A stretch of DNA of 64,000 nt from Caldovatus sediminis. Its GTDB lineage: Bacteria; Pseudomonadota; Alphaproteobacteria; Acetobacterales; Acetobacteraceae. The position numbers and the translations under genes are program-made. A model generated the notes under the pieces. The model was given only the letters and a program-made list of their open reading frames with translations. It was not told where the DNA came from and searched no databases. Where the stretch lies: the NCBI RefSeq assembly GCF_014644455.1, contig NZ_BMKS01000003.1, positions 275,930 to 339,929 of the forward strand, written 5' to 3'. How positions within the stretch are numbered: the stretch's first letter is position 1; the number at the start of each line of letters is the position of its first letter. This document shows, one piece after another, positions 1 to 64,000 of the stretch.

Positions 1-85
1 CGTGCACCTCGCCGGCGGCACGCCGAGCTACCGCCGCGCCGCGGCGGCCGCCCCGCCCGTTGAACGCGCGGTCGAGGAGGTCTGA
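1..85 (+). CDS. TRAP transporter small permease (DctQ type), C-terminal end only
   Basis: Only the last 27 codons are visible, ending in TGA at 83-85, and the gene starts outside the window. The visible tail is Ala/Pro/Arg-rich and has no diagnostic motif of its own. The assignment rests on context: the stop overlaps the dctM start in a TGATG arrangement, and in TRAP operons the gene directly before the large permease is normally the small 4-helix DctQ subunit. The receptor DctP would be expected further upstream, beyond the window edge. Confidence 0.55.
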   Translation, partial: VHLAGGTPSYRRAAAAAPPVERAVEEV

Positions 86-1416
86 TGGAGCTGGCCCAGA
101 CCGAGGCCGGGCTGCTCCTGCTCGGCTTCCTGTTCCTCGTCCTCGCCCTCGGCGTCTGGATCGGCCTGGCGCTGATGCTGGTGGCGCTGGCCGGGATCGT
201 GGTGCTGCCGCTGCTGATCCCCGGAATGCCGAGCTTCCCCATCGAGAAGGTGATGGGCACCGCGATCTGGCAGGCGATGGCCTCGTGGACGCTCGCCGCC
301 CTGCCGCTGTTCATCTGGATGGGCGAGATCCTGTTCCGCACCCGCCTCAGCGAGGACATGTTCCGCGGCCTCGCGCCCTGGGTGCAGCGCTTCCCGGGGC
401 GGCTGATGCATGTGAACGTGATCGGCTGCGGCATCTTCGCCGCGGTCTCCGGCAGTTCCGCGGCCACCGCGGTGACGATCGGCAAGATGTCGCTGCCGGC
501 GCTGTTCGCCCGCGGCTACCACCCGCCGATGGCGATCGGCAGCCTCGCCGGGGCGGGCACGCTCGGCCTGCTGATCCCGCCCTCGATCGTGATGATCGTC
601 TACGGCGTGGCGGCCGAGGTCTCGATCGTGCGGCTGTTCATCGCCGGCGCGATCCCGGGCCTGATGCTGATGCTGATGTTCAGCGGCTACATCGCCGTGT
701 GGTCGCTGCTCAACCCCTCGCTCACGCCGCCGCCCGACCCGCCGATGCCGTGGCGCCGCAGGCTGCGCGAGAGCGGCCAGCTCATCCCGGTGGTGGCCCT
801 GATCGGCTTCGTCATGGGCAGCATCTACTTCGGCTGGGCGACGGCGACCGAGGCCGCGGCGTTCGGGGTCGTCGGCGCGCTCGCCCTCTCCGCCTGGGGC
901 GGGACGCTGACGCGGGAGAGCTTCGTCGCGAGCCTGATGGGCGCGACGCGCCTCTCCTGCATGATCAACCTGATCCTCGCCGGCGCGGCCTTCCTCACCC
1001 AGGCGATGGCCTATTCCGGCATTCCCGCGGCGATGGCGCAGTGGGTCGGGGCGCAGGATTTCAGCCCCTACGTCATCATCGCCTTCCTGACGCTGATTTA
1101 CCTCGTCCTTGGCTGCTTCATCGACGGCATCAGCATGATCGTGCTCACCGCCTCCGTGGTGCTGCCGATCGTCCAGCAGACCGGTTTCGACCTGCTCTGG
1201 TTCGGCGTCTTCATCGTGCTGGTGGTGGAGATGGCGCAGATCACCCCGCCGGTCGGATTCAACCTGTTCGTGCTGCAGGGCCTGACGGGCAGGGACATCC
1301 TCTCCGTGGCACGGTATACGCTGCCGTTCTTCCTCCTGATGGTCGCCGCGGTGGCGCTGGTGACGATCTTCCCCGGCCTGGTGACCTGGCTGCCGACGAC
1401 GGCCATGGCGCGCTGA
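85..1416 (+). CDS. dctM: TRAP transporter large permease DctM
   Basis: A 443-residue polytopic inner-membrane protein of the usual DctM length and composition, with about a dozen hydrophobic segments from residue 8 to the C-terminus. Typical family stretches are seen: an Ala/Gly/Ser-rich segment near residues 115-130 (GIFAAVSGSSAATAVT) and the GTLGLLIPPSIVMIVYG block near residues 152-168. A second Pro-containing half ends in the conserved QITPPVGFNLFVLQG segment. DctM forms the Na+-driven translocation pathway for solutes, often organic acids, delivered by a periplasmic DctP receptor. The ATG overlaps the preceding stop (TGATG), so translational coupling with the small permease is likely. 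The substrate cannot be inferred. Confidence 0.93.
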   Translation: MELAQTEAGLLLLGFLFLVLALGVWIGLALMLVALAGIVVLPLLIPGMPSFPIEKVMGTAIWQAMASWTLAALPLFIWMGEILFRTRLSEDMFRGLAPWVQRFPGRLMHVNVIGCGIFAAVSGSSAATAVTIGKMSLPALFARGYHPPMAIGSLAGAGTLGLLIPPSIVMIVYGVAAEVSIVRLFIAGAIPGLMLMLMFSGYIAVWSLLNPSLTPPPDPPMPWRRRLRESGQLIPVVALIGFVMGSIYFGWATATEAAAFGVVGALALSAWGGTLTRESFVASLMGATRLSCMINLILAGAAFLTQAMAYSGIPAAMAQWVGAQDFSPYVIIAFLTLIYLVLGCFIDGISMIVLTASVVLPIVQQTGFDLLWFGVFIVLVVEMAQITPPVGFNLFVLQGLTGRDILSVARYTLPFFLLMVAAVALVTIFPGLVTWLPTTAMAR

Positions 1417-1452
1417 ATCCCATGGCTGCGCTGGCGCGGCGACCCGCGATCC

Positions 1453-1505
1453 GGATCCGGCCGGCGACCCGCGGGGCAGCCTCCGCAGGACCGGCGGCCG
1501 GATCC
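1453..1505. terminator. Candidate bidirectional hairpin between convergent genes
   Basis: Perfect 11-bp inverted arms (1453-1463 GGATCCGGCCG and 1495-1505 CGGCCGGATCC) are separated by 31 bases, between the 3' end of dctM and the 3' end of the lipoprotein gene. There is no T-run. The position between convergent genes suits a terminator, but this is inference. Confidence 0.35.
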
Positions 1506-1527
1506 GCCGGGCTCCGGGATCGCCGGC

Positions 1528-2121
1528 TCAGCGGGTCTGGGGGGCCATGCTGCCGCCGCCCGGGGCGCCGGTGCCGGTCGCGGCTCCGCCGCCGCCCGCC
1601 GCGCCCAGGGCCTGCATCGTCGGCTGGTCGAGCCGGCCTGTCGGCGGCAGGTTGTTGGCCTGCTGGAATTCCCGGACCGCGCGCGCCGTCCGCGGGCCCC
1701 AGACGCCGTCGATCGGACCGGGATCGAATCCGGCCAACTGCAGGTCCATCTGCGCCTGCCGCACCGTGGGCGAACTCGCCGCGGCGGTGCCCCGCATCGC
1801 GCCGGCGCCGGTGCCCCAGTTGTCCCGGCTTGCGGCGACCCGCCGCCGGTCGTCGAGGGACGGCACCCGGGCTTCCGGATTGGTCCAGGGCGGCCGCCCC
1901 AGCTGGATCTCCTCCGGGCTCGTCACCGCGCCGGTGATGCCGCCGGCCACGCCGCCGACCCCGGCGCCGGCCAGGGCGCCCACCGGGCCGGCCAGGGCCC
2001 CGATGCCCGCGCCGGTCGCGGCGCCCGCCGCAGCCCCGCCGGAGACGCGCTCGCCCTGCGTGTAGCCGCAGGCGGCGACGAGCAGTGTCAGCGCCGCCGC
2101 ACCAGCCGTTGTCCATCTCAT
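1528..2121 (-). CDS. Glycine-zipper lipoprotein with peptidoglycan-binding domain
   Basis: The start at 2121 is chosen because AAAGGAG lies 7 bases upstream and the N-terminus then forms a lipoprotein signal with lipobox VAAC (Cys near residue 18). The mature protein (197 residues in all) begins with a Gly/Ala-rich glycine-zipper stretch (about residues 28-62). A PG_binding_1-type repeat follows at about residues 118-168, with the GPIDGVWGPRTARAVREFQ pattern of that fold. A Gly-rich tail ends the protein. It is probably anchored in the outer membrane and bound to murein. The catalytic partner of such domains is absent, so a structural or tethering role is likely. Monocistronic and divergent from mscL. 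Confidence 0.8.
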   Translation of the reverse strand: MRWTTAGAAALTLLVAACGYTQGERVSGGAAAGAATGAGIGALAGPVGALAGAGVGGVAGGITGAVTSPEEIQLGRPPWTNPEARVPSLDDRRRVAASRDNWGTGAGAMRGTAAASSPTVRQAQMDLQLAGFDPGPIDGVWGPRTARAVREFQQANNLPPTGRLDQPTMQALGAAGGGGAATGTGAPGGGSMAPQTR

Positions 2122-2443
2122 GACCTGGCTCCTTTCCGGTGTCGTCACCCGCAGCACCGCCGGCTGCCGTCCGGTTGGCGCGAGGACCTGCACGCCGGGC
2201 GCGGCGCCTTCGGGCGCCGCCGCGCAGGGCACGGGCGGCGGCCAGCCTGCGCGAGCAACGCCGCCCTCTCGGAATGGTTGCGTTCACCGCGTATTCCCCT
2301 CGCAGCTCGTGGCCCCGCTGGCGCGATGGTGACCGATGCCGCGACGCCCACCGCATCGTCGGATCGCATCGTTCCGCCTAGGATGCGCGGACGGCGCCGC
2401 GACGTGGGGCATCGCCGCGCTGCCTCTGTCCGGAGGGCCCGCC
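2122..2443. other. Intergenic region, lipoprotein/mscL divergent promoters
   Basis: These 322 bases hold no credible gene: open frames here lack a ribosome site and have random-looking composition. The region must carry the promoters of the minus-strand lipoprotein and plus-strand mscL, but no -35/-10 pair is convincing by eye. Confidence 0.5.
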
Positions 2444-2935
2444 ATGGCACTACTGCCAACGCCGCACGAGCCGGCCTGGGTGCGCGAATTCAAGGCCTTC
2501 ATCCTGCGCGGCAACGTCCTCGACCTCGCCGTCGGAATCATCATCGGGGCCGCCTTCACCGCGATCGTGGCCTCGGTCGTGGACGATCTGATCAACCCCG
2601 TCATCGGCCTGCTGGTCGGCGGGATCGACTTCTCCAACGTCTTCATCGTGCTGAGCGGGGAGCGTCGGCCGACGCTGGAGGCGACGCGCCAGGGCGGTGC
2701 CGCGGTGCTCGCGATCGGCAGCTTCGTCAACGCGGTGATCAAGTTCCTGATCGTCGGCTTCGCCATCTTCTGGCTGGTGAAGGGGCTCACCCGGTTCAGG
2801 CAGCGCGAGGCGGAGAAGCCCGCCGAGGCGGTTCCGCCGGCGCCGACGCCGACCGAGGCGTTGCTGCGGGAGATCCGCGACGAGCTGCGCACGCGGAACG
2901 CGGCGGCGCCGGGCCCGGGTCCGGCCGGAAGCTGA
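2444..2935 (+). CDS. mscL: Large-conductance mechanosensitive channel MscL
   Basis: MscL forms a homopentameric inner-membrane channel that opens under membrane tension in hypo-osmotic shock. The 163-residue product carries the family's N-terminal amphipathic helix and TM1 block (REFKAFILRGNVLDLAVGII near residues 13-32). A periplasmic loop and TM2 (about residues 87-110) follow. The C-terminal helix is extended by a Pro/Ala-rich linker and ends EIRDELRTRN plus a Gly/Pro tail, making it longer than the 136-residue E. coli protein. The start at 2444 is preceded by CGGAGGG 6-7 bases away. Longer in-frame starts upstream would add a non-conserved basic tail. Stands alone. Confidence 0.96.
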   Translation: MALLPTPHEPAWVREFKAFILRGNVLDLAVGIIIGAAFTAIVASVVDDLINPVIGLLVGGIDFSNVFIVLSGERRPTLEATRQGGAAVLAIGSFVNAVIKFLIVGFAIFWLVKGLTRFRQREAEKPAEAVPPAPTPTEALLREIRDELRTRNAAAPGPGPAGS

Positions 2936-3205
2936 TCCGCCGTCGGGGGACGACGATCGCCCCGGCCGCGGTCCCCCCTCGAGACGCGAGGGCGTTCCTG
3001 CGGCGCGGCCGGGCACCCGGACGCGCCTGACACGGCCTGGGGTGCCGGCCATCCCGTCCCGCCGGACGGCGCGCGTGCGAGGGGCTACGCCCGCGCAGGC
3101 GAAGCCGGCGATGCGATGGGATCGGCATGAGGCGCGCGGGCCGCTTCCTCCCGACCGGGAAGCGCCCGGACCCGCCGGCGCTGCGGCTGCCCGCCGCGCC
3201 GCGCC

Positions 3206-4897
3206 TCAGCGTGCCGCGGCGTCGCGCACCCGCCACGCCTCGACCCAGAGCGAGGAGGGGTTGAGGTGCCCGGTCGGCCGCACGCCCTCGAGCCAGGGCG
3301 GCCAGACATGCGCGTCGGCGCGGAACCAGAGCGGCAGCGCCGGCAGCTCCTCGGCGTAGATCGCCTGCAGCCGGCGCCACATCGGCCGGCGCCGCTCCGG
3401 GTCCAGCTCCAGCGGGAGGGCCTCGATCAGCGCGTCCATCTCGGCGTTGCGGAAGCCGCCGTAGTTCTGGCCGGAGAAGTTCCGCTCCGCGCGCGGGATC
3501 TCGTCCGAATGGAGGGTCGAGCGCGGCACGCCCTCCGGCGCGCTGATCCAGGCGAACAGGGCGAGGCCCTGGAAGCGCCGGCGCGACAGGGTCTCGCCGA
3601 AGAACACGCGCGGCGGCTCGTTCCTGATGCGCGTCTCGATCCCGGCGGCGCGCCACATGCCCTGCAGCACCTGCTGCACCTGCTCGCGCGAGCGGTTGCC
3701 CGCGGTGGTCATCAGCTCCAGCGCGAGCCGTTCGCCGGCGGCGTTGCGGCGGATGCCGTCCGGGCCGCGCCGCCAGCCCGCCTCGTCGAGCAGCGCCGCG
3801 GCGCGGGCGGGATCGAAGGGCCACTGCCGCACCTCGGGATCGTGCATCGGATCGAGCGGGCTGACGCCGCTGTGCGCGATCGGCTGGCGGTTGTCGAAGA
3901 GGCGCGCGGTGATCTGCGCGCGGTCCGTCGCCATCAGCAGCGCCTGGCGGACGCGGCGGTCGGCGAGGATCGGGTTGTCGAGCATCACGTCGAGATGCTC
4001 GTAGATCAGGCCCGGCTTGTACGCGAAGCGGAAGCGGCCGCCGGTGCGGCGCTCGAGCGCGATCGCCTGCTCGATCGGCAGGCCGAGCTCGCCCGCGACC
4101 ATGTCGATCTGGCCGGCGAGGAGCTGGGCCTCGAGCGCCGGCGTGCTCTCGACCGTGCGGACGGTGATGCGCCGGAAGGCGGGGGCGGGGCCCCGCCACT
4201 CGGCGTTGCGCTCCAGCGTCACGGAGGCGCCCGGCTGGACGGCCGCGATCCGGTAGGGGCCGTTCCACAGGCCGGGATTCGCGGTCTCGGTGTCGTAGGC
4301 GGTGCGGGTGCGGTAGGTGCGCGGATCGGCCTCCCACCGCGCGCGCTCGATGCGCGCCGGCAGCGGCTGGAAGTCGCCGGCGGAGGCGTATTCGAAGGTC
4401 ACCCTGTCGAAGCGCAGGGTGACGGTGCGCGGGTCCACGACGATCAGCTCGTAGGCCGAGCGGTAGAACTCGGCCGGGCCGAAGCCGGTGGCGAATTCGC
4501 GCCCCGCCTCCCAGGCGAAGCGCAGGTCCTCGGCGCTGACGGGGGTGCCGTCGCCCCAGCGCAGGTCCCCGCGCAGGCGGTAGGTGACCCGGATGCCGGG
4601 CTTGCCGTCCGGCGTCGTCTCCCGCTCGGCGAGGCCGTTGTCGAGCGAGGGAAGGGTCTCGCAGGCGAGGCAGGTCAGGCGCCAGTCGGCGTCCCAGGCG
4701 GTGAGGGGGCGGCGCACGAAGCCCAGCACGTAGGACTTCGCGGCCATGTTCTCGATGTTGGGGTGGAAGGTGGAGGGATACTGGGTGATGCCGATCGTCA
4801 GGGCGTCGCGCGACGGCGCCGCGGCGTCCTGCGCGGCGGCGGCGCTGCCGAGGCAGAACGCGCCGGCGAGGATCAGGAGCGGTCGGACGGCGTCCAT
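3206..4897 (-). CDS. ABC transporter substrate-binding protein, family 5 (peptide/nickel type)
   Basis: A 563-residue exported solute receptor. The chosen start gives a clean signal peptide (about residues 1-22, ending SAAAAQ), and longer in-frame starts add an implausible Arg/Gly-rich leader. The mature part has the SBP_bac_5 layout: an early FHPNIENMAAKSYVLGFVRR segment, a GDLRWGDGTPVSAEDLRFAWE block (the 'DG.pltA.Dv.f' signature), a LYR/RQALLMATDR region, and the C-terminal YAEELPALPLWFRAD stretch. Such receptors feed peptides, opines or nickel to Dpp/Opp-type permeases. No permease or ATPase genes are adjacent, so it is an orphan receptor or its partners lie elsewhere. The ribosome site before 4897 is weak. 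Confidence 0.88.
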   Translation of the reverse strand: MDAVRPLLILAGAFCLGSAAAAQDAAAPSRDALTIGITQYPSTFHPNIENMAAKSYVLGFVRRPLTAWDADWRLTCLACETLPSLDNGLAERETTPDGKPGIRVTYRLRGDLRWGDGTPVSAEDLRFAWEAGREFATGFGPAEFYRSAYELIVVDPRTVTLRFDRVTFEYASAGDFQPLPARIERARWEADPRTYRTRTAYDTETANPGLWNGPYRIAAVQPGASVTLERNAEWRGPAPAFRRITVRTVESTPALEAQLLAGQIDMVAGELGLPIEQAIALERRTGGRFRFAYKPGLIYEHLDVMLDNPILADRRVRQALLMATDRAQITARLFDNRQPIAHSGVSPLDPMHDPEVRQWPFDPARAAALLDEAGWRRGPDGIRRNAAGERLALELMTTAGNRSREQVQQVLQGMWRAAGIETRIRNEPPRVFFGETLSRRRFQGLALFAWISAPEGVPRSTLHSDEIPRAERNFSGQNYGGFRNAEMDALIEALPLELDPERRRPMWRRLQAIYAEELPALPLWFRADAHVWPPWLEGVRPTGHLNPSSLWVEAWRVRDAAAR

Positions 4898-5046
4898 GGC
4901 CGCGGCGCCGAGCCGGGAGCGAGGATCACCGGGATGCCCTCCCGCGCGCCGGGCGGCCGGATGGGCCTCCTCCGGACCGTGCGCGCCGCGCCGCCTCGCC
5001 GCGCGGGCCGCCGCTCGGGCCGACGACCGTCGTCCCCATCTCCGCC

Positions 5047-5763
5047 TCACTCCGCCGCCCGCCTCGCCTCCTCGACGCTGCCGATGCCCCCGTGCGCCTT
5101 CGACCACGCCACCGGGTCCTCCAGGAACCGGCGCACCTCGCGGAGCGCCGTCTCCTCGAAGTAGGGGCGCTCCTTGCACACCTCCAGCACGTCCCACCAG
5201 GTGCAGAGGTGGTGCAGCGAGAGGTTCATCTTCTTCAGCGTCTCGAAGCTGCCCGGGAAGACGCCGTAGAAGAACACGACGAAGGTGTGCTCGCAGACCG
5301 CCCCGGCGTCGCGCAGCGCCTGGGCGAAGCGGATCTTGGAGGCGCCGTCGGTGGTCAGGTCCTCGACCAGCAGCGTGTTCTTGCCCTCCGGCACGTCGCC
5401 CTCGATCTGGGCGCCGCGGCCGAAGCCCTTGGGCTGCTTGCGCACATAGGCCATCGGCGCGAGCATGCGGTCGGCGATCCAGGCGGCGAAGGGGATGCCC
5501 GCCGTCTCGCCGCCCGCCACCACGTCGATCGTCTCGTAGCCCACGTGGCGGCCGATCTTCTCCACGCCGAGGTCGCAGATGCGGTTGCGGGCGCGGGGGA
5601 AGTAGATGATCTTGCGGCAGTCGATGTAGACGGGGCTCTTCCAGCCGGAGGTGAAGGTGTAGGGCTCCTCCGGGCGGAAGTTGACGGCCTTGATCTCGAG
5701 CAGGATGCGCGCGGTGGTCAGCGCGGCGTCGCGGTCCCAGTCGGAGGCGTGGTGCGCAGGCAT
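5047..5763 (-). CDS. pyrE: Orotate phosphoribosyltransferase
   Basis: Converts orotate plus PRPP to OMP in de novo pyrimidine synthesis, in the cytosol. The 238-residue product has the type-I phosphoribosyltransferase PRPP loop [13 protein letters not shown] at about residues 131-143 and the upstream YIDCRKII and [13 protein letters not shown] segments of bacterial OPRTs. The loop reads EDLTTDG rather than the more common DDVITTGG, a variant I associate with the longer alphaproteobacterial PyrE group. GAGGGA lies about 6 bases before the start at 5763. Divergent from the ELM1 gene, with about 50 bases between starts. No other pyr gene is near. Confidence 0.93.
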
Positions 5764-5814
5764 GGGGGGTCCCTCGGTCTGCCCCGTTCCTAATCGGCGG
5801 GCCGCGCGGCGTCC

Positions 5815-6786
5815 ATGACGGAACGCGCGCCCGGGCAGGACCGCGTGCTTGTGCTGGCCGATCCCCGGGCGGGGACGGCGGCGCAGGCGCTCGGCATCGC
5901 GGAGCGGCTTGGGGAGCCGTTCCGGACCATTCCGCTGGCCTGGTCGGCGCTGGCCGGCCTGCCGTTCCCCTGGCCGACCCTGGCCGGCCTCGCCACGGGG
6001 CCGCGGCGGGCGGTGCGGGAGCTGGCTCCGACGCCGCGCCTGGTGATCTCCGCCGGCCGGCGCGCGGCGCCGGTGGCCTTGTGGCTCAAGCGCCACCGCG
6101 GGGCGCGGACCGTGCACTGCATGCGGCCCGGCCCCGGCGCCGCCCGGTTCGACCTGCTGGTGCTCGGCCGCCACGACGCGCCGCGGGAGGCGCCGAACCT
6201 CCTCCCGGTCCTCGGCGCCGTCCACCGGGTCACCGCGGCCCGCCTGGCCGAGGCGCGCGCCGAATGGGCCGAGGCGCTGACGCTCCTGCCGAGCCCCCGT
6301 GTCGCGCTGCTGCTCGGGGGGCCGTCGCGGGCGGTTGGCCTCGACCCCGCGGTCGCGGCGGCGCTCGGGGCCCGGGTGGCCGGATTCGCAGGGTCGGTGC
6401 TGGCGACCGCCAGCCGCCGGACCGGCGCGGCGGCGACCGAGGCGCTGTCGGCGGCGATCTCCTCCGTCCCGCACCGCCTCTACCGCTGGGGGGAGATGGG
6501 GCCGAATCCCTATCTCGGCTTCCTCGCCTGGGCCGACGCGGTGGTGGTGAGCGGCGACTCGGTCTCGATGATCTCCGAGGCGCTGGCCGGCACGGCCCCG
6601 GTCTTCATCGCCGATCTCGGCGTGTCCGGCGCGCGCCAGCGGCGCCTGCACGAGAGCCTCTACGCCGCCGGCCAGGCGCGGCCCATCGAGGCGGCGCCGG
6701 CGCCCTTCCGCCGCGCGCCGCTCGACGAGAGCGGGCGGGTGGCGGCGGCGATCCGGGCGCGCGGGCTGCTGGAGGGACCGGGATGA
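5815..6786 (+). CDS. ELM1/DUF1022-family protein, GT-B-like
   Basis: A 323-residue protein of the family named after plant mitochondrial fission factor ELM1, common in alphaproteobacteria and of unknown biochemical role there. Visible family features are the N-terminal [20 protein letters not shown] segment, [19 protein letters not shown] (about 70-88), [14 protein letters not shown] (about 163-176), and the C-terminal [18 protein letters not shown] / G.APVFIADL block. The last resembles nucleotide-sugar-binding C-domains of GT-B glycosyltransferases. No membrane segment is seen. The start at 5815 has no strong ribosome site. The stop overlaps or abuts the next reading frame (ATGA at 6783), so co-transcription with the small exported protein is possible. 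Confidence 0.82.
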
Positions 6787-6845
6787 TCTGCGGTGGCACG
6801 CGGCGCATGGCGCGCGGCGGGCAGGGGTGGCAACCTGCCCGCATC

Positions 6846-7331
6846 ATGCCTCGCCGCCTCCGTTTCGCCCGATTCGCCCTGGCTCCGGCGGCGGCGCTCT
6901 GCGCCGCCGCGGCGGGGCTCGCCCTGCCCGGCACCGCCCGCGGGCAGCCCGCCGAGTTCGGCTGCCCGCGCTACGTGGATGTCGCGCCGATCGCCGACGT
7001 CAATGCGCCGGCGGGCTGGAGCGCGGCGTCGCGCCTCACCCGGCGCTGGCTGCGCGGGGCGGAGGTGTTCGAAGGCGACCCGGCGGCCAACCGGCCCCTC
7101 CGGGGGCGGCTCGTGGACCAGTCCCGCGGCACCACGGAGTGGACGATCACGCCCGGCGCGGAGACGCCCACGCTCGTCTGCCTGTACCAGGGCACCGACG
7201 TGACACTGACGCGCCCCATCCCCTACGGGGTGCGGCGCTGCGCCACCGCCTTCGCGCGCCCCGACCCGTTCGGCCGCCGCACCGACGAGGACAATCCGAG
7301 CGGCCGGACGCTCCTTGTCGTCTGCCGCTGA
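6846..7331 (+). CDS. Small exported protein, STY0301-like
   Basis: A 161-residue protein with a signal peptide (about residues 1-31, hydrophobic core APAAALCAAAAGLALPG, cleavage near ARG-QP). The mature part has four Cys, in FGCPRY, LVCLYQGTD, RRCATAF and the terminal VVCR, spaced to make two disulfides in the periplasm. A Trp/Tyr pattern (TEWTITPG..TPTLVCLYQ) resembles the poorly characterised STY0301 group. An in-frame ATG at 6783 overlaps the stop of the ELM1 gene, but the signal peptide favours 6846. Function unknown. Confidence 0.6.
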   Translation: MPRRLRFARFALAPAAALCAAAAGLALPGTARGQPAEFGCPRYVDVAPIADVNAPAGWSAASRLTRRWLRGAEVFEGDPAANRPLRGRLVDQSRGTTEWTITPGAETPTLVCLYQGTDVTLTRPIPYGVRRCATAFARPDPFGRRTDEDNPSGRTLLVVCR

Positions 7332-7383
7332 GCCGCCCGCCCGCGAATGGCGGGGCACGCCGCCGGCCGGCGTGCGCGTCGGT

Positions 7384-7932
7384 TCAGCCGCGTCCGATCC
7401 GCGTCCAGCGCGCCGTCGGGCCGATGTCGAGGTGCACGAACCCCCCGTAGAGCCCGATGCCCATCATGCCGAGGCGCTGCGAGACCGCATGGGCGGCGAG
7501 CGCGAGGTCGAGCGGCGCGATTCCGCGCATCGCGATGTCGGCCGCCTTTCCCTCCAGGTGGTAGCTGCGCGGCGATGCGGCCTCGCCGATCGAGGCGTTG
7601 GTGCGCGGCGTGCGGTAGCCGGAGAGCAGCCTGAGCGGCCGGTCGAAGCCGAAGCTCTCCTGCAGGATCGCGAGCAGGTCGATGAGTTGCGGCGGCAGCG
7701 GCCCGGGCAGGTTCTCCCGCACGTCGCGGAACAGGTGCTGGAGGCGGGCGAGGGCGTTGAAGTCGTAGCCGCCATCCTCGCGCCGGTAGGTGGCGGCGAG
7801 TTCCTCGTTCCGCTGGTTCACCACCCAGATCAGACGCCGCATCGGGCGGGCGCGGGCGGAGGACGGGGCGACCAGGCCGAGCGCGCCGGCCGCGGCCGCG
7901 ACGAGCACCTGGCGTCGGGGCGGGTTCCTCAT
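7384..7932 (-). CDS. DUF882/YcbK-family murein peptidase-like protein (M15A fold)
   Basis: A 182-residue exported protein. The Arg-Arg signal (MRNPPRRQVLVAAAAG) looks Tat-like and ends near ARA. The DUF882/peptidase M15A domain shows the zinc-site pattern: H125 and D132 in SYHLEGKAADI and H167 in GGFVHLDIG. The family includes MepK (YcbK), which cuts 3-3 cross-links in murein, and RHLP-type exported proteins, so a periplasmic LD-endopeptidase role is likely. Length matches the family (about 180). The start at 7932 was chosen over 7989 because it begins directly at the signal peptide. Convergent with the STY0301-like gene (52-base gap). Confidence 0.85.
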   Translation of the reverse strand: MRNPPRRQVLVAAAAGALGLVAPSSARARPMRRLIWVVNQRNEELAATYRREDGGYDFNALARLQHLFRDVRENLPGPLPPQLIDLLAILQESFGFDRPLRLLSGYRTPRTNASIGEAASPRSYHLEGKAADIAMRGIAPLDLALAAHAVSQRLGMMGIGLYGGFVHLDIGPTARWTRIGRG

Positions 7933-8140
7933 GGCGCCGGGCAGGGTACACCGTTTCGCCGGTGGCAACGCGAATTTCTTTCCAGCCACTCAACCGGCGG
8001 CAGCATGCGCGGGGCGTCGCAAGCCGCGCCGTCGCCCCCGGCCGCCGCAGTCGCGCGACCACCGCCGTCGGCTCCGCGCCGCCCACGCCCCGCCGCATAC
8101 CGGCGACCGCCGGGCCTGCTCTGGCGCCCGGCAGGACACG

Positions 8141-8911
8141 TCAGTTCCAGCCCCGGCCCCGCCCGACCGGGTCGTCGGGGTCGTTGTCCGTGACGCGGCG
8201 CTCGCGCGCCCGGCTGGCGGCCGCCTCGCCACGCCCACGGCCGACCGGATCGCCGGGATCGGAATCGGTGGCACCGGCGCCGCCCCGGCCGCCACCAGGG
8301 GGATCATCCGGGTCCGAGTCGGAGGCGCCGGTGCTGCGCAGCCCCGACCGGCGCCCACGGCCTGGCGGGTCGTTGGGATCGGCATCGGAGGCGCCGCCAC
8401 CGCCGCGGCCGCGGCCCGGGGGATCGCGGGGATCGGAATCGGACAGGCCGTGGCCGCCACGGCCGCGCCCCGGCGGGTCATCCGGATCGGAATCGGAGGA
8501 GCCCGGACCGCCGCGCCCGCGGCCAGGAGGATCATTCGGATCGGAGTCCGAGACGCTCCCGCCCCGGCCTTGGCCTGGCGGATCATCCGGATCGGCGTCG
8601 GAGACGCCGCCGCGCCGGCCCTGTCGCCCCGCGCCGCCGCGGCCATCGCCCGGCGGATCGTTCGGATCGGCGTCGGTAAGGCCGGAGCCGCACGGTCGGG
8701 ACGGAGTTCCGCCGCGGCCCGCCCCGGGCGGATCGCCAGGGTCCGAGTCGGAGATGCCGGTGCGAGGGCCACCGCCCTTCGGTGCCGCCTCGGAGTTGGC
8801 CTTCGGGCCCTGCGCCGTCGCCCCGGCCGCGGACAGGCCGGCACCGAGCGTCGCGAGGCGCAGGATGAGCAGGCGCCGCGCGAGGCGCGGATCGGGTGGC
8901 GATGCGGGCAT
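8141..8911 (-). CDS. Exported Asp/Gly/Arg repeat protein, ten SDxDPxDPPGxGRGG units
   Basis: A 256-residue protein with a signal peptide (residues 1 to about 33, ending ATAQ). From residue 54 to the C-terminus it is almost only repeats: ten units of (S/T)D(S/A/N)DPxDP(P/V)GxGRG(G), separated by 1-10 variable Gly/Arg/Ser residues. Each unit places two or three Asp next to a Pro-Gly turn and a Gly-Arg-Gly end. This suggests metal binding (Asp-rich turns as in Ca2+-binding repeats) or binding to anionic polymer through the RGR ends. No catalytic domain is present. Only one Cys is visible (RPCGSG). I recognise SDSDP-type repeats as occurring in some proteobacterial exported proteins but know no function. 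Start at 8911 chosen for the signal peptide. Confidence 0.72.
   Translation of the reverse strand: MPASPPDPRLARRLLILRLATLGAGLSAAGATAQGPKANSEAAPKGGGPRTGISDSDPGDPPGAGRGGTPSRPCGSGLTDADPNDPPGDGRGGAGRQGRRGGVSDADPDDPPGQGRGGSVSDSDPNDPPGRGRGGPGSSDSDPDDPPGRGRGGHGLSDSDPRDPPGRGRGGGGASDADPNDPPGRGRRSGLRSTGASDSDPDDPPGGGRGGAGATDSDPGDPVGRGRGEAAASRARERRVTDNDPDDPVGRGRGWN
8144..8752 (-). repeat. Tandem coding repeats of the SDxDPxDPPGxGRGG protein
   Basis: Ten imperfect direct repeats of about 51-78 bases fill this stretch, with recurring words such as GGATCATCCGGATCGGA on the plus strand. Third-position differences between units show the array is old and kept by selection on protein sequence rather than being recently amplified. 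Unit spacing varies with the Gly/Arg linkers. Confidence 0.8.
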
Positions 8912-9029
8912 GGCGCGGGGCGCGGCTCCGAACGAACTGAAAATCATTGTCCAGCGTCGGGCGCGCGCAGACAAGCGCGATGCGAAGGGCGCGCTTGCCT
9001 TAATGTTCGTTTTTTGTTCCTATCGCGCC

Positions 9030-9239
9030 ATGAGCAACGGAACAGCCCGGATCCTCGATCCCGCCATCGCCATCCCGCCGCCACCGCGACAGGCGATTCG
9101 GATCGGCCCAGCGCCGCGCTGCCGCCGGCCGCGACGTTCCGCGCGCGGCGCGATCGAGGAGGCGTTGCTTGCCTTCACGCTCGGCCTGGCCTGCGCCTGG
9201 CTCCTGGTCGAGCTGGCGCTCTGGCTGGGAAGCGGTTGA
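9030..9239 (+). CDS. Possible small single-span membrane protein
   Basis: An open frame of 69 codons with ATG at 9030. The N-terminal half is Pro/Arg-rich and the last 25 residues form one hydrophobic segment (EEALLAFTLGLACAWLLVEL). No ribosome site is visible, but the preceding bases are unusually AT-rich (9000-9025), as expected for a promoter or leader. No homologue recognised. It may be a chance frame, though the clear transmembrane helix at the C-terminus and the fit between two minus-strand genes argue for a real tail-anchored protein. Confidence 0.33.
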   Translation: MSNGTARILDPAIAIPPPPRQAIRIGPAPRCRRPRRSARGAIEEALLAFTLGLACAWLLVELALWLGSG

Positions 9240-9265
9240 GCGGGGCCTCGCGCCGCCGGCCCCGG

Positions 9266-10057
9266 TCAGCCGGCCGACGCGCCGCCTTCCGCGCGCCGCC
9301 CGGCCAGCACCTGGTGCGCGTGGCGCAGCGCCGCCGCCATCTGCGCCGCCGGCACGGCGCCGGAGAACAGCAGGTGCCGGTCCAGGATGAAGCTCGGCAC
9401 GCCGGTGAGGCCGGCGCCGCGCAGGGCATGGTCCTCCGCCAGCACCTCCTCGCGCGCGGCGAAGCCCTCGGCGAAGGCGTCGAGCGTGGCGGCATCGAGC
9501 CCCGCCTCGGCGCCGATCGCGGCGAGGACGGCGCGGTCGCCGATGTCGCGCCCCTCCTGGAAATAGGCGCGGAAGATTCCCTCCACGACGGCGTCCTGGC
9601 GCCCGCTCGGCTCCGCCAGGCGGATCAGCCGGTGCGCCTCGACGGTGCTGGGCGTGCGCGCCATGCGGTCGTGCCGGAACTCCAGCCCGACGGCGCGCCC
9701 GGCCTCCGCCACCTGGGCGTCGAGCTGGCGCGAGCGCTCGAGGCTGCCGAATTTCCGCTCGCGGTAGCGCTGGCGGTCCACGCCTTCCGGCGGCATGCCG
9801 GGGTTGAGCTGGAAGGGGCGCCAGCGGACCGCGAAGCGCAGGCCGTCGCGGGCGGCGAGCTCCTCCAGCGCGGCGGCGATCTGGCGCTTGCCGATCCAGC
9901 ACCAGGGGCAGATGGCGTCGGAGACGACATCGAGCTGGCCCGCGGCGTGGGTGCCCCCGGCCGGGCGCACGCTGGCGGCGGCTTCGGGCCCGCAGCCTTC
10001 GGGGGTGCACGCGGCGCCCGTCGCGGCGTCCCCGGCGATCCGGTCGTGCTCGGCCAT
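9266..10057 (-). CDS. DsbA-family oxidoreductase (FrnE type) with CPWC motif
   Basis: A 263-residue thioredoxin-fold protein of the FrnE/2-hydroxychromene-carboxylate-isomerase-like DsbA branch. The redox motif is C50-P-W-C53 in SDAICPWCWIGK, and the cis-Pro loop is GVPSFILDRHLLFSGA near the C-terminus. The all-helical insert between them is typical. AGGAGGAG stands about 8 bases before the start at 10057. There is no signal peptide. Instead a 40-residue N-terminal tail carries an extra Cys pair (C17, C22 in ACTPEGCGP). The protein is probably cytosolic and may act in thiol stress or on a small-molecule substrate. Stands alone between a small ORF and the LIV operon. Confidence 0.87.
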   Translation of the reverse strand: MAEHDRIAGDAATGAACTPEGCGPEAAASVRPAGGTHAAGQLDVVSDAICPWCWIGKRQIAAALEELAARDGLRFAVRWRPFQLNPGMPPEGVDRQRYRERKFGSLERSRQLDAQVAEAGRAVGLEFRHDRMARTPSTVEAHRLIRLAEPSGRQDAVVEGIFRAYFQEGRDIGDRAVLAAIGAEAGLDAATLDAFAEGFAAREEVLAEDHALRGAGLTGVPSFILDRHLLFSGAVPAAQMAAALRHAHQVLAGRRAEGGASAG

Positions 10058-10199
10058 CGGCGAATCTCCTCCTGCTCCGGAGAGGGTGGGGGCGCCGGAA
10101 GGGCGGCGCCAGAGGCAAAAGCCGTACTGCCCGGCTTCGCGCACAGGCGGCGGGCCGCGTCGGCGCCCCTGGCGTCGCCGGCGACCGATGCCGCCGGCA

Positions 10200-10928
10200 T
10201 CAGACGGCGAGGTAGCGCGCCCGCAGCGCCTCCTCGGCCAGCAGCGTGGCGAGCGGACCCGCCCAGCGGATCGCGCCGGTCTCCAGGATCAGCGCCCGGT
10301 CGCCGACCGCGGCGGCGAGGCGCAGGTTCTGCTCCGACACCAGGATGCCGAGACCCTCCGCCCGCAGCGCCCGCACCGCCTCGGCCAGCCGCTCCACCAC
10401 CACCGGCGCCAGCCCCTCGGAGGGCTCGTCGAGCAGCAGCAGGCGCGGATTGCCCGCCAGCGTCCGGGCGATGGCGAGCATCTGCTGCTCGCCGCCGCTC
10501 ATCCGTCCCGCCGGGCGGTCGCGCAGCGCGGCGAGGGCAGGGAACAGCGCGAACAGGCGCTCCTCCGTCCAGCCGCGCTGCCCGGCCGGGGCCGGACGCA
10601 TCCCGACCGCGAGATTCTCGCGCACCGTGAGCCCGGCGAAGATGCGCCGCTCCTCCGGCACGTAGCCGAGCCCGGCGCGGGCGATGCGGAAGGGCGGCTG
10701 GCCGGCGAGATCGCGCCCCTCGAGGCGCACGCGCCCGGCGGCGGGCGGCACCAGCCCCATGATCGCCTTGAGCGTCGTGCTCTTGCCCGCGCCGTTGCGG
10801 CCGAGGAGGACCACCACCTCGCCGCGCGCGACGTGGAAGGTGAGCCCCGCCAGGATGCGGGCGCGGCCGTAGCGCGCCTCCAGCCCCTCCACCGCCAGCA
10901 GAGGGGGCGCCGCGGCAGGCCCGGTCAC
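10200..10928 (-). CDS. livF: LIV-type ABC transporter ATP-binding protein LivF
   Basis: A 242-residue ABC ATPase with Walker A GRNGAGKST, signature SGGEQQMLAIAR, Walker B LLLLDEPSEGL and the short Q-loop spacing of LivF (GYVPEERRIFAGLTVRENL). With LivG it powers the inner-membrane permease for amino-acid-like solutes. The start is a GTG at 10928 whose last bases form the TGA of livG (GTGA overlap), so its translation is coupled to livG. Last gene of a minus-strand operon: receptor, livHM fusion, livG, livF. Confidence 0.93.
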   Translation of the reverse strand: MTGPAAAPPLLAVEGLEARYGRARILAGLTFHVARGEVVVLLGRNGAGKSTTLKAIMGLVPPAAGRVRLEGRDLAGQPPFRIARAGLGYVPEERRIFAGLTVRENLAVGMRPAPAGQRGWTEERLFALFPALAALRDRPAGRMSGGEQQMLAIARTLAGNPRLLLLDEPSEGLAPVVVERLAEAVRALRAEGLGILVSEQNLRLAAAVGDRALILETGAIRWAGPLATLLAEEALRARYLAV

Positions 10929-11692
10929 ACCGAGATCCACCCGAGATAGGCGGCGCGCACGCGCGGGTCGGCGCGCACCGCCTCCGGCGTCCCCTCCGCC
11001 AGCACCCGGCCGCGGTCGAGCACCACCACGCGATCGGCATGGCCGAACACCACGTCCATGTCGTGCTCGGTGAACAGCACGGCGATGCCGGACTCGCGCG
11101 CGAGGCGGACGACCAGGGCCATCAGCGCGCCGCGTTCGGCCGGGGCCATGCCGGCGGTCGGCTCGTCCATCAGCAGCAGGCGCGGCGCGCCGGCGAGCGC
11201 GATGGCGAGCTCGACCCGCTTGAGGTCGCCGTAGGCGAGCACGCCGCAGGCCCGCTCCGCCTGCTCCGCCATGCCGACGCGCGCGAGCAGCGCCTCGGCC
11301 TCCCGGCGCATCCGCTCGCGCGCCGGGCGCCACAGGCCGAACAGGCGCCGGGCGTGCGAGAGCAGCGCCATCTGCACGTTCTCGCGCACGGTCATCGAGC
11401 CGAAGGTCGCGGTGATCTGGAAGGTGCGCCCGACCCCGGCGCGGAAGACGCGCGGCGGCGGCAGGCCCGTGATGTCGGCGCCGGCGAGGCGCACCGTGCC
11501 GGCCTCCGGGCGGAGCTGGCCGCCGATCAGGTTGAAGCAGGTGGTCTTGCCGGCGCCGTTCGGGCCGATCAGGGCGAGCAGCTCGCCCGCCCGCACGGCG
11601 AGCGAGACGCCGTCCACCGCCCGCACCCCGCCGAAGCTGCGCACCAGGCCGCGCGCCTCGAGAACGGGAGGCGTGGCCGCCGCCACGCTCAT
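10925..11692 (-). CDS. livG: LIV-type ABC transporter ATP-binding protein LivG
   Basis: A 255-residue ABC ATPase with Walker A GPNGAGKTTCFNLIGG and the LivG-type GVGRTFQITATFGSMTVREN stretch. Walker B is LLLMDEPTAGMAP and the H-loop is LFTEHDMDVVF. The C-terminal EGTPEAVRADPRVRAAYLG tail is characteristic of LivG. The signature is degenerate: VLAYGDLKRVELA has AYGDLK where many ATPases have SGGQ, which is normal for LivG/BraF. The ATG at 11692 overlaps the permease stop (ATGA), indicating coupled translation. Confidence 0.94.
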   Translation of the reverse strand: MSVAAATPPVLEARGLVRSFGGVRAVDGVSLAVRAGELLALIGPNGAGKTTCFNLIGGQLRPEAGTVRLAGADITGLPPPRVFRAGVGRTFQITATFGSMTVRENVQMALLSHARRLFGLWRPARERMRREAEALLARVGMAEQAERACGVLAYGDLKRVELAIALAGAPRLLLMDEPTAGMAPAERGALMALVVRLARESGIAVLFTEHDMDVVFGHADRVVVLDRGRVLAEGTPEAVRADPRVRAAYLGWISV

Positions 11693-13563
11693 GGCCGCGC
11701 GGCGGCCATGCGCGCCTCCCACCGCCGCCGCGCCGCGCCGGCGAGGCCCTCGGGGAAGAACAGCACCAGCGCCACGATGGCGAGGCCGAGCACCAGGCGC
11801 CAGTGCCCGGTCGCGCGCACGAGCTGCTCCGACAGCCCGGCGTAGGCGAGGGCGCCCCAGATCGGCCCGGTCACGGTCTGCACCCCGCCGAGCAGCACCA
11901 TCAGCAGCGCGTCCACGCTGCGCGGGATGGCGAGCAGGGTGGGGAAGACGCTGCCCTTGCCGTAGGCGAAGAGCGCGCCGGCGATGCCCGCCATGGCGGC
12001 GGCGAGGGCGAAGGCGAGCCAGCGGACCGGCACCGCGGGAATGCCGATCGCCGCCGCCCGCGGCCCGCTGTCCCGCAGGGCGCGCAGCGCGTAGCCGAAG
12101 GGCGCGTGCACCGCGCGCAGCAGCAGGAAGCCGGCGCCGGCGCAGAGGGCGAGGACGAGATAGGTGAAGACCAGCCGGTCGCGCGCCCAGGGATCGGGCC
12201 AGACGCCGAGGATGCCGTTGTCGCCGCCCGTGACCTCGACCCACTGGAAGGCGACCGACCAGGCGATCTGCGCGAAGGCGAGGGTGAGCATCGCCGAATA
12301 GACCCCGGAGAGCCGCACGCAGAACCAGCCGAAGCCGAGCCCCGCGAGGCCCGCCGCGATCGGGGCGAGGGCGATGCCGGCGGCCATCGGCGCCGCGAGG
12401 TGGTGGGCCAGCAGCGCCGCCGCATAGGCGCCGATGCCGAAATAGGCGGCGTGGCCGAAGCTCGCCATGCCGCCGGGGCCCATGAGGAGGTGGAGGCTCG
12501 TGGCGAACAGGACGAACACGGCGAGGTCGGCGAGGACGCTCAGCGCGTAGTCGCCGAGAAAGGGCGGCAGGGCGAAGGCGAGAGCGAGGGCCGCGAGGCC
12601 GAGCCGGCGCACCGGGGCGGGGGCGGGGCGGACCACCGGCTCGGCCGCGCCGGCGGCGGCGGGCGCGGCCCCGGCCGGGGCGGCGCCGAGCAGGCCGTGC
12701 GGGCGCAGCACCAGCACCACCGCCATCACCAGGAAGACCAGCACCAGGGTGATGCGCGGAAAGATGAGTATGCCGAAGGCGTGCAGCTCGCCGATCAGCA
12801 GCGCGGCGAGGAAGGCGCCGCCGAGCGAGCCGAGCCCGCCCACCACCACGACCACGAAGGCCTCGACGATCACCGCCAGGTCCATGTGCAGGTTCACCGA
12901 TTCGCGCGGCAGCTGCAGCGCGCCGGCGAGGCCGGCGAGGGCGGCGCCGAGGAAGAACACGCCGGTGAACAGCGCCCGCTGGTCCACGCCGAGCGCGCCG
13001 ACCATCTCGCGGTCCTCGGTCGCGGCGCGGACCAGCACGCCGAAGCGGGTGCGGTGGAACAGCAGCCAGAGCAGGCCGAGCACCACCGGGCCGAGCGCGA
13101 TCAGGAACAGCTCGTAGCGGGGGAAGCGCAGGCCGAGCAGCGGCAGCTCCGCCGCGCCGCGCAGGCCCGGCGCGCGCGGGCCGAGCAGGTCCTGCGGCCC
13201 CCAGATCCAGAGCGCCAGGTCCTGCACGATCAGCACCACCCCGAAGGTCGCGAGCAGCGGGAACAGCTCCGGCGCCCGATAGAGCCGGCGCAGCAGCAGC
13301 ACCTCGATCACCACGCCGACCAGCCCGACGGCGAGCGCGGCGAGCAGGACCCCGCCCCAGAAGCCGAGCGGCCCCGGCGCGCCGTCCCCGGCGAGGCGCG
13401 TCACCAGCGTCCAGCCGATGTAGGCGCCGAGCATGTAGAGGCTGCCATGGGCGAAATTGACGATGCGGCTGACGCCGAAGATCACCGTCAGGCCCGAGGC
13501 GACCAGGAACAGCGAGGAGGCGCTGGCGAGGCCGTTCAGCGCCTGGAGGATCAGCGCGTCCAT
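11689..13563 (-). CDS. Fused LivH-LivM branched-chain-amino-acid-type permease
   Basis: A 624-residue inner-membrane protein that joins the two normally separate LIV permeases. Residues 1 to about 290 are LivH-like: FGVSRIVNFAHGSLYMLGAY near the N-terminus, then GLGSLGGAFLAALLIGELHAFG. A Pro/Ala-rich linker (about 295-325) follows. Residues 330-624 are LivM-like: MGPGGMASFGHAAYFGIGAYAAAL, SGVYSAMLTLAFAQIAW, ALRDSGPRAAAIGI and GGVQTVTGPIWGAL. Each half carries its own EAA-like cytoplasmic loop. Such fusions fix 1:1 stoichiometry. Substrate unknown. The adjacent receptor, 121 bases upstream, and the downstream ATPases make a full importer. Confidence 0.93.
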   Translation of the reverse strand: MDALILQALNGLASASSLFLVASGLTVIFGVSRIVNFAHGSLYMLGAYIGWTLVTRLAGDGAPGPLGFWGGVLLAALAVGLVGVVIEVLLLRRLYRAPELFPLLATFGVVLIVQDLALWIWGPQDLLGPRAPGLRGAAELPLLGLRFPRYELFLIALGPVVLGLLWLLFHRTRFGVLVRAATEDREMVGALGVDQRALFTGVFFLGAALAGLAGALQLPRESVNLHMDLAVIVEAFVVVVVGGLGSLGGAFLAALLIGELHAFGILIFPRITLVLVFLVMAVVLVLRPHGLLGAAPAGAAPAAAGAAEPVVRPAPAPVRRLGLAALALAFALPPFLGDYALSVLADLAVFVLFATSLHLLMGPGGMASFGHAAYFGIGAYAAALLAHHLAAPMAAGIALAPIAAGLAGLGFGWFCVRLSGVYSAMLTLAFAQIAWSVAFQWVEVTGGDNGILGVWPDPWARDRLVFTYLVLALCAGAGFLLLRAVHAPFGYALRALRDSGPRAAAIGIPAVPVRWLAFALAAAMAGIAGALFAYGKGSVFPTLLAIPRSVDALLMVLLGGVQTVTGPIWGALAYAGLSEQLVRATGHWRLVLGLAIVALVLFFPEGLAGAARRRWEARMAAARP

Positions 13564-13684
13564 GCGGCGGGAGTGGGGCGCCGTAGCCGGGTGCCGCGGC
13601 GCGCGCCGCCCGGCGGCGTTCGCGGTCCCCGTCGCAGGCTCGCGGGAGCAGGGCGAGGCCCGGCCGCCGGCGGGGGCAGGGGGC

Positions 13685-14956
13685 TCACGAGGCCGATTGC
13701 GGCCGCATCTGGCGCACCGCCTCGTCCGGCGGCAGGTACTTCGCGCCGTCGGCGTAGCGCCAGTCCACCATCACGCCCCGCCCGTCGCGCAGCGCCGTCT
13801 TGCCGACGAAGGCGCCGAGCGTGGACTGGTGGTCTATGGCGCGGAACTCCACCTCGGCGGTGCCGAACACGGTGGGGAAGCGCAGGCCGCGCATCGCCTC
13901 GATCATCGCGTCGGTCCCGGTCGCCCCGCCGGTCCTGCGCAGCATCGTCGCGATGGCGGTGACGGTGTCGTAGCCGACCACGCTGCCGCAGCGCGGCTCC
14001 TCGTTGAAGCGCCGGCGATAGGCCTCGCGGAAGGCGTTGTGCCGCGGGTTGTCGAGGTCGGCGTAGGGGTAGCCGGTGACGATCCAGCCCTCCGGCGCCT
14101 CGTCGCCGAGCGGCAGCAGGTATTCCGGCTCGCCGGTCAGCAGCGAGACGACGTGGCGGCGCTCGAACAGGCCGCGGGTGTTGCCCTGGCGGACGAAGTT
14201 GGTGAGGTCCTGGGCGAAGGTGACGTTGAAGATCGCCTCCGGCCTGGCCCCGGCCAGCGCCTGCACCGTCGCGCCGGCGTCGATCCGGCCGAGGGCGGGG
14301 AACTGTTCGGCGACGAACTGCACATCCGGCCTGGCGCGGGTGAGCAGCTCCTTGAACCAGCGCGCGGCGCTCTGCCCGTACTCGTAATTCGGGGCGACGA
14401 TCGCCCAGCGCCGGGCAGGCAGCTTCGCCGCCTCCTCCACCAGCATCGCCGACTGCATGTAGGTGGAGGGGCGGAGCCGGAAGGTGAAGCGGTTGCCGCG
14501 CGACCAGACCAGCGCGTCGGTCAGCGGCTCCGAGGCGACGAACAGCCGCCGGTGCTGGTTGGCGAAGTCGGAGATGGCGAGCCCGACATTGGAGAGGAAG
14601 GCCCCGGCCAGCAGGTGGACCCGCTCGACGTTCACCAGCTCCCCGGCGTGGCGCACCGCGTCCTCGGGCCGTCCGGCGTCGTCGCGGAACACGGTCTCGA
14701 GCGGGCGGCCATGGATGCCGCCCTGCGCGTTGACCTCGTCCTGGGCAAGCAGCCAGGCGTTGCGGTAGGGGTGCAGGAAGGCGGGGATGGCGGTGTAGCT
14801 GTTGATCTCGCCGATGCGGATCGGTCCCGCCGCGCCGTTCCCGCCGCCATGCGCCGGCTGCTGGGCGAGCACGAGGGCGGGCGCGGCGAGCGTGGCAGCC
14901 GCCGCGGCGGCGGTCTGGCGCAACAGCGAGCGGCGCGCGTGCAGCCCGGTCGTCAT
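13685..14956 (-). CDS. LIV-type periplasmic receptor (Peripla_BP_6)
   Basis: A 423-residue exported receptor, first gene of the operon. N-terminal signal with Arg pair (LHARRSLLRQTAAAAAA..LVLAQ) of about 32 residues. The Peripla_BP_6/AmiC-like fold is indicated by IRIGEINSYTAIPAFLHPYRNAWLLAQDEVNAQGGI. A V/ANVERVHLLAGAFLSNVGLAIS block follows, then WAIVAPNYEYGQSAARWFKE and a GYDTVTAIATMLRRTGG helix. AAAGGAG is 7 bases before the ATG at 14956. Receptors of this type bind branched-chain amino acids, amides, aromatic acids or urea, so ligand specificity is open. Confidence 0.92.
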   Translation of the reverse strand: MTTGLHARRSLLRQTAAAAAATLAAPALVLAQQPAHGGGNGAAGPIRIGEINSYTAIPAFLHPYRNAWLLAQDEVNAQGGIHGRPLETVFRDDAGRPEDAVRHAGELVNVERVHLLAGAFLSNVGLAISDFANQHRRLFVASEPLTDALVWSRGNRFTFRLRPSTYMQSAMLVEEAAKLPARRWAIVAPNYEYGQSAARWFKELLTRARPDVQFVAEQFPALGRIDAGATVQALAGARPEAIFNVTFAQDLTNFVRQGNTRGLFERRHVVSLLTGEPEYLLPLGDEAPEGWIVTGYPYADLDNPRHNAFREAYRRRFNEEPRCGSVVGYDTVTAIATMLRRTGGATGTDAMIEAMRGLRFPTVFGTAEVEFRAIDHQSTLGAFVGKTALRDGRGVMVDWRYADGAKYLPPDEAVRQMRPQSAS

Positions 14957-15343
14957 TCTTGTCGCTCCTTTCCGGCGGGCCGCGGCGGGGAGAGCCCGAC
15001 TCTCCTCGGCTGCGGGTCCTCGGCCTGCGGGTGATCTGGCCCATGCGCGCGCGGCGGGAAGCCGCCGCAGCCAGGGAGGGAGGAAGGAAAATACGGATCG
15101 ACTGGCGCCGCAAGCCGGGCCCGCGCAAGGTCGCGTGCGGCTCGTTCGCCCCCTGCCGGGCGCGCGGATCGGCAGGATCGGACGGCTGACCGACCGTGCA
15201 GGGAGCCGCGACGCCACCGATGGCGAGGCGCGATGCCGGGCCGGCGCGCGGAATGCCGGATGCCCGCCGCCGGGCGGCGGTCCTGGCCGCGACGGACGGC
15301 CCGGCCCGGCAGGGGATCGCGGCACCGGGCGAGGGCCTGTCCG
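14957..15343. other. Intergenic region upstream of the LIV receptor operon
   Basis: 387 bases between the LIV receptor start and the mazG stop, both on the minus strand. No gene is credible. It should hold the operon promoter. An AT-richer patch around 15085-15100 (GGAAGGAAAATACGGATCG on the plus strand) is the only compositional break, and no clear -35/-10 pair was found. Confidence 0.5.
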
Positions 15344-16183
15344 TCACCGCCCGTCGCGTTCCGCGGATTTCACGGCCTGCCAATGGGCCTCCATCGCCTC
15401 CAGCGTGGCGTCGGCCGGGGCGAGTCCGGCCGCGGCGAGGGCCTGCTCCACCGCGCTGAAGCGCCGCTCGAACTTGGCGTTCGCCGCGCGCAGGCAGTCC
15501 TCCGGGTCAAGGTCGAGTTTCCGCGCCAGGTTCGCCAGTACGAAGAGCAGGTCGCCCACCTCGTCGGCCAGCCGGGCGCGGTCGGGCGCGGGCTGGCCGG
15601 GGCGCAGCTCGGCGCGCAGTTCGGCCGCCTCCTCCTCGAGCTTGTCGAGGACGGAGAGGGCGTCGGGCCAGTCGAAGCCGACCCGCGCGGCGCGGCGGGT
15701 GAGCTTGGCGGCGCGAGTGAGGGCGGGGAGGGCGACGGGCACGCCGGCAAGGGTGCCGGTCTCGGCCCGGGCGGCGCGCTCGGCGGCCTTCTGGGCCTCC
15801 CAGGCGAGGCTCTGTTCCTCGGCCGTTCTCGCTTCGTCCTCGCCGAAGACGTGCGGGTGGCGCCTGACCATCTTCCTAGCAATGTGGTCCGCGACGGCGG
15901 CGAAGCCGAACTGACCGGATTCCCAGGCCATTTGTGCGTGATAGACGACCTGGAAGAGCAGGTCGCCGAGCTCGTCCTCGAGCGCCGCCCAGTCGGGGCC
16001 GCCGTCATCACCATGGCGAATGGCGGCTTCGACTTCGTAGGCCTCTTCAATGGTGTAGGGCGCGATGCTCGCGAAGTCCTGCATCCGGTCCCAGGGGCAG
16101 CCGGCGACCGGGTCGCGCAGCCGGGCCATCACCTGGAGCAGGCGCTCGAGCGCCGTCGCCGCGGATTCCTCCGACGGAGGCAT
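15344..16183 (-). CDS. mazG: Nucleoside triphosphate pyrophosphohydrolase MazG
   Basis: Hydrolyses (d)NTPs to monophosphates plus pyrophosphate in the cytosol, clearing aberrant nucleotides and in E. coli affecting ppGpp. The 279-residue product has the full-length two-domain form. The N-domain carries CPWDRMQ, EEAYEVEAAI (EExxE) and EDELGDLLFQVVYHAQMA (ExxxD). The C-domain carries EEEAAELRAEL and ADEVGDLLFVLANLARKL, so both metal sites are intact. AAGGAG sits about 7 bases before the ATG at 16183. Downstream of dnaE on the same strand after a 336-base gap that holds a candidate promoter. Confidence 0.94.
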   Translation of the reverse strand: MPPSEESAATALERLLQVMARLRDPVAGCPWDRMQDFASIAPYTIEEAYEVEAAIRHGDDGGPDWAALEDELGDLLFQVVYHAQMAWESGQFGFAAVADHIARKMVRRHPHVFGEDEARTAEEQSLAWEAQKAAERAARAETGTLAGVPVALPALTRAAKLTRRAARVGFDWPDALSVLDKLEEEAAELRAELRPGQPAPDRARLADEVGDLLFVLANLARKLDLDPEDCLRAANAKFERRFSAVEQALAAAGLAPADATLEAMEAHWQAVKSAERDGR

Positions 16184-16519
16184 GGGAGACTCCTTCCTGG
16201 CCGAGGCATGGAACGCGCCGGGCGCCCGCGGAGTGCGCTCCGGCGCGGGTCGGCCGGCGCGACGCGGCGAGGCTAGCGCGGATCGCGGCCGCGCCCGAGG
16301 GGGGCCGGGACGGGAGGCCGCGCCGGCAGGGGCGCGATGGCCGCCGGCGCGGAGTGCCCGACCGCAATCCACAGCGGGCTAATGCCGCATAAGATGTATT
16401 ATGGAAACTATGCGCCGCTGGGGATAAGCTGGGGAAAATGCCGCGGCCGGGGGCCTCGCCCGCTCCGTGTCCGCCGGACGTTCCGCGAACGGCGCGGGCC
16501 GCCAGGCTCCGGCGCGGCG
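16184..16519. other. Intergenic region between dnaE and mazG with an AT-rich islet
   Basis: 336 bases without a credible gene. Most of it is GC-rich, but 16380-16440 is strikingly AT-rich compared with everything around it and holds the candidate mazG promoter described separately. The rest, 16184-16340, would be an unusually long 5' leader of mazG if that promoter is used. Confidence 0.5.
16398..16427 (-). promoter_or_regulatory. Candidate sigma-70-type promoter for mazG
   Basis: Read on the minus strand, TTATCC (16427-16422) and CATAAT (16403-16398) are separated by 18 bases. The -10 matches TATAAT in five of six positions; the -35 matches TTGACA in only three. The AT-rich setting supports promoter function. 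It lies about 215 bases before the mazG start. Confidence 0.35.
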
Positions 16520-19500
16520 TCAGAGCTCCTCCACCTGCGACACCCCGGGCAGCACCTTCATCGCCTGCATCAACCGCGGGCTCACCTGGAAGCCGCCGGG
16601 CAGCGCGATCTCCACCTCCTGGCCCGGGCCGGTGCGCGGGACCAGCACCACCCGCCCGCGGCCGCGGCCCTCGCGGTGCAGCAGCGCGCGGATGTGCTCC
16701 ACCGCCTCGGTCTGCTCGAGCCAGAGGCGGATGCCCTGGCCCACCCCCTGCGCCGCCTTCTCCAGGGCCTCGACCTCGCTCGCGGTCAGGCGCAGCGTCT
16801 CGCCCTCCAGCCGCGCCTCGGCGGTGACGAGGACCGCGGTGCCCTCGGCCAGCAGGTCGCGGCAGCGGTTCAGCACTTCGGAGAACAGCGTCACCTCGAA
16901 GGACCCCTGGGCGTCGGAGAGCGTCACCCAGCACATCCGGCTGCCGGTGCGGGTCGTCCGCTCCTTGGTCGCGACCACCGTGCCGGCGAGCTTCAGCCGC
17001 GCCGCTCCCGCCCTCGCCCGCTCGGCGATCCGCGCCGAGGGGACGACGCCGAGCCGCTTCAGCGCCTTGGCGTAGGTGTCGAGCGGATGGGCCGAGAGAT
17101 GGAACCCCACCGCCTCCGCCTCGTGGGCGAGGCGCTCGAGCTGCGGCCAGTCGGGGATGGCGGGCAGGCGGAGCGGCTCGGCGCGGGCGGTGCCGTCGCC
17201 GAACAGGCCGATCTGGCCGCTCGCCCGCTCCTCGGCCGCGGCCTGGGCGCGGCGGAGGATCGTCTCGGCGCCGGCGACCAGCCGGGCGCGGTTCCCCTCC
17301 AGCGAGTCGAAGGCCCCGGCCTTGGCCAGGTTCTCGAGCTGCATCTTGTTGAGGAGCTTCGGGTCCACCCGCCCGGCGAAGTCCGCGACCGAGGCGAAGG
17401 GCCCGCCCCGCGCCCGCTCCGCCACCAGCTCGCGCATCGCGCCGAGCCCGACCCGCTTCACCGCGGCGAGCGCGAAGCGGATCGCGGGCCTGCCGTCCGG
17501 GCCTGCCTCCACCGCGAACTCCGCCGCCGAGCGGTTCACGTCCGGCGGCAGCACGGCGATGCCGAGCCGCGCCGCCTCCTGCATGTGGCCCGCGAGCTTC
17601 TCCGTCTTGTCGAGGTCGAGCGACATCGAGGCGGCGAGGAAGGCGACCGGGTGGTTCGCCTTCAGCCAGGCGGTCTGGTAGCTGACCAGCGCGTAGGCGG
17701 CGGCGTGCGACTTGTTGAAGCCGTAGTCGGCGAAGCGCTCCATCAGGTCGAAGATCTCGCCGGCCTTGGCGGCGTCCACCCCGCGCGCCACCGCGCCCTC
17801 GACGAACACCTTGCGCTGCTGCTCCATCTCGGAGCGGATCTTCTTGCCCATCGCCCGGCGCAGCAGGTCGGCGGCGCCGAGCGAGTAGCCGGCGAGCTCC
17901 TGCGCGATCTGCATCACCTGCTCCTGGTAGACCATGATGCCGTAGGTCTCTTCCAGGATGTGGCGGATCTTCGGGTGCGGCGGCTCCCACGGCTCGCCGT
18001 GCTTGCGGGCGCAGTAGGCGGGGATGTTGGCCATCGGGCCGGGGCGGTAGAGCGCGACCGCGGCGATCAGGTCCTCGAACCGGTCCACGCGCATCTGCCG
18101 GAGGCAGTCGCGCATCCCCTGCCCTTCGAACTGGAACACCCCGGCGGCGTCGCCCCGGCGCAGCATCTCGTAGGTCCTCGGGTCGTCGAGCGGGATGCGG
18201 GCGATGTCGAGCGCGATCCCCTGGGCCTTCAGGATCTCCAGCGTGCGCTGGATCACCGTCAGCGTCTTCAGGCCGAGGAAGTCGAACTTCACCAGCGACG
18301 CCTGCTCGACGTGCTTCATCGAGTACTGGGTGATCAGCATCTCGCTCCGCGGGTCGCGGTAGAGCGGCACGATCTCGATCAGCGGCCGGCGCCCGATCAC
18401 CACGCCCGCGGCGTGGGTGGAGGCGTTGCGGTAGAGGCCCTCGATCTGCTGCGCGATCTCGAGCAGGCGCGCCACCGTCTCGTCGCCCTTCTGCATCTCC
18501 TGCAGCCGCGGCTCGGCCTCGATCGCCTGCTGGAGCGTGACCGGCTTGGCGGGGTTGAAGGGGATCAGCGAGGCGATGCGGTCCACCTGGCCGTAGGGCA
18601 GGCCCATCACCCGGCCGACGTCGCGCACCGCCGCCTTGGCCTGGAGCTTGCCGAAGGTGATGATCTGCGCCACCCGGTCGGCGCCGTACTCGCGGCGCAC
18701 GTACTCGATCACCTCGTCGCGCCGGTCCTGGCAGAAATCTATGTCGAAGTCCGGCATCGAGACGCGCTCGGGGTTCAGGAACCGCTCGAACAGCAGCCCG
18801 AAGCGCATCGGGTCGAGGTCGGTGATCGTCAGCGCCCAGGCGGCGACCGAGCCGGCGCCGGAGCCGCGGCCCGGCCCGACCGGGATGCCCCGGGCCTTCG
18901 CCCACTGGATGAAGTCGGCGACGATCAGGAAGTAGCCGGAGAAGCCCATCGTCTCGATCACGCCGAGCTCGTAGTCGAGCCGCGCGCGGTAGCGCTCGCG
19001 CGTCGCCGCGTCGGCGCCCATGGCGTCGAGCCGGGCCTCGAGGCCGCGGCGGGCCATGTCGCGCACCGTCTCGGCCTCCGTCATGCCGGGCTGGACCTTG
19101 GGGCAGACGGGCAGCTCGGGCTTGCGCGGCTCGACCATGACCGCGCAGCGGCGGGCGATGGCGAGGGTGTTGTCGCAGGCCTCCGGCAGGTCGGCGAACA
19201 GGGCGCGCATCCTCTCCGCCGGCTTGAACCAGTGCTCCGGCGTGACGCGGCGGCGGTCCGGCTCGGTGAGGACGCGGCCCTCGGCGATGCAGAGCAGCGC
19301 GTCGTGCGCCGCGTGCATCGCGGGGTCGGCGAAATAGACGTCGTTGGCGGCGACGATCGGCAGGCCGGCGGCATCGGCGAGGGCGAGCAGCCCGGGCTCC
19401 ACCGCGCGGTCGAGCTCGAGGCCGTGGCGGTGCAGCTCGACCGCGAGCCGGTCGGGGAAGGCCTCCCGGAGCCGCGCCAGCAGCCGTTCCGCCGCCTCGC

Positions 19501-19957
19501 GCCGGCCCTCGGCGAGCAGGCGGGCGATCGGTCCGACCGTGCCGCCGGTGAGCAGGATCAGCCCCGCCGCGTGCTCGGCCAGGGTGTCGAGGCGGAGGCA
19601 GGGCCTGCCGGAGGGATCGTCGGCGAGGAAGCCGAGCGAGGAGAGGCGCTGCAGGTTGTCGAGCCCCTGCGCATCCGTCGCCAGGGCCACCAAGGGATCG
19701 GGCGGCAGCCGCTCCGCCTCGGGGCGCGGGTCGGCGGCGCTGCGCGAGAGGAAGAGCTGGCAGCCCATGATCGGCTGCACCCCCTTTCCCGCGCAGGCCT
19801 GGGCGAATTCCAGCGCGCCGAACAGGTTGGCGGTGTCGGTCAGCGCCACCGCCGGCATGCCGGCCTCGCGGGCGAGGCTCGCGAGCTTGTCGGCCTTGAT
19901 CGCGCCCTCGCTCAGCGAATAGGCGGAATGGACATGGAGGTGGACGAAGCCGCTCAC
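16520..19957 (-). CDS. dnaE: DNA polymerase III alpha subunit
   Basis: Catalytic subunit of the replicative polymerase. The 1145-residue product has the DnaE order. The N-terminal PHP domain has FVHLHVHSAYS at residues 4-14. The C-family palm carries the acidic motif MPDFDIDFCQDRRDEV near residue 400 and KFDFLGLKTLTVI further on. The (HhH)2 and OB-fold region follows (VVATKERTTRTGSRMCWVTLSD.. near 1000). Length agrees with the family (about 1150-1160). The start is taken as GTG at 19957, which begins just before the conserved FVHLH; no ATG gives a sensible start and the ribosome site is weak (CAGGA). Divergent from the exported protease gene. Confidence 0.96.
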   Translation of the reverse strand: MSGFVHLHVHSAYSLSEGAIKADKLASLAREAGMPAVALTDTANLFGALEFAQACAGKGVQPIMGCQLFLSRSAADPRPEAERLPPDPLVALATDAQGLDNLQRLSSLGFLADDPSGRPCLRLDTLAEHAAGLILLTGGTVGPIARLLAEGRREAAERLLARLREAFPDRLAVELHRHGLELDRAVEPGLLALADAAGLPIVAANDVYFADPAMHAAHDALLCIAEGRVLTEPDRRRVTPEHWFKPAERMRALFADLPEACDNTLAIARRCAVMVEPRKPELPVCPKVQPGMTEAETVRDMARRGLEARLDAMGADAATRERYRARLDYELGVIETMGFSGYFLIVADFIQWAKARGIPVGPGRGSGAGSVAAWALTITDLDPMRFGLLFERFLNPERVSMPDFDIDFCQDRRDEVIEYVRREYGADRVAQIITFGKLQAKAAVRDVGRVMGLPYGQVDRIASLIPFNPAKPVTLQQAIEAEPRLQEMQKGDETVARLLEIAQQIEGLYRNASTHAAGVVIGRRPLIEIVPLYRDPRSEMLITQYSMKHVEQASLVKFDFLGLKTLTVIQRTLEILKAQGIALDIARIPLDDPRTYEMLRRGDAAGVFQFEGQGMRDCLRQMRVDRFEDLIAAVALYRPGPMANIPAYCARKHGEPWEPPHPKIRHILEETYGIMVYQEQVMQIAQELAGYSLGAADLLRRAMGKKIRSEMEQQRKVFVEGAVARGVDAAKAGEIFDLMERFADYGFNKSHAAAYALVSYQTAWLKANHPVAFLAASMSLDLDKTEKLAGHMQEAARLGIAVLPPDVNRSAAEFAVEAGPDGRPAIRFALAAVKRVGLGAMRELVAERARGGPFASVADFAGRVDPKLLNKMQLENLAKAGAFDSLEGNRARLVAGAETILRRAQAAAEERASGQIGLFGDGTARAEPLRLPAIPDWPQLERLAHEAEAVGFHLSAHPLDTYAKALKRLGVVPSARIAERARAGAARLKLAGTVVATKERTTRTGSRMCWVTLSDAQGSFEVTLFSEVLNRCRDLLAEGTAVLVTAEARLEGETLRLTASEVEALEKAAQGVGQGIRLWLEQTEAVEHIRALLHREGRGRGRVVLVPRTGPGQEVEIALPGGFQVSPRLMQAMKVLPGVSQVEEL

Positions 19958-20134
19958 GCGCCGGCTGATCCTGCGATTCGGAAATGTGCACGGTAGCACG
20001 ACCGGCCGGGCCTGCCCGCCCCGCGGGGCCCGGAGCGCGCCGCCAGGGCGCGGCGGACGGGCGGCAGGGTCGCGTGCCGGCGCTCCTCTTCGCGGACGTT
20101 GACCGCCGGGCAGCGCCGCCGGCACCCTTTGCCC

Positions 20135-21085
20135 ATGCGCGCCGCCCTCCCCTTCCTGCCGACCGCCGCGGTCGCGGTCATGCTCGGCGCCGCCGCCGGC
20201 GGCGGCGCGCTGGCGCAGTCCAAGCCGCCGCCACTGGGCGCGCCTGGGCCCCAGGGCGGGTTCCCGCCGCCGGGCGCGACACCGGCGATGAAGCCGCCGC
20301 CGCTCGGCGCTGCCCCTCTCGGGCCGGCCGGCGCGCCGCCGGCGGCGCCCGCGCGCCCGCCGCAAGTCGCCGGCCTGCCCGCCGCCAAGCCGGCGCCGGC
20401 CCCGGCGGGCCCGCCAGGCCCGCCCGGCGCACCGCGCGACGGCATGCGGCCGGTGGCCTCCGGCACCGGCTTCGTGGTCGCGCCCGGCCGCCTGCTCACC
20501 AACCATCACGTCGCGGACGGCTGCGCCGAGATGCGCGCGCGCGCCGCGAGCGGCGCGGAGATGCGCGCCCTCGTCATCGCCGCCGACCGCCAGCGGGACC
20601 TCGCGCTGCTCGCCGTGCAGGGCGGTGGCGATCCGGGCCCGCCGCTCGCCTTCCGGGGCGCGCCCGAGATCCGGCGCGGCGAGAGCGTGGTGACCTACGG
20701 CTTTCCGCTGGCCGGGCTGCTCTCTTCCGGTCCGACCCTGACGACGGGGGAGATCTCGGCGCTCGCGGGGCTCGGCGACAATCCGCGGCAGTTCCAGATC
20801 AGCGCGCCGGTCCAGCCGGGCAATTCCGGCGGGCCGCTGCTCGACATGTCCGGCCACGTCGCAGGGGTGGTGGTGGGCAAGCTCAACGCCCAGCGCGTGG
20901 CGCAGCGCACCGGCGACATCCCGCAGAACGTGAACTTCGCGGTGAAGGGCGGAGAGGCGATCGCGTTCCTCCGGCGCCACGGCGTCGAGCCGCGGCTGGC
21001 CGACAGCGCCGAGCCGCTGCGCAGCGCCGCCGAGGTGGGCGACATCGCGCACCCCTCGACGGTCTTCCTGCGGTGCATGCGCTAG
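20135..21085 (+). CDS. Exported trypsin-like serine protease with Pro/Gly-rich linker
   Basis: A 316-residue periplasmic S1C-like protease. The signal peptide ends near residue 28 (GGGALAQ). Residues 29-100 form a Pro/Gly/Ala linker that repeats KPPPLGA and includes collagen-like GPPGPPGAP. The protease domain has a full triad: H125 in LTNHHVADG, D155 in QRDLALLAV and S231 in QPGNSGGPLLD. There is no PDZ domain, unlike DegP/DegQ, so it is a single-domain form with a long flexible tether. The protein ends CMR after residue 300. The substrate is unknown; envelope protein quality control is likely from the family. Confidence 0.87.
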   Translation: MRAALPFLPTAAVAVMLGAAAGGGALAQSKPPPLGAPGPQGGFPPPGATPAMKPPPLGAAPLGPAGAPPAAPARPPQVAGLPAAKPAPAPAGPPGPPGAPRDGMRPVASGTGFVVAPGRLLTNHHVADGCAEMRARAASGAEMRALVIAADRQRDLALLAVQGGGDPGPPLAFRGAPEIRRGESVVTYGFPLAGLLSSGPTLTTGEISALAGLGDNPRQFQISAPVQPGNSGGPLLDMSGHVAGVVVGKLNAQRVAQRTGDIPQNVNFAVKGGEAIAFLRRHGVEPRLADSAEPLRSAAEVGDIAHPSTVFLRCMR

Positions 21086-21137
21086 TCGGCGCCGGCCCGA
21101 CGCGCCGACCATACGAGAAACCGAGAGGGGACGGGCG

Positions 21138-21632
21138 ATGCATCTGCCGGATCGGGTGAGCGGGGCGATCCTCGCCGGCCTCGGCGCGCTCGCCGCCTAT
21201 GGCGGCTCGCTGCTGCCCGGGGTTCCGGGCCAGGACGTCGGACCGAGCGTGTTCCCGATGGTGATCGGCGCGGGCCTGATCGGCTGCGGCGCGATGGTCG
21301 CATTCGGCATCGGCCGCAGCTTCGAGGCGCCCGGGCCGGCGGACGCCGAAGGCGCCGCCCCCGGCGCTCCCCCTCCTCGTCCCGCCTCCCGCTTCGGTGG
21401 CCTGCGGGCGCTGCTGCCGCCGGCGCTGCTGATCCTCTACGTGCTCGTCGTCGAGCGGCTCGGATTCCTGCCGACCGCGGCGGTCCTCGTGCTGGTCACG
21501 GCGCTCGCGCTCGGCGCGCGGCTGCGCATCGCCCTGCCCTTGGCAGTGGCCGCGCCGCTTGCCGTGCACGTCGTGTTCTCCAGGCTGCTGCGCGTGCCCT
21601 TGCCGGACGGCATGCTGCCGGCGCCATGGTAG
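21138..21632 (+). CDS. tctB: Tripartite tricarboxylate transporter small membrane subunit TctB
   Basis: A 164-residue four-helix inner-membrane protein. The first pair of helices (about residues 10-26 and 38-62) includes the VGPSVFPMVIGAGLIGCGA segment usual in TctB. A Pro/Ala-rich loop follows, and the second pair covers 96-150. The last residues LRVPLPDGMLP are a typical TctB end. It works with TctA and a TctC-type receptor in Na+-coupled uptake of carboxylates. GAGAGGGGACGG stands before the ATG. tctA begins 10 bases after its stop. Confidence 0.9.
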   Translation: MHLPDRVSGAILAGLGALAAYGGSLLPGVPGQDVGPSVFPMVIGAGLIGCGAMVAFGIGRSFEAPGPADAEGAAPGAPPPRPASRFGGLRALLPPALLILYVLVVERLGFLPTAAVLVLVTALALGARLRIALPLAVAAPLAVHVVFSRLLRVPLPDGMLPAPW

Positions 21633-21642
21633 GGGCCGCCCG

Positions 21643-23139
21643 ATGAGTGAGCTTCTCGAGGGCCTCCGGCTGGTCGCCGCGACCGACGTGCTGGTCGCGG
21701 TCTTCGCGGCCGCGGTCTACGGACTCGTAGTCGGGGCGCTGCCCGGCCTGACGGCGACGATGGCGACGGCACTGCTGGTGCCGATCACCTTCTACCTCTC
21801 GCCGATCGCGGCGGTGGCGACGATCATCGCCGCCTCGGCGATGGCGATCTTCGCGGGGGACATACCGGGCGCCCTGCTGCGGATCCCGGGCACGCCGGCC
21901 TCGGCCGCCTACACCGACGAGGCGTATGCGATGACGCGCAAGGGCCGGCCGGAGATGGCGCTCGGCATCGGCCTGTGGTTCAGCGCGATCGGCGGCATCG
22001 TCGGCACCGTCGCGCTGATGGTGATGGCCCCCGCGCTCGCCGAGATCGCGCTGAGCTTCTCGTCTTTCGAGTATTTCTGGCTCGCCCTGCTCGGGCTGAT
22101 GTGCGCGACGCTGGTGGCGCGCTCCTCGCCGGTGAAGGCGATCGCGGCGATGCTGATCGGCCTGCTGATCTCCTGCGTCGGCATCGAGAACCCGGCGGGG
22201 ACGCCGCGCTTCACCTTCGGCCTCACCGACCTGCTCGGGGGCATCGAGCCCATCCCGGCGCTGGTCGGCGTCTTCGCCATCTCCGAGGTGATGCGGGCGA
22301 TGGTCTCGCCCGAGCCGGCGCGGCTGCCGCGGAGGCGCTTCGGCTCGATCCTCAGGGGGCAGTGGGCGCTGACCAGGCGCTACCAGGGCCAGATGTGGCG
22401 CGGCAACGTCGTCGGCGTGCTGATCGGCGTGCTGCCGGGCGCCGGGGCCGACATGGCCGCCTGGGTGAGCTACTCCGTGTCCAAGCGGTTCTCCAGGGAG
22501 AAGGAGAAGTTCGGGACGGGCCATCCGGAGGGCCTGGTCGAGTCGGGCGCGGCCAACAACGCCTCGCTCGCCTCCGGATGGGTGCCGGCGCTGCTGTTCG
22601 GCATCCCGGGCGACACGATCACGGCGATCGCCATCGGGGTGCTCTACATGAAGGGGCTCAACCCGGGGCCGACGCTGTTCACCGAGCGCGCCTCCAGCAT
22701 GTACGCGCTCTACATCATCTTTATCATGGCCAACGTCATCCTGATCCCGCTCGGCATCGCGATGATCCGGCTGGCGACGCTGGTGCTGCGCGCCCCGCGC
22801 TCCGCGGTGCTGCCGGTGATCGTCCTGCTCGCCGCGGTGGGCGCCTTCGCGATCGGCAACAACCTGTTCGCCGTGGTGGTGGTGGCGGCCTTCGGGGTGC
22901 TGGGCTTCGTGATGGAACGCAACGGCTTCCCGGTGGCGGCGATGGTGCTCGGCATCATCATGGGCTCGATGGTCGAGACGAACTTCGTCACCTCGCTCAT
23001 CAAGTCGGACAACAGCCTGCTGCCGTTCTTCGAACGGCCGGTCTCGGCGGTGCTGGCGACGATCACCGCCGGCGCGCTGCTCTGGCCGGTCGTGGCCTGG
23101 GCCCTGCGCGCTCGCGGGAGGGCCGGGGCTGCCGCGTAG
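21643..23139 (+). CDS. tctA: Tripartite tricarboxylate transporter large permease TctA
   Basis: A 498-residue polytopic permease of standard TctA length with about eleven hydrophobic segments. Family blocks are present: GALPGLTATMATALLVPITFYL (abridged) near the N-terminus, GDIPGALLRIPGTPASAAYTDE, GVLPGAGADMAAWVSYSVSK and AANNASLASGWVPALLFGIPGD. The two PG-containing repeats are the hallmark of the fold. It forms the transport path with TctB. The gene is convergent with the tctC-like receptor, 24 bases away. The solute is unknown; family members take citrate, tartrate, terephthalate and other acids. Confidence 0.95.
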   Translation: MSELLEGLRLVAATDVLVAVFAAAVYGLVVGALPGLTATMATALLVPITFYLSPIAAVATIIAASAMAIFAGDIPGALLRIPGTPASAAYTDEAYAMTRKGRPEMALGIGLWFSAIGGIVGTVALMVMAPALAEIALSFSSFEYFWLALLGLMCATLVARSSPVKAIAAMLIGLLISCVGIENPAGTPRFTFGLTDLLGGIEPIPALVGVFAISEVMRAMVSPEPARLPRRRFGSILRGQWALTRRYQGQMWRGNVVGVLIGVLPGAGADMAAWVSYSVSKRFSREKEKFGTGHPEGLVESGAANNASLASGWVPALLFGIPGDTITAIAIGVLYMKGLNPGPTLFTERASSMYALYIIFIMANVILIPLGIAMIRLATLVLRAPRSAVLPVIVLLAAVGAFAIGNNLFAVVVVAAFGVLGFVMERNGFPVAAMVLGIIMGSMVETNFVTSLIKSDNSLLPFFERPVSAVLATITAGALLWPVVAWALRARGRAGAAA

Positions 23140-23150
23140 GGCGGCCCCGG
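23123..23150. terminator. Candidate bidirectional hairpin at tctA/tctC junction
   Basis: CCGGGGC (23123-23129) pairs with GCCCCGG (23144-23150) around the tctA stop codon, between two convergent genes only 24 bases apart. There is no T-run and the stem is short, so this is a weak call. Confidence 0.25.
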
Positions 23151-23163
23151 CATCCTCCCGCCG

Positions 23164-24144
23164 TCAGCCGCGCGCGAGGCCCGCGGCGCGCATCGCCTCG
23201 CCCATGGCCCGGTTGGAGCGGTCCATGAAGGCCGCGAATTCCTCGGCATTGCCCCAGGTGCGGCCGAAGCCCCGGGCGTTCATGAACTCGATGTACTCGT
23301 TCGACCTGTACACCCGGTCGAGCGCCGCGGTCAGCGTGCTCGCGATCTCCCGCGGCAGGTTCAGCGGCCCGGCGAAGCCGCGCCAGGCGCCCGTGCTGTA
23401 GTCGATGCCGAGCGTCTCCTTGAGCGTCGGCACGTCCGGGAAGATCGGGTTGCGCTGCGGCGCCATCACCGCGAGCGAACGCGCCCGCCCCGCCTCGATG
23501 ATCGCCCGCGCCTCCGGCACCGAGCAGGTGACGAGGTCCACGCCGCCCGCGGCCAGATCCTGCATCGCCGGCGCCGCGCCGTTCGAGGGCACCCAGCGCA
23601 CGTGGTCGCCGGGCAGCCCCATCGCCTGCAGCCATCCGACCAGGGCGAGGTGCCAGATCCCCCCCTGCCCGGTGCCCGAGGCCTTGAGCTGCCCGGGGCG
23701 GCTCGCCTTGATCGCGTCCGCCAGCGACCGGATGTCGCGGTGCGGCGAGGAGGCGTTGACCTGCACCCCCGGCGGATCCTCGTTCATCAGGGCGAGCGGC
23801 GTGTAGCTGCGCGGCGTCAGCTGCGTCAGCCCCTGCCAGTGCATCATCGCGATCTCGACCGTGATGATGCCGATCGTGTAGCCGTCCGGCGGCGCCTGCG
23901 CGATCGCCGAGTGGCCGACGACGCCGGAGCCGCCGGTGCGGTTGACCACGTTGAAGGGCTGGCCGAGGTCCTTCTCGAGCACCGCGGCGACGATCCGTGC
24001 GGTCTGGTCGGTGCCGCCACCGGCGCCCCAGGGGCAGATGATGGTGACGGGACGTTGCGGATAGCGCCCCTGCGCGATCGCGGGGCGCGCGAGGGCGGCG
24101 GCGGCGCCGGCCACGAGCAGGCCGCGTCGGGACGTGGTGGTCAT
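23164..24144 (-). CDS. Bug/TctC-family tripartite tricarboxylate receptor
   Basis: A 326-residue periplasmic receptor. Signal: MTTTSRRGLLVAGAAAALARPAIAQ with an Arg pair. The Bug fold is evident from YPQRPVTIICPWGAGGGTDQTAR and LGQPFNVVNRTGGSGVVGHSAIAQAPPDGYT. AAGGAGG lies about 9 bases before the ATG at 24144. It faces tctBA convergently rather than sitting in their operon, but is the obvious receptor for that permease. Bug proteins bind varied carboxylates and other small acids through two water-mediated loops, and substrate identity is not readable. Confidence 0.92.
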   Translation of the reverse strand: MTTTSRRGLLVAGAAAALARPAIAQGRYPQRPVTIICPWGAGGGTDQTARIVAAVLEKDLGQPFNVVNRTGGSGVVGHSAIAQAPPDGYTIGIITVEIAMMHWQGLTQLTPRSYTPLALMNEDPPGVQVNASSPHRDIRSLADAIKASRPGQLKASGTGQGGIWHLALVGWLQAMGLPGDHVRWVPSNGAAPAMQDLAAGGVDLVTCSVPEARAIIEAGRARSLAVMAPQRNPIFPDVPTLKETLGIDYSTGAWRGFAGPLNLPREIASTLTAALDRVYRSNEYIEFMNARGFGRTWGNAEEFAAFMDRSNRAMGEAMRAAGLARG

Positions 24145-24511
24145 CGCGGGTTTCCTCCTTGGAGCCCGGCCCGCCACGGGTCTTGCGCCCGGGCGGCCAT
24201 GCCGCCGACGCTATCGCGGCGGCGAGTCGGGCCGCAAGCGCCGCGCGCGCTCGGCCGCGGGCGCCGCCGGCCCGGCTTGCCCGCGGACGCGGTCCATGCC
24301 TCCATGCGCGGATGCGGGATCGAGAGGCAGCACGGGCAATGCCGCGGCTGGCCCGGACGGGTCGCCGGCAGCGGGCGGTGCCCGCCCCCGGCCGGCCGTC
24401 GGGCGCCGGCAGGTGGCCTCGATCCCGCCACGCCCGGCCGCCGCGGCCGCCCGCACCGGGCGCGACCAGACGCGGCAGGCCACGGACACGCGGACAAGGG
24501 ACGACTTCCCG
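24145..24511. other. Intergenic region between tctC-like gene and hyuA
   Basis: 367 bases between divergent genes, without a credible gene. The minus side carries the receptor's ribosome site. The plus side carries a weak AAGGGA about 12 bases before the hyuA GTG. No promoter box or operator repeat stood out. Confidence 0.5.
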
Positions 24512-26584
24512 GTGCATCTCTCGCTCGGCATAGACATCGGCGGCACCTTCACCGACCTCGTCCTGCTCGACCCGCGCGACGGCCGCGCGGTGCTCTGGAA
24601 GGAAAGCACCACGCCGGACGACCCGGCGCGCGGCGCGCTGGAGGGCACGCGGCGCGTGCTGGAGCGCGCCGGCGCGCGGGCCGGCGAGGTGGCGCGCGTG
24701 GTGCACGCGACGACGCTCTTCACCAACGCGCTGATCGAGCGCAAGGGCGCGCGCACCGGCCTGCTCACCACCGCCGGCTTCCGCGACGTGCTGGAGATCG
24801 GGCGCGAGCGGAAGTACGAGCTCTACGACCTGTTCATCGCCATGCCGAAGCCGCTGGTGCCGCGCCCCTGGCGGCGCGAGGCGCGCGAGCGGCTGGCGCC
24901 GGACGGCAGCGTGGAGGTCCCGCTCGACCTCGACGGCGCGCTGCGCGAGGCGGAGGCGCTGGTCGCGCAGGGCGTCGAGAGCCTCGCCATCGTCTTCCTG
25001 CACGCCTACGCCAACCCGGCGCACGAGCGCGCGGCGGCGGAGGCGATCGCGCGGCGCTTCCCGCACCTCTCCCTCTCGCTCTCCTCCGACATCGCGCCGG
25101 AGATCCGCGAGTATCCGCGCGCCAGCACGACGGTGGCGAACGCCTATGTCCGCCCCCTCGCCGAGCGCTATCTCGACCGGATGGAGGCGGCGCTGCGCGC
25201 CGAGGGGATCGCGGGCGGGCTGTTCCTGATGCTCTCGAACGGCGGCCTGACGCATGTGGCGGAGGCGAAGCGCGCGCCGGTGCAGCTGCTGGAGAGCGGC
25301 CCGGCGGCGGGCGCGCTCGCCGGCGCCTTCTTCGGCCGCGCGGCGGGGCTGGAGCGCGTGCTCGCCTTCGACATGGGCGGCACCACGGCGAAGCTCGCCC
25401 TGGTGGACAACGGCGAGCCGCTCGTCGCCTACGGCTTCGAGGCGGCGCGGGAGAAGCGCTTCCTGCGCGGCTCCGGCCTGCCGGTCCAGATCGCGACCGT
25501 GGAGCTGATCGAGATCGGCGCCGGCGGCGGCTCCATCGCGCGGCGCGGCGAGCTCGGGACGCTGCAGGTGGGGCCGGAGAGCGCCGGCGCGCAGCCCGGC
25601 CCGGCCTGCTACGGCCGCGGCGGGACCGAGCCGACGGTGACGGACGCGGATCTCGCGCTCGGCTATCTCGACGCCGGCTTCTTCCTTGGCGGCGCGATGC
25701 GGATCGACCGCGCGGCGGCGGAGCGGGCGCTGGGCGGGCTGGCGGGCGCGCTCGGCGTGGACGCGGCGCGCGCCGCGGTCGGCGTGCACGACGTGGTGGA
25801 CGAGAACATGGCCGGCGCGGCGCGCGTCGCCATCGCCGAGCGCGGGCGCATCCCGCGCGAGTACGCGCTGCTCGCCACCGGCGGCGCGGGGCCGGTGCAC
25901 GCCTGGCACGTCGCGCGCAAGCTCGGCGTGCGGCGCGTGGTCTGCCCGCCGGGCGCGGGGGTGGGCAGCACCTTCGGCATGCTGATGGCGCCCGCGCGGG
26001 TGGACCGCGTCGCCTCCTTCAACGCGCCGCTCGCCGAGGCCGACTTCGCCGCGGCGGAGACGCTGTTCGCGCGGCTGGCGGAGGAGGCCCGCCGGGTGCT
26101 CGCGGAGACCGGCGCCGATCTGGCCCGCGCGGTGCCGCGCCGCCTCGCCGACATGCGCTACATCGGCCAGGGGTCCGAGATCACCGTCGCCATGCCGGAA
26201 CCGCTGGCGGAGGCCGCGGTGCGCGAGGCCTTCGAGGCGGAGTACCGCGGCCTCTTCGCCCGCACGCCGCCGGGTGCCGCGATCCAGTTCGTCGCGCTGC
26301 GCCTCACGCTCAGCGCCCCCATGCCGGGCGCCGAGGCGCGGCTGCGGCTCGCCCGTGCGCCGGGCGCCGGGATGCGGAAGGGCACGCGCCCCGTCTTCTT
26401 TCCCGACGCGCGCGGCGAGATCGCGACCCCCGTCTACGACCGCTACGCCCTCCCGCCCGGCATGCCCATAGACGGCCCCGCCGTGTTCGAGGAGGACGAG
26501 AGCACCTTCATCATCGGCCCCGGCGCCCGCGCCCGCGTGCTGCCCGACGGCTCCATCCTCGCCGAGATGCCGGACGACGCATGA
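24512..26584 (+). CDS. hyuA: Hydantoinase/oxoprolinase subunit A (HyuA)
   Basis: A 690-residue ATP-dependent cyclic-amidase subunit, usual length for the family. The start is GTG at 24512, giving VHLSLGIDIGGTFTDLVLLD, where GGTFTD (residues 10-15) is the phosphate-binding loop of the actin-like N-domain. HATTLFTNALIERKGA and the second loop AFDMGGTTAKLALVD follow. Then come IGAGGGSIA, GPACYGRGGTEPTVTDADL, LLATGGAGPVHAW and a C-terminal hydantoinase region. With HyuB it opens lactam or hydantoin rings using ATP (N-methylhydantoin, 5-oxoproline and related compounds) in the cytosol. ATGA overlap with hyuB shows an operon. Exact substrate unknown. Confidence 0.93.
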   Translation: MHLSLGIDIGGTFTDLVLLDPRDGRAVLWKESTTPDDPARGALEGTRRVLERAGARAGEVARVVHATTLFTNALIERKGARTGLLTTAGFRDVLEIGRERKYELYDLFIAMPKPLVPRPWRREARERLAPDGSVEVPLDLDGALREAEALVAQGVESLAIVFLHAYANPAHERAAAEAIARRFPHLSLSLSSDIAPEIREYPRASTTVANAYVRPLAERYLDRMEAALRAEGIAGGLFLMLSNGGLTHVAEAKRAPVQLLESGPAAGALAGAFFGRAAGLERVLAFDMGGTTAKLALVDNGEPLVAYGFEAAREKRFLRGSGLPVQIATVELIEIGAGGGSIARRGELGTLQVGPESAGAQPGPACYGRGGTEPTVTDADLALGYLDAGFFLGGAMRIDRAAAERALGGLAGALGVDAARAAVGVHDVVDENMAGAARVAIAERGRIPREYALLATGGAGPVHAWHVARKLGVRRVVCPPGAGVGSTFGMLMAPARVDRVASFNAPLAEADFAAAETLFARLAEEARRVLAETGADLARAVPRRLADMRYIGQGSEITVAMPEPLAEAAVREAFEAEYRGLFARTPPGAAIQFVALRLTLSAPMPGAEARLRLARAPGAGMRKGTRPVFFPDARGEIATPVYDRYALPPGMPIDGPAVFEEDESTFIIGPGARARVLPDGSILAEMPDDA

Positions 26585-28206
26585 CCCGCCGCACCTTCGA
26601 TCCCATCGAGCTCGAACTGCTCTGGCGCCGCCTGATCTCGCTGGTGGACGAGGCGGCGGCGGCGCTGGTGCGCACCTCCTTCTCGACCCTGGTGCGCGAG
26701 AGCTACGACTTCTCCTGCATCGTCACCGACGCCCGCGGGCAGTCGCTGGTGCAGGCGACGGAGAGCATCCCGAGCTTCATCGGCACCCTGCCCGCCACGG
26801 TGAAGCACTTCCTGCGCTTCTTCCCGCCGGAGTCGCTGGAGCCCGGCGACGTGCTGATCACCAACGACCTCTGGCTCGGCACCGGGCACCTGCCGGACAT
26901 CACCGTGGCGAAGCCGATCTTCCGCGGCGGGCGGCTGGTGGCGTTCAGCGCCTCCACCGCGCACGCGCCCGACATCGGCGGCAAGATCCGCAGCCCCGAG
27001 CCGCGCGAGGTGTTCGAGGAGGGCCTGCAGATCCCGCCGCTCAAGCTGATGCGCCGCGGCGCGGCGGACGAGACGCTGGTGGCGATGATCCGCCAGAACG
27101 TGCGCACGCCGGAGCAGACGCTCGGCGACCTCTGGGCGCAGGTGGTCGCGCTCGACCTGATGGAGGACCGCCTGCTCGGCCTGATGGCGGGGCACGACCT
27201 GCCCGACCTGGCGGACCTCGCCGCCGAGATCCAGGGCCGCTGCGAGGGCGCCATGCGCGCCGCCATCGCCGCCCTGCCGGACGGCACCTACCGCAGCGAG
27301 CTGCAGACCGACGGCCTGCTCGACACCCCGATCACCATCCGCATGGCGCTGACGGTGAAGGGCGATTCGATCGAGGTGGACTACACCGGCACCGACGCGC
27401 AGGTGGACCGGGCGATCAACTGCGCGCTCTGCTACACCTACGCGATGACCATGTACGGGGTGAAGGTCTGCACCAGCCCCGCCCTGCCGAACAACGAGGG
27501 CGCCTGGCGGCCGATCTCCATCACCGCGCCGCCCGGCTGCATCGTCAACCCGCAGTTCCCGGCCTCCGGCGGCTCGCGCATGCTGATCGGGCACTACCTG
27601 CCGATGCTGGTCTTCGGCTGCCTCGGCCAGGTGGTGCCGGAGCGCGTGATGGCGGCCTGCGGCTCGCCGATGTGGGGGATGAACCAGTCGGGCGTGCGCG
27701 CGAACGGCCGGCCCTACGCCAACATGTTCTTCTACAACGGCGGCATGGGCGGCAACGCGCGCGGCGACGGCGTGACCTGCCTCTCCTGGCCCTCCAACGT
27801 CTCCTCGACCAGCATCGAGCTCAGCGAGCACATCGCGCCGCTGCGCTTCCACCACAAGCGCCTGCGGCCGGACAGCGGCGGCGCGGGCCGGCACCGCGGC
27901 GGGCTCGGCCAGGAGATCCTGATCGAGAGCCGGTCGGAGACGCCGATCGCCGTCTCCTTCCTCGCCGAGCGCACCGTGATCCCCGCCTTCGGCATCGAGG
28001 GCGGCCGCCCCGGCGCGACCGGCGCGCTGCGCATCAACGGCGAGGCGGTGGACCCGAAGCGGCAATACGTGCTGTGCCACGGCGACACGGTGAGCCTGGC
28101 GACGCCGGGCGGCGGCGGCCACGGCGACCCGCGCGTGCGCGACCCGGCGGCGCTGGCGGCGGACCTGGCAGCGGGCTACGTCACCGACGAGGCGGCCTAT
28201 CGCTGA
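26581..28206 (+). CDS. hyuB: Hydantoinase/oxoprolinase subunit B (HyuB)
   Basis: A 541-residue partner of HyuA. The family pattern is clear: FDPIELELLWRRLISLVDEA, VRESYDFSCIVTDARGQSL, GDVLITNDLWLGTGHLPDIT (metal-site region), VDYTGTDAQVDRAINC, and the C-terminal PDSGGAGRHRGGLGQE and TPGGGGHGDP blocks. The ATG overlaps the hyuA stop (ATGA). The stop codon TGA at 28204-28206 abuts the stop of the convergent cupin gene with no base between, forming TGATCA. HyuB carries the catalytic metal centre in characterised relatives. Confidence 0.94.
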   Translation: MTRRTFDPIELELLWRRLISLVDEAAAALVRTSFSTLVRESYDFSCIVTDARGQSLVQATESIPSFIGTLPATVKHFLRFFPPESLEPGDVLITNDLWLGTGHLPDITVAKPIFRGGRLVAFSASTAHAPDIGGKIRSPEPREVFEEGLQIPPLKLMRRGAADETLVAMIRQNVRTPEQTLGDLWAQVVALDLMEDRLLGLMAGHDLPDLADLAAEIQGRCEGAMRAAIAALPDGTYRSELQTDGLLDTPITIRMALTVKGDSIEVDYTGTDAQVDRAINCALCYTYAMTMYGVKVCTSPALPNNEGAWRPISITAPPGCIVNPQFPASGGSRMLIGHYLPMLVFGCLGQVVPERVMAACGSPMWGMNQSGVRANGRPYANMFFYNGGMGGNARGDGVTCLSWPSNVSSTSIELSEHIAPLRFHHKRLRPDSGGAGRHRGGLGQEILIESRSETPIAVSFLAERTVIPAFGIEGGRPGATGALRINGEAVDPKRQYVLCHGDTVSLATPGGGGHGDPRVRDPAALAADLAAGYVTDEAAYR

Positions 28207-28776
28207 TCAGACCGCGGCGCGCCGCAGCGGCTCCAGCACGGCGGCGTCGGTGATCGGCGCGGCGTCCCAGGGGGGCGGCGGCGGCGGGTCGAGCGTCTCG
28301 AACACCGTCGCCAGCTCGATCGCGCCGACATCGGCGGGGCGCGGATATGGCGTCGGATCGGGCCGGCCCGCGCCGCGCGGCCTGCCGATGGCGCGGAAGA
28401 ATTCCTCCAGCCCCGCCGGCGCGAGCATCCACAGGAAGCGGAACGGCCCCGCGCCGTCGTTGATGAAGCCGTGCCGCGCACGGGCGCCGGCGAACAGGAA
28501 GCTGCCGCGGCGGATGCGGCGCACCACGCCGTCGAGCCGCGCCAGACCCTCGCCCTCGAGGAAGAAGAAGTACTCGTCCTGCGCCGGGTGCGCGTGCTCG
28601 CGGATCTTGCCGAGCGGCGGCAGCTCCTGCAGCCCGACGCTCGCGCCGCACGGCGCGCCCGCCATCCCCGGCGCGGCGAGGATCGAGATCCAGCCGTTCG
28701 CCGGCTGCGGCTGCCAGTGCTCCTCGCCCCCGCCGGGCGGCACGAGGCGAATGCGGCCCTCGTTCCCGGTCGCCAT
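28207..28776 (-). CDS. Cupin-domain protein
   Basis: A 189-residue cytosolic protein with one cupin barrel. Motif 1 appears as IREHAHPAQDEYFFFLEGEG (about residues 58-77) and motif 2 as GSFLFAGARARHGFINDG. Both supply His/Glu candidates for a metal. The C-terminal third is Pro-rich (TLDPPPPPPWDAAP). AAGGAGG stands about 8 bases before the ATG at 28776. It lies 20 bases downstream of the FAD oxidase gene, both minus, so they likely share a transcript. Small cupins act as isomerases, dioxygenases or sugar/acid-binding proteins; nothing decides here. Confidence 0.82.
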   Translation of the reverse strand: MATGNEGRIRLVPPGGGEEHWQPQPANGWISILAAPGMAGAPCGASVGLQELPPLGKIREHAHPAQDEYFFFLEGEGLARLDGVVRRIRRGSFLFAGARARHGFINDGAGPFRFLWMLAPAGLEEFFRAIGRPRGAGRPDPTPYPRPADVGAIELATVFETLDPPPPPPWDAAPITDAAVLEPLRRAAV

Positions 28777-28796
28777 GCGGCCGGCCTCCTTCCCGC

Positions 28797-30203
28797 TCAG
28801 GGCAGCATCTTGCCCGGGTTCATCAGGCCGCGCGGATCGAGCGCCGCCTTGATCGCCCGCATCAGGTCGAGCGCCACCGGGTCGCGCAGCGCCGCCATGG
28901 CGTGGCGCTTGGACTGGCCGATGCCGTGCTCGGCGCTGAAGCTGCCGCCGTGCGCGACGGCGATGCGGTTCACCGTGTCCTCGATCGCCTCGGCGTCGCG
29001 GTGCCAGGCCTCGCGCGGCGTGCCGCGCGGCGCCTGGAGCGCGATGTGGACGTTGCCGTCGCCGGCATGGCCGACCGCGATCAGCTTCCCCTCCGGCCAG
29101 CGCGCGGCGAGCGCCGCCTCGACCTCGGCGAGGAAGGACGGCACGGCGGAGACGGGGACCGAGGTGTCGGCCGAGACGCTCGGCGCCTCGGCGCGGTTGC
29201 ACTCCGGCATGATCTCGCGCAGGTACCAGAGCGCGGCGCGCTGCTCCTCGCTCTCGGCGATCACCGCCTCGCCCGCCTCGCCGGCCTCGACCGCGGCGGC
29301 GAGGGCGCCCTCCAGCGGCGTGCGCAGGTCGGCCCCGGCGGCGGCGGTGCCGAGTTCGAGCAGCACGTACCACGGCGATTCCAGCGCGAAGGGCAGGCGC
29401 GCGCGCGGCGCGTGGCGGCGCACCAGCTCCAGCGGCCAGCGGCCGATCAGCTCGAAGCCGATCAGCTCCGCGCCGTTCGACGACAGCCGGTCGAGCAGCG
29501 CCAGCGCCGCCGCCGGCGAGGGCACCGCGAGGAACGCGGTCTCGCGCGCGCGCAGCGCCGGGGCGAGCTTCAGCGCGGCGCCGGTGATGACGCCGAGCGT
29601 CCCCTCCCCGCCGATGAACAGGTGGCGCAGCGCGTAGCCCGTGTTGTCCTTGCGCACGCGGCGCAGGTCGTTCAGCACGCGTCCGTCCGGCAGCACCACC
29701 TCCAGCCCCAGCACCAGGTCGCGCGCATTGCCCCAGCGGATGGTGCGGATGCCCCCGGCGTTGGTCGAGAGCGCGCCGCCGATCTGCGCCGAGCCCTCGG
29801 CGCCGAAGGAGAGCGGGAACAGCCGGCCCGCCGCCGCCGCGGCCTCCTGCACCGCGCGCACGGTGCAGCCGGCGTCCACCGTGATGCTGAAGTCGCGCGC
29901 GTCCACGGCGCGGATGCGGTTCATGCGCTCGAGGCTCAGCACCACCGCGGGCGGCCCGTCCGCGCGCGGCACCGCGCCGCCGCAGAGGCCGGTGCGCCCG
30001 CCCGCGGGCACCACCGCGAGCCCCGCCGCGGCGCAGGCGCGCAGCGCGGCGGCGACCTCCTCGGCGCTGCCGGGGCGCAGCACGGCGCGGGGCGGATGAG
30101 CGTAGCGCCCGGACCAGTCGCGGGCATAGGGTTCGATGTCGGCCGGCGCGGTCAGGGCCGGGCAGCAGGCGGAGAGCGCGCTGAGGTCGTCGAGGGGGCT
30201 CAT
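28797..30203 (-). CDS. FAD-linked oxidase, GlcD / D-2-hydroxyglutarate dehydrogenase type
   Basis: A 468-residue flavoprotein of the PCMH/FAD_binding_4 plus FAD-oxidase C family. The flavin-binding stretch VVPAGGRTGLCGGAVP lies at about residues 64-79. It is followed by SIGGALSTNAGG-type (here IGGALSTNAGGIRTIRWGN), LGLEVVLPDG and FIGGEGTLGVITGA. The C-terminal active-site part has VGHAGDGNVHIAL and SAEHGIGQSKRHAM. Relatives oxidise D-lactate, glycolate, D-2-hydroxyglutarate or other D-2-hydroxy acids and pass electrons to quinone or ETF. No CCG iron-sulfur domain is fused. Start at 30203; the longer upstream frame is low-complexity. Probably co-transcribed with the cupin. Confidence 0.92.
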   Translation of the reverse strand: MSPLDDLSALSACCPALTAPADIEPYARDWSGRYAHPPRAVLRPGSAEEVAAALRACAAAGLAVVPAGGRTGLCGGAVPRADGPPAVVLSLERMNRIRAVDARDFSITVDAGCTVRAVQEAAAAAGRLFPLSFGAEGSAQIGGALSTNAGGIRTIRWGNARDLVLGLEVVLPDGRVLNDLRRVRKDNTGYALRHLFIGGEGTLGVITGAALKLAPALRARETAFLAVPSPAAALALLDRLSSNGAELIGFELIGRWPLELVRRHAPRARLPFALESPWYVLLELGTAAAGADLRTPLEGALAAAVEAGEAGEAVIAESEEQRAALWYLREIMPECNRAEAPSVSADTSVPVSAVPSFLAEVEAALAARWPEGKLIAVGHAGDGNVHIALQAPRGTPREAWHRDAEAIEDTVNRIAVAHGGSFSAEHGIGQSKRHAMAALRDPVALDLMRAIKAALDPRGLMNPGKMLP

Positions 30204-30439
30204 CTCGTTTCCATCGGGCCGGTCGCGGCGAAGCACGCCTGCCGGACGCGGGCGCCGGGGCGATGCTGGCCGCGGCCGGCCACCGGCGCAAGGAGGCACG
30301 GGAGATGGCGGAGGACGCCATGGCGCGCGGCGCGCCGGGAGGCGCGGCAGCGGCGCGGCCGAGGATAGGCCGGCCTTGGCCCGGGCCGCGGGCCGTGGAT
30401 CAATCCCCTCCCCCGCGCCAGACCGGGAGCCGCCGCGCC

Positions 30440-31690
30440 ATGGCCCGTGACCCGAGCGATCTGCTGCTTCTGAACGCCCGCCTCCCCGACGGGCGGCAGG
30501 GCGCGCACATCCTGATCCGCGACGGCCGCATCGCCGCCCTGGGCGAGGGCCCGCCGCCCGGGGCCGGCGCGGCGGCGGTGTTCGACCTGGCCGGCGACCT
30601 GGTGCTGCCCGGCCTCGTGGACGGGCACATGCACCTCGACAAGACCCTGATGGGCCTGCCCTGGACGCCGCACGCGGCCGAGCCCAACCGGCCGAGCCGC
30701 ATCGCCACCGACCAGCGCGTGCTACCCGCCCTGCCCCTCTCCACCGCGGCGCGCGCCGGCCACCTGATCCGCCGCTGCGTCGCCCACGGCACGGCGCACA
30801 TCCGCACCCACGCGGACATCACCCCGGCCTTCGGCCTCGCCGCGCTGGAGGGCGTGCTGGCCGCGCGCGAGGCCCACGCCGGCGCGGTCACGGTGCAGGT
30901 CGTCGCCTTCCCGCAGGCCGGCGTGATGCGCCACGGGCCGCGCGCCGTCGCGGAGCTGCTCGACGCCGCGATCCGCGCCGGCGCCGACCTGGTCGGCGGC
31001 ATAGACCCCTGCGAGATCGACCGCGACCCGAAGGGCCAGCTCGACGCGATCTTCGCCATCGCCGAGCGGCGCGGCGTCGGCGTGGACATCCACCTGCACG
31101 AGCCGGGCGAGCTCGGCCTGTTCAGCCTGCAGGAGATCTGCGCGCGCGCCGCCGCGCTCGGCATGCGGGGCCGGGTGACGGTGAGCCACGGCTTCTGCCT
31201 CGGCGGCATCGCGGAATCGAGGCAGCAGGCGGCCGCGGAGATGATGGCCGAGGCCGGCGTCGCGCTGGTCACGCACGGCGCGGGCGGCGCCGCGCTGCCG
31301 CCGCTGATGCTGCTGCGCCGCGCCGGCGTGCGCGTGTTCTGCGGCAACGACGACGTGCGCGACACCTGGAGCCCCTACGGCACCGGCGACATGCTGGAGC
31401 GCGCCGCGATCATCGGCTGGCGCGCCGACCTGCGCCACGACCCGCTGCTGGAGGAGCTGTTCGCCATGGCCTCGAGCGAGGGCGCCGCGGCGCTCGGCAT
31501 CGCCGGGCACGGCCTCGCCCCCGGCCGCCCCGCGACCTTCTTCACCCTGCCCGCGCAGTGCATCCCGGACGCGATCGGCGCCCATCCGCCGCGGCGCCTC
31601 GTGTTCCACGCCGGGCGGCTGGTGGCGCGCGACGGCGCCTATTGCGGGCCGGGGGGCGACGGGATTGCCGAAGGGCGCGCGTCCGCTTAA
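30440..31690 (+). CDS. Amidohydrolase, cytosine deaminase (CodA)-like
   Basis: A 416-residue metal-dependent hydrolase of the cytosine deaminase group. By alignment to E. coli CodA as I recall it, the ligands are kept: H63 and H65 in DGHMHLDKT, H218 in DIHLHE, and D304 in GNDDV. The catalytic E221 and substrate-facing Q159 (AFPQAG) are also present, as is HIRTHADI. CodA has GHDDV where this has GNDDV and VHCDE where this has IHLHE, so the substrate may differ: cytosine, an aminotriazine such as N-isopropylammelide, or another cyclic amide. The start at 30440 has only GGGAG upstream. Followed by the alpha/beta hydrolase after 51 bases. Confidence 0.88.
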   Translation: MARDPSDLLLLNARLPDGRQGAHILIRDGRIAALGEGPPPGAGAAAVFDLAGDLVLPGLVDGHMHLDKTLMGLPWTPHAAEPNRPSRIATDQRVLPALPLSTAARAGHLIRRCVAHGTAHIRTHADITPAFGLAALEGVLAAREAHAGAVTVQVVAFPQAGVMRHGPRAVAELLDAAIRAGADLVGGIDPCEIDRDPKGQLDAIFAIAERRGVGVDIHLHEPGELGLFSLQEICARAAALGMRGRVTVSHGFCLGGIAESRQQAAAEMMAEAGVALVTHGAGGAALPPLMLLRRAGVRVFCGNDDVRDTWSPYGTGDMLERAAIIGWRADLRHDPLLEELFAMASSEGAAALGIAGHGLAPGRPATFFTLPAQCIPDAIGAHPPRRLVFHAGRLVARDGAYCGPGGDGIAEGRASA

Positions 31691-31741
31691 GGCCATCCGC
31701 AGCCCCTTCCGCGCGGGGCAGCGAGTCACGACGGAGGCCGA

Positions 31742-32641
31742 ATGCGATCGGAGGCGCCCGCCACGTCCGGAACGATGCCCGCCCCAGCCCCGGCGGCGGA
31801 GGCGCCCGAGGCTGCCCTCGCCCGCCTCGACGCCGCCGCGCGACGGTCCGAGACGCCCTGCGGCGAGGGCCACATGGTCTGGCGCGCCTGGGGCGACGGC
31901 CCGCCGCTCGTGCTGCTGCACGGCGGCTCCGGCTCCTGGCGCCACTGGGCGCGCAACATCGCGCATTTCGCCCGCAGGCGGCTGGTGCTGGCGCCGGACC
32001 TGCCCGGCCTCGGCGAGTCCGCCATGCCGCCGCCGCCGATCGAACCCGGCGCCACCGCGGGGATCGTTGCCGCCGGCCTGCGCGCCCTGCTCGGCGGGGA
32101 GGCCCGCTACGACCTCGTCGGCTTCTCCTACGGCGCCAACATCGCCGGCCACGTCGCCGCCGCCGAGGGCGAGCGGGTGCGCAGCCTGACCATCGTCGGC
32201 GCCGGCGCGCTCGGCCTCGCGCGCGGCCACACGCCGCTCCAGAAGGTGCGGGACAAGCAGGGCGCGGCGCGGCTCGCGGCGCACCGCTTCAACCTCGCCT
32301 CGCTGATGTTCGCCGATCCGGCGCGGATCGACGGCCTCGCGCTCGCGATCCAGGAGTGGAACACGGTGCATGCGCGGCTGCGCAGCCGCCCGCTCGCCCA
32401 CACCCCTTCCCTGCGCGAGGCGATCGAGCGCGCGACCGCGCCGCTCGCCGCGATCTACGGGGAGCGCGACGCGATCGCCTGGCCGAACCTGCACCTGCGC
32501 CTCGCGCTGCTGCGCGAGCTGCGGCCGGAGGCGGCGATCCACGTCATCCCCGGCGCCGGCCACTGGGTCGCCTACGAGGCGGCGGAGGCGTTCAACGCGG
32601 CGCTGGACGCGGTGCTGCCGCGCGTCTCCGGCGCCACCTGA
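31742..32641 (+). CDS. Alpha/beta hydrolase
   Basis: A 299-residue hydrolase fold enzyme. The oxyanion segment is LLHGGSGSW (about 58-66) and the nucleophile elbow is GFSYGAN with S129. An acidic residue in YGERDAIAWPN and a His in PGAGHWVAYE complete a likely triad. A 40-residue Pro/Ala-rich N-terminal tail precedes the fold, with no signal peptide. GGAGG stands about 7 bases before the ATG. It sits between the amidohydrolase and the LIV ATPase gene with 11 bases to the latter, so it belongs to the same operon. Esterase, amidase or C-C hydrolase cannot be told apart. Confidence 0.88.
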   Translation: MRSEAPATSGTMPAPAPAAEAPEAALARLDAAARRSETPCGEGHMVWRAWGDGPPLVLLHGGSGSWRHWARNIAHFARRRLVLAPDLPGLGESAMPPPPIEPGATAGIVAAGLRALLGGEARYDLVGFSYGANIAGHVAAAEGERVRSLTIVGAGALGLARGHTPLQKVRDKQGAARLAAHRFNLASLMFADPARIDGLALAIQEWNTVHARLRSRPLAHTPSLREAIERATAPLAAIYGERDAIAWPNLHLRLALLRELRPEAAIHVIPGAGHWVAYEAAEAFNAALDAVLPRVSGAT

Positions 32642-32652
32642 TCCCGGCGCCG

Positions 32653-33465
32653 ATGGCCGCCCCCGCCGCCACGCCCCCGCCCCTGCTGGAGGTCGAGGGA
32701 GTGGTCGTGCGCTTCGGCGGCGTGGTGGCGCTCGCGGGTGTCTCCTTCGAGGTCGGGCATCGCGAGATCCGCGGCCTGATCGGGCCGAACGGCTCGGGCA
32801 AGACCACGCTGTTCAACTGCATCAGCGGCCTCTGCCGCCCGGCGGCGGGCGAGATCCGCTTCGAGGGCGTCGCCCTCTCGCGCGTGCCGCGCCATGCCCG
32901 CGCCAGGCTCGGCATCGGCCGCACCTTCCAGCACACGGCGCTGTTCCGCAGCCTTACCGTGCGCGAGAACGTGCTCGCCGGGGCGCACCCCCTCGCCGGC
33001 TCGGGCTTCCTCGCCAACGCGCTGCGGCTCGGCGGCCGGGTGCGGCGCGAGGAGCGCGAGGCGGAGGAGACCGCACGGCGCCTGCTGGCGCTGCTCTCGC
33101 TCGAGGCGGTGGCGGACGCGCCGGTCGGGCGCCTGCCCTTCGGCACGCAGAAGCGGGTCGAGCTGGCCCGCGCGCTCGCCGCCGGACCGAAGCTCCTGCT
33201 GCTCGACGAGCCGGCGGGCGGGCTGAACCACGAGGAGGTCTACCGCCTGGCGCGGCTGCTCTTCCGCATCCGGCGGGAATTCGAGCTCAGCATCCTGCTC
33301 GTCGAGCACCACATGCACCTGGTGACGAGCGTGTCGGACCGCGTGGTCGCGCTCGACTTCGGCGAGAAGATCGCCGACGGCACGCCGGAGGCGGTGCGCG
33401 CCGAGCCGGCGGTGATCCGCGCCTATCTCGGCGAGGGGGCGGCGGCGCATGGCGACGCTGCTTGA
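32653..33465 (+). CDS. livG: LIV-type ABC transporter ATP-binding protein LivG (second system)
   Basis: A 270-residue ABC ATPase with Walker A GPNGSGKTTLFNCISG, the LivG-specific GIGRTFQHTALFRSLTVREN, and a degenerate signature PFGTQKRVELARAL. Walker B is LLLLDEPAGGLNHEE and the C-terminal end is DGTPEAVRAEPAVIRAYLG. It works with the LivF, LivH and LivM encoded directly downstream. The 3' end overlaps the livF start by 17 bases. Its operon position right after the catabolic hydrolases suggests uptake of their substrate. Confidence 0.94.
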   Translation: MAAPAATPPPLLEVEGVVVRFGGVVALAGVSFEVGHREIRGLIGPNGSGKTTLFNCISGLCRPAAGEIRFEGVALSRVPRHARARLGIGRTFQHTALFRSLTVRENVLAGAHPLAGSGFLANALRLGGRVRREEREAEETARRLLALLSLEAVADAPVGRLPFGTQKRVELARALAAGPKLLLLDEPAGGLNHEEVYRLARLLFRIRREFELSILLVEHHMHLVTSVSDRVVALDFGEKIADGTPEAVRAEPAVIRAYLGEGAAAHGDAA

Positions 33466-34162
33466 GGCCCGCGCCCTCACCGCCGGCTACGGCGGCCCGC
33501 CGGTGCTGCACGGCGTCGCGCTCGCGGTCGAGGAGGGCGGCGTCACCGCGCTGCTCGGCGCCAACGGCGCGGGCAAGACGACCATCCTGCGCGCGCTGTG
33601 CGGCATGATCGCGGCGAGCGGCGAGGTCCGCTTCGCCGGGGAGCGGATCGACGGCCTGCCGACCGAGGCGATCGCCCGGCGCGGCATCGCCCATGTCCCG
33701 GACGGGCGCGGCACCTTCGCCGAGCTGACGGTGGAGGAGAACCTCCGCCTCGGCGCCATCACGCGGCGCGACCGCGCGGCGGTGGCGGCGGACCTCGAGG
33801 GCGCGCTCACCCTCTTCCCGCGCCTGCGGGAGCGGTGGCGGCAGCAGGCCGGCACCCTCTCCGGCGGCGAGCAGCAGATGCTCGCCATCGCCCGCGCCCT
33901 GCTGCTGCGTCCGCGCCTCCTGCTGCTCGACGAGCCCTCCTTCGGCCTCGCGCCGCTGGCGGTGCGGGAGGTCTTCGGCGCCCTCGCGCGGCTGCGCGCC
34001 GAGGCCGGGGTGGCGATGCTGCTGGTCGAGCAGAACGCCGCGCTCGCCCTCGATCTCGCCGACCGGGCCTGCCTGCTCGAGACCGGGCGCGTCGTGCTGC
34101 AGGGCGAGGCCGCGGCGCTGCGGCGCGATGCGGCGGTCCGGCGCGCCTATCTCGGCCGCTGA
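33449..34162 (+). CDS. livF: LIV-type ABC transporter ATP-binding protein LivF (second system)
   Basis: A 237-residue ABC ATPase. Walker A GANGAGKTT, IAHVPDGRGTFAELTVEENL, signature LSGGEQQMLAIARAL, Walker B LLLLDEPSFGLAP and LVEQNAALALDLADR are all LivF hallmarks. The start at 33449 lies inside the livG 3' end (17-base overlap), so translation is probably coupled. Second ATPase of the complete LIV importer in this block. Confidence 0.94.
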   Translation: MATLLEARALTAGYGGPPVLHGVALAVEEGGVTALLGANGAGKTTILRALCGMIAASGEVRFAGERIDGLPTEAIARRGIAHVPDGRGTFAELTVEENLRLGAITRRDRAAVAADLEGALTLFPRLRERWRQQAGTLSGGEQQMLAIARALLLRPRLLLLDEPSFGLAPLAVREVFGALARLRAEAGVAMLLVEQNAALALDLADRACLLETGRVVLQGEAAALRRDAAVRRAYLGR

Positions 34163-34176
34163 ACGGGGCAGAGGCG

Positions 34177-35049
34177 ATGGAAGGCTTCGCGCACCAGCTC
34201 GTCGCCGGCATCGCGACCGGGGGCATCTACGCCTCGGTCGCGCTGGCGCTCGTGATGATCTACCAGGCGACGCACCACGTGAACTTCGCGCAGGGGGAGA
34301 TGGCGACCTTCTCCACCTATCTCGCCTGGGCCGCGGTGCAGGGAGGCGCGCCGTGGTGGGCGGCGCTGCTCGGCACGGTCTTCGCCTCCTTCGCCGTCGG
34401 GGTCGCGATCGAGCGGGTGCTGCTGCGGCCGATGCGGAGCGCGCCCGTCCTCGCCGTGGTCTGCGCGTTCATCGGGCTGATGCTGATCTTCAACAGCATC
34501 ACCGGCGCCATCTTCGGCTACGCGGTCAGACCCTTCCCCAGCCCCTTCGAGACGAGCGCGCCGCTGCTCGGCGGCCTCGTCTCCGGCCACGCGCTCGGCT
34601 CGACAGCGGTGACGCTCGCCGTGCTGGCGCTGGTCTGGGCGTTCTTCCGCCACACCGGACTGGGGCTCGCGATGCGCGCGGCGGCCTACAATCCGGTCTC
34701 GGCGCGCCTGGTCGGCATCCGCGTCGGCTGGATGCTCGCGCTCGGCTGGGGGCTCGCGGCGGCGATCGGGGCGGTGGCGGGGGTGATGGTGGCACCGGTG
34801 GTGTTCCTCGAGCCCAACATGATGCTCGGCGTGCTGCTCTACGCCTTCGCCGGCGCGCTGCTCGGCGGCATAGACAACCCGGCGGGGGCGGTCGCGGGCG
34901 GCTTCCTCGTCGGGGTGGTCGAGAACCTCGCCGGCGCCTACCTGGTGGGCGCCGAGCTGAAGCTGACTCTGGCGCTTGCGATCATCGTCGGCGTGCTGCT
35001 GCTGCGCCCGTCCGGCCTGTTCGGCCGGGCGGTCGAGAGCCGCGTGTGA
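34177..35049 (+). CDS. livH: LIV-type ABC transporter permease LivH (second system)
   Basis: A 290-residue inner-membrane permease with about eight hydrophobic segments. Family features are GGIYASVALALVMIYQATHHVNFAQGEMA at the N-terminus, RAAAYNPVSARLVGI (cytoplasmic coupling loop) and LLGGIDNPAGAVAGGFLVGVVEN near the end. Stop at 35047-35049 overlaps the GTG start of livM. Separate LivH and LivM in this operon contrast with the fused permease of the operon at 10-15 kb, so the two systems are not recent duplicates of each other. Confidence 0.94.
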   Translation: MEGFAHQLVAGIATGGIYASVALALVMIYQATHHVNFAQGEMATFSTYLAWAAVQGGAPWWAALLGTVFASFAVGVAIERVLLRPMRSAPVLAVVCAFIGLMLIFNSITGAIFGYAVRPFPSPFETSAPLLGGLVSGHALGSTAVTLAVLALVWAFFRHTGLGLAMRAAAYNPVSARLVGIRVGWMLALGWGLAAAIGAVAGVMVAPVVFLEPNMMLGVLLYAFAGALLGGIDNPAGAVAGGFLVGVVENLAGAYLVGAELKLTLALAIIVGVLLLRPSGLFGRAVESRV

Positions 35050-36080
35050 GCGGACCGCCGATCGGCAGCGCCCGTGCGTCCGGCGCGGCCGGGCCGGACG
35101 CCCCGGCGGCATCCCGGCAGCGCCGCGCCATCGCGTTCGCGCTGCTGCTGGCCGGCGCGGCGGTGCTGATCGCGTCGGCCTTCCTGCTCAGCCCCTTCCG
35201 CCTGTTCCAGCTCACCCTCGCGGCCGGCTACGCGGTGGCGATCCTCGGGCTCAACCTGGTGACCGGCTACAACGGGCAGATCTCGCTCGGCCACGGCGCC
35301 TTCTACGCGGCCGGCGCCTATACGACGGCGATCCTGATGACGCATTTCGACTGGCCGTTCTGGGCGACGCTGCCGGTCGCGGGTCTGGCCAGCGGCGCAC
35401 TCGGCTACGCGGTCGGCTTCCCGGCGCTGCGCCTCGGCGGCTTCTACCTCGCGCTGACCACCTTCTCGCTCGCGGTCGCGGTGCCGCAGATCCTCAAGCA
35501 CCGGGCGATCGAGGACTGGACCGGCGGGGTGCAGGGCCTCTTCATCGCCAAGCCGGACCCGCCCGCCTTCCTGCCGATCGAGGCGGACCAGTGGCTCTAC
35601 CTGACGACGCTGGCCATCTCGGCGGCGCTGTTCCTCGCCGCCTGGAACCTGGTGCGCGGGCGGATCGGGCGGGCGATGAGGGCGATCCGCGACCATCCGG
35701 TCGCGGCCGAGGCGATGGGCATGGACCTCGCCGCGGTGAAGACGCGGACCTTCGCAGCGGGCGCGGCGCTGACCGGGCTCGCCGGCGCGCTCGGCGCAGT
35801 GGCGGTCGAGTTCGTCGCGCCGGACAGTTTCACGGTCATGCTGTCCATCACGCTGTTCGTCGGCATGGTCGTGGGCGGCGCAGCCTCGATCGGCGGTGCG
35901 GTGGTTGGCGGATTGTTCATCGTATTCGTCCCAAACCTCGCTGAGAGCATTTCCAAGGCGGCACCGGGCGCGATCTACGGGGTGCTGCTGATCCTGCTGC
36001 TGTTCGTGCTGCCCGGCGGCGCCGCGGGAATCGGGCGACTCGCCGTGGCGCGCCTGTGGCGGCGCGACGGCGGCCGGTGA
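35046..36080 (+). CDS. livM: LIV-type ABC transporter permease LivM (second system)
   Basis: A 344-residue permease. The start is GTG at 35046, overlapping the livH stop (GTGTGA), with a 30-residue cytoplasmic tail rich in Ala/Pro before the first helix. LivM signatures follow: NLVTGYNGQISLGHGAFYAAGAY (split over helices 2-3), GFYLALTTFSLAVAVPQ, the cytoplasmic loop RAIRDHPVAAEAMGMDLA, and ASIGGAVVGGLFIVFVPN. It completes the membrane pore with LivH. A strong hairpin follows the stop, before the receptor gene. Confidence 0.93.
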   Translation: MSGPPIGSARASGAAGPDAPAASRQRRAIAFALLLAGAAVLIASAFLLSPFRLFQLTLAAGYAVAILGLNLVTGYNGQISLGHGAFYAAGAYTTAILMTHFDWPFWATLPVAGLASGALGYAVGFPALRLGGFYLALTTFSLAVAVPQILKHRAIEDWTGGVQGLFIAKPDPPAFLPIEADQWLYLTTLAISAALFLAAWNLVRGRIGRAMRAIRDHPVAAEAMGMDLAAVKTRTFAAGAALTGLAGALGAVAVEFVAPDSFTVMLSITLFVGMVVGGAASIGGAVVGGLFIVFVPNLAESISKAAPGAIYGVLLILLLFVLPGGAAGIGRLAVARLWRRDGGR

Positions 36081-36087
36081 TATAAAT

Positions 36088-36116
36088 GCGGGGCCCGGCG
36101 ATCGCCGGGACCCCGC
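36088..36116 (+). terminator. Strong intercistronic hairpin before the LIV receptor gene
   Basis: GCGGGG (36088-36093) pairs with CCCCGC (36111-36116), and between them lies a perfect 16-base palindrome CCCGGCGATCGCCGGG (36094-36109). Together they form a 13-bp stem with one bulged A. There is no T-run. It sits 8 bases after the livM stop. Just before it, TATAAAT (36081-36087) resembles a -10 box. It may attenuate read-through, protect mRNA ends, or let the receptor be expressed at a different level. Confidence 0.5.
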
Positions 36117-36168
36117 TCGGCGGCGCTGGGGGACGCGCCGCTCCGCGAGGATGACGAGGATACGCCAG

Positions 36169-37389
36169 ATGCCGAACCGACGCAGCCTCATCGCCGCCGC
36201 CGCGGGCGTCGCGGCGGCGCCGCTCTCGCCCTGGCGGCGGGCCGAGGCGCGGTCCACGACGCCGGGCGTCACCGCAACCGAGATCAGGATCGGCAACACC
36301 AACGCATACAGCGGCCCGGCCTCCGCCTACGCGGTGATCTCGCGCTGCCACGCGGCGTTCTTCCGCATGGTGAACGAGCAGGGCGGGATCGGCGGCCGGC
36401 AGATCGTCTTCCTCTCCTACGACGACGGCTACAGCCCCCCACGTGCGGTCGAGCAGGTGCGCCGCCTGGTCGAGCAGGACGGCGTCGCCTTTCTGTTCAA
36501 CACCCTCGGCACGCCGTCGAACAGCGCGATCGTGCGCTACGTGAACCAGCGCCGCGTGCCGCACCTCTTCGTCGCCTCCGGCGCAGACAAATGGGGCGAC
36601 TACCGCCAGACGCCGTGGACCATCGGCTGGCAGCCCAGCTATCGGACCGAGGCACAGGTCTACGCCAAGCACATGCTGGACCGGAACCCCGACGCCAGGC
36701 TTGCGCTGCTCTACCAGAACGACGACTTCGGCAAGGACTACATCGCCGGCGTGCGCGACGTCCTCGGCGACCGCTTCGACCGCGTGGTGCGCGCGGCCTC
36801 GCACGAGGTGACGGACGCCACGGTCGACTCGCAGGTCATCAGCCTCCAGGCGAGCGGCGCGGACGCGCTGCTGACCGCGACGACGCCGAAGTTCGCGGCC
36901 CAGGCCATCCGCAAGGTGCACGACATCGGCTGGCGCCCGCTGCACTTCCTGACCAGCGTCTCGGTCTCGGTCGCCTCGGTGATGCAGCCGGCCGGGCCGG
37001 AGAAGGGGATCGGCATCATCACCGCGGCCTACAACAAGGACCCGACCGACCCGGCGTGGGACAACGACCCCGGCATGAACGAATGGCGCGCCTTCATGCG
37101 GCGCCACATGCCGGGCGCCGACACGACCGACATCAACTACGTCTACGCCTACGGCGTCGCCCTGACGCTGATGCAGGTGCTGCGCCAGTGCGGCACGGAT
37201 TTCTCGCGCCAGAACATCATGCGCCAGGCGACCGGCCTGCGCGACCTGGAGATCCCGACGCTGCTGCCGGGCATCCGGATCAACACGGCGCCGGACAACT
37301 ACCATCCGATCCGCCAGATGCAGCTCCAGCGCTGGGACGGCACGACCTGGCGCCGCTTCGGCGAGGTGATCGAGGGCACGCGCGTCTGA
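36169..37389 (+). CDS. LIV-type periplasmic receptor (Peripla_BP_6, second system)
   Basis: A 406-residue exported receptor and the last gene of the catabolic/LIV block. The start at 36169 is preferred because AGGA lies about 8 bases upstream, whereas the in-frame ATG at 36151 has GAGG touching it; the longer form adds six residues. Signal: MPNRRSLIAAAAGVAAAPLSPWRRAEA, with a Tat-like Arg pair. The fold is shown by ITEIRIGNTNAYSGPASAY-like (here ATEIRIGNTNAYSGPASAY), NEQGGIGGRQIVFLSYDDGYSP, LALLYQNDDFGKDYIAGV and TDINYVYAYGVALTLMQVL. Probable ligand delivery to LivHMGF upstream. Confidence 0.93.
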   Translation: MPNRRSLIAAAAGVAAAPLSPWRRAEARSTTPGVTATEIRIGNTNAYSGPASAYAVISRCHAAFFRMVNEQGGIGGRQIVFLSYDDGYSPPRAVEQVRRLVEQDGVAFLFNTLGTPSNSAIVRYVNQRRVPHLFVASGADKWGDYRQTPWTIGWQPSYRTEAQVYAKHMLDRNPDARLALLYQNDDFGKDYIAGVRDVLGDRFDRVVRAASHEVTDATVDSQVISLQASGADALLTATTPKFAAQAIRKVHDIGWRPLHFLTSVSVSVASVMQPAGPEKGIGIITAAYNKDPTDPAWDNDPGMNEWRAFMRRHMPGADTTDINYVYAYGVALTLMQVLRQCGTDFSRQNIMRQATGLRDLEIPTLLPGIRINTAPDNYHPIRQMQLQRWDGTTWRRFGEVIEGTRV

Positions 37390-37891
37390 CCGCGCCGATC
37401 CGCCGGCGGATCGGCCTTCGTGCGGGAGCCGGAACCGTCGGCGGGCGAAATCGCCCGATTTTCAGCCGGTGCCCTCGCGTCGGCGGGCTCCCCGGGCCGT
37501 TATCGCCGCCGCGGAGCAGGGTGGGCGCCGCGCCGGCAGGGCGCGGCCGCAACGCAGCCGGGTTCGCCGCGCGGTCGGGGCCGCGGCGTGCCTGGTGCCC
37601 CGCATCGGTGGCGTTCGGATGAGAGCGGCCGGGAGCATGGCCAACGACGTCGGACCAGGAGCATCCAGGGCACCCGCGCCAACCGCCGGCACCCCCGCGG
37701 GGCGCGCATGGGCCGGACCGCGGCAGGCCGGTTCCGCCACCCGCGATGCCCCGGGGCGGCCCATCGTCCCGGCCGCCGCCGTGGGGCCGCCGGCCTGCGC
37801 GCCCGCGGCTCCGCCCGGGCCGGGCGCCCCTCGTTGAGCGGCCCTCCCCGCGCCGCCCAGGCAACCGCAGCGCATATCGAGGAGGCTTCCC
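37390..37891. other. 502-base intergenic region with a palindrome near its left end
   Basis: No credible gene: the open frames here are Arg/Pro/Ala-rich by-products of the GC content and lack ribosome sites. The left end holds the palindrome listed separately. The right end holds AGGAGG at 37880-37885 for the SPW gene. The middle (37420-37860) shows nothing I can name. Confidence 0.5.
37394..37415. terminator. 22-base perfect palindrome after the LIV receptor gene
   Basis: A perfect self-complementary 22-base sequence (arms GCCGATCCGCC / GGCGGATCGGC, no loop) starts 5 bases after the receptor stop. As a transcript it would form a tight GC hairpin with a small loop, followed by CTTCG but no T-run. 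Terminator is the simplest reading; a dimeric protein site is possible. Confidence 0.42.
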
Positions 37892-38266
37892 ATGCGCTTC
37901 GTGACAACCCGCACCCATGGCGTCATCGACTACGTGATCGGCGTGGTGCTCATCCTCGCGCCCTGGCTGCTCGGCTTCGCCAACGGCGGTGCGGCGCAGT
38001 GGGTGACCGTCGCGCTCGGCGCGATCCTGATCGTCTACAGCCTCTTTACCAACTACGAGCTGGGGCTGATGCGGTCCATCCCGATGCCGACCCACCTCGT
38101 GCTCGACGCGGTCGGCGGCATCGTGCTGGTCATCTCGCCCTGGCTGTTCGGCTTCGCCCACATCGTCTGGCTGCCCCACGTCCTGATCGGCCTGCTGGAG
38201 ATCGTGATGAGCTTCGTGACGGAGCGCGTGCCGGGGGCGCGGGCGACCGCCGGCGGCCTGCCCTGA
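37892..38266 (+). CDS. SPW-repeat membrane protein
   Basis: A 124-residue small membrane protein with four hydrophobic segments arranged as two repeats. The first repeat holds GVVLILAPWLLGFAN (about 17-31), with the W of the SPW motif as APW. The second holds GGIVLVISPWLFGFAH (about 74-89), with a perfect SPW. An early HGVIDYVIG and a later THLVLDAVGG mark the repeat starts. AGGAGG lies 6 bases before the ATG. The SPW family is widespread, inner-membrane and functionally undefined. Stands alone and convergent with the dienelactone hydrolase gene. Confidence 0.87.
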   Translation: MRFVTTRTHGVIDYVIGVVLILAPWLLGFANGGAAQWVTVALGAILIVYSLFTNYELGLMRSIPMPTHLVLDAVGGIVLVISPWLFGFAHIVWLPHVLIGLLEIVMSFVTERVPGARATAGGLP

Positions 38267-38278
38267 TGCTCCCCGTGG

Positions 38279-38316
38279 CCGCCCGGCCCGGCGGGATTTC
38301 CGCCTGCGCCGGGCGG
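38279..38316. terminator. Candidate hairpin between SPW and dienelactone hydrolase genes
   Basis: Perfect 9-bp arms CCGCCCGGC (38279-38287) and GCCGGGCGG (38308-38316) with a 20-base loop that includes ATTTCC, located between two convergent genes. No T-run. Confidence 0.38.
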
Positions 38317-38438
38317 CTCGCCGCATCGGGCGCCCCGTGCGGGCGGCGGCCCCTCCCCGCCACGCGGGGCGTTGCCCGGCCGCCCGACGCGCCGCGCGCC
38401 GGCCCGACGCCGCCGCCTGAGCGGTCGGCCCGCGCGCC

Positions 38439-39191
38439 TCAGGCGCCGCGCTCGAGGCGGCGCCGGTAGAGGGCGATCAGCCGCTCCCAGTGCCGCTCCG
38501 CGGCCGGCTTGTCGTAGACGGCGCGCTCGGGGAAGGCGAAGCCGTGGTGGACGCCGGGATAGACCTCGATCTCGCCCCGCGCGCCGGAGCGCCCGAACAG
38601 GCCGCGCAGCGCCTCGACCATCGGCAGCGGGGCGAGCTCGTCGTGCTCGGCGCAGGCGATGTAGAGCTCGCCCCGGGTCCTGCCGAGCGAGAGATGCGGG
38701 CTCTCCTCGGCGTCGCTGACCAGCCAGGTGCCGTAGAACGAGGCCGCGGCCGCGATCCGGCCGGGATAGCGCGCCGCCGCGGCGAGGGCGTAGGGGCCGC
38801 TCATGCAGTAGCCGTGGCACCCCACCGGGCCGGGCCGCGCCCACTCCGGGCGCGCGTCGAGGAAGGCCAGCATCGCCCCCACGTCCTCCATCACCGGCGG
38901 AATCGTCATCCGGGTACGGATGGCGCGCATGCGCTCCCGCTCGGGATGGCCGTGCTCCAGCACGCCGGGCCCGAACTTCGTGTCGCGTCCGGCCCGGTAG
39001 TAGAGGTTCGGCAGGAGGACGCAGAAGCCGACGGTCGCGAGGCGGCGCGCCATGTCGCGCAGCTCCTCGCGGATGCCCGGCGCGTCCATCAGCATCAGCA
39101 CCGGCGGGTGCGGGCCGCCGCGCTCCGGCCGGCAGACGAAGGTCTCCATCGCGCCGTCCCGGGTCGCGATGTCCGGCGTGTCCTCGATCAT
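38439..39191 (-). CDS. Dienelactone hydrolase family protein
   Basis: A 250-residue cytosolic alpha/beta hydrolase of the DLH family. The catalytic Cys sits in GCHGYCMSGPYALA (about residues 121-134), the Asp in CAEHDELAP and the His in GVHHGFAF, the Cys-His-Asp order of DLH. Typical length 230-290. GGGAGGG lies about 7 bases before the ATG at 39191. DLH hydrolyses dienelactone in chlorocatechol degradation, but most paralogues have other or unknown ester/lactone substrates. Divergent from the Bug receptor gene (141 bases), so a shared regulatory region is possible. Confidence 0.89.
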   Translation of the reverse strand: MIEDTPDIATRDGAMETFVCRPERGGPHPPVLMLMDAPGIREELRDMARRLATVGFCVLLPNLYYRAGRDTKFGPGVLEHGHPERERMRAIRTRMTIPPVMEDVGAMLAFLDARPEWARPGPVGCHGYCMSGPYALAAAARYPGRIAAAASFYGTWLVSDAEESPHLSLGRTRGELYIACAEHDELAPLPMVEALRGLFGRSGARGEIEVYPGVHHGFAFPERAVYDKPAAERHWERLIALYRRRLERGA

Positions 39192-39332
39192 CGGCTCGCC
39201 CTCCCTGTGATGTCCGTCGGGTAGCAGGATGGCAGCGGATTGGATACGGGCGGCGCCCGCCCGACCGCCGGGCGGTTTGCCGCGGGCGGCTAGGGGCGCC
39301 ACACTGGGCCCACCCAAGGGAGGACAGGATCG

Positions 39333-40301
39333 ATGAACCGTCGTGGACTGCTGCGCTCCGGCCTCGCCCTCGCCGCCGCGCCCATCCCGGCCCGGGCGCA
39401 GGACTGGCCGAGCCGGCCGATCCGGCTGATCGTGCCCTTCCCGCCCGGCGGACCGAACGACATCATCGCCCGGCTCTACGGCCCGCAGCTCTCCGCGCTG
39501 CTCGGCCAGCCCGTCGTGGTCGAGAACCGCACCGGCGCGGGCGGCGTGGTCGGGACGGATGCGGCCGTGCGCGCGCAGCCGGACGGCCACACGCTGGCCG
39601 TCACCAACGGCGGCTCGCTCGTGATCAGCCCCTATGTCAGCAGCAACGTCCCCTACCGGGTGCCGGACGACTTCACCCTGATCAGCGTCGTCACCCGCGT
39701 GCCGGAGGCGCTGGTGGCGAATCCGAGGGTCGGCGTGCGGACGCTGCCCGAGCTGCTGGAGCTGGTGCGGCGCGAGCCCGGCAAGCTCAACATCGGCACG
39801 GCGGGCGCCGCCGGGCTGTCGCATCTCGCGGCCGAGCTGTTCAAGGTGCAGACCGGCGCCGACGTCGTGGTCGTGCCCTATCGCGGTGCCGCGCCCTCGG
39901 TGACCGACCTGATCGCCGGGCAGATCCAGCTCCTGTTCGCCGACCTGCCGGTGCTGATGCCGCACATCCGCGGCGGGACGCTCACCCCGCTCGCGATGGC
40001 GAGCGCGCGGCGCAGCCCCTCCCTGCCCGACCTGCCGACCACCGGCGAGTTCGGCTACCCGGAGCTGCTGGCCGAGAACTGGTACTGCCTGGTCGGCCCC
40101 GCCGGCCTGCCGCGGCCCGTCGTCGCCCGCCTCTCCGAGGCCGTGCGCAAGGCCGCCGAGACCCGCGAGGTGCGCGAGGGCCTCGCCTCCCAGGGCGCCG
40201 AGGCGACCTGGACCTCGCCGGAGGAGTTCGCCGCCTTCGTCCGCAGCGAGGCGCAGAAGTGGCGGACCATCGCGGAGCGCTCGGGGGTGCGCACCGACTG
40301 A
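39333..40301 (+). CDS. Orphan Bug/TctC-family receptor
   Basis: A 322-residue periplasmic receptor. Signal: MNRRGLLRSGLALAAAPIPARAQ. Bug signatures: WPSRPIRLIVPFPPGGPNDIIAR, LGQPVVVENRTGAGGVVGTDAAVRAQPDGHT (split), and VPYRGAAPSVTDLIAGQIQ. GGAGG stands 10 bases before the ATG. No tctA/tctB is next to it; such orphan receptors are common where the Bug family is expanded and may share a permease or act as sensors. The nearest TTT permease is about 17 kb away, at 21.1-23.1 kb. Confidence 0.92.
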   Translation: MNRRGLLRSGLALAAAPIPARAQDWPSRPIRLIVPFPPGGPNDIIARLYGPQLSALLGQPVVVENRTGAGGVVGTDAAVRAQPDGHTLAVTNGGSLVISPYVSSNVPYRVPDDFTLISVVTRVPEALVANPRVGVRTLPELLELVRREPGKLNIGTAGAAGLSHLAAELFKVQTGADVVVVPYRGAAPSVTDLIAGQIQLLFADLPVLMPHIRGGTLTPLAMASARRSPSLPDLPTTGEFGYPELLAENWYCLVGPAGLPRPVVARLSEAVRKAAETREVREGLASQGAEATWTSPEEFAAFVRSEAQKWRTIAERSGVRTD

Positions 40302-40358
40302 ACGGCGGACGGGCCCGCGCCGTCCGGGACCGCCGGCGACCGCCGGCCCCGGCCGGCC

Positions 40359-41480
40359 TCATCCCGCCGCGCCGATGGCCGAGCGGAACCGCGCCAGCGC
40401 GCAGGCGAACAGCGCCGAGCCGATCACCGCGAGCGCGACAAACTGCGGCCAGACCACCGACAGCCCCGCGCCGCGGTAGAGGATCGCCTGCGCCAGGATC
40501 ACGAAGTGGGTCGTCGGCGCGGCGAGCATCGCGAACTGCACCGCCTCCGGCATGCTCTCGCGGGGCGTCGAGCCGCCGGAGAGCATCTGCAGCGGGATCA
40601 TCACCAGGATCAGCAGCAGCCCGAACTGCGGCATCGAGCGCGCGACCGTGCCGAGGAAGATGCCCATCGAGGTGGTGGCGAACAGGTGGACGGTGGCGCC
40701 GGCGAGGAACAGCGCGACCGATCCCCCGATCGGCACCGCCAGCAGCCCCTGCACCACGAAGGTCAGCGAGAAGGCCGCGGCGAGCAGCACCACCAGTCCC
40801 ATCGCCCACACCTTGCCGGTCATGATCTCAAGGGGCGTGACCGGCATCACCAGCAGGTGCTCGATGGTGCCGTGCTCGCGCTCTCGGATCAGCGCCGCGC
40901 CGGTGAGCACGATCGAGAGCATGGTGACGTTGTTGATCACCTGGACGATGGCGCCGAACCAGGACTTGTTCAGCTCGGGATTGAAGCGTGCCCGCAGTAC
41001 GAGGTCCACGGGCGGCGTTTCGCGTGCGCGGTCACGCCGGACGAACGCCGCCACCTCGTCGGAGACGATGGCCTGGATGTGGCCGCTGCCGACGAACGCC
41101 TGGCTCATGCGGGTGGCGTCCACGTTGAGCTGGATCGCCGGGTTCCGCCCGGCCAGCACGTCCCGCTGGAACCCGGGGGGGATGTTCAGCGCGAAGGTGT
41201 CGAGCCCGGCGTCCATCCGCGCGTCCATCTCGGCCTGGCCGATCATCGCGGGCGGCAGGAAGTAGGGCGGGTAGAACGCGCCCGCGATGCGGGTCGAGAG
41301 CGGCGAGCGGTCCTCGTCCACGATCGCGATCGGCGCCCGGTTGAGCGTCTCCGGCAGGGCGGTGGAGGAGGCGTAGATCGCCAGGGTGAAGGCATAGGCG
41401 ATCAGCGCGAGCATGATCGGGTCGCGGGCGAGGCTGCGCAGCTCCTTGACGCCGAGATGGAAGACGTTGGCGGCGCGCAT
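40359..41480 (-). CDS. yhhJ: ABC-2 type permease, YhhJ-like
   Basis: A 373-residue inner-membrane permease of the ABC-2 exporter class. It has one N-terminal helix (about 21-40), a periplasmic domain of roughly 140 residues, then five C-terminal helices from about 180. The ABC-2 cytoplasmic segment REREHGTIEHLLVMPVTPLEIMTGK and QMLSGGSTPRESMPEAVQ are as in YhhJ. Its gene starts 5 bases after the end of rbbA in a yhiI-rbbA-yhhJ order, so it is most likely the separate half of an exporter whose other permease half is fused to RbbA. Confidence 0.88.
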   Translation of the reverse strand: MRAANVFHLGVKELRSLARDPIMLALIAYAFTLAIYASSTALPETLNRAPIAIVDEDRSPLSTRIAGAFYPPYFLPPAMIGQAEMDARMDAGLDTFALNIPPGFQRDVLAGRNPAIQLNVDATRMSQAFVGSGHIQAIVSDEVAAFVRRDRARETPPVDLVLRARFNPELNKSWFGAIVQVINNVTMLSIVLTGAALIREREHGTIEHLLVMPVTPLEIMTGKVWAMGLVVLLAAAFSLTFVVQGLLAVPIGGSVALFLAGATVHLFATTSMGIFLGTVARSMPQFGLLLILVMIPLQMLSGGSTPRESMPEAVQFAMLAAPTTHFVILAQAILYRGAGLSVVWPQFVALAVIGSALFACALARFRSAIGAAG

Positions 41481-41485
41481 CGCCC

Positions 41486-44263
41486 TCAGCGCTCCTGCTT
41501 CCGGAGCAGCGCTGCGGACAGTCCGATCAGCACCGGCGCGGCGAGCGCCAGCGGGACGAAGGCCGCCCGCAGGTCCTGGAACTCCAGCGCCTTGGAGAAG
41601 GTGCCGCGCGCGATGTTGAGGTAGTGCGTCGTCGGATAGACCTGCCCGATCAGGGCGCCCGCCCCCTCGAGCGACGACACGGGATCGAGCAGGCCGGAGA
41701 ACTGGGTCGCCGGCAGCATGGTGATGATCGCGGTCCCGAAGATGGCGGCCACCTGGCTGCGCATGAAGGAGGAGATCAGGAGGCCGATCGCCGTCGTCGC
41801 GGCGACGTAGACGAGCGTCGCCGCAGCCAGCGTCGCGAAGCTTCCCGTGAAGGGCACGCCGAAGGCGGTGACCGCGAGCAGCGCGAGCACCAGGAAGTTC
41901 AGCATCGCCAGCAGGAGGTAGGGCATCTGCTTGCCGAGCAGGAACTCGAGGCGGGTGACCGGCGTGACGTGGAAGTTGACGATCGAGCCCAGCTCCTTCT
42001 CGCGCACCACGCTGAGCGCGGTCAGCATCGCCGGGACCAGCAGCAGCAGGATCGGGATCATCGCCGGCACCATGGCGACCAGGCTGCGGACGTCCGGGTT
42101 GTAGCGGAACCGCGTCTCGATCGTGAAAGGCGCCGGCGGGGCGGCCGCGCCGCGCGCGCGGGCCGCCCGCTCGGCCAGCCACCGCGCGTGCATGCCTTCC
42201 ACGTAGCCGCGGACGGTCTCGGCGCGCATCGGCATCGCGCCGTCGATCCAGGCGCCGATCTGCGTCGGCCGGCCGCGCGCCACGTCGCGCCCGAAGCCCG
42301 GCGGGATCTCGATCGCCACGCTCAGCTCGCCCGCGCTCATCCGCCGGTCGAGCTCAGCGTGGTCGGCGAGCGGCGGCCGCTCGATGAAGTAGCGCGAGCC
42401 GGCGATGTTGAGCGCGTAGTCCCGGCTGGTCGTCGTCTGGTCGCGATCGAGCACGGCGACGGTGAGGTCCTCGACGTCCATGCTGATGCCGTAGCCCATG
42501 ATGAACAGGAGGAGGATGCTGCCGACCAGCGCGAGCGTCGCGCGGATCGGATCGCGCCGCAGCTCCAGCACCTCGAGATTGGCGTAGCTCAGCATGCGCC
42601 GGAGGTCGAAGCCGCGGTGCCGCGCCGGGCCGCCCGCGCCCGCCGGCGCCGCGGCCGAGACGGGCGGGCCGGCCGCTGCCGTCGTGGGCTCCTCCCCGGC
42701 CTCGCGCGCCGCCTCCTTGAGATAGGCGATGAAGGCGTCCTCGAGCGTCGCGACGCCGCGCTCCGCGATCAGAGCGGCCGGCGCGCCGCTCACCAGGACG
42801 CGCCCGGCGTGCATCAGGGAGATGCGGTCGCAGCGCTCCGCCTCGTTCATGAGGTGGGTCGAGAGGAAGATCGTCACCCCCTCGCGGCGCGCGAGGTCCA
42901 CGAGGATCCGCCAGAAGGCGTCGCGCGCCACGGGGTCCACGCCCGAGGTCGGCTCGTCGAGGATCAGCATCTCCGGCCGGTGGATCATCGCCACGGCGAG
43001 CGAGAGCCGCTGGCGCTGGCCGAGCGGCAGGGCGCTCGGCAGCGCGTCCATGATCCCTTCCAGGTCGAAACGCCGCGCCATCTCCTCGACGCGTCCGGGG
43101 ATGGAGTCGGCGGGCAGGCGGAACAGCCGCGCGTGCAGCTCCAGGTTCTGCCGCACCGTCAGCTCGGCGTAGAGCGAGAAGCCCTGCGACATGTAGCCGA
43201 CCCGGCGGCGGGTCTCGATGTCGTGCGGGTTCACCTCCTGGCCGAACAGCCAGGCCTGCCCCTCGCTGGCCGGCAGCAGGCCGGTCAGCATCTTCATCGT
43301 CGTCGTCTTGCCGGAGCCGTTGGAGCCGAGGAATCCGAAGATCTCGCCACGGGCGATGCGGAAGGTCACGTGGTCCACCGCGACGAAGTCGCCGAAGCGC
43401 TTGGTCAGCCCGCGCGCCTCGATGGCGACGGGCGCGCCGTCCTCCTCCGCCCGGCGCGGCGGGATCCTCACCGGCCGGTGGCCACGGCGCTTCTCCTCGG
43501 GCAGCAGGGCGACGAAGGCCTGCTCAAGCGAACCGGCGCCGGTGCGCGCGAGCAGCTCGCGTGGCGCCCCGGTGGCGAGCACGCGCCCGGCGTCCATCGC
43601 CGCCAGCCAGTCGAAGCGCGCCGCCTCCTCCATGTAGGCGGTCGCCACCAGCACGCTCATCCCCGGCCGCGCGGCGCGGATGCGGGCGATCAGCTCCCAG
43701 AACCGGCGGCGCGCCAGCGGGTCCACGCCGGTGGTCGGCTCGTCGAGGACCAGGAGGTCGGGATCGTGGATCAGCGCGCAGCAGAGGCCGAGCTTCTGCC
43801 TCATGCCGCCGGAGAGCTTGCCCGCTGCCCGGTCCGCGAAGGGCGCGAGCCCCGTGCTCTCCAGCAGCTCCGCGATTCGGCGCTCGCGCTCGGCGCGGTC
43901 GTGGCCGAACAGCCGGCCGAAGAAGTCAATGTTCTCGAACACCGAGAGCGTCGGATAGAGGTTCCGGCCGAGGCCCTGCGGCATGTAGGCGATGCGCGGG
44001 CCGACCGTCCGGCGGTCGCGCGCATCGGCCATGTCGGCACCGAACACCTCGACCCGACCGGACTGCACCGCGCGCGCCCCCGCGATCAGCGCAAGCAGGC
44101 TCGACTTGCCGACGCCGTCGGGTCCGATCAGCCCAGCCATGCAGCCGGCGGGAAGGTCGAGGCTCACCGCATCGAGGGCGCGGACCCGGCCGTAGCGCAG
44201 GCCGACCTCGCGCAGCCGCGCGACCGGCGGCGTCGCCGCGGCGTCCGGCGGGCCGCCGCTCAT
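41486..44263 (-). CDS. rbbA: RbbA-like double-ATPase/ABC-2 permease fusion
   Basis: A 925-residue protein with two ABC ATPase domains and an ABC-2 permease domain. Domain 1 has Walker [10 protein letters not shown] (47-55), signature LSGGM (148-152) and DEPTTG (172). Domain 2 has GSNGSGKTT (311-319), the family's altered signature LPLGQ (410-414) and DEPTSG. The membrane part begins near residue 565, with a large periplasmic loop and five further helices. The E. coli homologue RbbA/YhiH was described as a ribosome-associated ATPase, yet its architecture is that of an exporter. ATGA overlap with the upstream membrane-fusion gene. Confidence 0.91.
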
Positions 44264-45414
44264 CGCGGGAGCCGCACCCGCAGATCGTCCGGCCATTCGA
44301 GGCGCGGATCGAGGCGCACATAGGCCACCCCCGGCAGGCCCGTCTTGACCTGGGCGATGTGCGCCCGGAGCAGCTCGGGCGGGATCCTCGCCCGGATGCG
44401 GAACATCAGCTTCACCCGCTCCCCCGCCGTCTCCACCGTGCGAGGCGTGAACTGGGCGACGTCGGCGACGAACGACACGTGCGCGGGGATGACGTACTGG
44501 GGGGCGGCGTCGAGCACCAGCCGCACCTCGGCCCCGAGCGCCAGGCGGCCCGCCTGCGGCGTCGGCAGGAAGAAGGTCATGTAGACGTCGGTGAGATCCA
44601 CCAGGTTCAGCACCCGGCCGCCGGCCGGCAGCACCTCCCCCGGCTGCGCGATGCGGAACTGGACGCGCCCGTCGCGCGGCGAGCGCAGCGCGCTGTCGTC
44701 GATGTCGGCCCGGATGCGCTGGATGGTCGCGCGCACCGCCTCCGCCTCCGACTCGGCCCCGATCACCTGCGACCGCGCGAGGCCGATGGCGGCCTCCGCC
44801 GCCGCCTCCTGGGCCCGGGCGGCGCTCAGCGCAGCCCGGGCGCGCTGGAAGCCGGCGCGGTCGTCGTCGAGGGTCTGCAGCGGGGCCGCGCCGCGCGCCG
44901 CCAGCTCCTCGGTGCGCGCAAGGCGCCTCTGCGCGGCCTCCAGCTCGGCTTCGCGCTGCGCCACCAGGGCCTGCGCCGCCGACCGCTCCGCCTCGCGCTG
45001 CGCCACCTGGCTGCGGGCGATCTCGATGCCGATGAGGGCGCGCCGCAACTGGGCCTCGGCCTCGCGGAGCTGCGCCTCGAGCACGGCGGTGTCCATCCGG
45101 GCGAGGACCTGGTCCGCGTGGACGAACTCGCCCTCGTTCACCAGGATCTCCCTGACCCGGCCCGGCGCCTTGGTGGCGATGTCGATCTCCACCGCCTCGA
45201 TGCGGCCGTTGCCGCTCGCGAAGCCCGGCGGCAGCCCCTCCGGCTGCAGCGACCGCCACGCCAGGTAGGCGCCGAGGGCGGCCGCGGCGACCAGCGCGGC
45301 GACGAGGAATCTCCGAACCCGGCCCGGGTCACGGCCTGCCGGCCGTCCGGCCGCGTCGTCCCCCGGCCGGTGGTGCGGCGCGGACTTCGCGGCAGGATCG
45401 GGAGGGGAAGCCAT
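44260..45414 (-). CDS. yhiI: HlyD-family membrane fusion protein, YhiI-like
   Basis: A 384-residue periplasmic adaptor with one N-terminal transmembrane helix (about residues 36-53). It has a lipoyl half-motif ([24 protein letters not shown]), a long alpha-hairpin rich in Ala/Glu/Gln (about 110-225), a second lipoyl half ([19 protein letters not shown]) and a beta-barrel end. First gene of the yhiI-rbbA-yhhJ operon. The upstream region carries an FNR/CRP-type operator. No outer-membrane TolC gene is present in the window, so a shared TolC elsewhere would be needed for export across both membranes. Confidence 0.9.
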
Positions 45415-45881
45415 GCATCGGGTCTCCGCGCGGAGGGGGCGGCGAGGGGGTCGGGCCGGTCGCGCCGCAGCGCGAAGGCCGCCGTGGCCGGCTGCCGGTC
45501 AGGCGGCCGCGAACCGCCGGGGTGATGCCGCGGCGGCCCTTGGCGGCCCGCTCTTCGCCTCGCCACTCCGCGAGGCACCGCCGGTGGTCGCAGTCCGGTC
45601 GAAAGTCTATGCCCCCGGCCGGGCGGCGCATCTTGACCCAGGTCAAGCGCGCCACGCTCGAGATTCCGCGCGCGACACGAGATGGCGGCGACACGGAAGC
45701 CGCTGCCGACGCCGTGCAGGGGGCGGACCCGCAGGTCGCGCTTGACGCCCGGCGCCCGACGCCGTTCTTTCTTGGCCGGGGCGCGCCCCTTGGAACGCGC
45801 CACCCGAGGATCCACCTCCCCACCCGCCGCACCCGGCCGCCGGGGCGCCTCACGCACGGACCCCGGCTTCCGACGAGACGC
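45415..45881. other. 467-base divergent regulatory region, yhiI operon / ybhP-like gene
   Basis: No credible gene. Its one clear feature is the FNR/CRP-family inverted repeat at 45632-45647, close to the middle of the region. The plus-strand frame can be read open from 45522, but its product before residue 121 is low-complexity Arg/Pro and looks non-coding. Confidence 0.55.
45632..45647. promoter_or_regulatory. FNR/CRP-family operator
   Basis: CTTGACCCAGGTCAAG: the 14-base core TTGA-N6-TCAA matches the palindromic FNR/FixK/DNR consensus in every fixed position. Both half-sites extend to TTGACC/GGTCAA, with only the central CA breaking the symmetry. It lies 218 bases before the yhiI start and 235 before the ybhP-like start, so either or both could be controlled, for example by low oxygen or nitric oxide. 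Confidence 0.6.
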
Positions 45882-46802
45882 ATGATCCCGCAACGACCGT
45901 CCTCCCCGCCGCGCCAGCCGGGCGCGCCCGATCGCCACGACCTGCCGTCCGAACGCCTCCGTCGCCGCCCCGCCGGCGGCGCGGTGCGCGACCTTCTCGT
46001 CGAGTTCCGCCGTCGCGCCGCGCCGCAGCCGCCGGCGCGGCGGGGGCCGGCGCAGGGGCCCGGCCAGGGGCTGCGGGTCGCGTCCTACAACCTGCACAAG
46101 TGCGTCGGCACGGACGGGCGCTTCGACCCGGTGCGTTCCGCGGCCGTGATCGCGGAACTCGGCGCCGAGCTGGTCGCGGTGCAGGAGGCGGACCGCCGGT
46201 TCGGCCGCCGCATCGGCCTGCTCGACGCCGCGGCGCTGGAGCGCGAGACGGGCCTCGCCCCGCTGCCCGTCTCCGACCTTCCCGGCGGCCATGGCTGGCA
46301 CGGCAACGCGCTGCTGGTCCGGCCCGGCACCCCGGCGCGGCTCCGCCGGTTGGCGCTGCCGGGGGCGGAGCCGCGCGGCGCCCTCGTCGCCGAGCTCGAC
46401 CTCCCGGCCGGGCGGCTGCGCGTGGTCGCCGCGCATCTCGGGCTCCTCCGCCGCTGCCGCGCGCGCCAGGTGGCCGCCATCCTGCAGGTGCTCGCCGAGG
46501 GCGAGCCGATGCCCACGCTCCTGCTCGGCGACCTCAACGAGTGGCGGCCGGGGGCGCGCTCCTCGCTGCGCGCGCTGGAGCCGCTCTTCGGGCCCATCGG
46601 CCCCGGACCGGCGAGCTTCCCCTCGCGCCTGCCGATCCTCGCGCTCGACCGCATCCTGGGGTGGCCGCAGGGGCTGGTGAGCGAGGTTGCGGTGCACGAC
46701 AGCCCGCTCGCCCGCGTCGCCTCCGACCACCTGCCCCTGATCGCCCGCGTCCGGTTGGATGCCGCGGCGGAGGCCGAACCGCCCCTTGCCGCGGCGGCCT
46801 GA
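45882..46802 (+). CDS. Endonuclease/exonuclease/phosphatase-family protein, YbhP-like
   Basis: A 306-residue EEP-fold phosphohydrolase. The catalytic pattern is complete: VASYNLHKCVG with the metal Asn, LVAVQEAD with the metal Glu, GHGWHGNALL, LLLGDLNEW with Asp and Asn, and ASDHLPLIARV with the terminal Asp-His. A 65-residue basic Arg/Pro N-tail precedes the domain and its true start is uncertain (45882 chosen). Next to a cardiolipin-synthase-like gene, as ybhP lies next to clsB in E. coli, which suggests a lipid or phosphodiester role rather than DNA repair. Confidence 0.83.
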   Translation: MIPQRPSSPPRQPGAPDRHDLPSERLRRRPAGGAVRDLLVEFRRRAAPQPPARRGPAQGPGQGLRVASYNLHKCVGTDGRFDPVRSAAVIAELGAELVAVQEADRRFGRRIGLLDAAALERETGLAPLPVSDLPGGHGWHGNALLVRPGTPARLRRLALPGAEPRGALVAELDLPAGRLRVVAAHLGLLRRCRARQVAAILQVLAEGEPMPTLLLGDLNEWRPGARSSLRALEPLFGPIGPGPASFPSRLPILALDRILGWPQGLVSEVAVHDSPLARVASDHLPLIARVRLDAAAEAEPPLAAAA

Positions 46803-46947
46803 GGAGGGAGGAGCGCCGGGCGCCCCTCCCCCGCCCTGCCGCGCCCGCCGCGGCGCCGCCGTCATGGCTGGCGAGAACCGTCGCGTCTGCCGGCCGTTCG
46901 GCCTGCGCCGGCGAGGGGCCGCCAGGGCCGACCGTCGGAGGAGCGGG

Positions 46948-48483
46948 ATGGCCGACCAGCGGACCCAGGCCGCGGCAGCCGGCGGCATGAGCGACGCCAG
47001 CGCCCCTTCCGCCGCCGGGACGGCCGCCATGGCCGTTGACGACGCGGCGGGCGCGGTCCTCGGCAAGCTCGGCGGCGCGCCCGGCGGAGCGTCCCTCGTC
47101 CGGGACGGGCTCGACGCCTTCGCCGCCCGCGCGGCGACTGCGCGCGCCGCGACCCGCCGTCTCGACCTCCAGTACTACATCTGGCACGGCGACGTGACCG
47201 GACGCCTGCTCGCGCGCGAGGTGCTCCATGCCGCCGACCGCGGCGTGCGCGTGCGCCTGCTGCTCGACGACGTCTACGCGCTCGGGCGCGAGCGCATCCT
47301 CGCCGCGCTCGACGCCCATCCCGCGATCGAGGTGCGCCTGTTCAACGGCACGCGCTGGCGCGCCTTCGGCCGGCTCGGCTTCGCGCTGGAACTCGCCTTC
47401 GGCGGCTGGCACCTGAACCGGCGCATGCACAACAAGGCGTGGATCGCCGATGGGCGCGTGGCGATCGTCGGCGGGCGGAACCTCGGCGACGAGTACTTCG
47501 GCGCCGGGGCCGGCGAGTTCAATTTCCGCGACCTCGACATCGCCCTGGTCGGCGCCGCGGCGGAGGGTGCCGTCGCGGCGTTCGAGCGCTACTGGCGCAG
47601 CCCGCTCGCCCGCCCGGCCGCCCTGCTCAGCGCCTCCGCCCAGGCCGCGGACGGCCTGCCGCGCCTGCGGCGGGCGTTCGAGGACGCGGCCGCGGCGCCC
47701 GAGGCGCGGCGCTACCTCGCGCACCTCGGCGAGATCGGCGACGCCGTGGGGCAGGTTGCGGACGGCCTCGTCGCCGTCGGCCGCGACGCGGTGCGGGTGG
47801 TGGCGGACCCGCCGGAGAAGGCGCGGCGCGGGCTCGGGGCGCGGCGCCGAGCGCGCGCCGCCGGCGGCATCGCGCCCGAGATCGCCGACGCGCTGCGCGC
47901 GGCGCGGCGCGAGGCGCTGCTGATCTCGCCCTACTTCGTCCCCGGCGAGGCCGGCCTGGCCCTGCTGCAGGCGCTGACCGGCCGCGGCGTGCGCGTCTCC
48001 GTGGTGACGAACTCGCTCGCCGCGACCGACGTCGTCGCGGTGCACGGCGGCTATGCGCGCTACCGCCGCCGGCTGCTGCGCGCCGGCGTCGCCCTGTTCG
48101 AGCTGAAGCCGAGCGGCCAGGAGGACGAGGCGAGCGTCTTCGGCTCGCGCGGGGCGAGCCTGCACACCAAGGCCTTCGTGGTGGACGACGGGCCGGTCTT
48201 CGTCGGCTCCTTCAACCTCGACCCGCGCTCGGCCGCGCTCAACACGGAGATGGGCGCGTTCGTCAGCCACCCCGCGCTGGCGGCCGAGCTGCGCGCGGAG
48301 CACGACCGCCTCGCCGATCCCTCGCGGAGCTGGCGCGTCAGCCTCGAGGGCGGGCGGCTCACATGGACCGGGACGGGCGCCGGCGGGCGTCTCCAGGTGC
48401 TGCGCCACGAGCCCGGCGCCTCGCTGCGGCGGCGCCTGGTGGCGGGGCTGGTGCGCTGGCTGCCGATCGAGTCGCAGCTCTGA
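46948..48483 (+). CDS. PLD-family cardiolipin synthase-like protein (ClsC type)
   Basis: A 511-residue phospholipase-D fold enzyme with two complete HKD motifs: HNKAWIADGRVAIVGGRN near residue 160 and HTKAFVVDDGPVFVGSFN near 410. The start at 46948 has GGAGGAG 5 bases upstream; several further in-frame ATGs follow within 30 codons. The N-domain LDLQYYIWHGDVTGRLLARE and VRLLLDDV resemble ClsC/YmdC. There is no clear transmembrane helix, so membrane association would be peripheral. Likely makes cardiolipin or exchanges phosphatidyl groups at the inner membrane. Same direction as the YbhP-like gene, 145 bases downstream. Confidence 0.87.
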   Translation: MADQRTQAAAAGGMSDASAPSAAGTAAMAVDDAAGAVLGKLGGAPGGASLVRDGLDAFAARAATARAATRRLDLQYYIWHGDVTGRLLAREVLHAADRGVRVRLLLDDVYALGRERILAALDAHPAIEVRLFNGTRWRAFGRLGFALELAFGGWHLNRRMHNKAWIADGRVAIVGGRNLGDEYFGAGAGEFNFRDLDIALVGAAAEGAVAAFERYWRSPLARPAALLSASAQAADGLPRLRRAFEDAAAAPEARRYLAHLGEIGDAVGQVADGLVAVGRDAVRVVADPPEKARRGLGARRRARAAGGIAPEIADALRAARREALLISPYFVPGEAGLALLQALTGRGVRVSVVTNSLAATDVVAVHGGYARYRRRLLRAGVALFELKPSGQEDEASVFGSRGASLHTKAFVVDDGPVFVGSFNLDPRSAALNTEMGAFVSHPALAAELRAEHDRLADPSRSWRVSLEGGRLTWTGTGAGGRLQVLRHEPGASLRRRLVAGLVRWLPIESQL

Positions 48484-48533
48484 GCGGGCCTGCGGCAACC
48501 GCGCGGCCCCCCGGCGGCTCGGGCCCGGGAGCG

Positions 48534-49631
48534 TCAAGCCGGCGGGGCGCCGGTCTCCCGCCCCGCGTCCCGCGCGAGCGCCCGGCCGCTCGCCGGATCG
48601 AACAGGTGGATCTGCGCCGGGTCCAGCCGCACCGCCACCGCGTCGTCGAGCGCGGCGCGATGCGAGGCGCGCACCTGCGCGGTGACGCGGAGCTTCGGCG
48701 CGATCTCGACCTCGATCAGCCGCTCGCTGCCGATCAGCTCGACCATCCAGACCTTGCCGGGGATGGTGCCGGGCTCGCCCGGCGCGGCCATGGACACGTC
48801 CTGCGGGCGGATGCCGAGGATCAGCTCCGCCGGCGCGCCCGCCGGCGCCGCGACGGGCAGCGGATGGCCCTCCACCGTCACCCGCCCGCCCTCGTTGCGC
48901 GCCGGGACCAGGTTCATCGGCGGCGTGCCGATGAAGCCGGCGACGAAGAGGTTGGCGGGGCGCGCATAGACCTCCTCCGGCGTGCCGATCTGCAGCACCA
49001 CGCCCTCGTTCATCACCACGACCAGGTCGGACATCGTCATCGCCTCGAGCTGGTCGTGGGTGACGTAGATCGTGGTGGTGCCGAGGTCGAGGTGGAAGCG
49101 CCGCAGCTCGCCGCGCATCGCCGCGCGCAGCTTGGCGTCGAGGTTGGAGAGCGGCTCGTCCATCAGGAAGATGTCCGGCTTGCGCACCATCGCGCGCCCG
49201 AGCGCGACGCGCTGGCGCTGGCCGCCGGAGAGCTGGCGCGGCTTGCGCGCGAGGAGGTGGAGGATCTCCAGCACCCTCGCCACGGCGCCGACGCGCTCGC
49301 GCCGCTCCGCCTTCGGCGTGCCGCGGACCTCGAGGCCGTAGCCGATGTTCCGCGCCACGTCCATCGTCGGGTAGAGGGCGTAGGACTGGAACACCATGGC
49401 GATGTTGCGCTCGCCCGGCGGCAGGCCGTCCACGCGGCGCTCGCCGAAGCGGATCTCGCCCTCGCTCGGCTGCTCCAGCCCTGCGATCAGCCGCAGCAGC
49501 GTCGTCTTGCCGCAGCCGGAGGGGCCGAGCAGGGTCACGAACTGCCGGCTCGGCACGGTGAGGTCGAGCGCCTTCAGCACCCGGTTGGCGCCGAAGCTCT
49601 TGGACAGGCGGCGGATGGCGACGTCCGTCAC
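48534..49631 (-). CDS. Sugar-type ABC transporter ATP-binding protein (UgpC/MsmX type)
   Basis: A 365-residue ATPase. Walker A GPSGCGKTT at about 36-44, signature LSGGQRQRVALGRAM, Walker B DIFLMDEPLSNLDAKLR, H-loop YVTHDQ. The C-terminal TOBE/OB region (from about 240) ends with AVRLDPAQIHLFDPASG, as in MalK/UgpC. The start is GTG at 49631, overlapping the stop of the permease (GTGA). Last gene of a receptor-permease-permease-ATPase operon. The OB region makes regulation by a cytoplasmic factor possible, as known for MalK. Confidence 0.93.
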   Translation of the reverse strand: MTDVAIRRLSKSFGANRVLKALDLTVPSRQFVTLLGPSGCGKTTLLRLIAGLEQPSEGEIRFGERRVDGLPPGERNIAMVFQSYALYPTMDVARNIGYGLEVRGTPKAERRERVGAVARVLEILHLLARKPRQLSGGQRQRVALGRAMVRKPDIFLMDEPLSNLDAKLRAAMRGELRRFHLDLGTTTIYVTHDQLEAMTMSDLVVVMNEGVVLQIGTPEEVYARPANLFVAGFIGTPPMNLVPARNEGGRVTVEGHPLPVAAPAGAPAELILGIRPQDVSMAAPGEPGTIPGKVWMVELIGSERLIEVEIAPKLRVTAQVRASHRAALDDAVAVRLDPAQIHLFDPASGRALARDAGRETGAPPA

Positions 49632-50494
49632 CCCTTCACCGCCCCCGCGCCGAAGCCCGCCACCAGGTGGCGCTGCATGAAGCCGAACAGGACCGCCATC
49701 GGTACGGTCATCAGCACGCTCGAGGCCATCATCAGCCCCCAGTCCACATGCGTGCCGTCGAAGAAGTGCATGACGCCGACGGTGAGCGGCAGCTTGTCCA
49801 TCGAGTTCATGAACACCCGCCCGAACAGGTAGTCGTTCCAGGAGACGATGAGCGAGAAGATGCTCGCCGCGATGATGCCGGGCAGCGCCATCGGCAGCAC
49901 GATCTGGCGGAACACCTGCAGCCGCGTCGCGCCGTCCACCAGCGCCGCCTCCTCGATCTCGATCGGCACGCCGCGGAAGAAGGCCCACATCAGCCAGAGG
50001 CAGAAGGGCAGCGTGATGCAGACATAGCCGAGGATGAGCGAGAGCAGCGTGTCCGGCAGGTCGAGCGCGACCATGGTGAGGAACATCGGGAAGACGAAGA
50101 TCACGCTCGGGATCATGTAGCCGAGGATCGCCACGTAGGGCACGGCGCGCTGGCCGCGGAAGCGGAACCGCGTCAGCGAGTAGGCGGCGAGCGTCGCCAC
50201 CGTGATCGAGATCGCCGTGGAGCCCACCGAGACGATCACCGAGTTGACGAACCAGTCCACGAAGAAGGCGGAGGGCGGCACGCCGGCGCCGGGCGCGCTC
50301 GCCACCGCCCCGCCGAAGAGCAGCTCGCGGTAGCTCTCGAGGGTGACGCGCTCCGGGATCAGCGTCGGCGGCCAGCGGAAGATCTCCTCCTTCGGCTTGA
50401 GGCTGGTCGAGATCGCCCAGAGCAGCGGGAAGCAGACCACGAAGGTCACCGCCCCGAGCACGGCGTAGACCAGCGCGGCGGCGAGGCGGCTCAT
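49628..50494 (-). CDS. Sugar-type ABC permease, MalG/UgpE-like
   Basis: A 288-residue permease with six hydrophobic segments. The first helix is followed by the SLKPKEEIFRWPPTLIPE motif typical of this subunit. The EAA loop is EEAALVDGATRLQVFRQIVLPMALPGI, which docks on the ATPase. Then SWNDYLFGRVFM. Start ATG at 50494 overlaps the stop of the upstream permease (ATGA). Middle part of a four-gene importer for a sugar or polyol. Confidence 0.92.
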   Translation of the reverse strand: MSRLAAALVYAVLGAVTFVVCFPLLWAISTSLKPKEEIFRWPPTLIPERVTLESYRELLFGGAVASAPGAGVPPSAFFVDWFVNSVIVSVGSTAISITVATLAAYSLTRFRFRGQRAVPYVAILGYMIPSVIFVFPMFLTMVALDLPDTLLSLILGYVCITLPFCLWLMWAFFRGVPIEIEEAALVDGATRLQVFRQIVLPMALPGIIAASIFSLIVSWNDYLFGRVFMNSMDKLPLTVGVMHFFDGTHVDWGLMMASSVLMTVPMAVLFGFMQRHLVAGFGAGAVKG

Positions 50495-51384
50495 GCCGCC
50501 CTGTCCTCCCGCCCGAAGCCGGTGAGGCGGATGTAGAGCAGGCTGCCCGCGAGCAGCAGCGCGAGCATGATCACCCCCGAGGCCGCCCCCACCCCCATGC
50601 GCAGGTTCGCCATCGCCTGGTCGAAGGCGTAGAGGGCGAGGTTGTAGGTGGAGGTGCCGGGACCGCCGCGCGTCAGCAGGTAGATCTCCTCGAACTTGTT
50701 GAAGGTCCAGATGGTGCGGAACACGACCACCACCGCCAGCACCTCGGCGAGCTGCGGCAGGGTGATGTCGCGGAAGCGGCGGAGGGCGCCGGCGCCGTCC
50801 ACCCTGGCCGCGTCGTAGAGCTCGGTCGGGATGGTCTGCAGCCGCGCCAGCACGACGATCACGACGAAGGGCGTGTACTTCCACACGTTGAGCAGGATCG
50901 CGCTCGCCATCGCCATGTCAGGGGTGGAGAGCCAGGCCACGCGCTCGGAGATGATCCCGGCCGAGAGCAGCAGGTGGTTGACGATGCCGATCTCGGCGTT
51001 GAACAGCCAGCGCCAGTTCAGCGCGATCACCACGGTCGGCACGATGTAGGGGAACAGCAAGAGGCCGCGGAAGGCGTTGATCCCCCGCAGCGGCTGGTGC
51101 AGCAGCAGCGCCAGCCCGACGCCGATCGCCGCCTGCGCCACGGTGGAGACGCCGGTCCAGACCAGCGCCTGGCGGAAGCTCTCCCAGAACAGCGGGTCCT
51201 CGAGGACGAAGAGGTAGTTGTCGAGCCCGACGAAGGGCTGGTCGTCCGGCCGGAGCGGGTTGTAGCGGACGAAGGAGAGCCGGACCGCCTCGACGATCGG
51301 CCAGACCAGGAACAGCGCGACGGCGAGGAGGAGGGGGAGCATGAACAGCACCCCCACCTGCCGGTCGGAGAGGCGGAACCTCAC
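50491..51384 (-). CDS. Sugar-type ABC permease, MalF/UgpA-like
   Basis: A 297-residue permease with six hydrophobic segments, beginning with the MLPLLLAVALFLVWPIVEAVRLSF block usual for UgpA-like subunits. FVGLDNYLFVLEDPLFWES follows, then the EAA loop YDAARVDGAGALRRFRDITLPQL and FNKFEEIYLLTRGGPGTST. Starts 9 bases after the receptor stop and overlaps the next permease (ATGA). Confidence 0.92.
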   Translation of the reverse strand: MRFRLSDRQVGVLFMLPLLLAVALFLVWPIVEAVRLSFVRYNPLRPDDQPFVGLDNYLFVLEDPLFWESFRQALVWTGVSTVAQAAIGVGLALLLHQPLRGINAFRGLLLFPYIVPTVVIALNWRWLFNAEIGIVNHLLLSAGIISERVAWLSTPDMAMASAILLNVWKYTPFVVIVVLARLQTIPTELYDAARVDGAGALRRFRDITLPQLAEVLAVVVVFRTIWTFNKFEEIYLLTRGGPGTSTYNLALYAFDQAMANLRMGVGAASGVIMLALLLAGSLLYIRLTGFGREDRAA

Positions 51385-51393
51385 GGGCGTCGG

Positions 51394-52746
51394 TCAGCCC
51401 AGCAGGCGGCGGTTCTCGCGCCGGATGTCCTCGAACTGCCGGTGGCCCCACTCGACCGCGGCGCGCGCGCTCTCGTTGTTGAGCAGCATGCGCTGCGCGA
51501 CCTGCGACCAGACGTTGCGGCCGTGCGCGATGCCGGCGAGCGGGCTGATGCCCTTGCGCAGCTCGAAGCCGCTGTTGCAGGCGTGCGGCACGAAGCCGGT
51601 AAAGATCACGTCCACGCTGCGCTTCTTCGCCTGGTAGATGGGGTGCTGCTGCAGCGCCGGTGCCGCCGCCTGGTCCTTGAACACCGGGCCGACGTTCGGG
51701 AACAGGCTCGCCGAGTAGCGCGCCATCCACTCCGTGCTGTTCATCACATGCGCGAGCGCCTCCTTCGCCTCGCGCAGGAAGGGGTTGTCGCGCCGCGGCA
51801 GGACCCAGCCGTTGATGTCGGTCCAGGACCAGCGTGCGCCGGTGCGCGGATGGGCCGGGTTCAGGTAGTACTCCATCTTCTCGTAGATCGGCCTCGCCTC
51901 GTCCGCCGCGCGGCCCATGGTGCGGCCCCAGTAGAGGCTCATCGCGGTGCGGCCGGTGACGTGCTGGTCCACCACCTGCAGGAAGCTGAACTCCACCGCC
52001 GAGCGCGGCATGTAGGCGTAGAGCTCCTTGATGAACTCGTAGGCCTCGATGGTGGCGGGGCTGTTGAACACAGTCTCGAAATTGCGTGCCGGGTCCCAGG
52101 TGAGGCCGCCCGCCTGCCAGATGAACTGGCCGATGTGGTAGTCGCCGCAGAGGTTGCGCCCGAGCGCCATGGTGAAGCCGGCCATGCCCGGGCGCTTCTG
52201 CTGGATCGCGCGGGCGGCGTTCAGCAGGTCCTGCCAGGTCCAGTTGGCCGGGTCGGAGAGGCCGGCCTCCTCCAGCACGTCGGACTGCGCGATGAACAGG
52301 CAGCCCTGGTGGTGCAGCGGCACCGCGTACTGCGTGCCCTTCCAGGTGCCGAAATCGTCGATGCGGAAGCCGTCCACCAGCCGCTCGGCAGCGCGGATGG
52401 CGCGGTTCACGTCCTCGACCGGCTCGAGCAGCCCCTCGGCGGCGAGCTGGTAGGCGATCGGGCTCTCCACGCTGATCAGCGCCGGCGGGCGGCGGGCGGC
52501 GAGGTCGGTGGTGAGCTTCACATAGACCTGGTCCCAGGCGATCTGCTCCGCCTCGAAGCGCAGGCCCGGCGCGTAGCGCTGCGCCCACTCGTTCAGCCCG
52601 TTGGTGAAGACGCCGACATAGGGGCCCGGCTCGCCCCAGACGCGCGCGACGCGCTCGCGCGTCTGCGCTATGGCCGGCGCCGCGAGCGCACCGGCCGCTG
52701 CCAGCGCCGAGCCGAGCGCCGCGCGCCGGCTGATCTGCTCCGCCAT
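51394..52746 (-). CDS. Sugar-type extracellular solute-binding protein, family 1
   Basis: A 450-residue exported receptor, first in the operon. Signal peptide MAEQISRRAALGSALAAAGALAAPAIAQ with a Tat-like Arg pair. The SBP_bac_1 fold is indicated by GLNEWAQRYAPGLRFEAEQIAWDQVYVKL, the hinge segment YAVPLHHQGCLFIAQSDVLEEAGL, PANWTWQDLLNAARA and GWVLPRRDNPFLREAKEAL. It captures a sugar, polyol or similar solute for the two permeases downstream. GGGAGGG about 9 bases before the ATG. Confidence 0.92.
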   Translation of the reverse strand: MAEQISRRAALGSALAAAGALAAPAIAQTRERVARVWGEPGPYVGVFTNGLNEWAQRYAPGLRFEAEQIAWDQVYVKLTTDLAARRPPALISVESPIAYQLAAEGLLEPVEDVNRAIRAAERLVDGFRIDDFGTWKGTQYAVPLHHQGCLFIAQSDVLEEAGLSDPANWTWQDLLNAARAIQQKRPGMAGFTMALGRNLCGDYHIGQFIWQAGGLTWDPARNFETVFNSPATIEAYEFIKELYAYMPRSAVEFSFLQVVDQHVTGRTAMSLYWGRTMGRAADEARPIYEKMEYYLNPAHPRTGARWSWTDINGWVLPRRDNPFLREAKEALAHVMNSTEWMARYSASLFPNVGPVFKDQAAAPALQQHPIYQAKKRSVDVIFTGFVPHACNSGFELRKGISPLAGIAHGRNVWSQVAQRMLLNNESARAAVEWGHRQFEDIRRENRRLLG

Positions 52747-52959
52747 GTGGATGTCCCTCCCGGGGCAGGCGCTGGATGGGTGGGCCCGCCCTTCGTCAGG
52801 CTTTTACCGAGCGGCGCATCCGGTGCGAAGGCCGGACCGGCTCGGCGCGCCGGCACGGCCGCGGGCGCGGATTGCCGCCAGGCGCGGCGGTCCGCCCGCC
52901 CCCTTGCGCCCGGCCGGGATGCGGCAAGGCCGTCCGTCCCTGCGGGGCGGGCGGACGGA

Positions 52960-54715
52960 TCAGGGCCCGGCGGCGACCTCCGCCACCGCCGCCGCCTCGG
53001 CGGCGCGCACCACGGCCTCCGCCTCCGCCCCGTCCAGCGTCTCCTGCCGCATCAGCGCCTCGGCCAGGGCGAGCAGCGCCGGCCGGTGCGCCTCCAGCAC
53101 CCGGCGCGCCTGCTCGTGCGCCCCCCGGGCGAGCCGCTCGACCGCCGCCTCGAGCCGGGCGCGGCCCTCCGGCGAGACCGTGGCGGCGAGGCGCGGGTCC
53201 TGCGGCCAGGCGAGGAAGGCCGCGGGCCCGTCTCCGTCCGCCCCCATGCCGAGCTCGTAGACCATCCGCCGCGCCGCCTCGGCGACGTGGCGCAGATCGC
53301 CGGCCGCGCCCGTGGTCACCGCCTCCGGGCCGAAGACCAGCTCCTCGGCCGCGCGACCGCCCGCCGCCACGGCGAGCTCGGCGAGGAGCTGGCGGCGGGT
53401 GCGCAGGAAGCGCTCCTCGGCCGGCCGCTGCACCGCCATGCCGAGCGCCGCGCCGCGCGCCAGCACCGTCACCTTGTGCAGCGGCTCCGCGCCCGGCGTG
53501 CGCAGCGCGACCAGGGCGTGGCCGGCCTCGTGCACGGCGACGACGCGGCGCTCCTCCTCGACCAGCGCCAGGCCGCGCCGCTCCGGGCCGAGCAGCGCCC
53601 GGTCCACGGCGCGGTCGAGGTCGGCGGGCTCGATCCGCGCGCGCCCCTCCCGCGCCGCCAGCACGGCGGCGTCGTTGACGAGGTGCGCGAGGTCCGCCCC
53701 GGACATGCCCTGGGTGCGCGCCGCGAGCTCCGCCAGGTCCACCTCCGGCGCGAGGGACTTGCCGCGGGCGTGGAGGGCGAGGATCGCCTCCCGCTCCAGC
53801 AGGGTCGGCCGGCCGACCAGGACGCGGCGGTCGCAGCGGCCCGGCCGCAGCAGGGCGGGGTCGAGGTTCTCGACGAGGTTGGTCGCGGCGATCACCACCA
53901 CGCCCTCCCGCCCGTCCAGGCCGTCGAGGCAGGTGAGGAGCTGGGCGACGGTCTGCGCGTGCTCCCGGTCCCCGCCCGTGCCGCCGGCCACCCGGGTCTG
54001 CGCGAGGGCGTCTATCTCGTCGAGGAAGAGGATGCAGGGGGCGGCCTTGCGCGCCTCGGCGAACAGGCGCCGCACGCGGAGCGCGCCGAGCCCGACGAAC
54101 ATCTCGGCGAACTCGGCGCCCGAGGCGTGCAGGAACGGCACGCCGGCCTCGCCGGCGAGCGCCGCGGCGAGGCGCGTCTTGCCGTTGCCCGGCGGCCCGT
54201 GGAGCAGCACGCCGCGGCAGGGCGCGGCGCCGACGGCCGCGAAGCGCGCCGGATCGCGCAGATAGGCGACGATGTCGCCGAGCTCCTGCTTCGCCTCCTC
54301 CTGCCCCGCGACGTCGGCGAAGGTGGTGCGGCGGGCCCCGTCGCCGCTCGCGCCGTCGAAGCGCCGGCCGGTGCGGGTCAGGTCGCGCAACTTCAGCGCC
54401 CAGGTGGCGGCGAGTGCGAGGATGGCGGCGAGGCCGAGCAGCGATGCGACGGCAGGCAGGCGGTCGGGTGCCTCGGGCGCGAAGCGGAGCTCGGCGCCCG
54501 AGGCGGCCAGCGCCTCCACCGGGTGCCAGGCCAGGGGCGCGCTGACGTGACGAGGCGTGCGGCCATGGTCGCCCCCTGAGCGTGACCTCCGCCCCTTCGG
54601 GGCGCACCAGGACCGTGGCGACGCGGCCGGCCGCGATGGCCTCGCGGTACTCGCCGAAGCTCATCGGCAGCGGCCTCGGAGCGACGAGGAAGGTCATCAG
54701 GGCGAAGAGGGCCAC
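52960..54715 (-). pseudogene. FtsH-like AAA+ metalloprotease, interrupted by an apparent +1 frameshift
   Basis: FtsH-type membrane protease with all catalytic motifs. The main frame (from 54519 downward, 519 residues) holds a transmembrane helix (about 22-42), Walker A GPPGNGKT (108-115), Walker B CILFLDEID (162-170) and the SRH segment ATNLVENLDPALLRPGR. The zinc motif HEAGH is at 330-334 and the third-ligand region GAAGDLRHVAEAARRM is further on. The expected N-terminus lies in another frame: GTG at 54715 opens a hydrophobic helix, then MSFGEYREAIAAGRVATVLV, the start of the FtsH periplasmic domain. The two frames join if one base of the C5 run at 54572-54576 is removed. It could be a broken gene, a slip in the read, or a short form starting at GTG 54519. 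Probably a second FtsH, not the essential one. Confidence 0.7.
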
Positions 54716-55507
54716 CCCCGCGCGGCGGCAGCGGCCGCCACGCCGGCTGCGGCGAGGAGCCGGACGGACGGGCCTGGCGCTAGAAGCGCATCAGCCGCCG
54801 TGGGGCCGGCGGCCTGCGGTCCAGGCGGCGGAACTTCGCGATGTGCCAGGATGGCGTCGGCATGGGCGGCTGGGTCCCGGGGCAGGAGGGGAAGCGGCTG
54901 GGGCTGCGCGGCTGTTCGTCAGGCGATCACAAAATATTTTAAATAAATGTTTAAAATATATTCATTCCTGTAACCCGGTGGGATCACCCCGCCCAGGCCT
55001 CGCGCAACGCCGCAAGGCGCCCTCGGGCCGCGTGCGTCCAGACCGGCCCGGGCATCGCAGCCCCATCACCACCCCGCCACCTCCGTCCGGTGCCCATCGC
55101 GCCGCGATGCGACCAACCCTTGCGCCGACGGCGCGATCGGGGCAGTGGACCATCCGGCCGTAGGCCGGCCGCAACCCGGGCGGTCCTCGCGGACGACGGC
55201 CCCGGATGGCCGGACCGGGCCGGCAAGGGTGCGGGACCGGTCGCGCGCCACCTGCCCGAACCACGGGCCGGGACCGATCTTGGTCCGGGTCCGGAACCGG
55301 GCCCGAAGGGTCGCGTAGGTAGCCTGTCCCGAGTTGGAAGCCACGGTCCCGGGGGCGATTGGGCATCATGGAGCCGGACGCGAAGACGCCGACCGAGCCG
55401 CTGCCGGGCGATGGACCGGAGCCTCGCGCCACGCCGCCGGACCGTCTCCCTCCCGCTGCCGGCGGACCGCCGGAGGCCGGCAGGAACCACGGCCCGGCCG
55501 GCGCCCG
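54716..55507. other. 792-base divergent region upstream of ftsH-like and tamA genes
   Basis: No credible gene. It contains the AT-only inverted repeat at 54934-54959 and, at 55210-55305, a cluster of GGACC/GGTCC words, some paired as GGACC-GATCTT-GGTCC (55271-55286). The right part (55334-55507) is open in the tamA frame but low-complexity, so I leave it out of tamA. Confidence 0.5.
54934..54959. repeat. AT-only perfect inverted repeat in an AT islet
   Basis: Arms ATATTTTAAA (54934-54943) and TTTAAAATAT (54950-54959) are perfectly complementary, with the six-base loop TAAATG. The surrounding stretch 54929-54962 is almost free of G and C in a genome above 70% GC. Candidate operator, promoter melting region or binding site for a nucleoid protein. 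Confidence 0.6.
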
Positions 55508-57475
55508 GTGACGCCCAGATCCCGTCCGGCGCCCGGCGTCCTCACGTCCTGCGGGACCCGCCGCGCGCCTTTCCTCCTGTCGGGCGCCGCGCTGGCGGGC
55601 ACCGGTGCCGCCCTGCTCTGCTCGCCCTTCGCCGTCTCCGCCCAGCCGTCGGCTCCCCCGCCGGCGCTCGGGGCGGCGCCGACCGCCGAGGAACGGGTGC
55701 TGCCCTATTCCCTGGAGATCGTCCCCACGGGAGACGAGGCCCTGGACGAGGCGATCGCGGGCGTCTCGCAGCTCGGGCGGCTGCGCGAGCTGGCGCCGAC
55801 CGATGCCTTCGGGCTCGTCGGCCGCGCCCTGGGCGATCTCGAGCGGCTCGATGCCGCCTTGCGGTCCGAGGGCTACTATGCGGGCCGGGCGCGGATCGAG
55901 ATCGCGGGGCTGCCGCTCCCCGTCACCCCCGACCTCGCGGAACGCCTCGCGCGGGTCGAGGCCCCGGTCCCCGTCCGCATCCTGGTCGAGCCGGGTCCGC
56001 GCTACCGGATCACCTCGGTCGCGGTCCGACCCGCCACGCCGGCCGATGCCGCCGCCGTCGCCGCGGTCGTCGCCGAGCCCTTCGGCCTTGCACCGGGCGA
56101 TCCCGCGACCGCCGCCGCGGTCCTCGACGCCGGGGAGACGCTGCTCGACAGGCTGCGCCGCGCCGGCCACCCCCTCCCCGCCGACGTGGAGCGGACCGTG
56201 GTCGTGGACCATCGGGACCGCGGCATGGAGGTGGAATTCGTCCTCGCCCCCGGACCGCGCTCCCGCTTCGCCCCGCCGCGCGTGGTCGGCCAGGTGCGGA
56301 CCGATGCCGTCTTCCTGCAGCGCCTCGCCGGACGCATCGCCGGGCAACCCTACAGCCCGGAACGGATCGAGCGCGTGCGGCGCGACCTGCGCACCCTCGG
56401 CGTGTTCGCCGCGGTGCGGGCGCGCCCCGCCGAACGCCTGGACGCCGCGGGCACGCTCCCGGTCACCTTCGAGGTCGAGGAGCGGCCGCCGCGCGCGGTC
56501 GGCTTCTCCCTCGCCTACGAGACCGATTTCGGCCCGACCGGCCGAATCTACTGGGAGCACCGCAACCTCCTCGGCGGCGCCGAGCGGCTGCGGCTGGAGG
56601 CCGATGTCTATCGCCTCGAAACCGGGCGGGGCGGCGCCGACGACTTCGGGTTCCGCATCGGGGGCAGTCTGCGCAGCCCCTTTCTCTACGGCCGGGACCT
56701 GACCCTCACCGCCGACGGCTTCGCCCTGCGCGACCGCCTGCGCGCCTATGACCGCGACGTGGCGATCGCCTCGCTGCTGCTGGAGCGCCAGCTCACCGAC
56801 CGGCTCGCGGTCCTGGGCGGGCCGCTCGCGGAGTTCGGCCGCGTCGGTCGCGAGGACGACATGCGGCCGGTGCAGCTCCTCGGCGCGACCCTCGGCGTGC
56901 GCTGGGACGGTACCGACAGCCTGCTCGACCCGCGGCGCGGGTGGCGCGTCGCCTTCACCGCCACGCCCGCCTACGAGATGCACGAGACGATCGTCTTCGC
57001 GCGGCTGCGCCTGACGGCGAGCGCCTACTGGGACGTGACGGGCGACGGCGGCAGCGTGGTCGCGCTGCGCGGCGCGCTCGGCTCGGTCGCGGGCGCGGAG
57101 CGCGACCGGCTGCCGCTCGACCAGCGCTTCTACGCCGGCGGCGGCGGCTCGGTCCGAGGCTATACCTACCAGGCGATCGGCCCGCGCGACGCGACGGGCC
57201 GGCCCGTCGGCGGGGCAAGCCTGGTCGAGGGCAGCATCGAGCTCCGCCAGCGCCTCTGGGGCGAACTCGGCGGCGTGCTGTTCCTCGATGCCGGCACGGT
57301 GGGCCGCGATCCGCTGCTGCCCGACCTCGGCGATCTCCGTTTCGGGGCCGGCGTCGGGCTGCGCTACCGGACCGTGATCGGGCCGATCCGCGCCGATGTC
57401 GCGGTGCCGCTCAATCGCGGAGCGGGGGAATCGCGCGGCTACGGCTTCTATCTCGGCATCGGGCAGGCCTTCTGA
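55508..57475 (+). CDS. tamA: TamA, Omp85-family outer-membrane assembly protein
   Basis: A 655-residue outer-membrane protein. The start is taken as GTG at 55508, giving a signal-like N-terminus with hydrophobic core LLSGAALAGTGAALLCSPFAVSAQ. POTRA domains fill about residues 60-330 (GYYAGRARIEI, FEVEERPPRAVGF). The Omp85 barrel follows, with the conserved loop-6 motif VRGY near residue 550 (GGGGSVRGYTYQ) and the terminal beta-signal ending in Phe (GFYLGIGQAF). Pairs with TamB across the envelope to insert or export certain outer-membrane proteins. The stop and the tamB start overlap (TGATG). The N-terminus is the weak point of this call. Confidence 0.92.
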   Translation: MTPRSRPAPGVLTSCGTRRAPFLLSGAALAGTGAALLCSPFAVSAQPSAPPPALGAAPTAEERVLPYSLEIVPTGDEALDEAIAGVSQLGRLRELAPTDAFGLVGRALGDLERLDAALRSEGYYAGRARIEIAGLPLPVTPDLAERLARVEAPVPVRILVEPGPRYRITSVAVRPATPADAAAVAAVVAEPFGLAPGDPATAAAVLDAGETLLDRLRRAGHPLPADVERTVVVDHRDRGMEVEFVLAPGPRSRFAPPRVVGQVRTDAVFLQRLAGRIAGQPYSPERIERVRRDLRTLGVFAAVRARPAERLDAAGTLPVTFEVEERPPRAVGFSLAYETDFGPTGRIYWEHRNLLGGAERLRLEADVYRLETGRGGADDFGFRIGGSLRSPFLYGRDLTLTADGFALRDRLRAYDRDVAIASLLLERQLTDRLAVLGGPLAEFGRVGREDDMRPVQLLGATLGVRWDGTDSLLDPRRGWRVAFTATPAYEMHETIVFARLRLTASAYWDVTGDGGSVVALRGALGSVAGAERDRLPLDQRFYAGGGGSVRGYTYQAIGPRDATGRPVGGASLVEGSIELRQRLWGELGGVLFLDAGTVGRDPLLPDLGDLRFGAGVGLRYRTVIGPIRADVAVPLNRGAGESRGYGFYLGIGQAF

Positions 57476-60400
57476 TGCGCGGAGGAGCGATGCGCCGGAT
57501 CGGCAGGAACCTGCGGCGGGCCGGCCTGCTCGTGCTGGTCGCGCTGGCTGCCGCCTCCGCCTTGGCGCAGACGGAGCAGACGCGCGAGCCGTTCTGGGCG
57601 GGAGCGCTGCGCCTCGCCGCGCGTCAGGTGCCGGGGCTTGGAATCGAGGGGCTGGGCGGCAGCCTCACGCGGCCGGAGGCCGCCCGGGTGACGCTGTCCG
57701 ACGCCCACGGCGTCTGGCTGACGCTGGAGCGGGTCCGCCTCGTCCTGGACCGCGCCGCGGTGCTGCGCGGCCACCTCCACCTCGAGGCCCTGACGGCGGA
57801 GCGCGGCATCCTGGCGCGCCTGCCGGCGACGCCGCCGCCCGACCCGACGGCGCCGCCCGCCCCGAACGCCGGGCCGCTCCTCCGCATCCCGGACCTCCCC
57901 ATCGGCGTGCGGGTGGATGGCCTCGCCGCGGCGCGGCTGGAGCTGGGCGAGGCGGTGCTCGGCGCCCCGGCCGTCCTGGCGCTCGAAGGCCGGGTCGCGC
58001 TGGTCGGCGGCGCGCTCGACGCGGCGTTCGCGGCGCACCGGCTCGACCAGGCCGGCGAGTTCGCGCTGCGCCTCGCCCTCGACCTGCGCGCGGACCGGCT
58101 GGAGGCGGCGCTCCGGCTGCACGAGCCGCCGGGAGGCCTGGCGCCGCGCGCGCTCGGCCTGCCGGATCAGCCGGCGGAGATCGCGCTCTCGCTCGATGGC
58201 CCGGCCGGTGCCGGGGCGCGGCTCGACCTCCGCGCCGCGCTGGGTGCCGAGGTCTCGCTCGCCGCGACGGGCACGGTGCGCCTGCAGGCCGACGGCGCGC
58301 TGGGCGCGACCATCGAGGGGGAGGTCGCGGCCGCGCCCCTGCTGCCGCCCGCGCTGGCGCCGCTGCTCGCCGGCCCCTCCCCCACCCGCTTCGCGCTCGA
58401 CGGCGATCTGTCCGCCGCGCGGGAGCTGGCCTTGCGGCGGCTCGCCCTGGACGCCGCCGCCGGCCAGGCAGAGGCGGCCGGGACGGTGGACCTCGTCGCC
58501 GGGACAGCCACCTTGCGCCTCGGCGTCACCGTGGCTGGCGCGGCGCCCTTCGCCGCTCTGCTGGCGCCGCTCGACCTCGCCTGGCGCGGCGCACGGGGCG
58601 AGGCCCGGCTGGAGGGCCCGCTCGCCGCCCCACAGATCGAGCTCGATCTCGCCCTGGAGGGCTTCGCCGCGCCCGGCATCCCCGGCCTGGGCGAGGCGCT
58701 CGGGCCGGCGCCGCGCCTGCGTCTCGCGGCGACGCTGCCGGAGGTGCTGCACCGGCTCGAGGTCCTCGGCGACCATGCGCGGATCGAGGGATCGGGCCGC
58801 ATCGCCGCACCGCTCGACCTGCGCGTCGTGTTCGCCCTGGCAGGGTCGGAGCCCTTCGACGCGCTGCTGCCGATCGCGCTCTCCTGGCGCGCGGTCCGGG
58901 CCGAGGCCCGGGTCACGGGCGGGATCGGGCAGCCGGAGGTGATGCTGGAGGCCGCGGCGGAGGGGTTCGACAGCGCGGCAGCCCCGCTCGCGGCCCTGCT
59001 GGGGCCGGCGCCGCGCCTGCGCCTGGCCGCCGCGCTGCCCGAGACGGTGCGGGAACTGCGGCTGGACGGCGCGCAGGCCGCTTTCGAGGCGGACGGCCGG
59101 GTCGGCGACAGGCTCGACCTGCGCTTCGCGCTGGCGCTGCCGGACCTCGCCGCCCTGCAGCCGGAGGTCGCCGGCGCGCTCCGCGTCGCCGGCACCGCAA
59201 CCGGCCCGCTGGCCGATCCGCGCCTGGGTTTCGAGGCGCGTGCCGAGGATCCGCTCCTGATCTCCGGGCAGCGGCTGGAGGCGCCGCGGCTGGAGGCGGT
59301 GGTCGAGAACCCGGCCACCGCCCTGCGCCTCCGCGCCGCGCTCGACGGCCGGCTCGCCGGCCTGCCGCTGCGCATCGCCCTGCGCGGCGGGGCAGCGCCC
59401 GATGCCCGGTTCCGGCTGGACGAGGCGGAGGCGCGGCTCGGCCCCGGCCAGGCGCGGGCGGCCGGCGCCTTCGATCCCGCCTCCGGCCTGTTCGACGGCA
59501 CGGTGCGGGCGGAGGCGACGGACCTCACGCCCTTCGCGGAATTGATCGGCGATCCCTCGCTCGCCGGGCGCCTGCGGCTGGAGGCGCGCCTCGCGCCCCG
59601 GCGCGTGGAGCGCAGGGAACGGCCGCTGCAGGGCTTCGATACGCGGCTGGAGGCGCAGGCGCTGCGCGTCGCCGGTGTCGCCGCCGGGGGCCGGCTGGTG
59701 GCGGAGGGCACGCCCGAATCGATGGGGCTCGCGCTGCAGGGGCTTGCCGCGGGGATCGGGCTTGCCGCGCAGGGCCGGCTGGATGCCCTGCCCGATCAGG
59801 ATGCGCGTCGCCTCGACCTCGCCTCGCTCGAGATCCGTCACGCCGGCCAGACGCTGCGCCTAGCGGCGCGGCCGGCGCGGGTGGTGCTGCGCGGCGACGG
59901 CGGGGTCGTGCTGGCGACGCCCCTGGCGCTCGTGGGGCCGCGCGGCGCCCGCATCCGCGCGTCGGGGGCCTGGGGGCCCGACCGGGCCGACCTGCGCGCC
60001 ACCCTCACCGCGGTGCCGGCCGGCCTCGCCGCTGCATTGGCCACCGGCGAGGAGCAGCCGGTGGTCGGCACGCTCTCGGGCGAGCTGCGGGCGAGCGGGG
60101 CGGTCGCGCAGCCGGAGGTCGCCGCCAGCCTGCGCGTCGCCGGGCTGCGCGCGGACACGCCCTGGGGGCGGACCCTGCCCGCCGCGGAGATCCGCGCCCG
60201 GGCCACGCTCGGCCCCGACGGCGCGGCGCGCCTCGCCGCCGAGGCACGCGCCGGCGCGGCGCGCCTCTCGGCGACGGCAGGCCTGCCGCAGGGCTTCGGG
60301 GCCGATGCGCCACTCGCCGCGACGCTGCAGGGGAACGCGGAACTGGGCGAGCTGCTGGCGCCGCTGCTCGCGCCCGGCGCCGACCGGGCGACGGGGCGGC

Positions 60401-61683
60401 TCGCCGCCGAGCTGAGGGCCGAGGGGACGCTCGGCGTGCCCCGGCTCTCGGGGCGGGCGACGCTGGCGGGCGGCGAGTACCGCAATCTGCTCTACGGCGT
60501 GCGGGTCTCGAACCTCGACGGTTCGCTGCGCGCGGACGGCACGCGGCTGGTGCTGGAGCGCCTGCAGGGCACGACGCCCGGCGGCGGCCGCATCGCCGCG
60601 TCCGGCACGCTCGACCTGGGCGAGCCCGGCCTGCCCGTGGAGGCGCGGGTCAGCGCGCGCAACGCCCGTCCGCTCGCCTCGGACCGCTACGACGTGCTGC
60701 TCGACGCCGAGCTCGGCCTCGCCGGCGCCCTCGCCGAGGCGGCGCGGCTCGCCGGCACGGTGCGGATCGAGCGGGCGGAGATCCGCCTGCCCGAAGCGCT
60801 GCCGGCCCGCATCCGCACGCTTGACGTGCAGGAGCGCGGCGGCCCGCCGCCCGGGACGGTGCGGGCGCAACAGGCGGCGCGCGCCGCCGTGCCGGAGGCG
60901 GCCGCGACCGCCCCGCCACCGATCGCGCTTGCGCTCGTCCTCGAGGCGCCACGCGCCGTCTTCGTGCGCGGGCGCGGCCTCGACGCCGAGCTGGGCGGCC
61001 GGCTCGGGATCGGCGGCACGCTCGCCGACCCGCAGGTGGAGGGCGAATTGCGGCTCCAGCGCGGGACCTTCCTGATGCTCACCCGGAGCCTCGCCTTCGA
61101 GCGCGGCGCCCTGCGCTTCGTCCCGGGCGTGCTGGCGCCGGAGCTCGACTTCCTCGCCAGCGCCCGCGTCAGGGGCGACACGCTCCGGGTGGCGATCGAG
61201 GGAACGGCGGAGGCGCCGCAGGTGACCTTCTCCTCCACTCCCGAGCTGCCCGAGGAGGAGGTGGCGGCACGGCTGCTGTTCGGCCGCCCCGCGGGCGGCC
61301 TCTCGCCCTTCGAGCTGGTGCGGCTCGCCGACGCGCTGGCGGGCGCGACGGGGATCGGTCCCGCCGAGGGCGCGGCGGGCGGCGTCCTGGAACGGCTGCG
61401 GCGCGGCCTCGGCCTCGACCGCCTGGCGGTCGGCGCGGAGCCCGAGATCGGGCGGCGGGAGACCGGACCGGCGGCACCGACCCTGGAGGCCGGGCGCTAC
61501 GTGGCCGAAGGCGTGTATCTCGGCCTCCGCCAGGGCACCGACGCGAGCGCCGCGCCGCGCGTGGCCGTGGAGATCGAGCTCCGTCCCCGTCTGAAGCTGG
61601 AGGCCGAGACCGGTGGCGGCGCGGGCGGCAGCGGTCCGGACAGCGGCAGCCGCGTGGGTCTCTCCTACGAGTTCGAGTACTGA
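57475..61683 (+). CDS. tamB: TamB, translocation and assembly module subunit
   Basis: A 1402-residue periplasm-spanning protein anchored by one N-terminal helix (about residues 16-33). The body is a long run of beta repeats with many LRLAA, DLRF, GTATGPLADPRL-like strands, as in AsmA/TamB lipid-transport bridges. The DUF490 C-domain contains GGRLGIGGTLADPQVEGELRLQ, RGTFLMLTRSLAFERGALRF and FGRPAGGLSPFELVRLADAL. The end LSYEFEY is the TamA-docking beta-signal. The ATG at 57475 overlaps the tamA stop; a second ATG at 57490 has GGAGGAG only 2 bases away and is less likely. Now thought to move phospholipid between membranes. Confidence 0.94.
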   Translation: MRGGAMRRIGRNLRRAGLLVLVALAAASALAQTEQTREPFWAGALRLAARQVPGLGIEGLGGSLTRPEAARVTLSDAHGVWLTLERVRLVLDRAAVLRGHLHLEALTAERGILARLPATPPPDPTAPPAPNAGPLLRIPDLPIGVRVDGLAAARLELGEAVLGAPAVLALEGRVALVGGALDAAFAAHRLDQAGEFALRLALDLRADRLEAALRLHEPPGGLAPRALGLPDQPAEIALSLDGPAGAGARLDLRAALGAEVSLAATGTVRLQADGALGATIEGEVAAAPLLPPALAPLLAGPSPTRFALDGDLSAARELALRRLALDAAAGQAEAAGTVDLVAGTATLRLGVTVAGAAPFAALLAPLDLAWRGARGEARLEGPLAAPQIELDLALEGFAAPGIPGLGEALGPAPRLRLAATLPEVLHRLEVLGDHARIEGSGRIAAPLDLRVVFALAGSEPFDALLPIALSWRAVRAEARVTGGIGQPEVMLEAAAEGFDSAAAPLAALLGPAPRLRLAAALPETVRELRLDGAQAAFEADGRVGDRLDLRFALALPDLAALQPEVAGALRVAGTATGPLADPRLGFEARAEDPLLISGQRLEAPRLEAVVENPATALRLRAALDGRLAGLPLRIALRGGAAPDARFRLDEAEARLGPGQARAAGAFDPASGLFDGTVRAEATDLTPFAELIGDPSLAGRLRLEARLAPRRVERRERPLQGFDTRLEAQALRVAGVAAGGRLVAEGTPESMGLALQGLAAGIGLAAQGRLDALPDQDARRLDLASLEIRHAGQTLRLAARPARVVLRGDGGVVLATPLALVGPRGARIRASGAWGPDRADLRATLTAVPAGLAAALATGEEQPVVGTLSGELRASGAVAQPEVAASLRVAGLRADTPWGRTLPAAEIRARATLGPDGAARLAAEARAGAARLSATAGLPQGFGADAPLAATLQGNAELGELLAPLLAPGADRATGRLAAELRAEGTLGVPRLSGRATLAGGEYRNLLYGVRVSNLDGSLRADGTRLVLERLQGTTPGGGRIAASGTLDLGEPGLPVEARVSARNARPLASDRYDVLLDAELGLAGALAEAARLAGTVRIERAEIRLPEALPARIRTLDVQERGGPPPGTVRAQQAARAAVPEAAATAPPPIALALVLEAPRAVFVRGRGLDAELGGRLGIGGTLADPQVEGELRLQRGTFLMLTRSLAFERGALRFVPGVLAPELDFLASARVRGDTLRVAIEGTAEAPQVTFSSTPELPEEEVAARLLFGRPAGGLSPFELVRLADALAGATGIGPAEGAAGGVLERLRRGLGLDRLAVGAEPEIGRRETGPAAPTLEAGRYVAEGVYLGLRQGTDASAAPRVAVEIELRPRLKLEAETGGGAGGSGPDSGSRVGLSYEFEY

Positions 61684-61701
61684 TACGAGTTCGGGTACTG
61701 A
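61684..61701 (+). repeat. 18-base tandem copy of the tamB end, stop codon included
   Basis: Bases 61666-61683 (last five codons plus stop of tamB) are repeated directly in 61684-61701 with one substitution (A to G, which would change Glu to Gly). The copy lies after the stop and is not translated unless the first stop is read through. Confidence 0.85.
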
Positions 61702-61841
61702 CGGGCCGCGCGGCGCGCCGGCACCGATCCCCGGCGGCGGGCTGCCGGCCCTCGCCGCCGGCGTGGCCGCTCCAGGGCGAGGGAACCGGCATTCGGCGCG
61801 GCGGCGAGGGGGGGCCTTGCCGCTCCCCGAAGCCGCCGGCC

Positions 61842-62735
61842 CTACCCGTGCCGGCCCTCGCCGGACGACGCCTCGGGCGCGACCGCCCCGAGCCCGACCC
61901 AGGCGCGGGTGAACTCCGCGCCGAGCAGGAAGATCTGGGCCGAGTAGTAGACCCAGAGCAGCACCACAAGGAGCGCGCCTGCCGCGCCATAGCTCGCGGC
62001 AAGGCCGCTGCCGCCGATGTACCAGCCGATCAGCGACTTGCCGACGGTGAAGAGGAGCGCGGTGCCGACCGCGCCGACGGCGACGTCGCGCCAGCGCAGC
62101 CGACGGTCCGGGAGGACCTTGTAGATCGCGGCGAACAGCACCGCGGTCAGGGCGAAGCCGAACAGGAAGCTCAGCGTCCCGAGCAGCGCCCCCATCTCCG
62201 GGTGACGTCCGCCCGCCCAGGCCTCGAGCGCGGCCAGCGCGGCGCTGACGAGGAGCGAGACGAGCAGCAGGAATCCGGTCGCCGCCACCAGGCCGACGCT
62301 GAGCAGCCGGACCCGGACCAGGTGGGCGACGGTGACCGCCCGCGGCGCCGCCTGCCAGATGACGTTGAGGGCGGACTGGATCTCCGCGAACACGCCGCTG
62401 GCGGTGAGCAGCAGCACGCCGACGCTGACGATCGCGGGGATCCCCCCGCCGCCCGCCATGGCCTGCTCACCCGCGCCCGCGCCGACGCCGCGGACGACCG
62501 CCTCGACCGCCAGCGCCCCCTCGCGGCCGACCAGGGCGCGAAGCTGCGCCCCGACGGCGGCGCGGACCGCCTCCTCGCCGAAGCCGAGGCCGGCGATCGC
62601 GATGGCGACGACCAGAAGGGGGGCGAGCGAGAACATGGTGTAGCAGGCGATCGCCGCGCCGCGGGTCATCGCCTCGTGCTCGATGTAGCCGCTGACGGTG
62701 TCCCCGATCAGCCGCCATGCCGTGCGCAGCGGCAT
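61842..62735 (-). CDS. YihY/BrkB-family membrane protein
   Basis: A 297-residue inner-membrane protein with six hydrophobic segments. Family features: RGAAIACYTMFSLAPLLVVAIAIAGLGFG at the start (the N-terminal 'A.a.Y..f.l.P.l'), LTASGVFAEIQSALNVIWQA, a polar loop KVLPDRRLRWRDVAVGA, and the final YYSAQIFLLGAEFTRAW. YihY was once labelled RNase BN wrongly and BrkB was linked to serum resistance; recent work places the family in envelope or phospholipid handling. Convergent with tamB and 79 bases after the RND gene. Confidence 0.9.
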   Translation of the reverse strand: MPLRTAWRLIGDTVSGYIEHEAMTRGAAIACYTMFSLAPLLVVAIAIAGLGFGEEAVRAAVGAQLRALVGREGALAVEAVVRGVGAGAGEQAMAGGGGIPAIVSVGVLLLTASGVFAEIQSALNVIWQAAPRAVTVAHLVRVRLLSVGLVAATGFLLLVSLLVSAALAALEAWAGGRHPEMGALLGTLSFLFGFALTAVLFAAIYKVLPDRRLRWRDVAVGAVGTALLFTVGKSLIGWYIGGSGLAASYGAAGALLVVLLWVYYSAQIFLLGAEFTRAWVGLGAVAPEASSGEGRHG

Positions 62736-62814
62736 GCGCCCGTCCGTTTCCCTCGGTTGGCCCGCAGGGAGAACCGGGGAGGAGCCGGTGCGGTTGCGCG
62801 CCCGCGCGGCGCGG

Positions 62815-64000
62815 TCACGCCGGGTCGCGGAACAGCCGGTAGAGCGCCGGGATCACCAGCACGGTCAGCGCCGTCGAGGACAGGAGGCCGAAGATCAGCG
62901 ACACCGCGAGGCCCTGGAAGATCGGGTCGGCGAAGATGAAGGCGGCGCCGATCATCGCCGCCGCCGCGGTCAGCACGATCGGCTTGAACCGCACCGCCCC
63001 GGCCTCCAGCGCCACCTCGCGCACGCTGCGGCCGGCGCGGTCGGCGTGGCGGACGAAGTCCACCAGCAGGATCGAATTGCGCACGATGATGCCGGCGAGC
63101 GCGATGAAGCCGATCATCGAGGGCGCGGTGAAGGGCGCGCCGGTCAGCGCGTGCCCGAGCACCACCCCGATCAGCGTGAGCGGCACCGGCACCAGCACCA
63201 CCAGCGGCGCGAGAAAGCTGCGGAACTGCGCCACCACCAGCACGTAGATGCCGAGCAGCGCGACGGCGAAGGCCGCGCCCATGTCGCGGAAGGTGATGCG
63301 CGTGACCTCCCACTCGCCCTCCCACAGCAGGGAGAGCCGGCTCTCGTCCTCCGGCTGGCCGGCGAGGCGGATCTCCGGCACCGGGGCACCGCGGGCGGCA
63401 CGCTCGGCGAGGGCGTCGCGCACGGCGAACATGCCGTAGATCGGCGCCTCGTAGGCGCCGGCGAGCTCGGCCATCACCATCTCGGCGGCCCGGCCGTTGC
63501 GGCGGAACACGGGCGGGGAGGCGCGCTCCTCGACGACCTGGACGAGGTCGCCGAGCTCCACCGCGCCGCGCCGGCCCGGCACCGGCGTCGCGAGCAGCCG
63601 CTCCGACAGGCGGAGTTCCGGCTTCGGCAGGCGCACGACGATCTCGACCGGGTTCCGCCCGGGGCCGCGGTGCGAGTAGCCGACCGGAACGCCGCCCACC
63701 AGGGCGCGCAGCGTGTCGTACACCGCAGCCTCCTCGACGCCGTGGAACTCGAGCTCGTCGGCGAGCAGGCGGAAGCGCAGGCGCCGCCCCGGATCGCCGA
63801 TCGTGTCGTCGACGTCCACGATGAAGGGCACGGCGCGGAAGGCGTCGCGCACCGTCGCGGCTCCGGCGCGGCGCGCCTCGGCGTCCGGGCCGTAGATCTC
63901 GGCGAGCAGGGTGGCGAGGACCGGCGGGCCGGGCGGCACCTCCACCACCCGCAGGCGCGCGCCCTCGGGCAGCGGCAGGTCGGAGAGCAGGGTCCGCACC
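62815..64000 (-). CDS. RND efflux transporter permease subunit, C-terminal part
   Basis: The gene runs out of the window at 64000; 395 codons are visible. They cover the second periplasmic docking/porter part (VPPGPPVLATLLAEIYGPDAEA, FIVDVDDTIGD, IVVRLPKPELRLSERLL) and the last six membrane helices. Those contain AFAVALLGIYVLVVAQFRSF, the helix-10/11 segment GFIALAGIIVRNSILLVDF, RFKPIVLTAAAAMIGAAFI, and the end STALTVLVIPALYRLF. This is the AcrB/HAE1-like superfamily with a PGPPVL signature I associate with a distinct alpha/gammaproteobacterial clade. Proton-driven export of drugs or metals is likely. The adaptor gene would lie beyond the right edge. Confidence 0.91.
   Translation of the reverse strand, partial: VRTLLSDLPLPEGARLRVVEVPPGPPVLATLLAEIYGPDAEARRAGAATVRDAFRAVPFIVDVDDTIGDPGRRLRFRLLADELEFHGVEEAAVYDTLRALVGGVPVGYSHRGPGRNPVEIVVRLPKPELRLSERLLATPVPGRRGAVELGDLVQVVEERASPPVFRRNGRAAEMVMAELAGAYEAPIYGMFAVRDALAERAARGAPVPEIRLAGQPEDESRLSLLWEGEWEVTRITFRDMGAAFAVALLGIYVLVVAQFRSFLAPLVVLVPVPLTLIGVVLGHALTGAPFTAPSMIGFIALAGIIVRNSILLVDFVRHADRAGRSVREVALEAGAVRFKPIVLTAAAAMIGAAFIFADPIFQGLAVSLIFGLLSSTALTVLVIPALYRLFRDPA

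Follow-up and report, generated by a model that had tools for sequence, protein, structure and literature searches.

A predicted FNR/FixK-class operator upstream of the putative YhiI-RbbA-YhhJ exporter operon of Caldovatus sediminis

Reported or predicted FNR-family control of similar operons

The operon described here is of the same kind as yhiI-rbbA-yhhJ of E. coli (RbbA family NF033858), and the ribosome-linked name of RbbA ('ribosome-associated ATPase') stems from work on that species. In Pseudomonas aeruginosa we take PA5230-PA5232 to be yhhJ-rbbA-yhiI, in agreement with the printed descriptions, and the regulation of PA5231-PA5232 by Anr reportedly goes back to Trunk et al. in 2010. As is proposed for our locus, a HlyD-side gene and an ATP-binding/permease fusion stand there under an FNR-type regulator; P. 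aeruginosa is, however, a Gammaproteobacterium with Anr, and the operons are likened by description and not by sequence identity. In the sections available of one study, PA5231 ('probable ATP-binding/permease fusion ABC transporter') and PA5232 appear among low-oxygen genes with the entry 'Anr regulated? Yes' (PMC13086522), and excerpts of another name PA5232 among the genes with in silico Anr boxes (PMC6588701). For the Alphaproteobacteria, Table 1 of a regulon reconstruction lists RSP3160 (HlyD), RSP3159 (ABC subunit) and RSP3157 (ABC permease) in the predicted FixK regulon (PMC2908626). RSP3157-RSP3160 share with our locus the HlyD/ABC/permease set and a FNR/FixK/DNR box, a likeness of description to a prediction made in 2010. 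In view of the Anr listing and the predicted FixK regulon, control by the FNR family has already been reported or predicted for an operon that is probably the same as ours. The present analysis contributes the geometry of the promoter across 146 loci, the attribution of the site to the exporter, and one more member, the operon described here.

Class II Fnr promoters with a box like ours are described for Sphingopyxis granuli TFA, where they precede ccoN, uspA, narU and nrdZ; the consensus given in the accessible text is TTGAc/t-N4-g/aTCAA, with most boxes centred at or near -41.5, and the same text yielded no HlyD, ABC transporter or efflux (PMC7713065). The literature searched contained no paper that joined RbbA with Fnr and HlyD, or with Anr and universal stress protein. 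Two HlyD-type proteins raised in micro-oxia were considered and set aside as not tied to RbbA, namely BCAM2140 (PMC3759415; the printed descriptions of BCAM2139 and BCAM2137 are of different protein types) and blr7872 (PMC6515984; also listed as PhaR-repressed, PMC6201568).

The palindrome and the operon it faces

We analysed a stretch of 64 kb (the window; GC content 75%) from a genome of 4.8 Mb that is 98.55% complete. At 45632-45647 it carries the 16-mer CTTGACCCAGGTCAAG, a palindrome of two perfect 7-base arms (CTTGACC and GGTCAAG) flanking CA, which contains the form TTGAY-N4-RTCAA as TTGAC-CCAG-GTCAA at 45633-45646. The first-pass annotation had claimed a match to TTGA-N6-TCAA at each fixed position, a 467-base non-coding divergent setting and the absence of any other such site in the window. 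All of this was borne out: the region extends from 45415 to 45881, between the ATG of the HlyD gene (45414, minus strand) and that of a YbhP-like gene (45882, plus strand), with the site about midway between both genes, and a pattern scan of the 64 kb returned TTGANNNNNNTCAA once, as the only TTGA-N6-TCAA. Dinucleotide-shuffled versions of the window held 0.05 strict sites on average (at least one site in 4 of 100), and with one mismatch tolerated the window contained 6 sites against 1.72 expected. A search for an RNA element between 45300 and 46000 gave no Rfam match at the gathering score. The reading as an ordinary sigma-70 promoter using TTGACC as its -35 element was rejected: none was found in 45300-46200. 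TTGACC is 31 nt away from TAGACT, the putative -10 hexamer described below.

Leftward of the region, on the minus strand, lie genes for a HlyD/YhiI-type periplasmic adaptor of 384 aa (44260-45414; PF13437, 60.2 bits; RND_mfp, 103.7 bits, over cut-off), an RbbA-type fused ATPase/permease of 925 aa (41486-44263) and a YhhJ-type ABC-2 permease of 373 aa (40359-41480; PF12698, 108.5 bits). The fusion of two ATPase domains with a permease was recognized by NF033858 over the full length (1553.6 bits, cut-off 1050), a family that had a match in one of 14 control genomes, that of E. coli; the HlyD protein matched the YhiI-type model PRK03598 below cut-off (141.4 versus 393). The order adaptor-RbbA-permease, with HlyD upstream and the ABC-2 permease downstream, is that of a single operon, and since the HlyD and RbbA genes overlap in ATGA and the permease gene starts 5 nt after RbbA, one transcript is likely. 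By its gene content the set looks like an exporter.

Recurrence of the box and promoter geometry

Loci for comparison with this operon came from several sources. Sampling of the class and the phylum contributed 70 RbbA-upstream stretches, and a search of 200 family genomes gave 43 HlyD matches, of which 30 were turned into loci and 13 were not; further loci were taken from named genomes and from six of the 148 plasmid records that had a match. Five of the 40 rows of the RbbA-upstream survey were omitted, being the window itself or cut by contig ends. Seven of 87 loci were discarded because their upstream DNA was short or no RbbA match was adjacent (L036, which has a relaxed box, L049, L157, L160, L175, L176 and L177). 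After the removal of five near-duplicates, 146 non-redundant yhiI-rbbA loci remained; L031, from a genome of the same family, is nearly a duplicate of L126 of Rhodovarius lipocyclicus (Acetobacterales at NCBI). The scan covered 335 nt, beginning 350 nt and ending 15 nt ahead of a fixed point in the HlyD domain. A strict box was defined as TTGA-N6-TCAA, a relaxed one as TTG[AC]-N6-[TG]CAA.

The first-pass annotation had proposed a comparison of orthologous upstream regions, and its outcome was divided. Over all loci the box recurs before the same exporter far above chance: a strict box was found in 32 of the 146 (31 of 145 without the window) and a strict or relaxed one in 45 (44 of 145), versus means of 0.57 strict (largest 3 in 300 sets) and 3.37 relaxed (largest 8) in dinucleotide shuffles of the 145 loci. 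The spacing was specific: for spacers of 2 to 12 the numbers of loci were 1, 0, 2, 1, 32, 0, 0, 0, 1, 1 and 0, the 32 belonging to spacer 6, and half-sites in swapped order occurred in 3 loci (strict) or 7 (relaxed). In the first 71 loci, neither a strict nor a relaxed box occurred in an equal stretch inside the gene. The DNA around 40 loci, outside the scanned stretch, had 31 boxes in 731,684 bases, or 1.4% per 335 nt, and four stretches accounted for 21 of these boxes. Positions that the pattern leaves free also agreed with the FNR consensus (C or T at base 5 in 32 of 34 boxes, A or G at base 10 in 29 of 34). The loci are mutually related (about nine boxed Pseudomonas loci have almost the same box), so the counts do not represent independent events.

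Among the nearest relatives, on the other hand, the box is patchy. The scanned stretch has no strict box in 114 of the 146 loci, and the 13 nearest loci of the family (L027-L039) include just one with a strict box and five with a strict or relaxed one within 350 nt, and in a further two a strict box lies near -500. No box was present before the exporter in a genome of the same genus (G127, locus L028), and no strict box in Neoroseomonas soli and Rhodovarius. The regulator behind the box may differ between lineages.

Gene neighbours were tried as additional support and discarded, as boxed and unboxed loci differed little (4 of 20 versus 2 of 20, in hand-picked sets in which the boxed L222 has only a relaxed box). 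Genes for AckA/Pta, arc, Hsp20 or FNR-type proteins lie near L129, L152, L183, L208, L221 and L223, and also near the unboxed L230 and L235. At L183, on plasmid 2 of Pseudorhizobium flavum, yhiI-rbbA-yhhJ is placed amid genes for acetate kinase, phosphate acetyltransferase, arginine deiminase, a CBS protein and a USP, and the scanned stretch before HlyD has no strict or relaxed box. Unboxed yhiI-rbbA pairs, with HlyD 43-47% identical, were also seen in metagenome bins of the Lentisphaerae/Lentisphaeria (L159, L163, L164, L166, L167, L170 and L171).

To look for a promoter next to 48 strict or relaxed boxes, we scored the hexamer at every gap on either strand as a -10 element, by base frequencies. 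On the exporter strand the mean score was 1.13 at a gap of 22 and at most -2.15 at each other gap from 0 to 44, and on the opposite strand it never rose above -3.89; a gap of 22 corresponds to a box at -41.5, as in class II promoters. In the window, where a spacing of about 22 nt was looked for, a putative -10 hexamer TAGACT (45604-45609, minus strand) follows the operator at a gap of 23 with a score of 6.5, and on the opposite strand nothing resembling a -10 hexamer stands at the class II distance (best -6.3). Judged from the -10 position alone, transcription would start at 45597 on the minus strand, with a leader of about 183 nt. The gap of 23 rather than the family peak of 22, and the long leader, would be points against such a promoter; none of the 34 boxes lies farther from the HlyD domain than this one, at -331, the next being that of L125 at -327. 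The other 19 strict sites of the genome, scored on the best strand per gap, gave 0.7 at gap 22, -0.5 at 21, -1.1 at 23, and -2.9 or lower at the remaining gaps from 10 to 39.

Other sites, candidate regulators and the most probable reading

A scan of the genome had likewise been suggested, and with the pattern TTGA-N6-TCAA it did find sites at genes that fit, the excess itself being modest by the reversed-pattern control (20 sites versus 13 for the pattern read backwards). Boxes lie at, or in front of, ccoNO (both TIGR00780 and TIGR00781 scored over cut-off), a USP gene, a Sulf_transp gene and two Hsp20 loci, one of which continues with a gene that reads as GroEL. The exporter operon probably shares one regulon with the cbb3 oxidase, USP and Hsp20 genes. 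We also noted, where a glycogen-synthase-type gene begins, 14 bases identical to those of the window site (L004:3501-3514; G000:C4:299517), and, about 60 bases before the first gene of a second exporter made of a HlyD_3 protein and a MacB_PCD/FtsX permease, the site TTGACCTGCATCAA (L009:3001-5383; G000:C9:117695). An island with genes for RtcB, a phosphoribosyltransferase, GYD, DUF3775 and a B12-type RNR-like protein (L012; G000:C14:11447-26434) has four TTGA-N6-TCAA sites in about 7 kb, and a FixK-like gene (C14:2578) is found on the same contig.

The genome encodes candidate regulators suited to the box. HTH_Crp_2 had ten matches, six of them over cut-off. Close to its N-terminus, an FNR-like protein (C1:264638) has the pattern C-x2-C-x7-C, and another of its cysteines is aligned with a cysteine of a solved FNR; the FixK-like protein C14:2578, nearest to FixK2 (4i2o), is without such a cluster. 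In both the recognition helix reads ETVSR, and Glu, Ser and Arg are named as the residues of this helix for the Fnr box in the accessible part of PMC7713065. Both proteins scored below the NCBIfam equivalog cut-offs, and their upstream regions contain no box, one mismatch included. A third regulator, FtrB-like, adjoins a NarK-like transporter gene (TIGR00886, below cut-off) with two boxes. The two objections foreseen in the first-pass annotation, an unconserved box and the lack of a fitting FNR/CRP regulator, do not hold: the box recurs before the same exporter, though in only some of the genomes and in few of the near relatives, and two ETVSR proteins are encoded.

The 16-mer is very probably an FNR/FixK-class operator that serves the exporter and not the YbhP/PLD genes, and we have good confidence that it would act in a class II, FNR-type activated promoter reading leftward into hlyD(yhiI)-rbbA-yhhJ. 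When oxygen is short, an FNR/FixK-class dimer would occupy TTGAC-N4-GTCAA near -41.5, replace a -35 element and bring RNA polymerase to TAGACT, so that the exporter would be made under oxygen or energy shortage. Our confidence in the regulator (C1:264638, C14:2578 or both might act) and in the signal is lower than that in the site and its direction; oxygen or energy shortage fits the company of the other genome sites.

The first-pass annotation had left it undecided whether the exporter or the divergent genes are controlled, and the -10 geometry and its strand speak for the former. The genes on the other side, both probable bystanders, encode a YbhP-like member of the endonuclease/exonuclease/phosphatase family (45882-46802, plus strand; PF03372) and a PLD-family protein (46759-48483, plus strand, start codon uncertain; PF13091). 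An FNR-type site in a divergent region can serve both directions, and the position of the palindrome, roughly halfway between the two genes, would suit control of this pair, alone or together with the exporter; nevertheless we regard such control as very improbable, given the poor best class II -10 score on that strand and the comparison of YbhP homologues. In 60 genomes of the family we found 19 besides the window's own, 18 of them with readable upstream DNA, and none of these 18 is preceded by a strict or relaxed box (three have a one-mismatch site). PLD adjoins 8 of the 14 homologues with at least 50% identity, which makes ybhP-PLD a unit of its own, and the exporter adjoins none of the 14; conversely, in the flanks read of 85 exporter loci (up to 1.5 kb for 30, 6 kb for 49 and 9 kb for 6) the ybhP/PLD pair was present once, as the window's own copy. 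A genome of the same genus (G047) carries ybhP (74%) with no box in front of it, and a search at E 1e-40 gave no match to the exporter there. Together, the -10 spacing, the strand and the YbhP comparison therefore indicate that control points to the exporter.

A real operator that answers to another signal or works in another mode, for instance by repression or through a CRP/FNR-family protein that is FtrB-like or of the NO-sensing Dnr/NnrR type, is unlikely, though less so than control of the YbhP/PLD genes. Members of this family have nearly identical boxes, according to the part of PMC2908626 at hand, and the genome offers six candidates over cut-off, including the FtrB-like protein beside the doubly boxed NarK-like gene; the -41.5 geometry, however, is typical of activation, the genome does have an FNR-like protein that bears a cysteine cluster, and the P. 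aeruginosa case is attributed to Anr in the available sections of PMC13086522. We give equally little credence to a functionless chance palindrome as to control of the divergent pair: the small genome-wide excess, some sites that have no clear target (e.g. L003 and L006) and the mostly missing box in the closest relatives would agree with it, but it has against it the recurrence before the same operon, the spacer specificity, the -10 spacing, the strand bias and the rarity of the site in shuffled windows.

With the class II operator of the exporter as the preferred reading, the window site is ordinary in kind, similar sites recurring before the same exporter in other Proteobacteria. We tentatively suggest, as a possibility that we would not yet favour, that in a good share of proteobacterial lineages YhiI-RbbA-YhhJ is a dedicated exporter for low oxygen or energy shortage, with a substrate that arises mainly then, a class II FNR/FixK promoter gained or kept repeatedly, and a role that was hidden by aerobic work and by the name of RbbA. 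A recurring low-oxygen promoter would indicate when the substrate should be sought, namely in oxygen-limited cells in which the FNR-type regulator is active.
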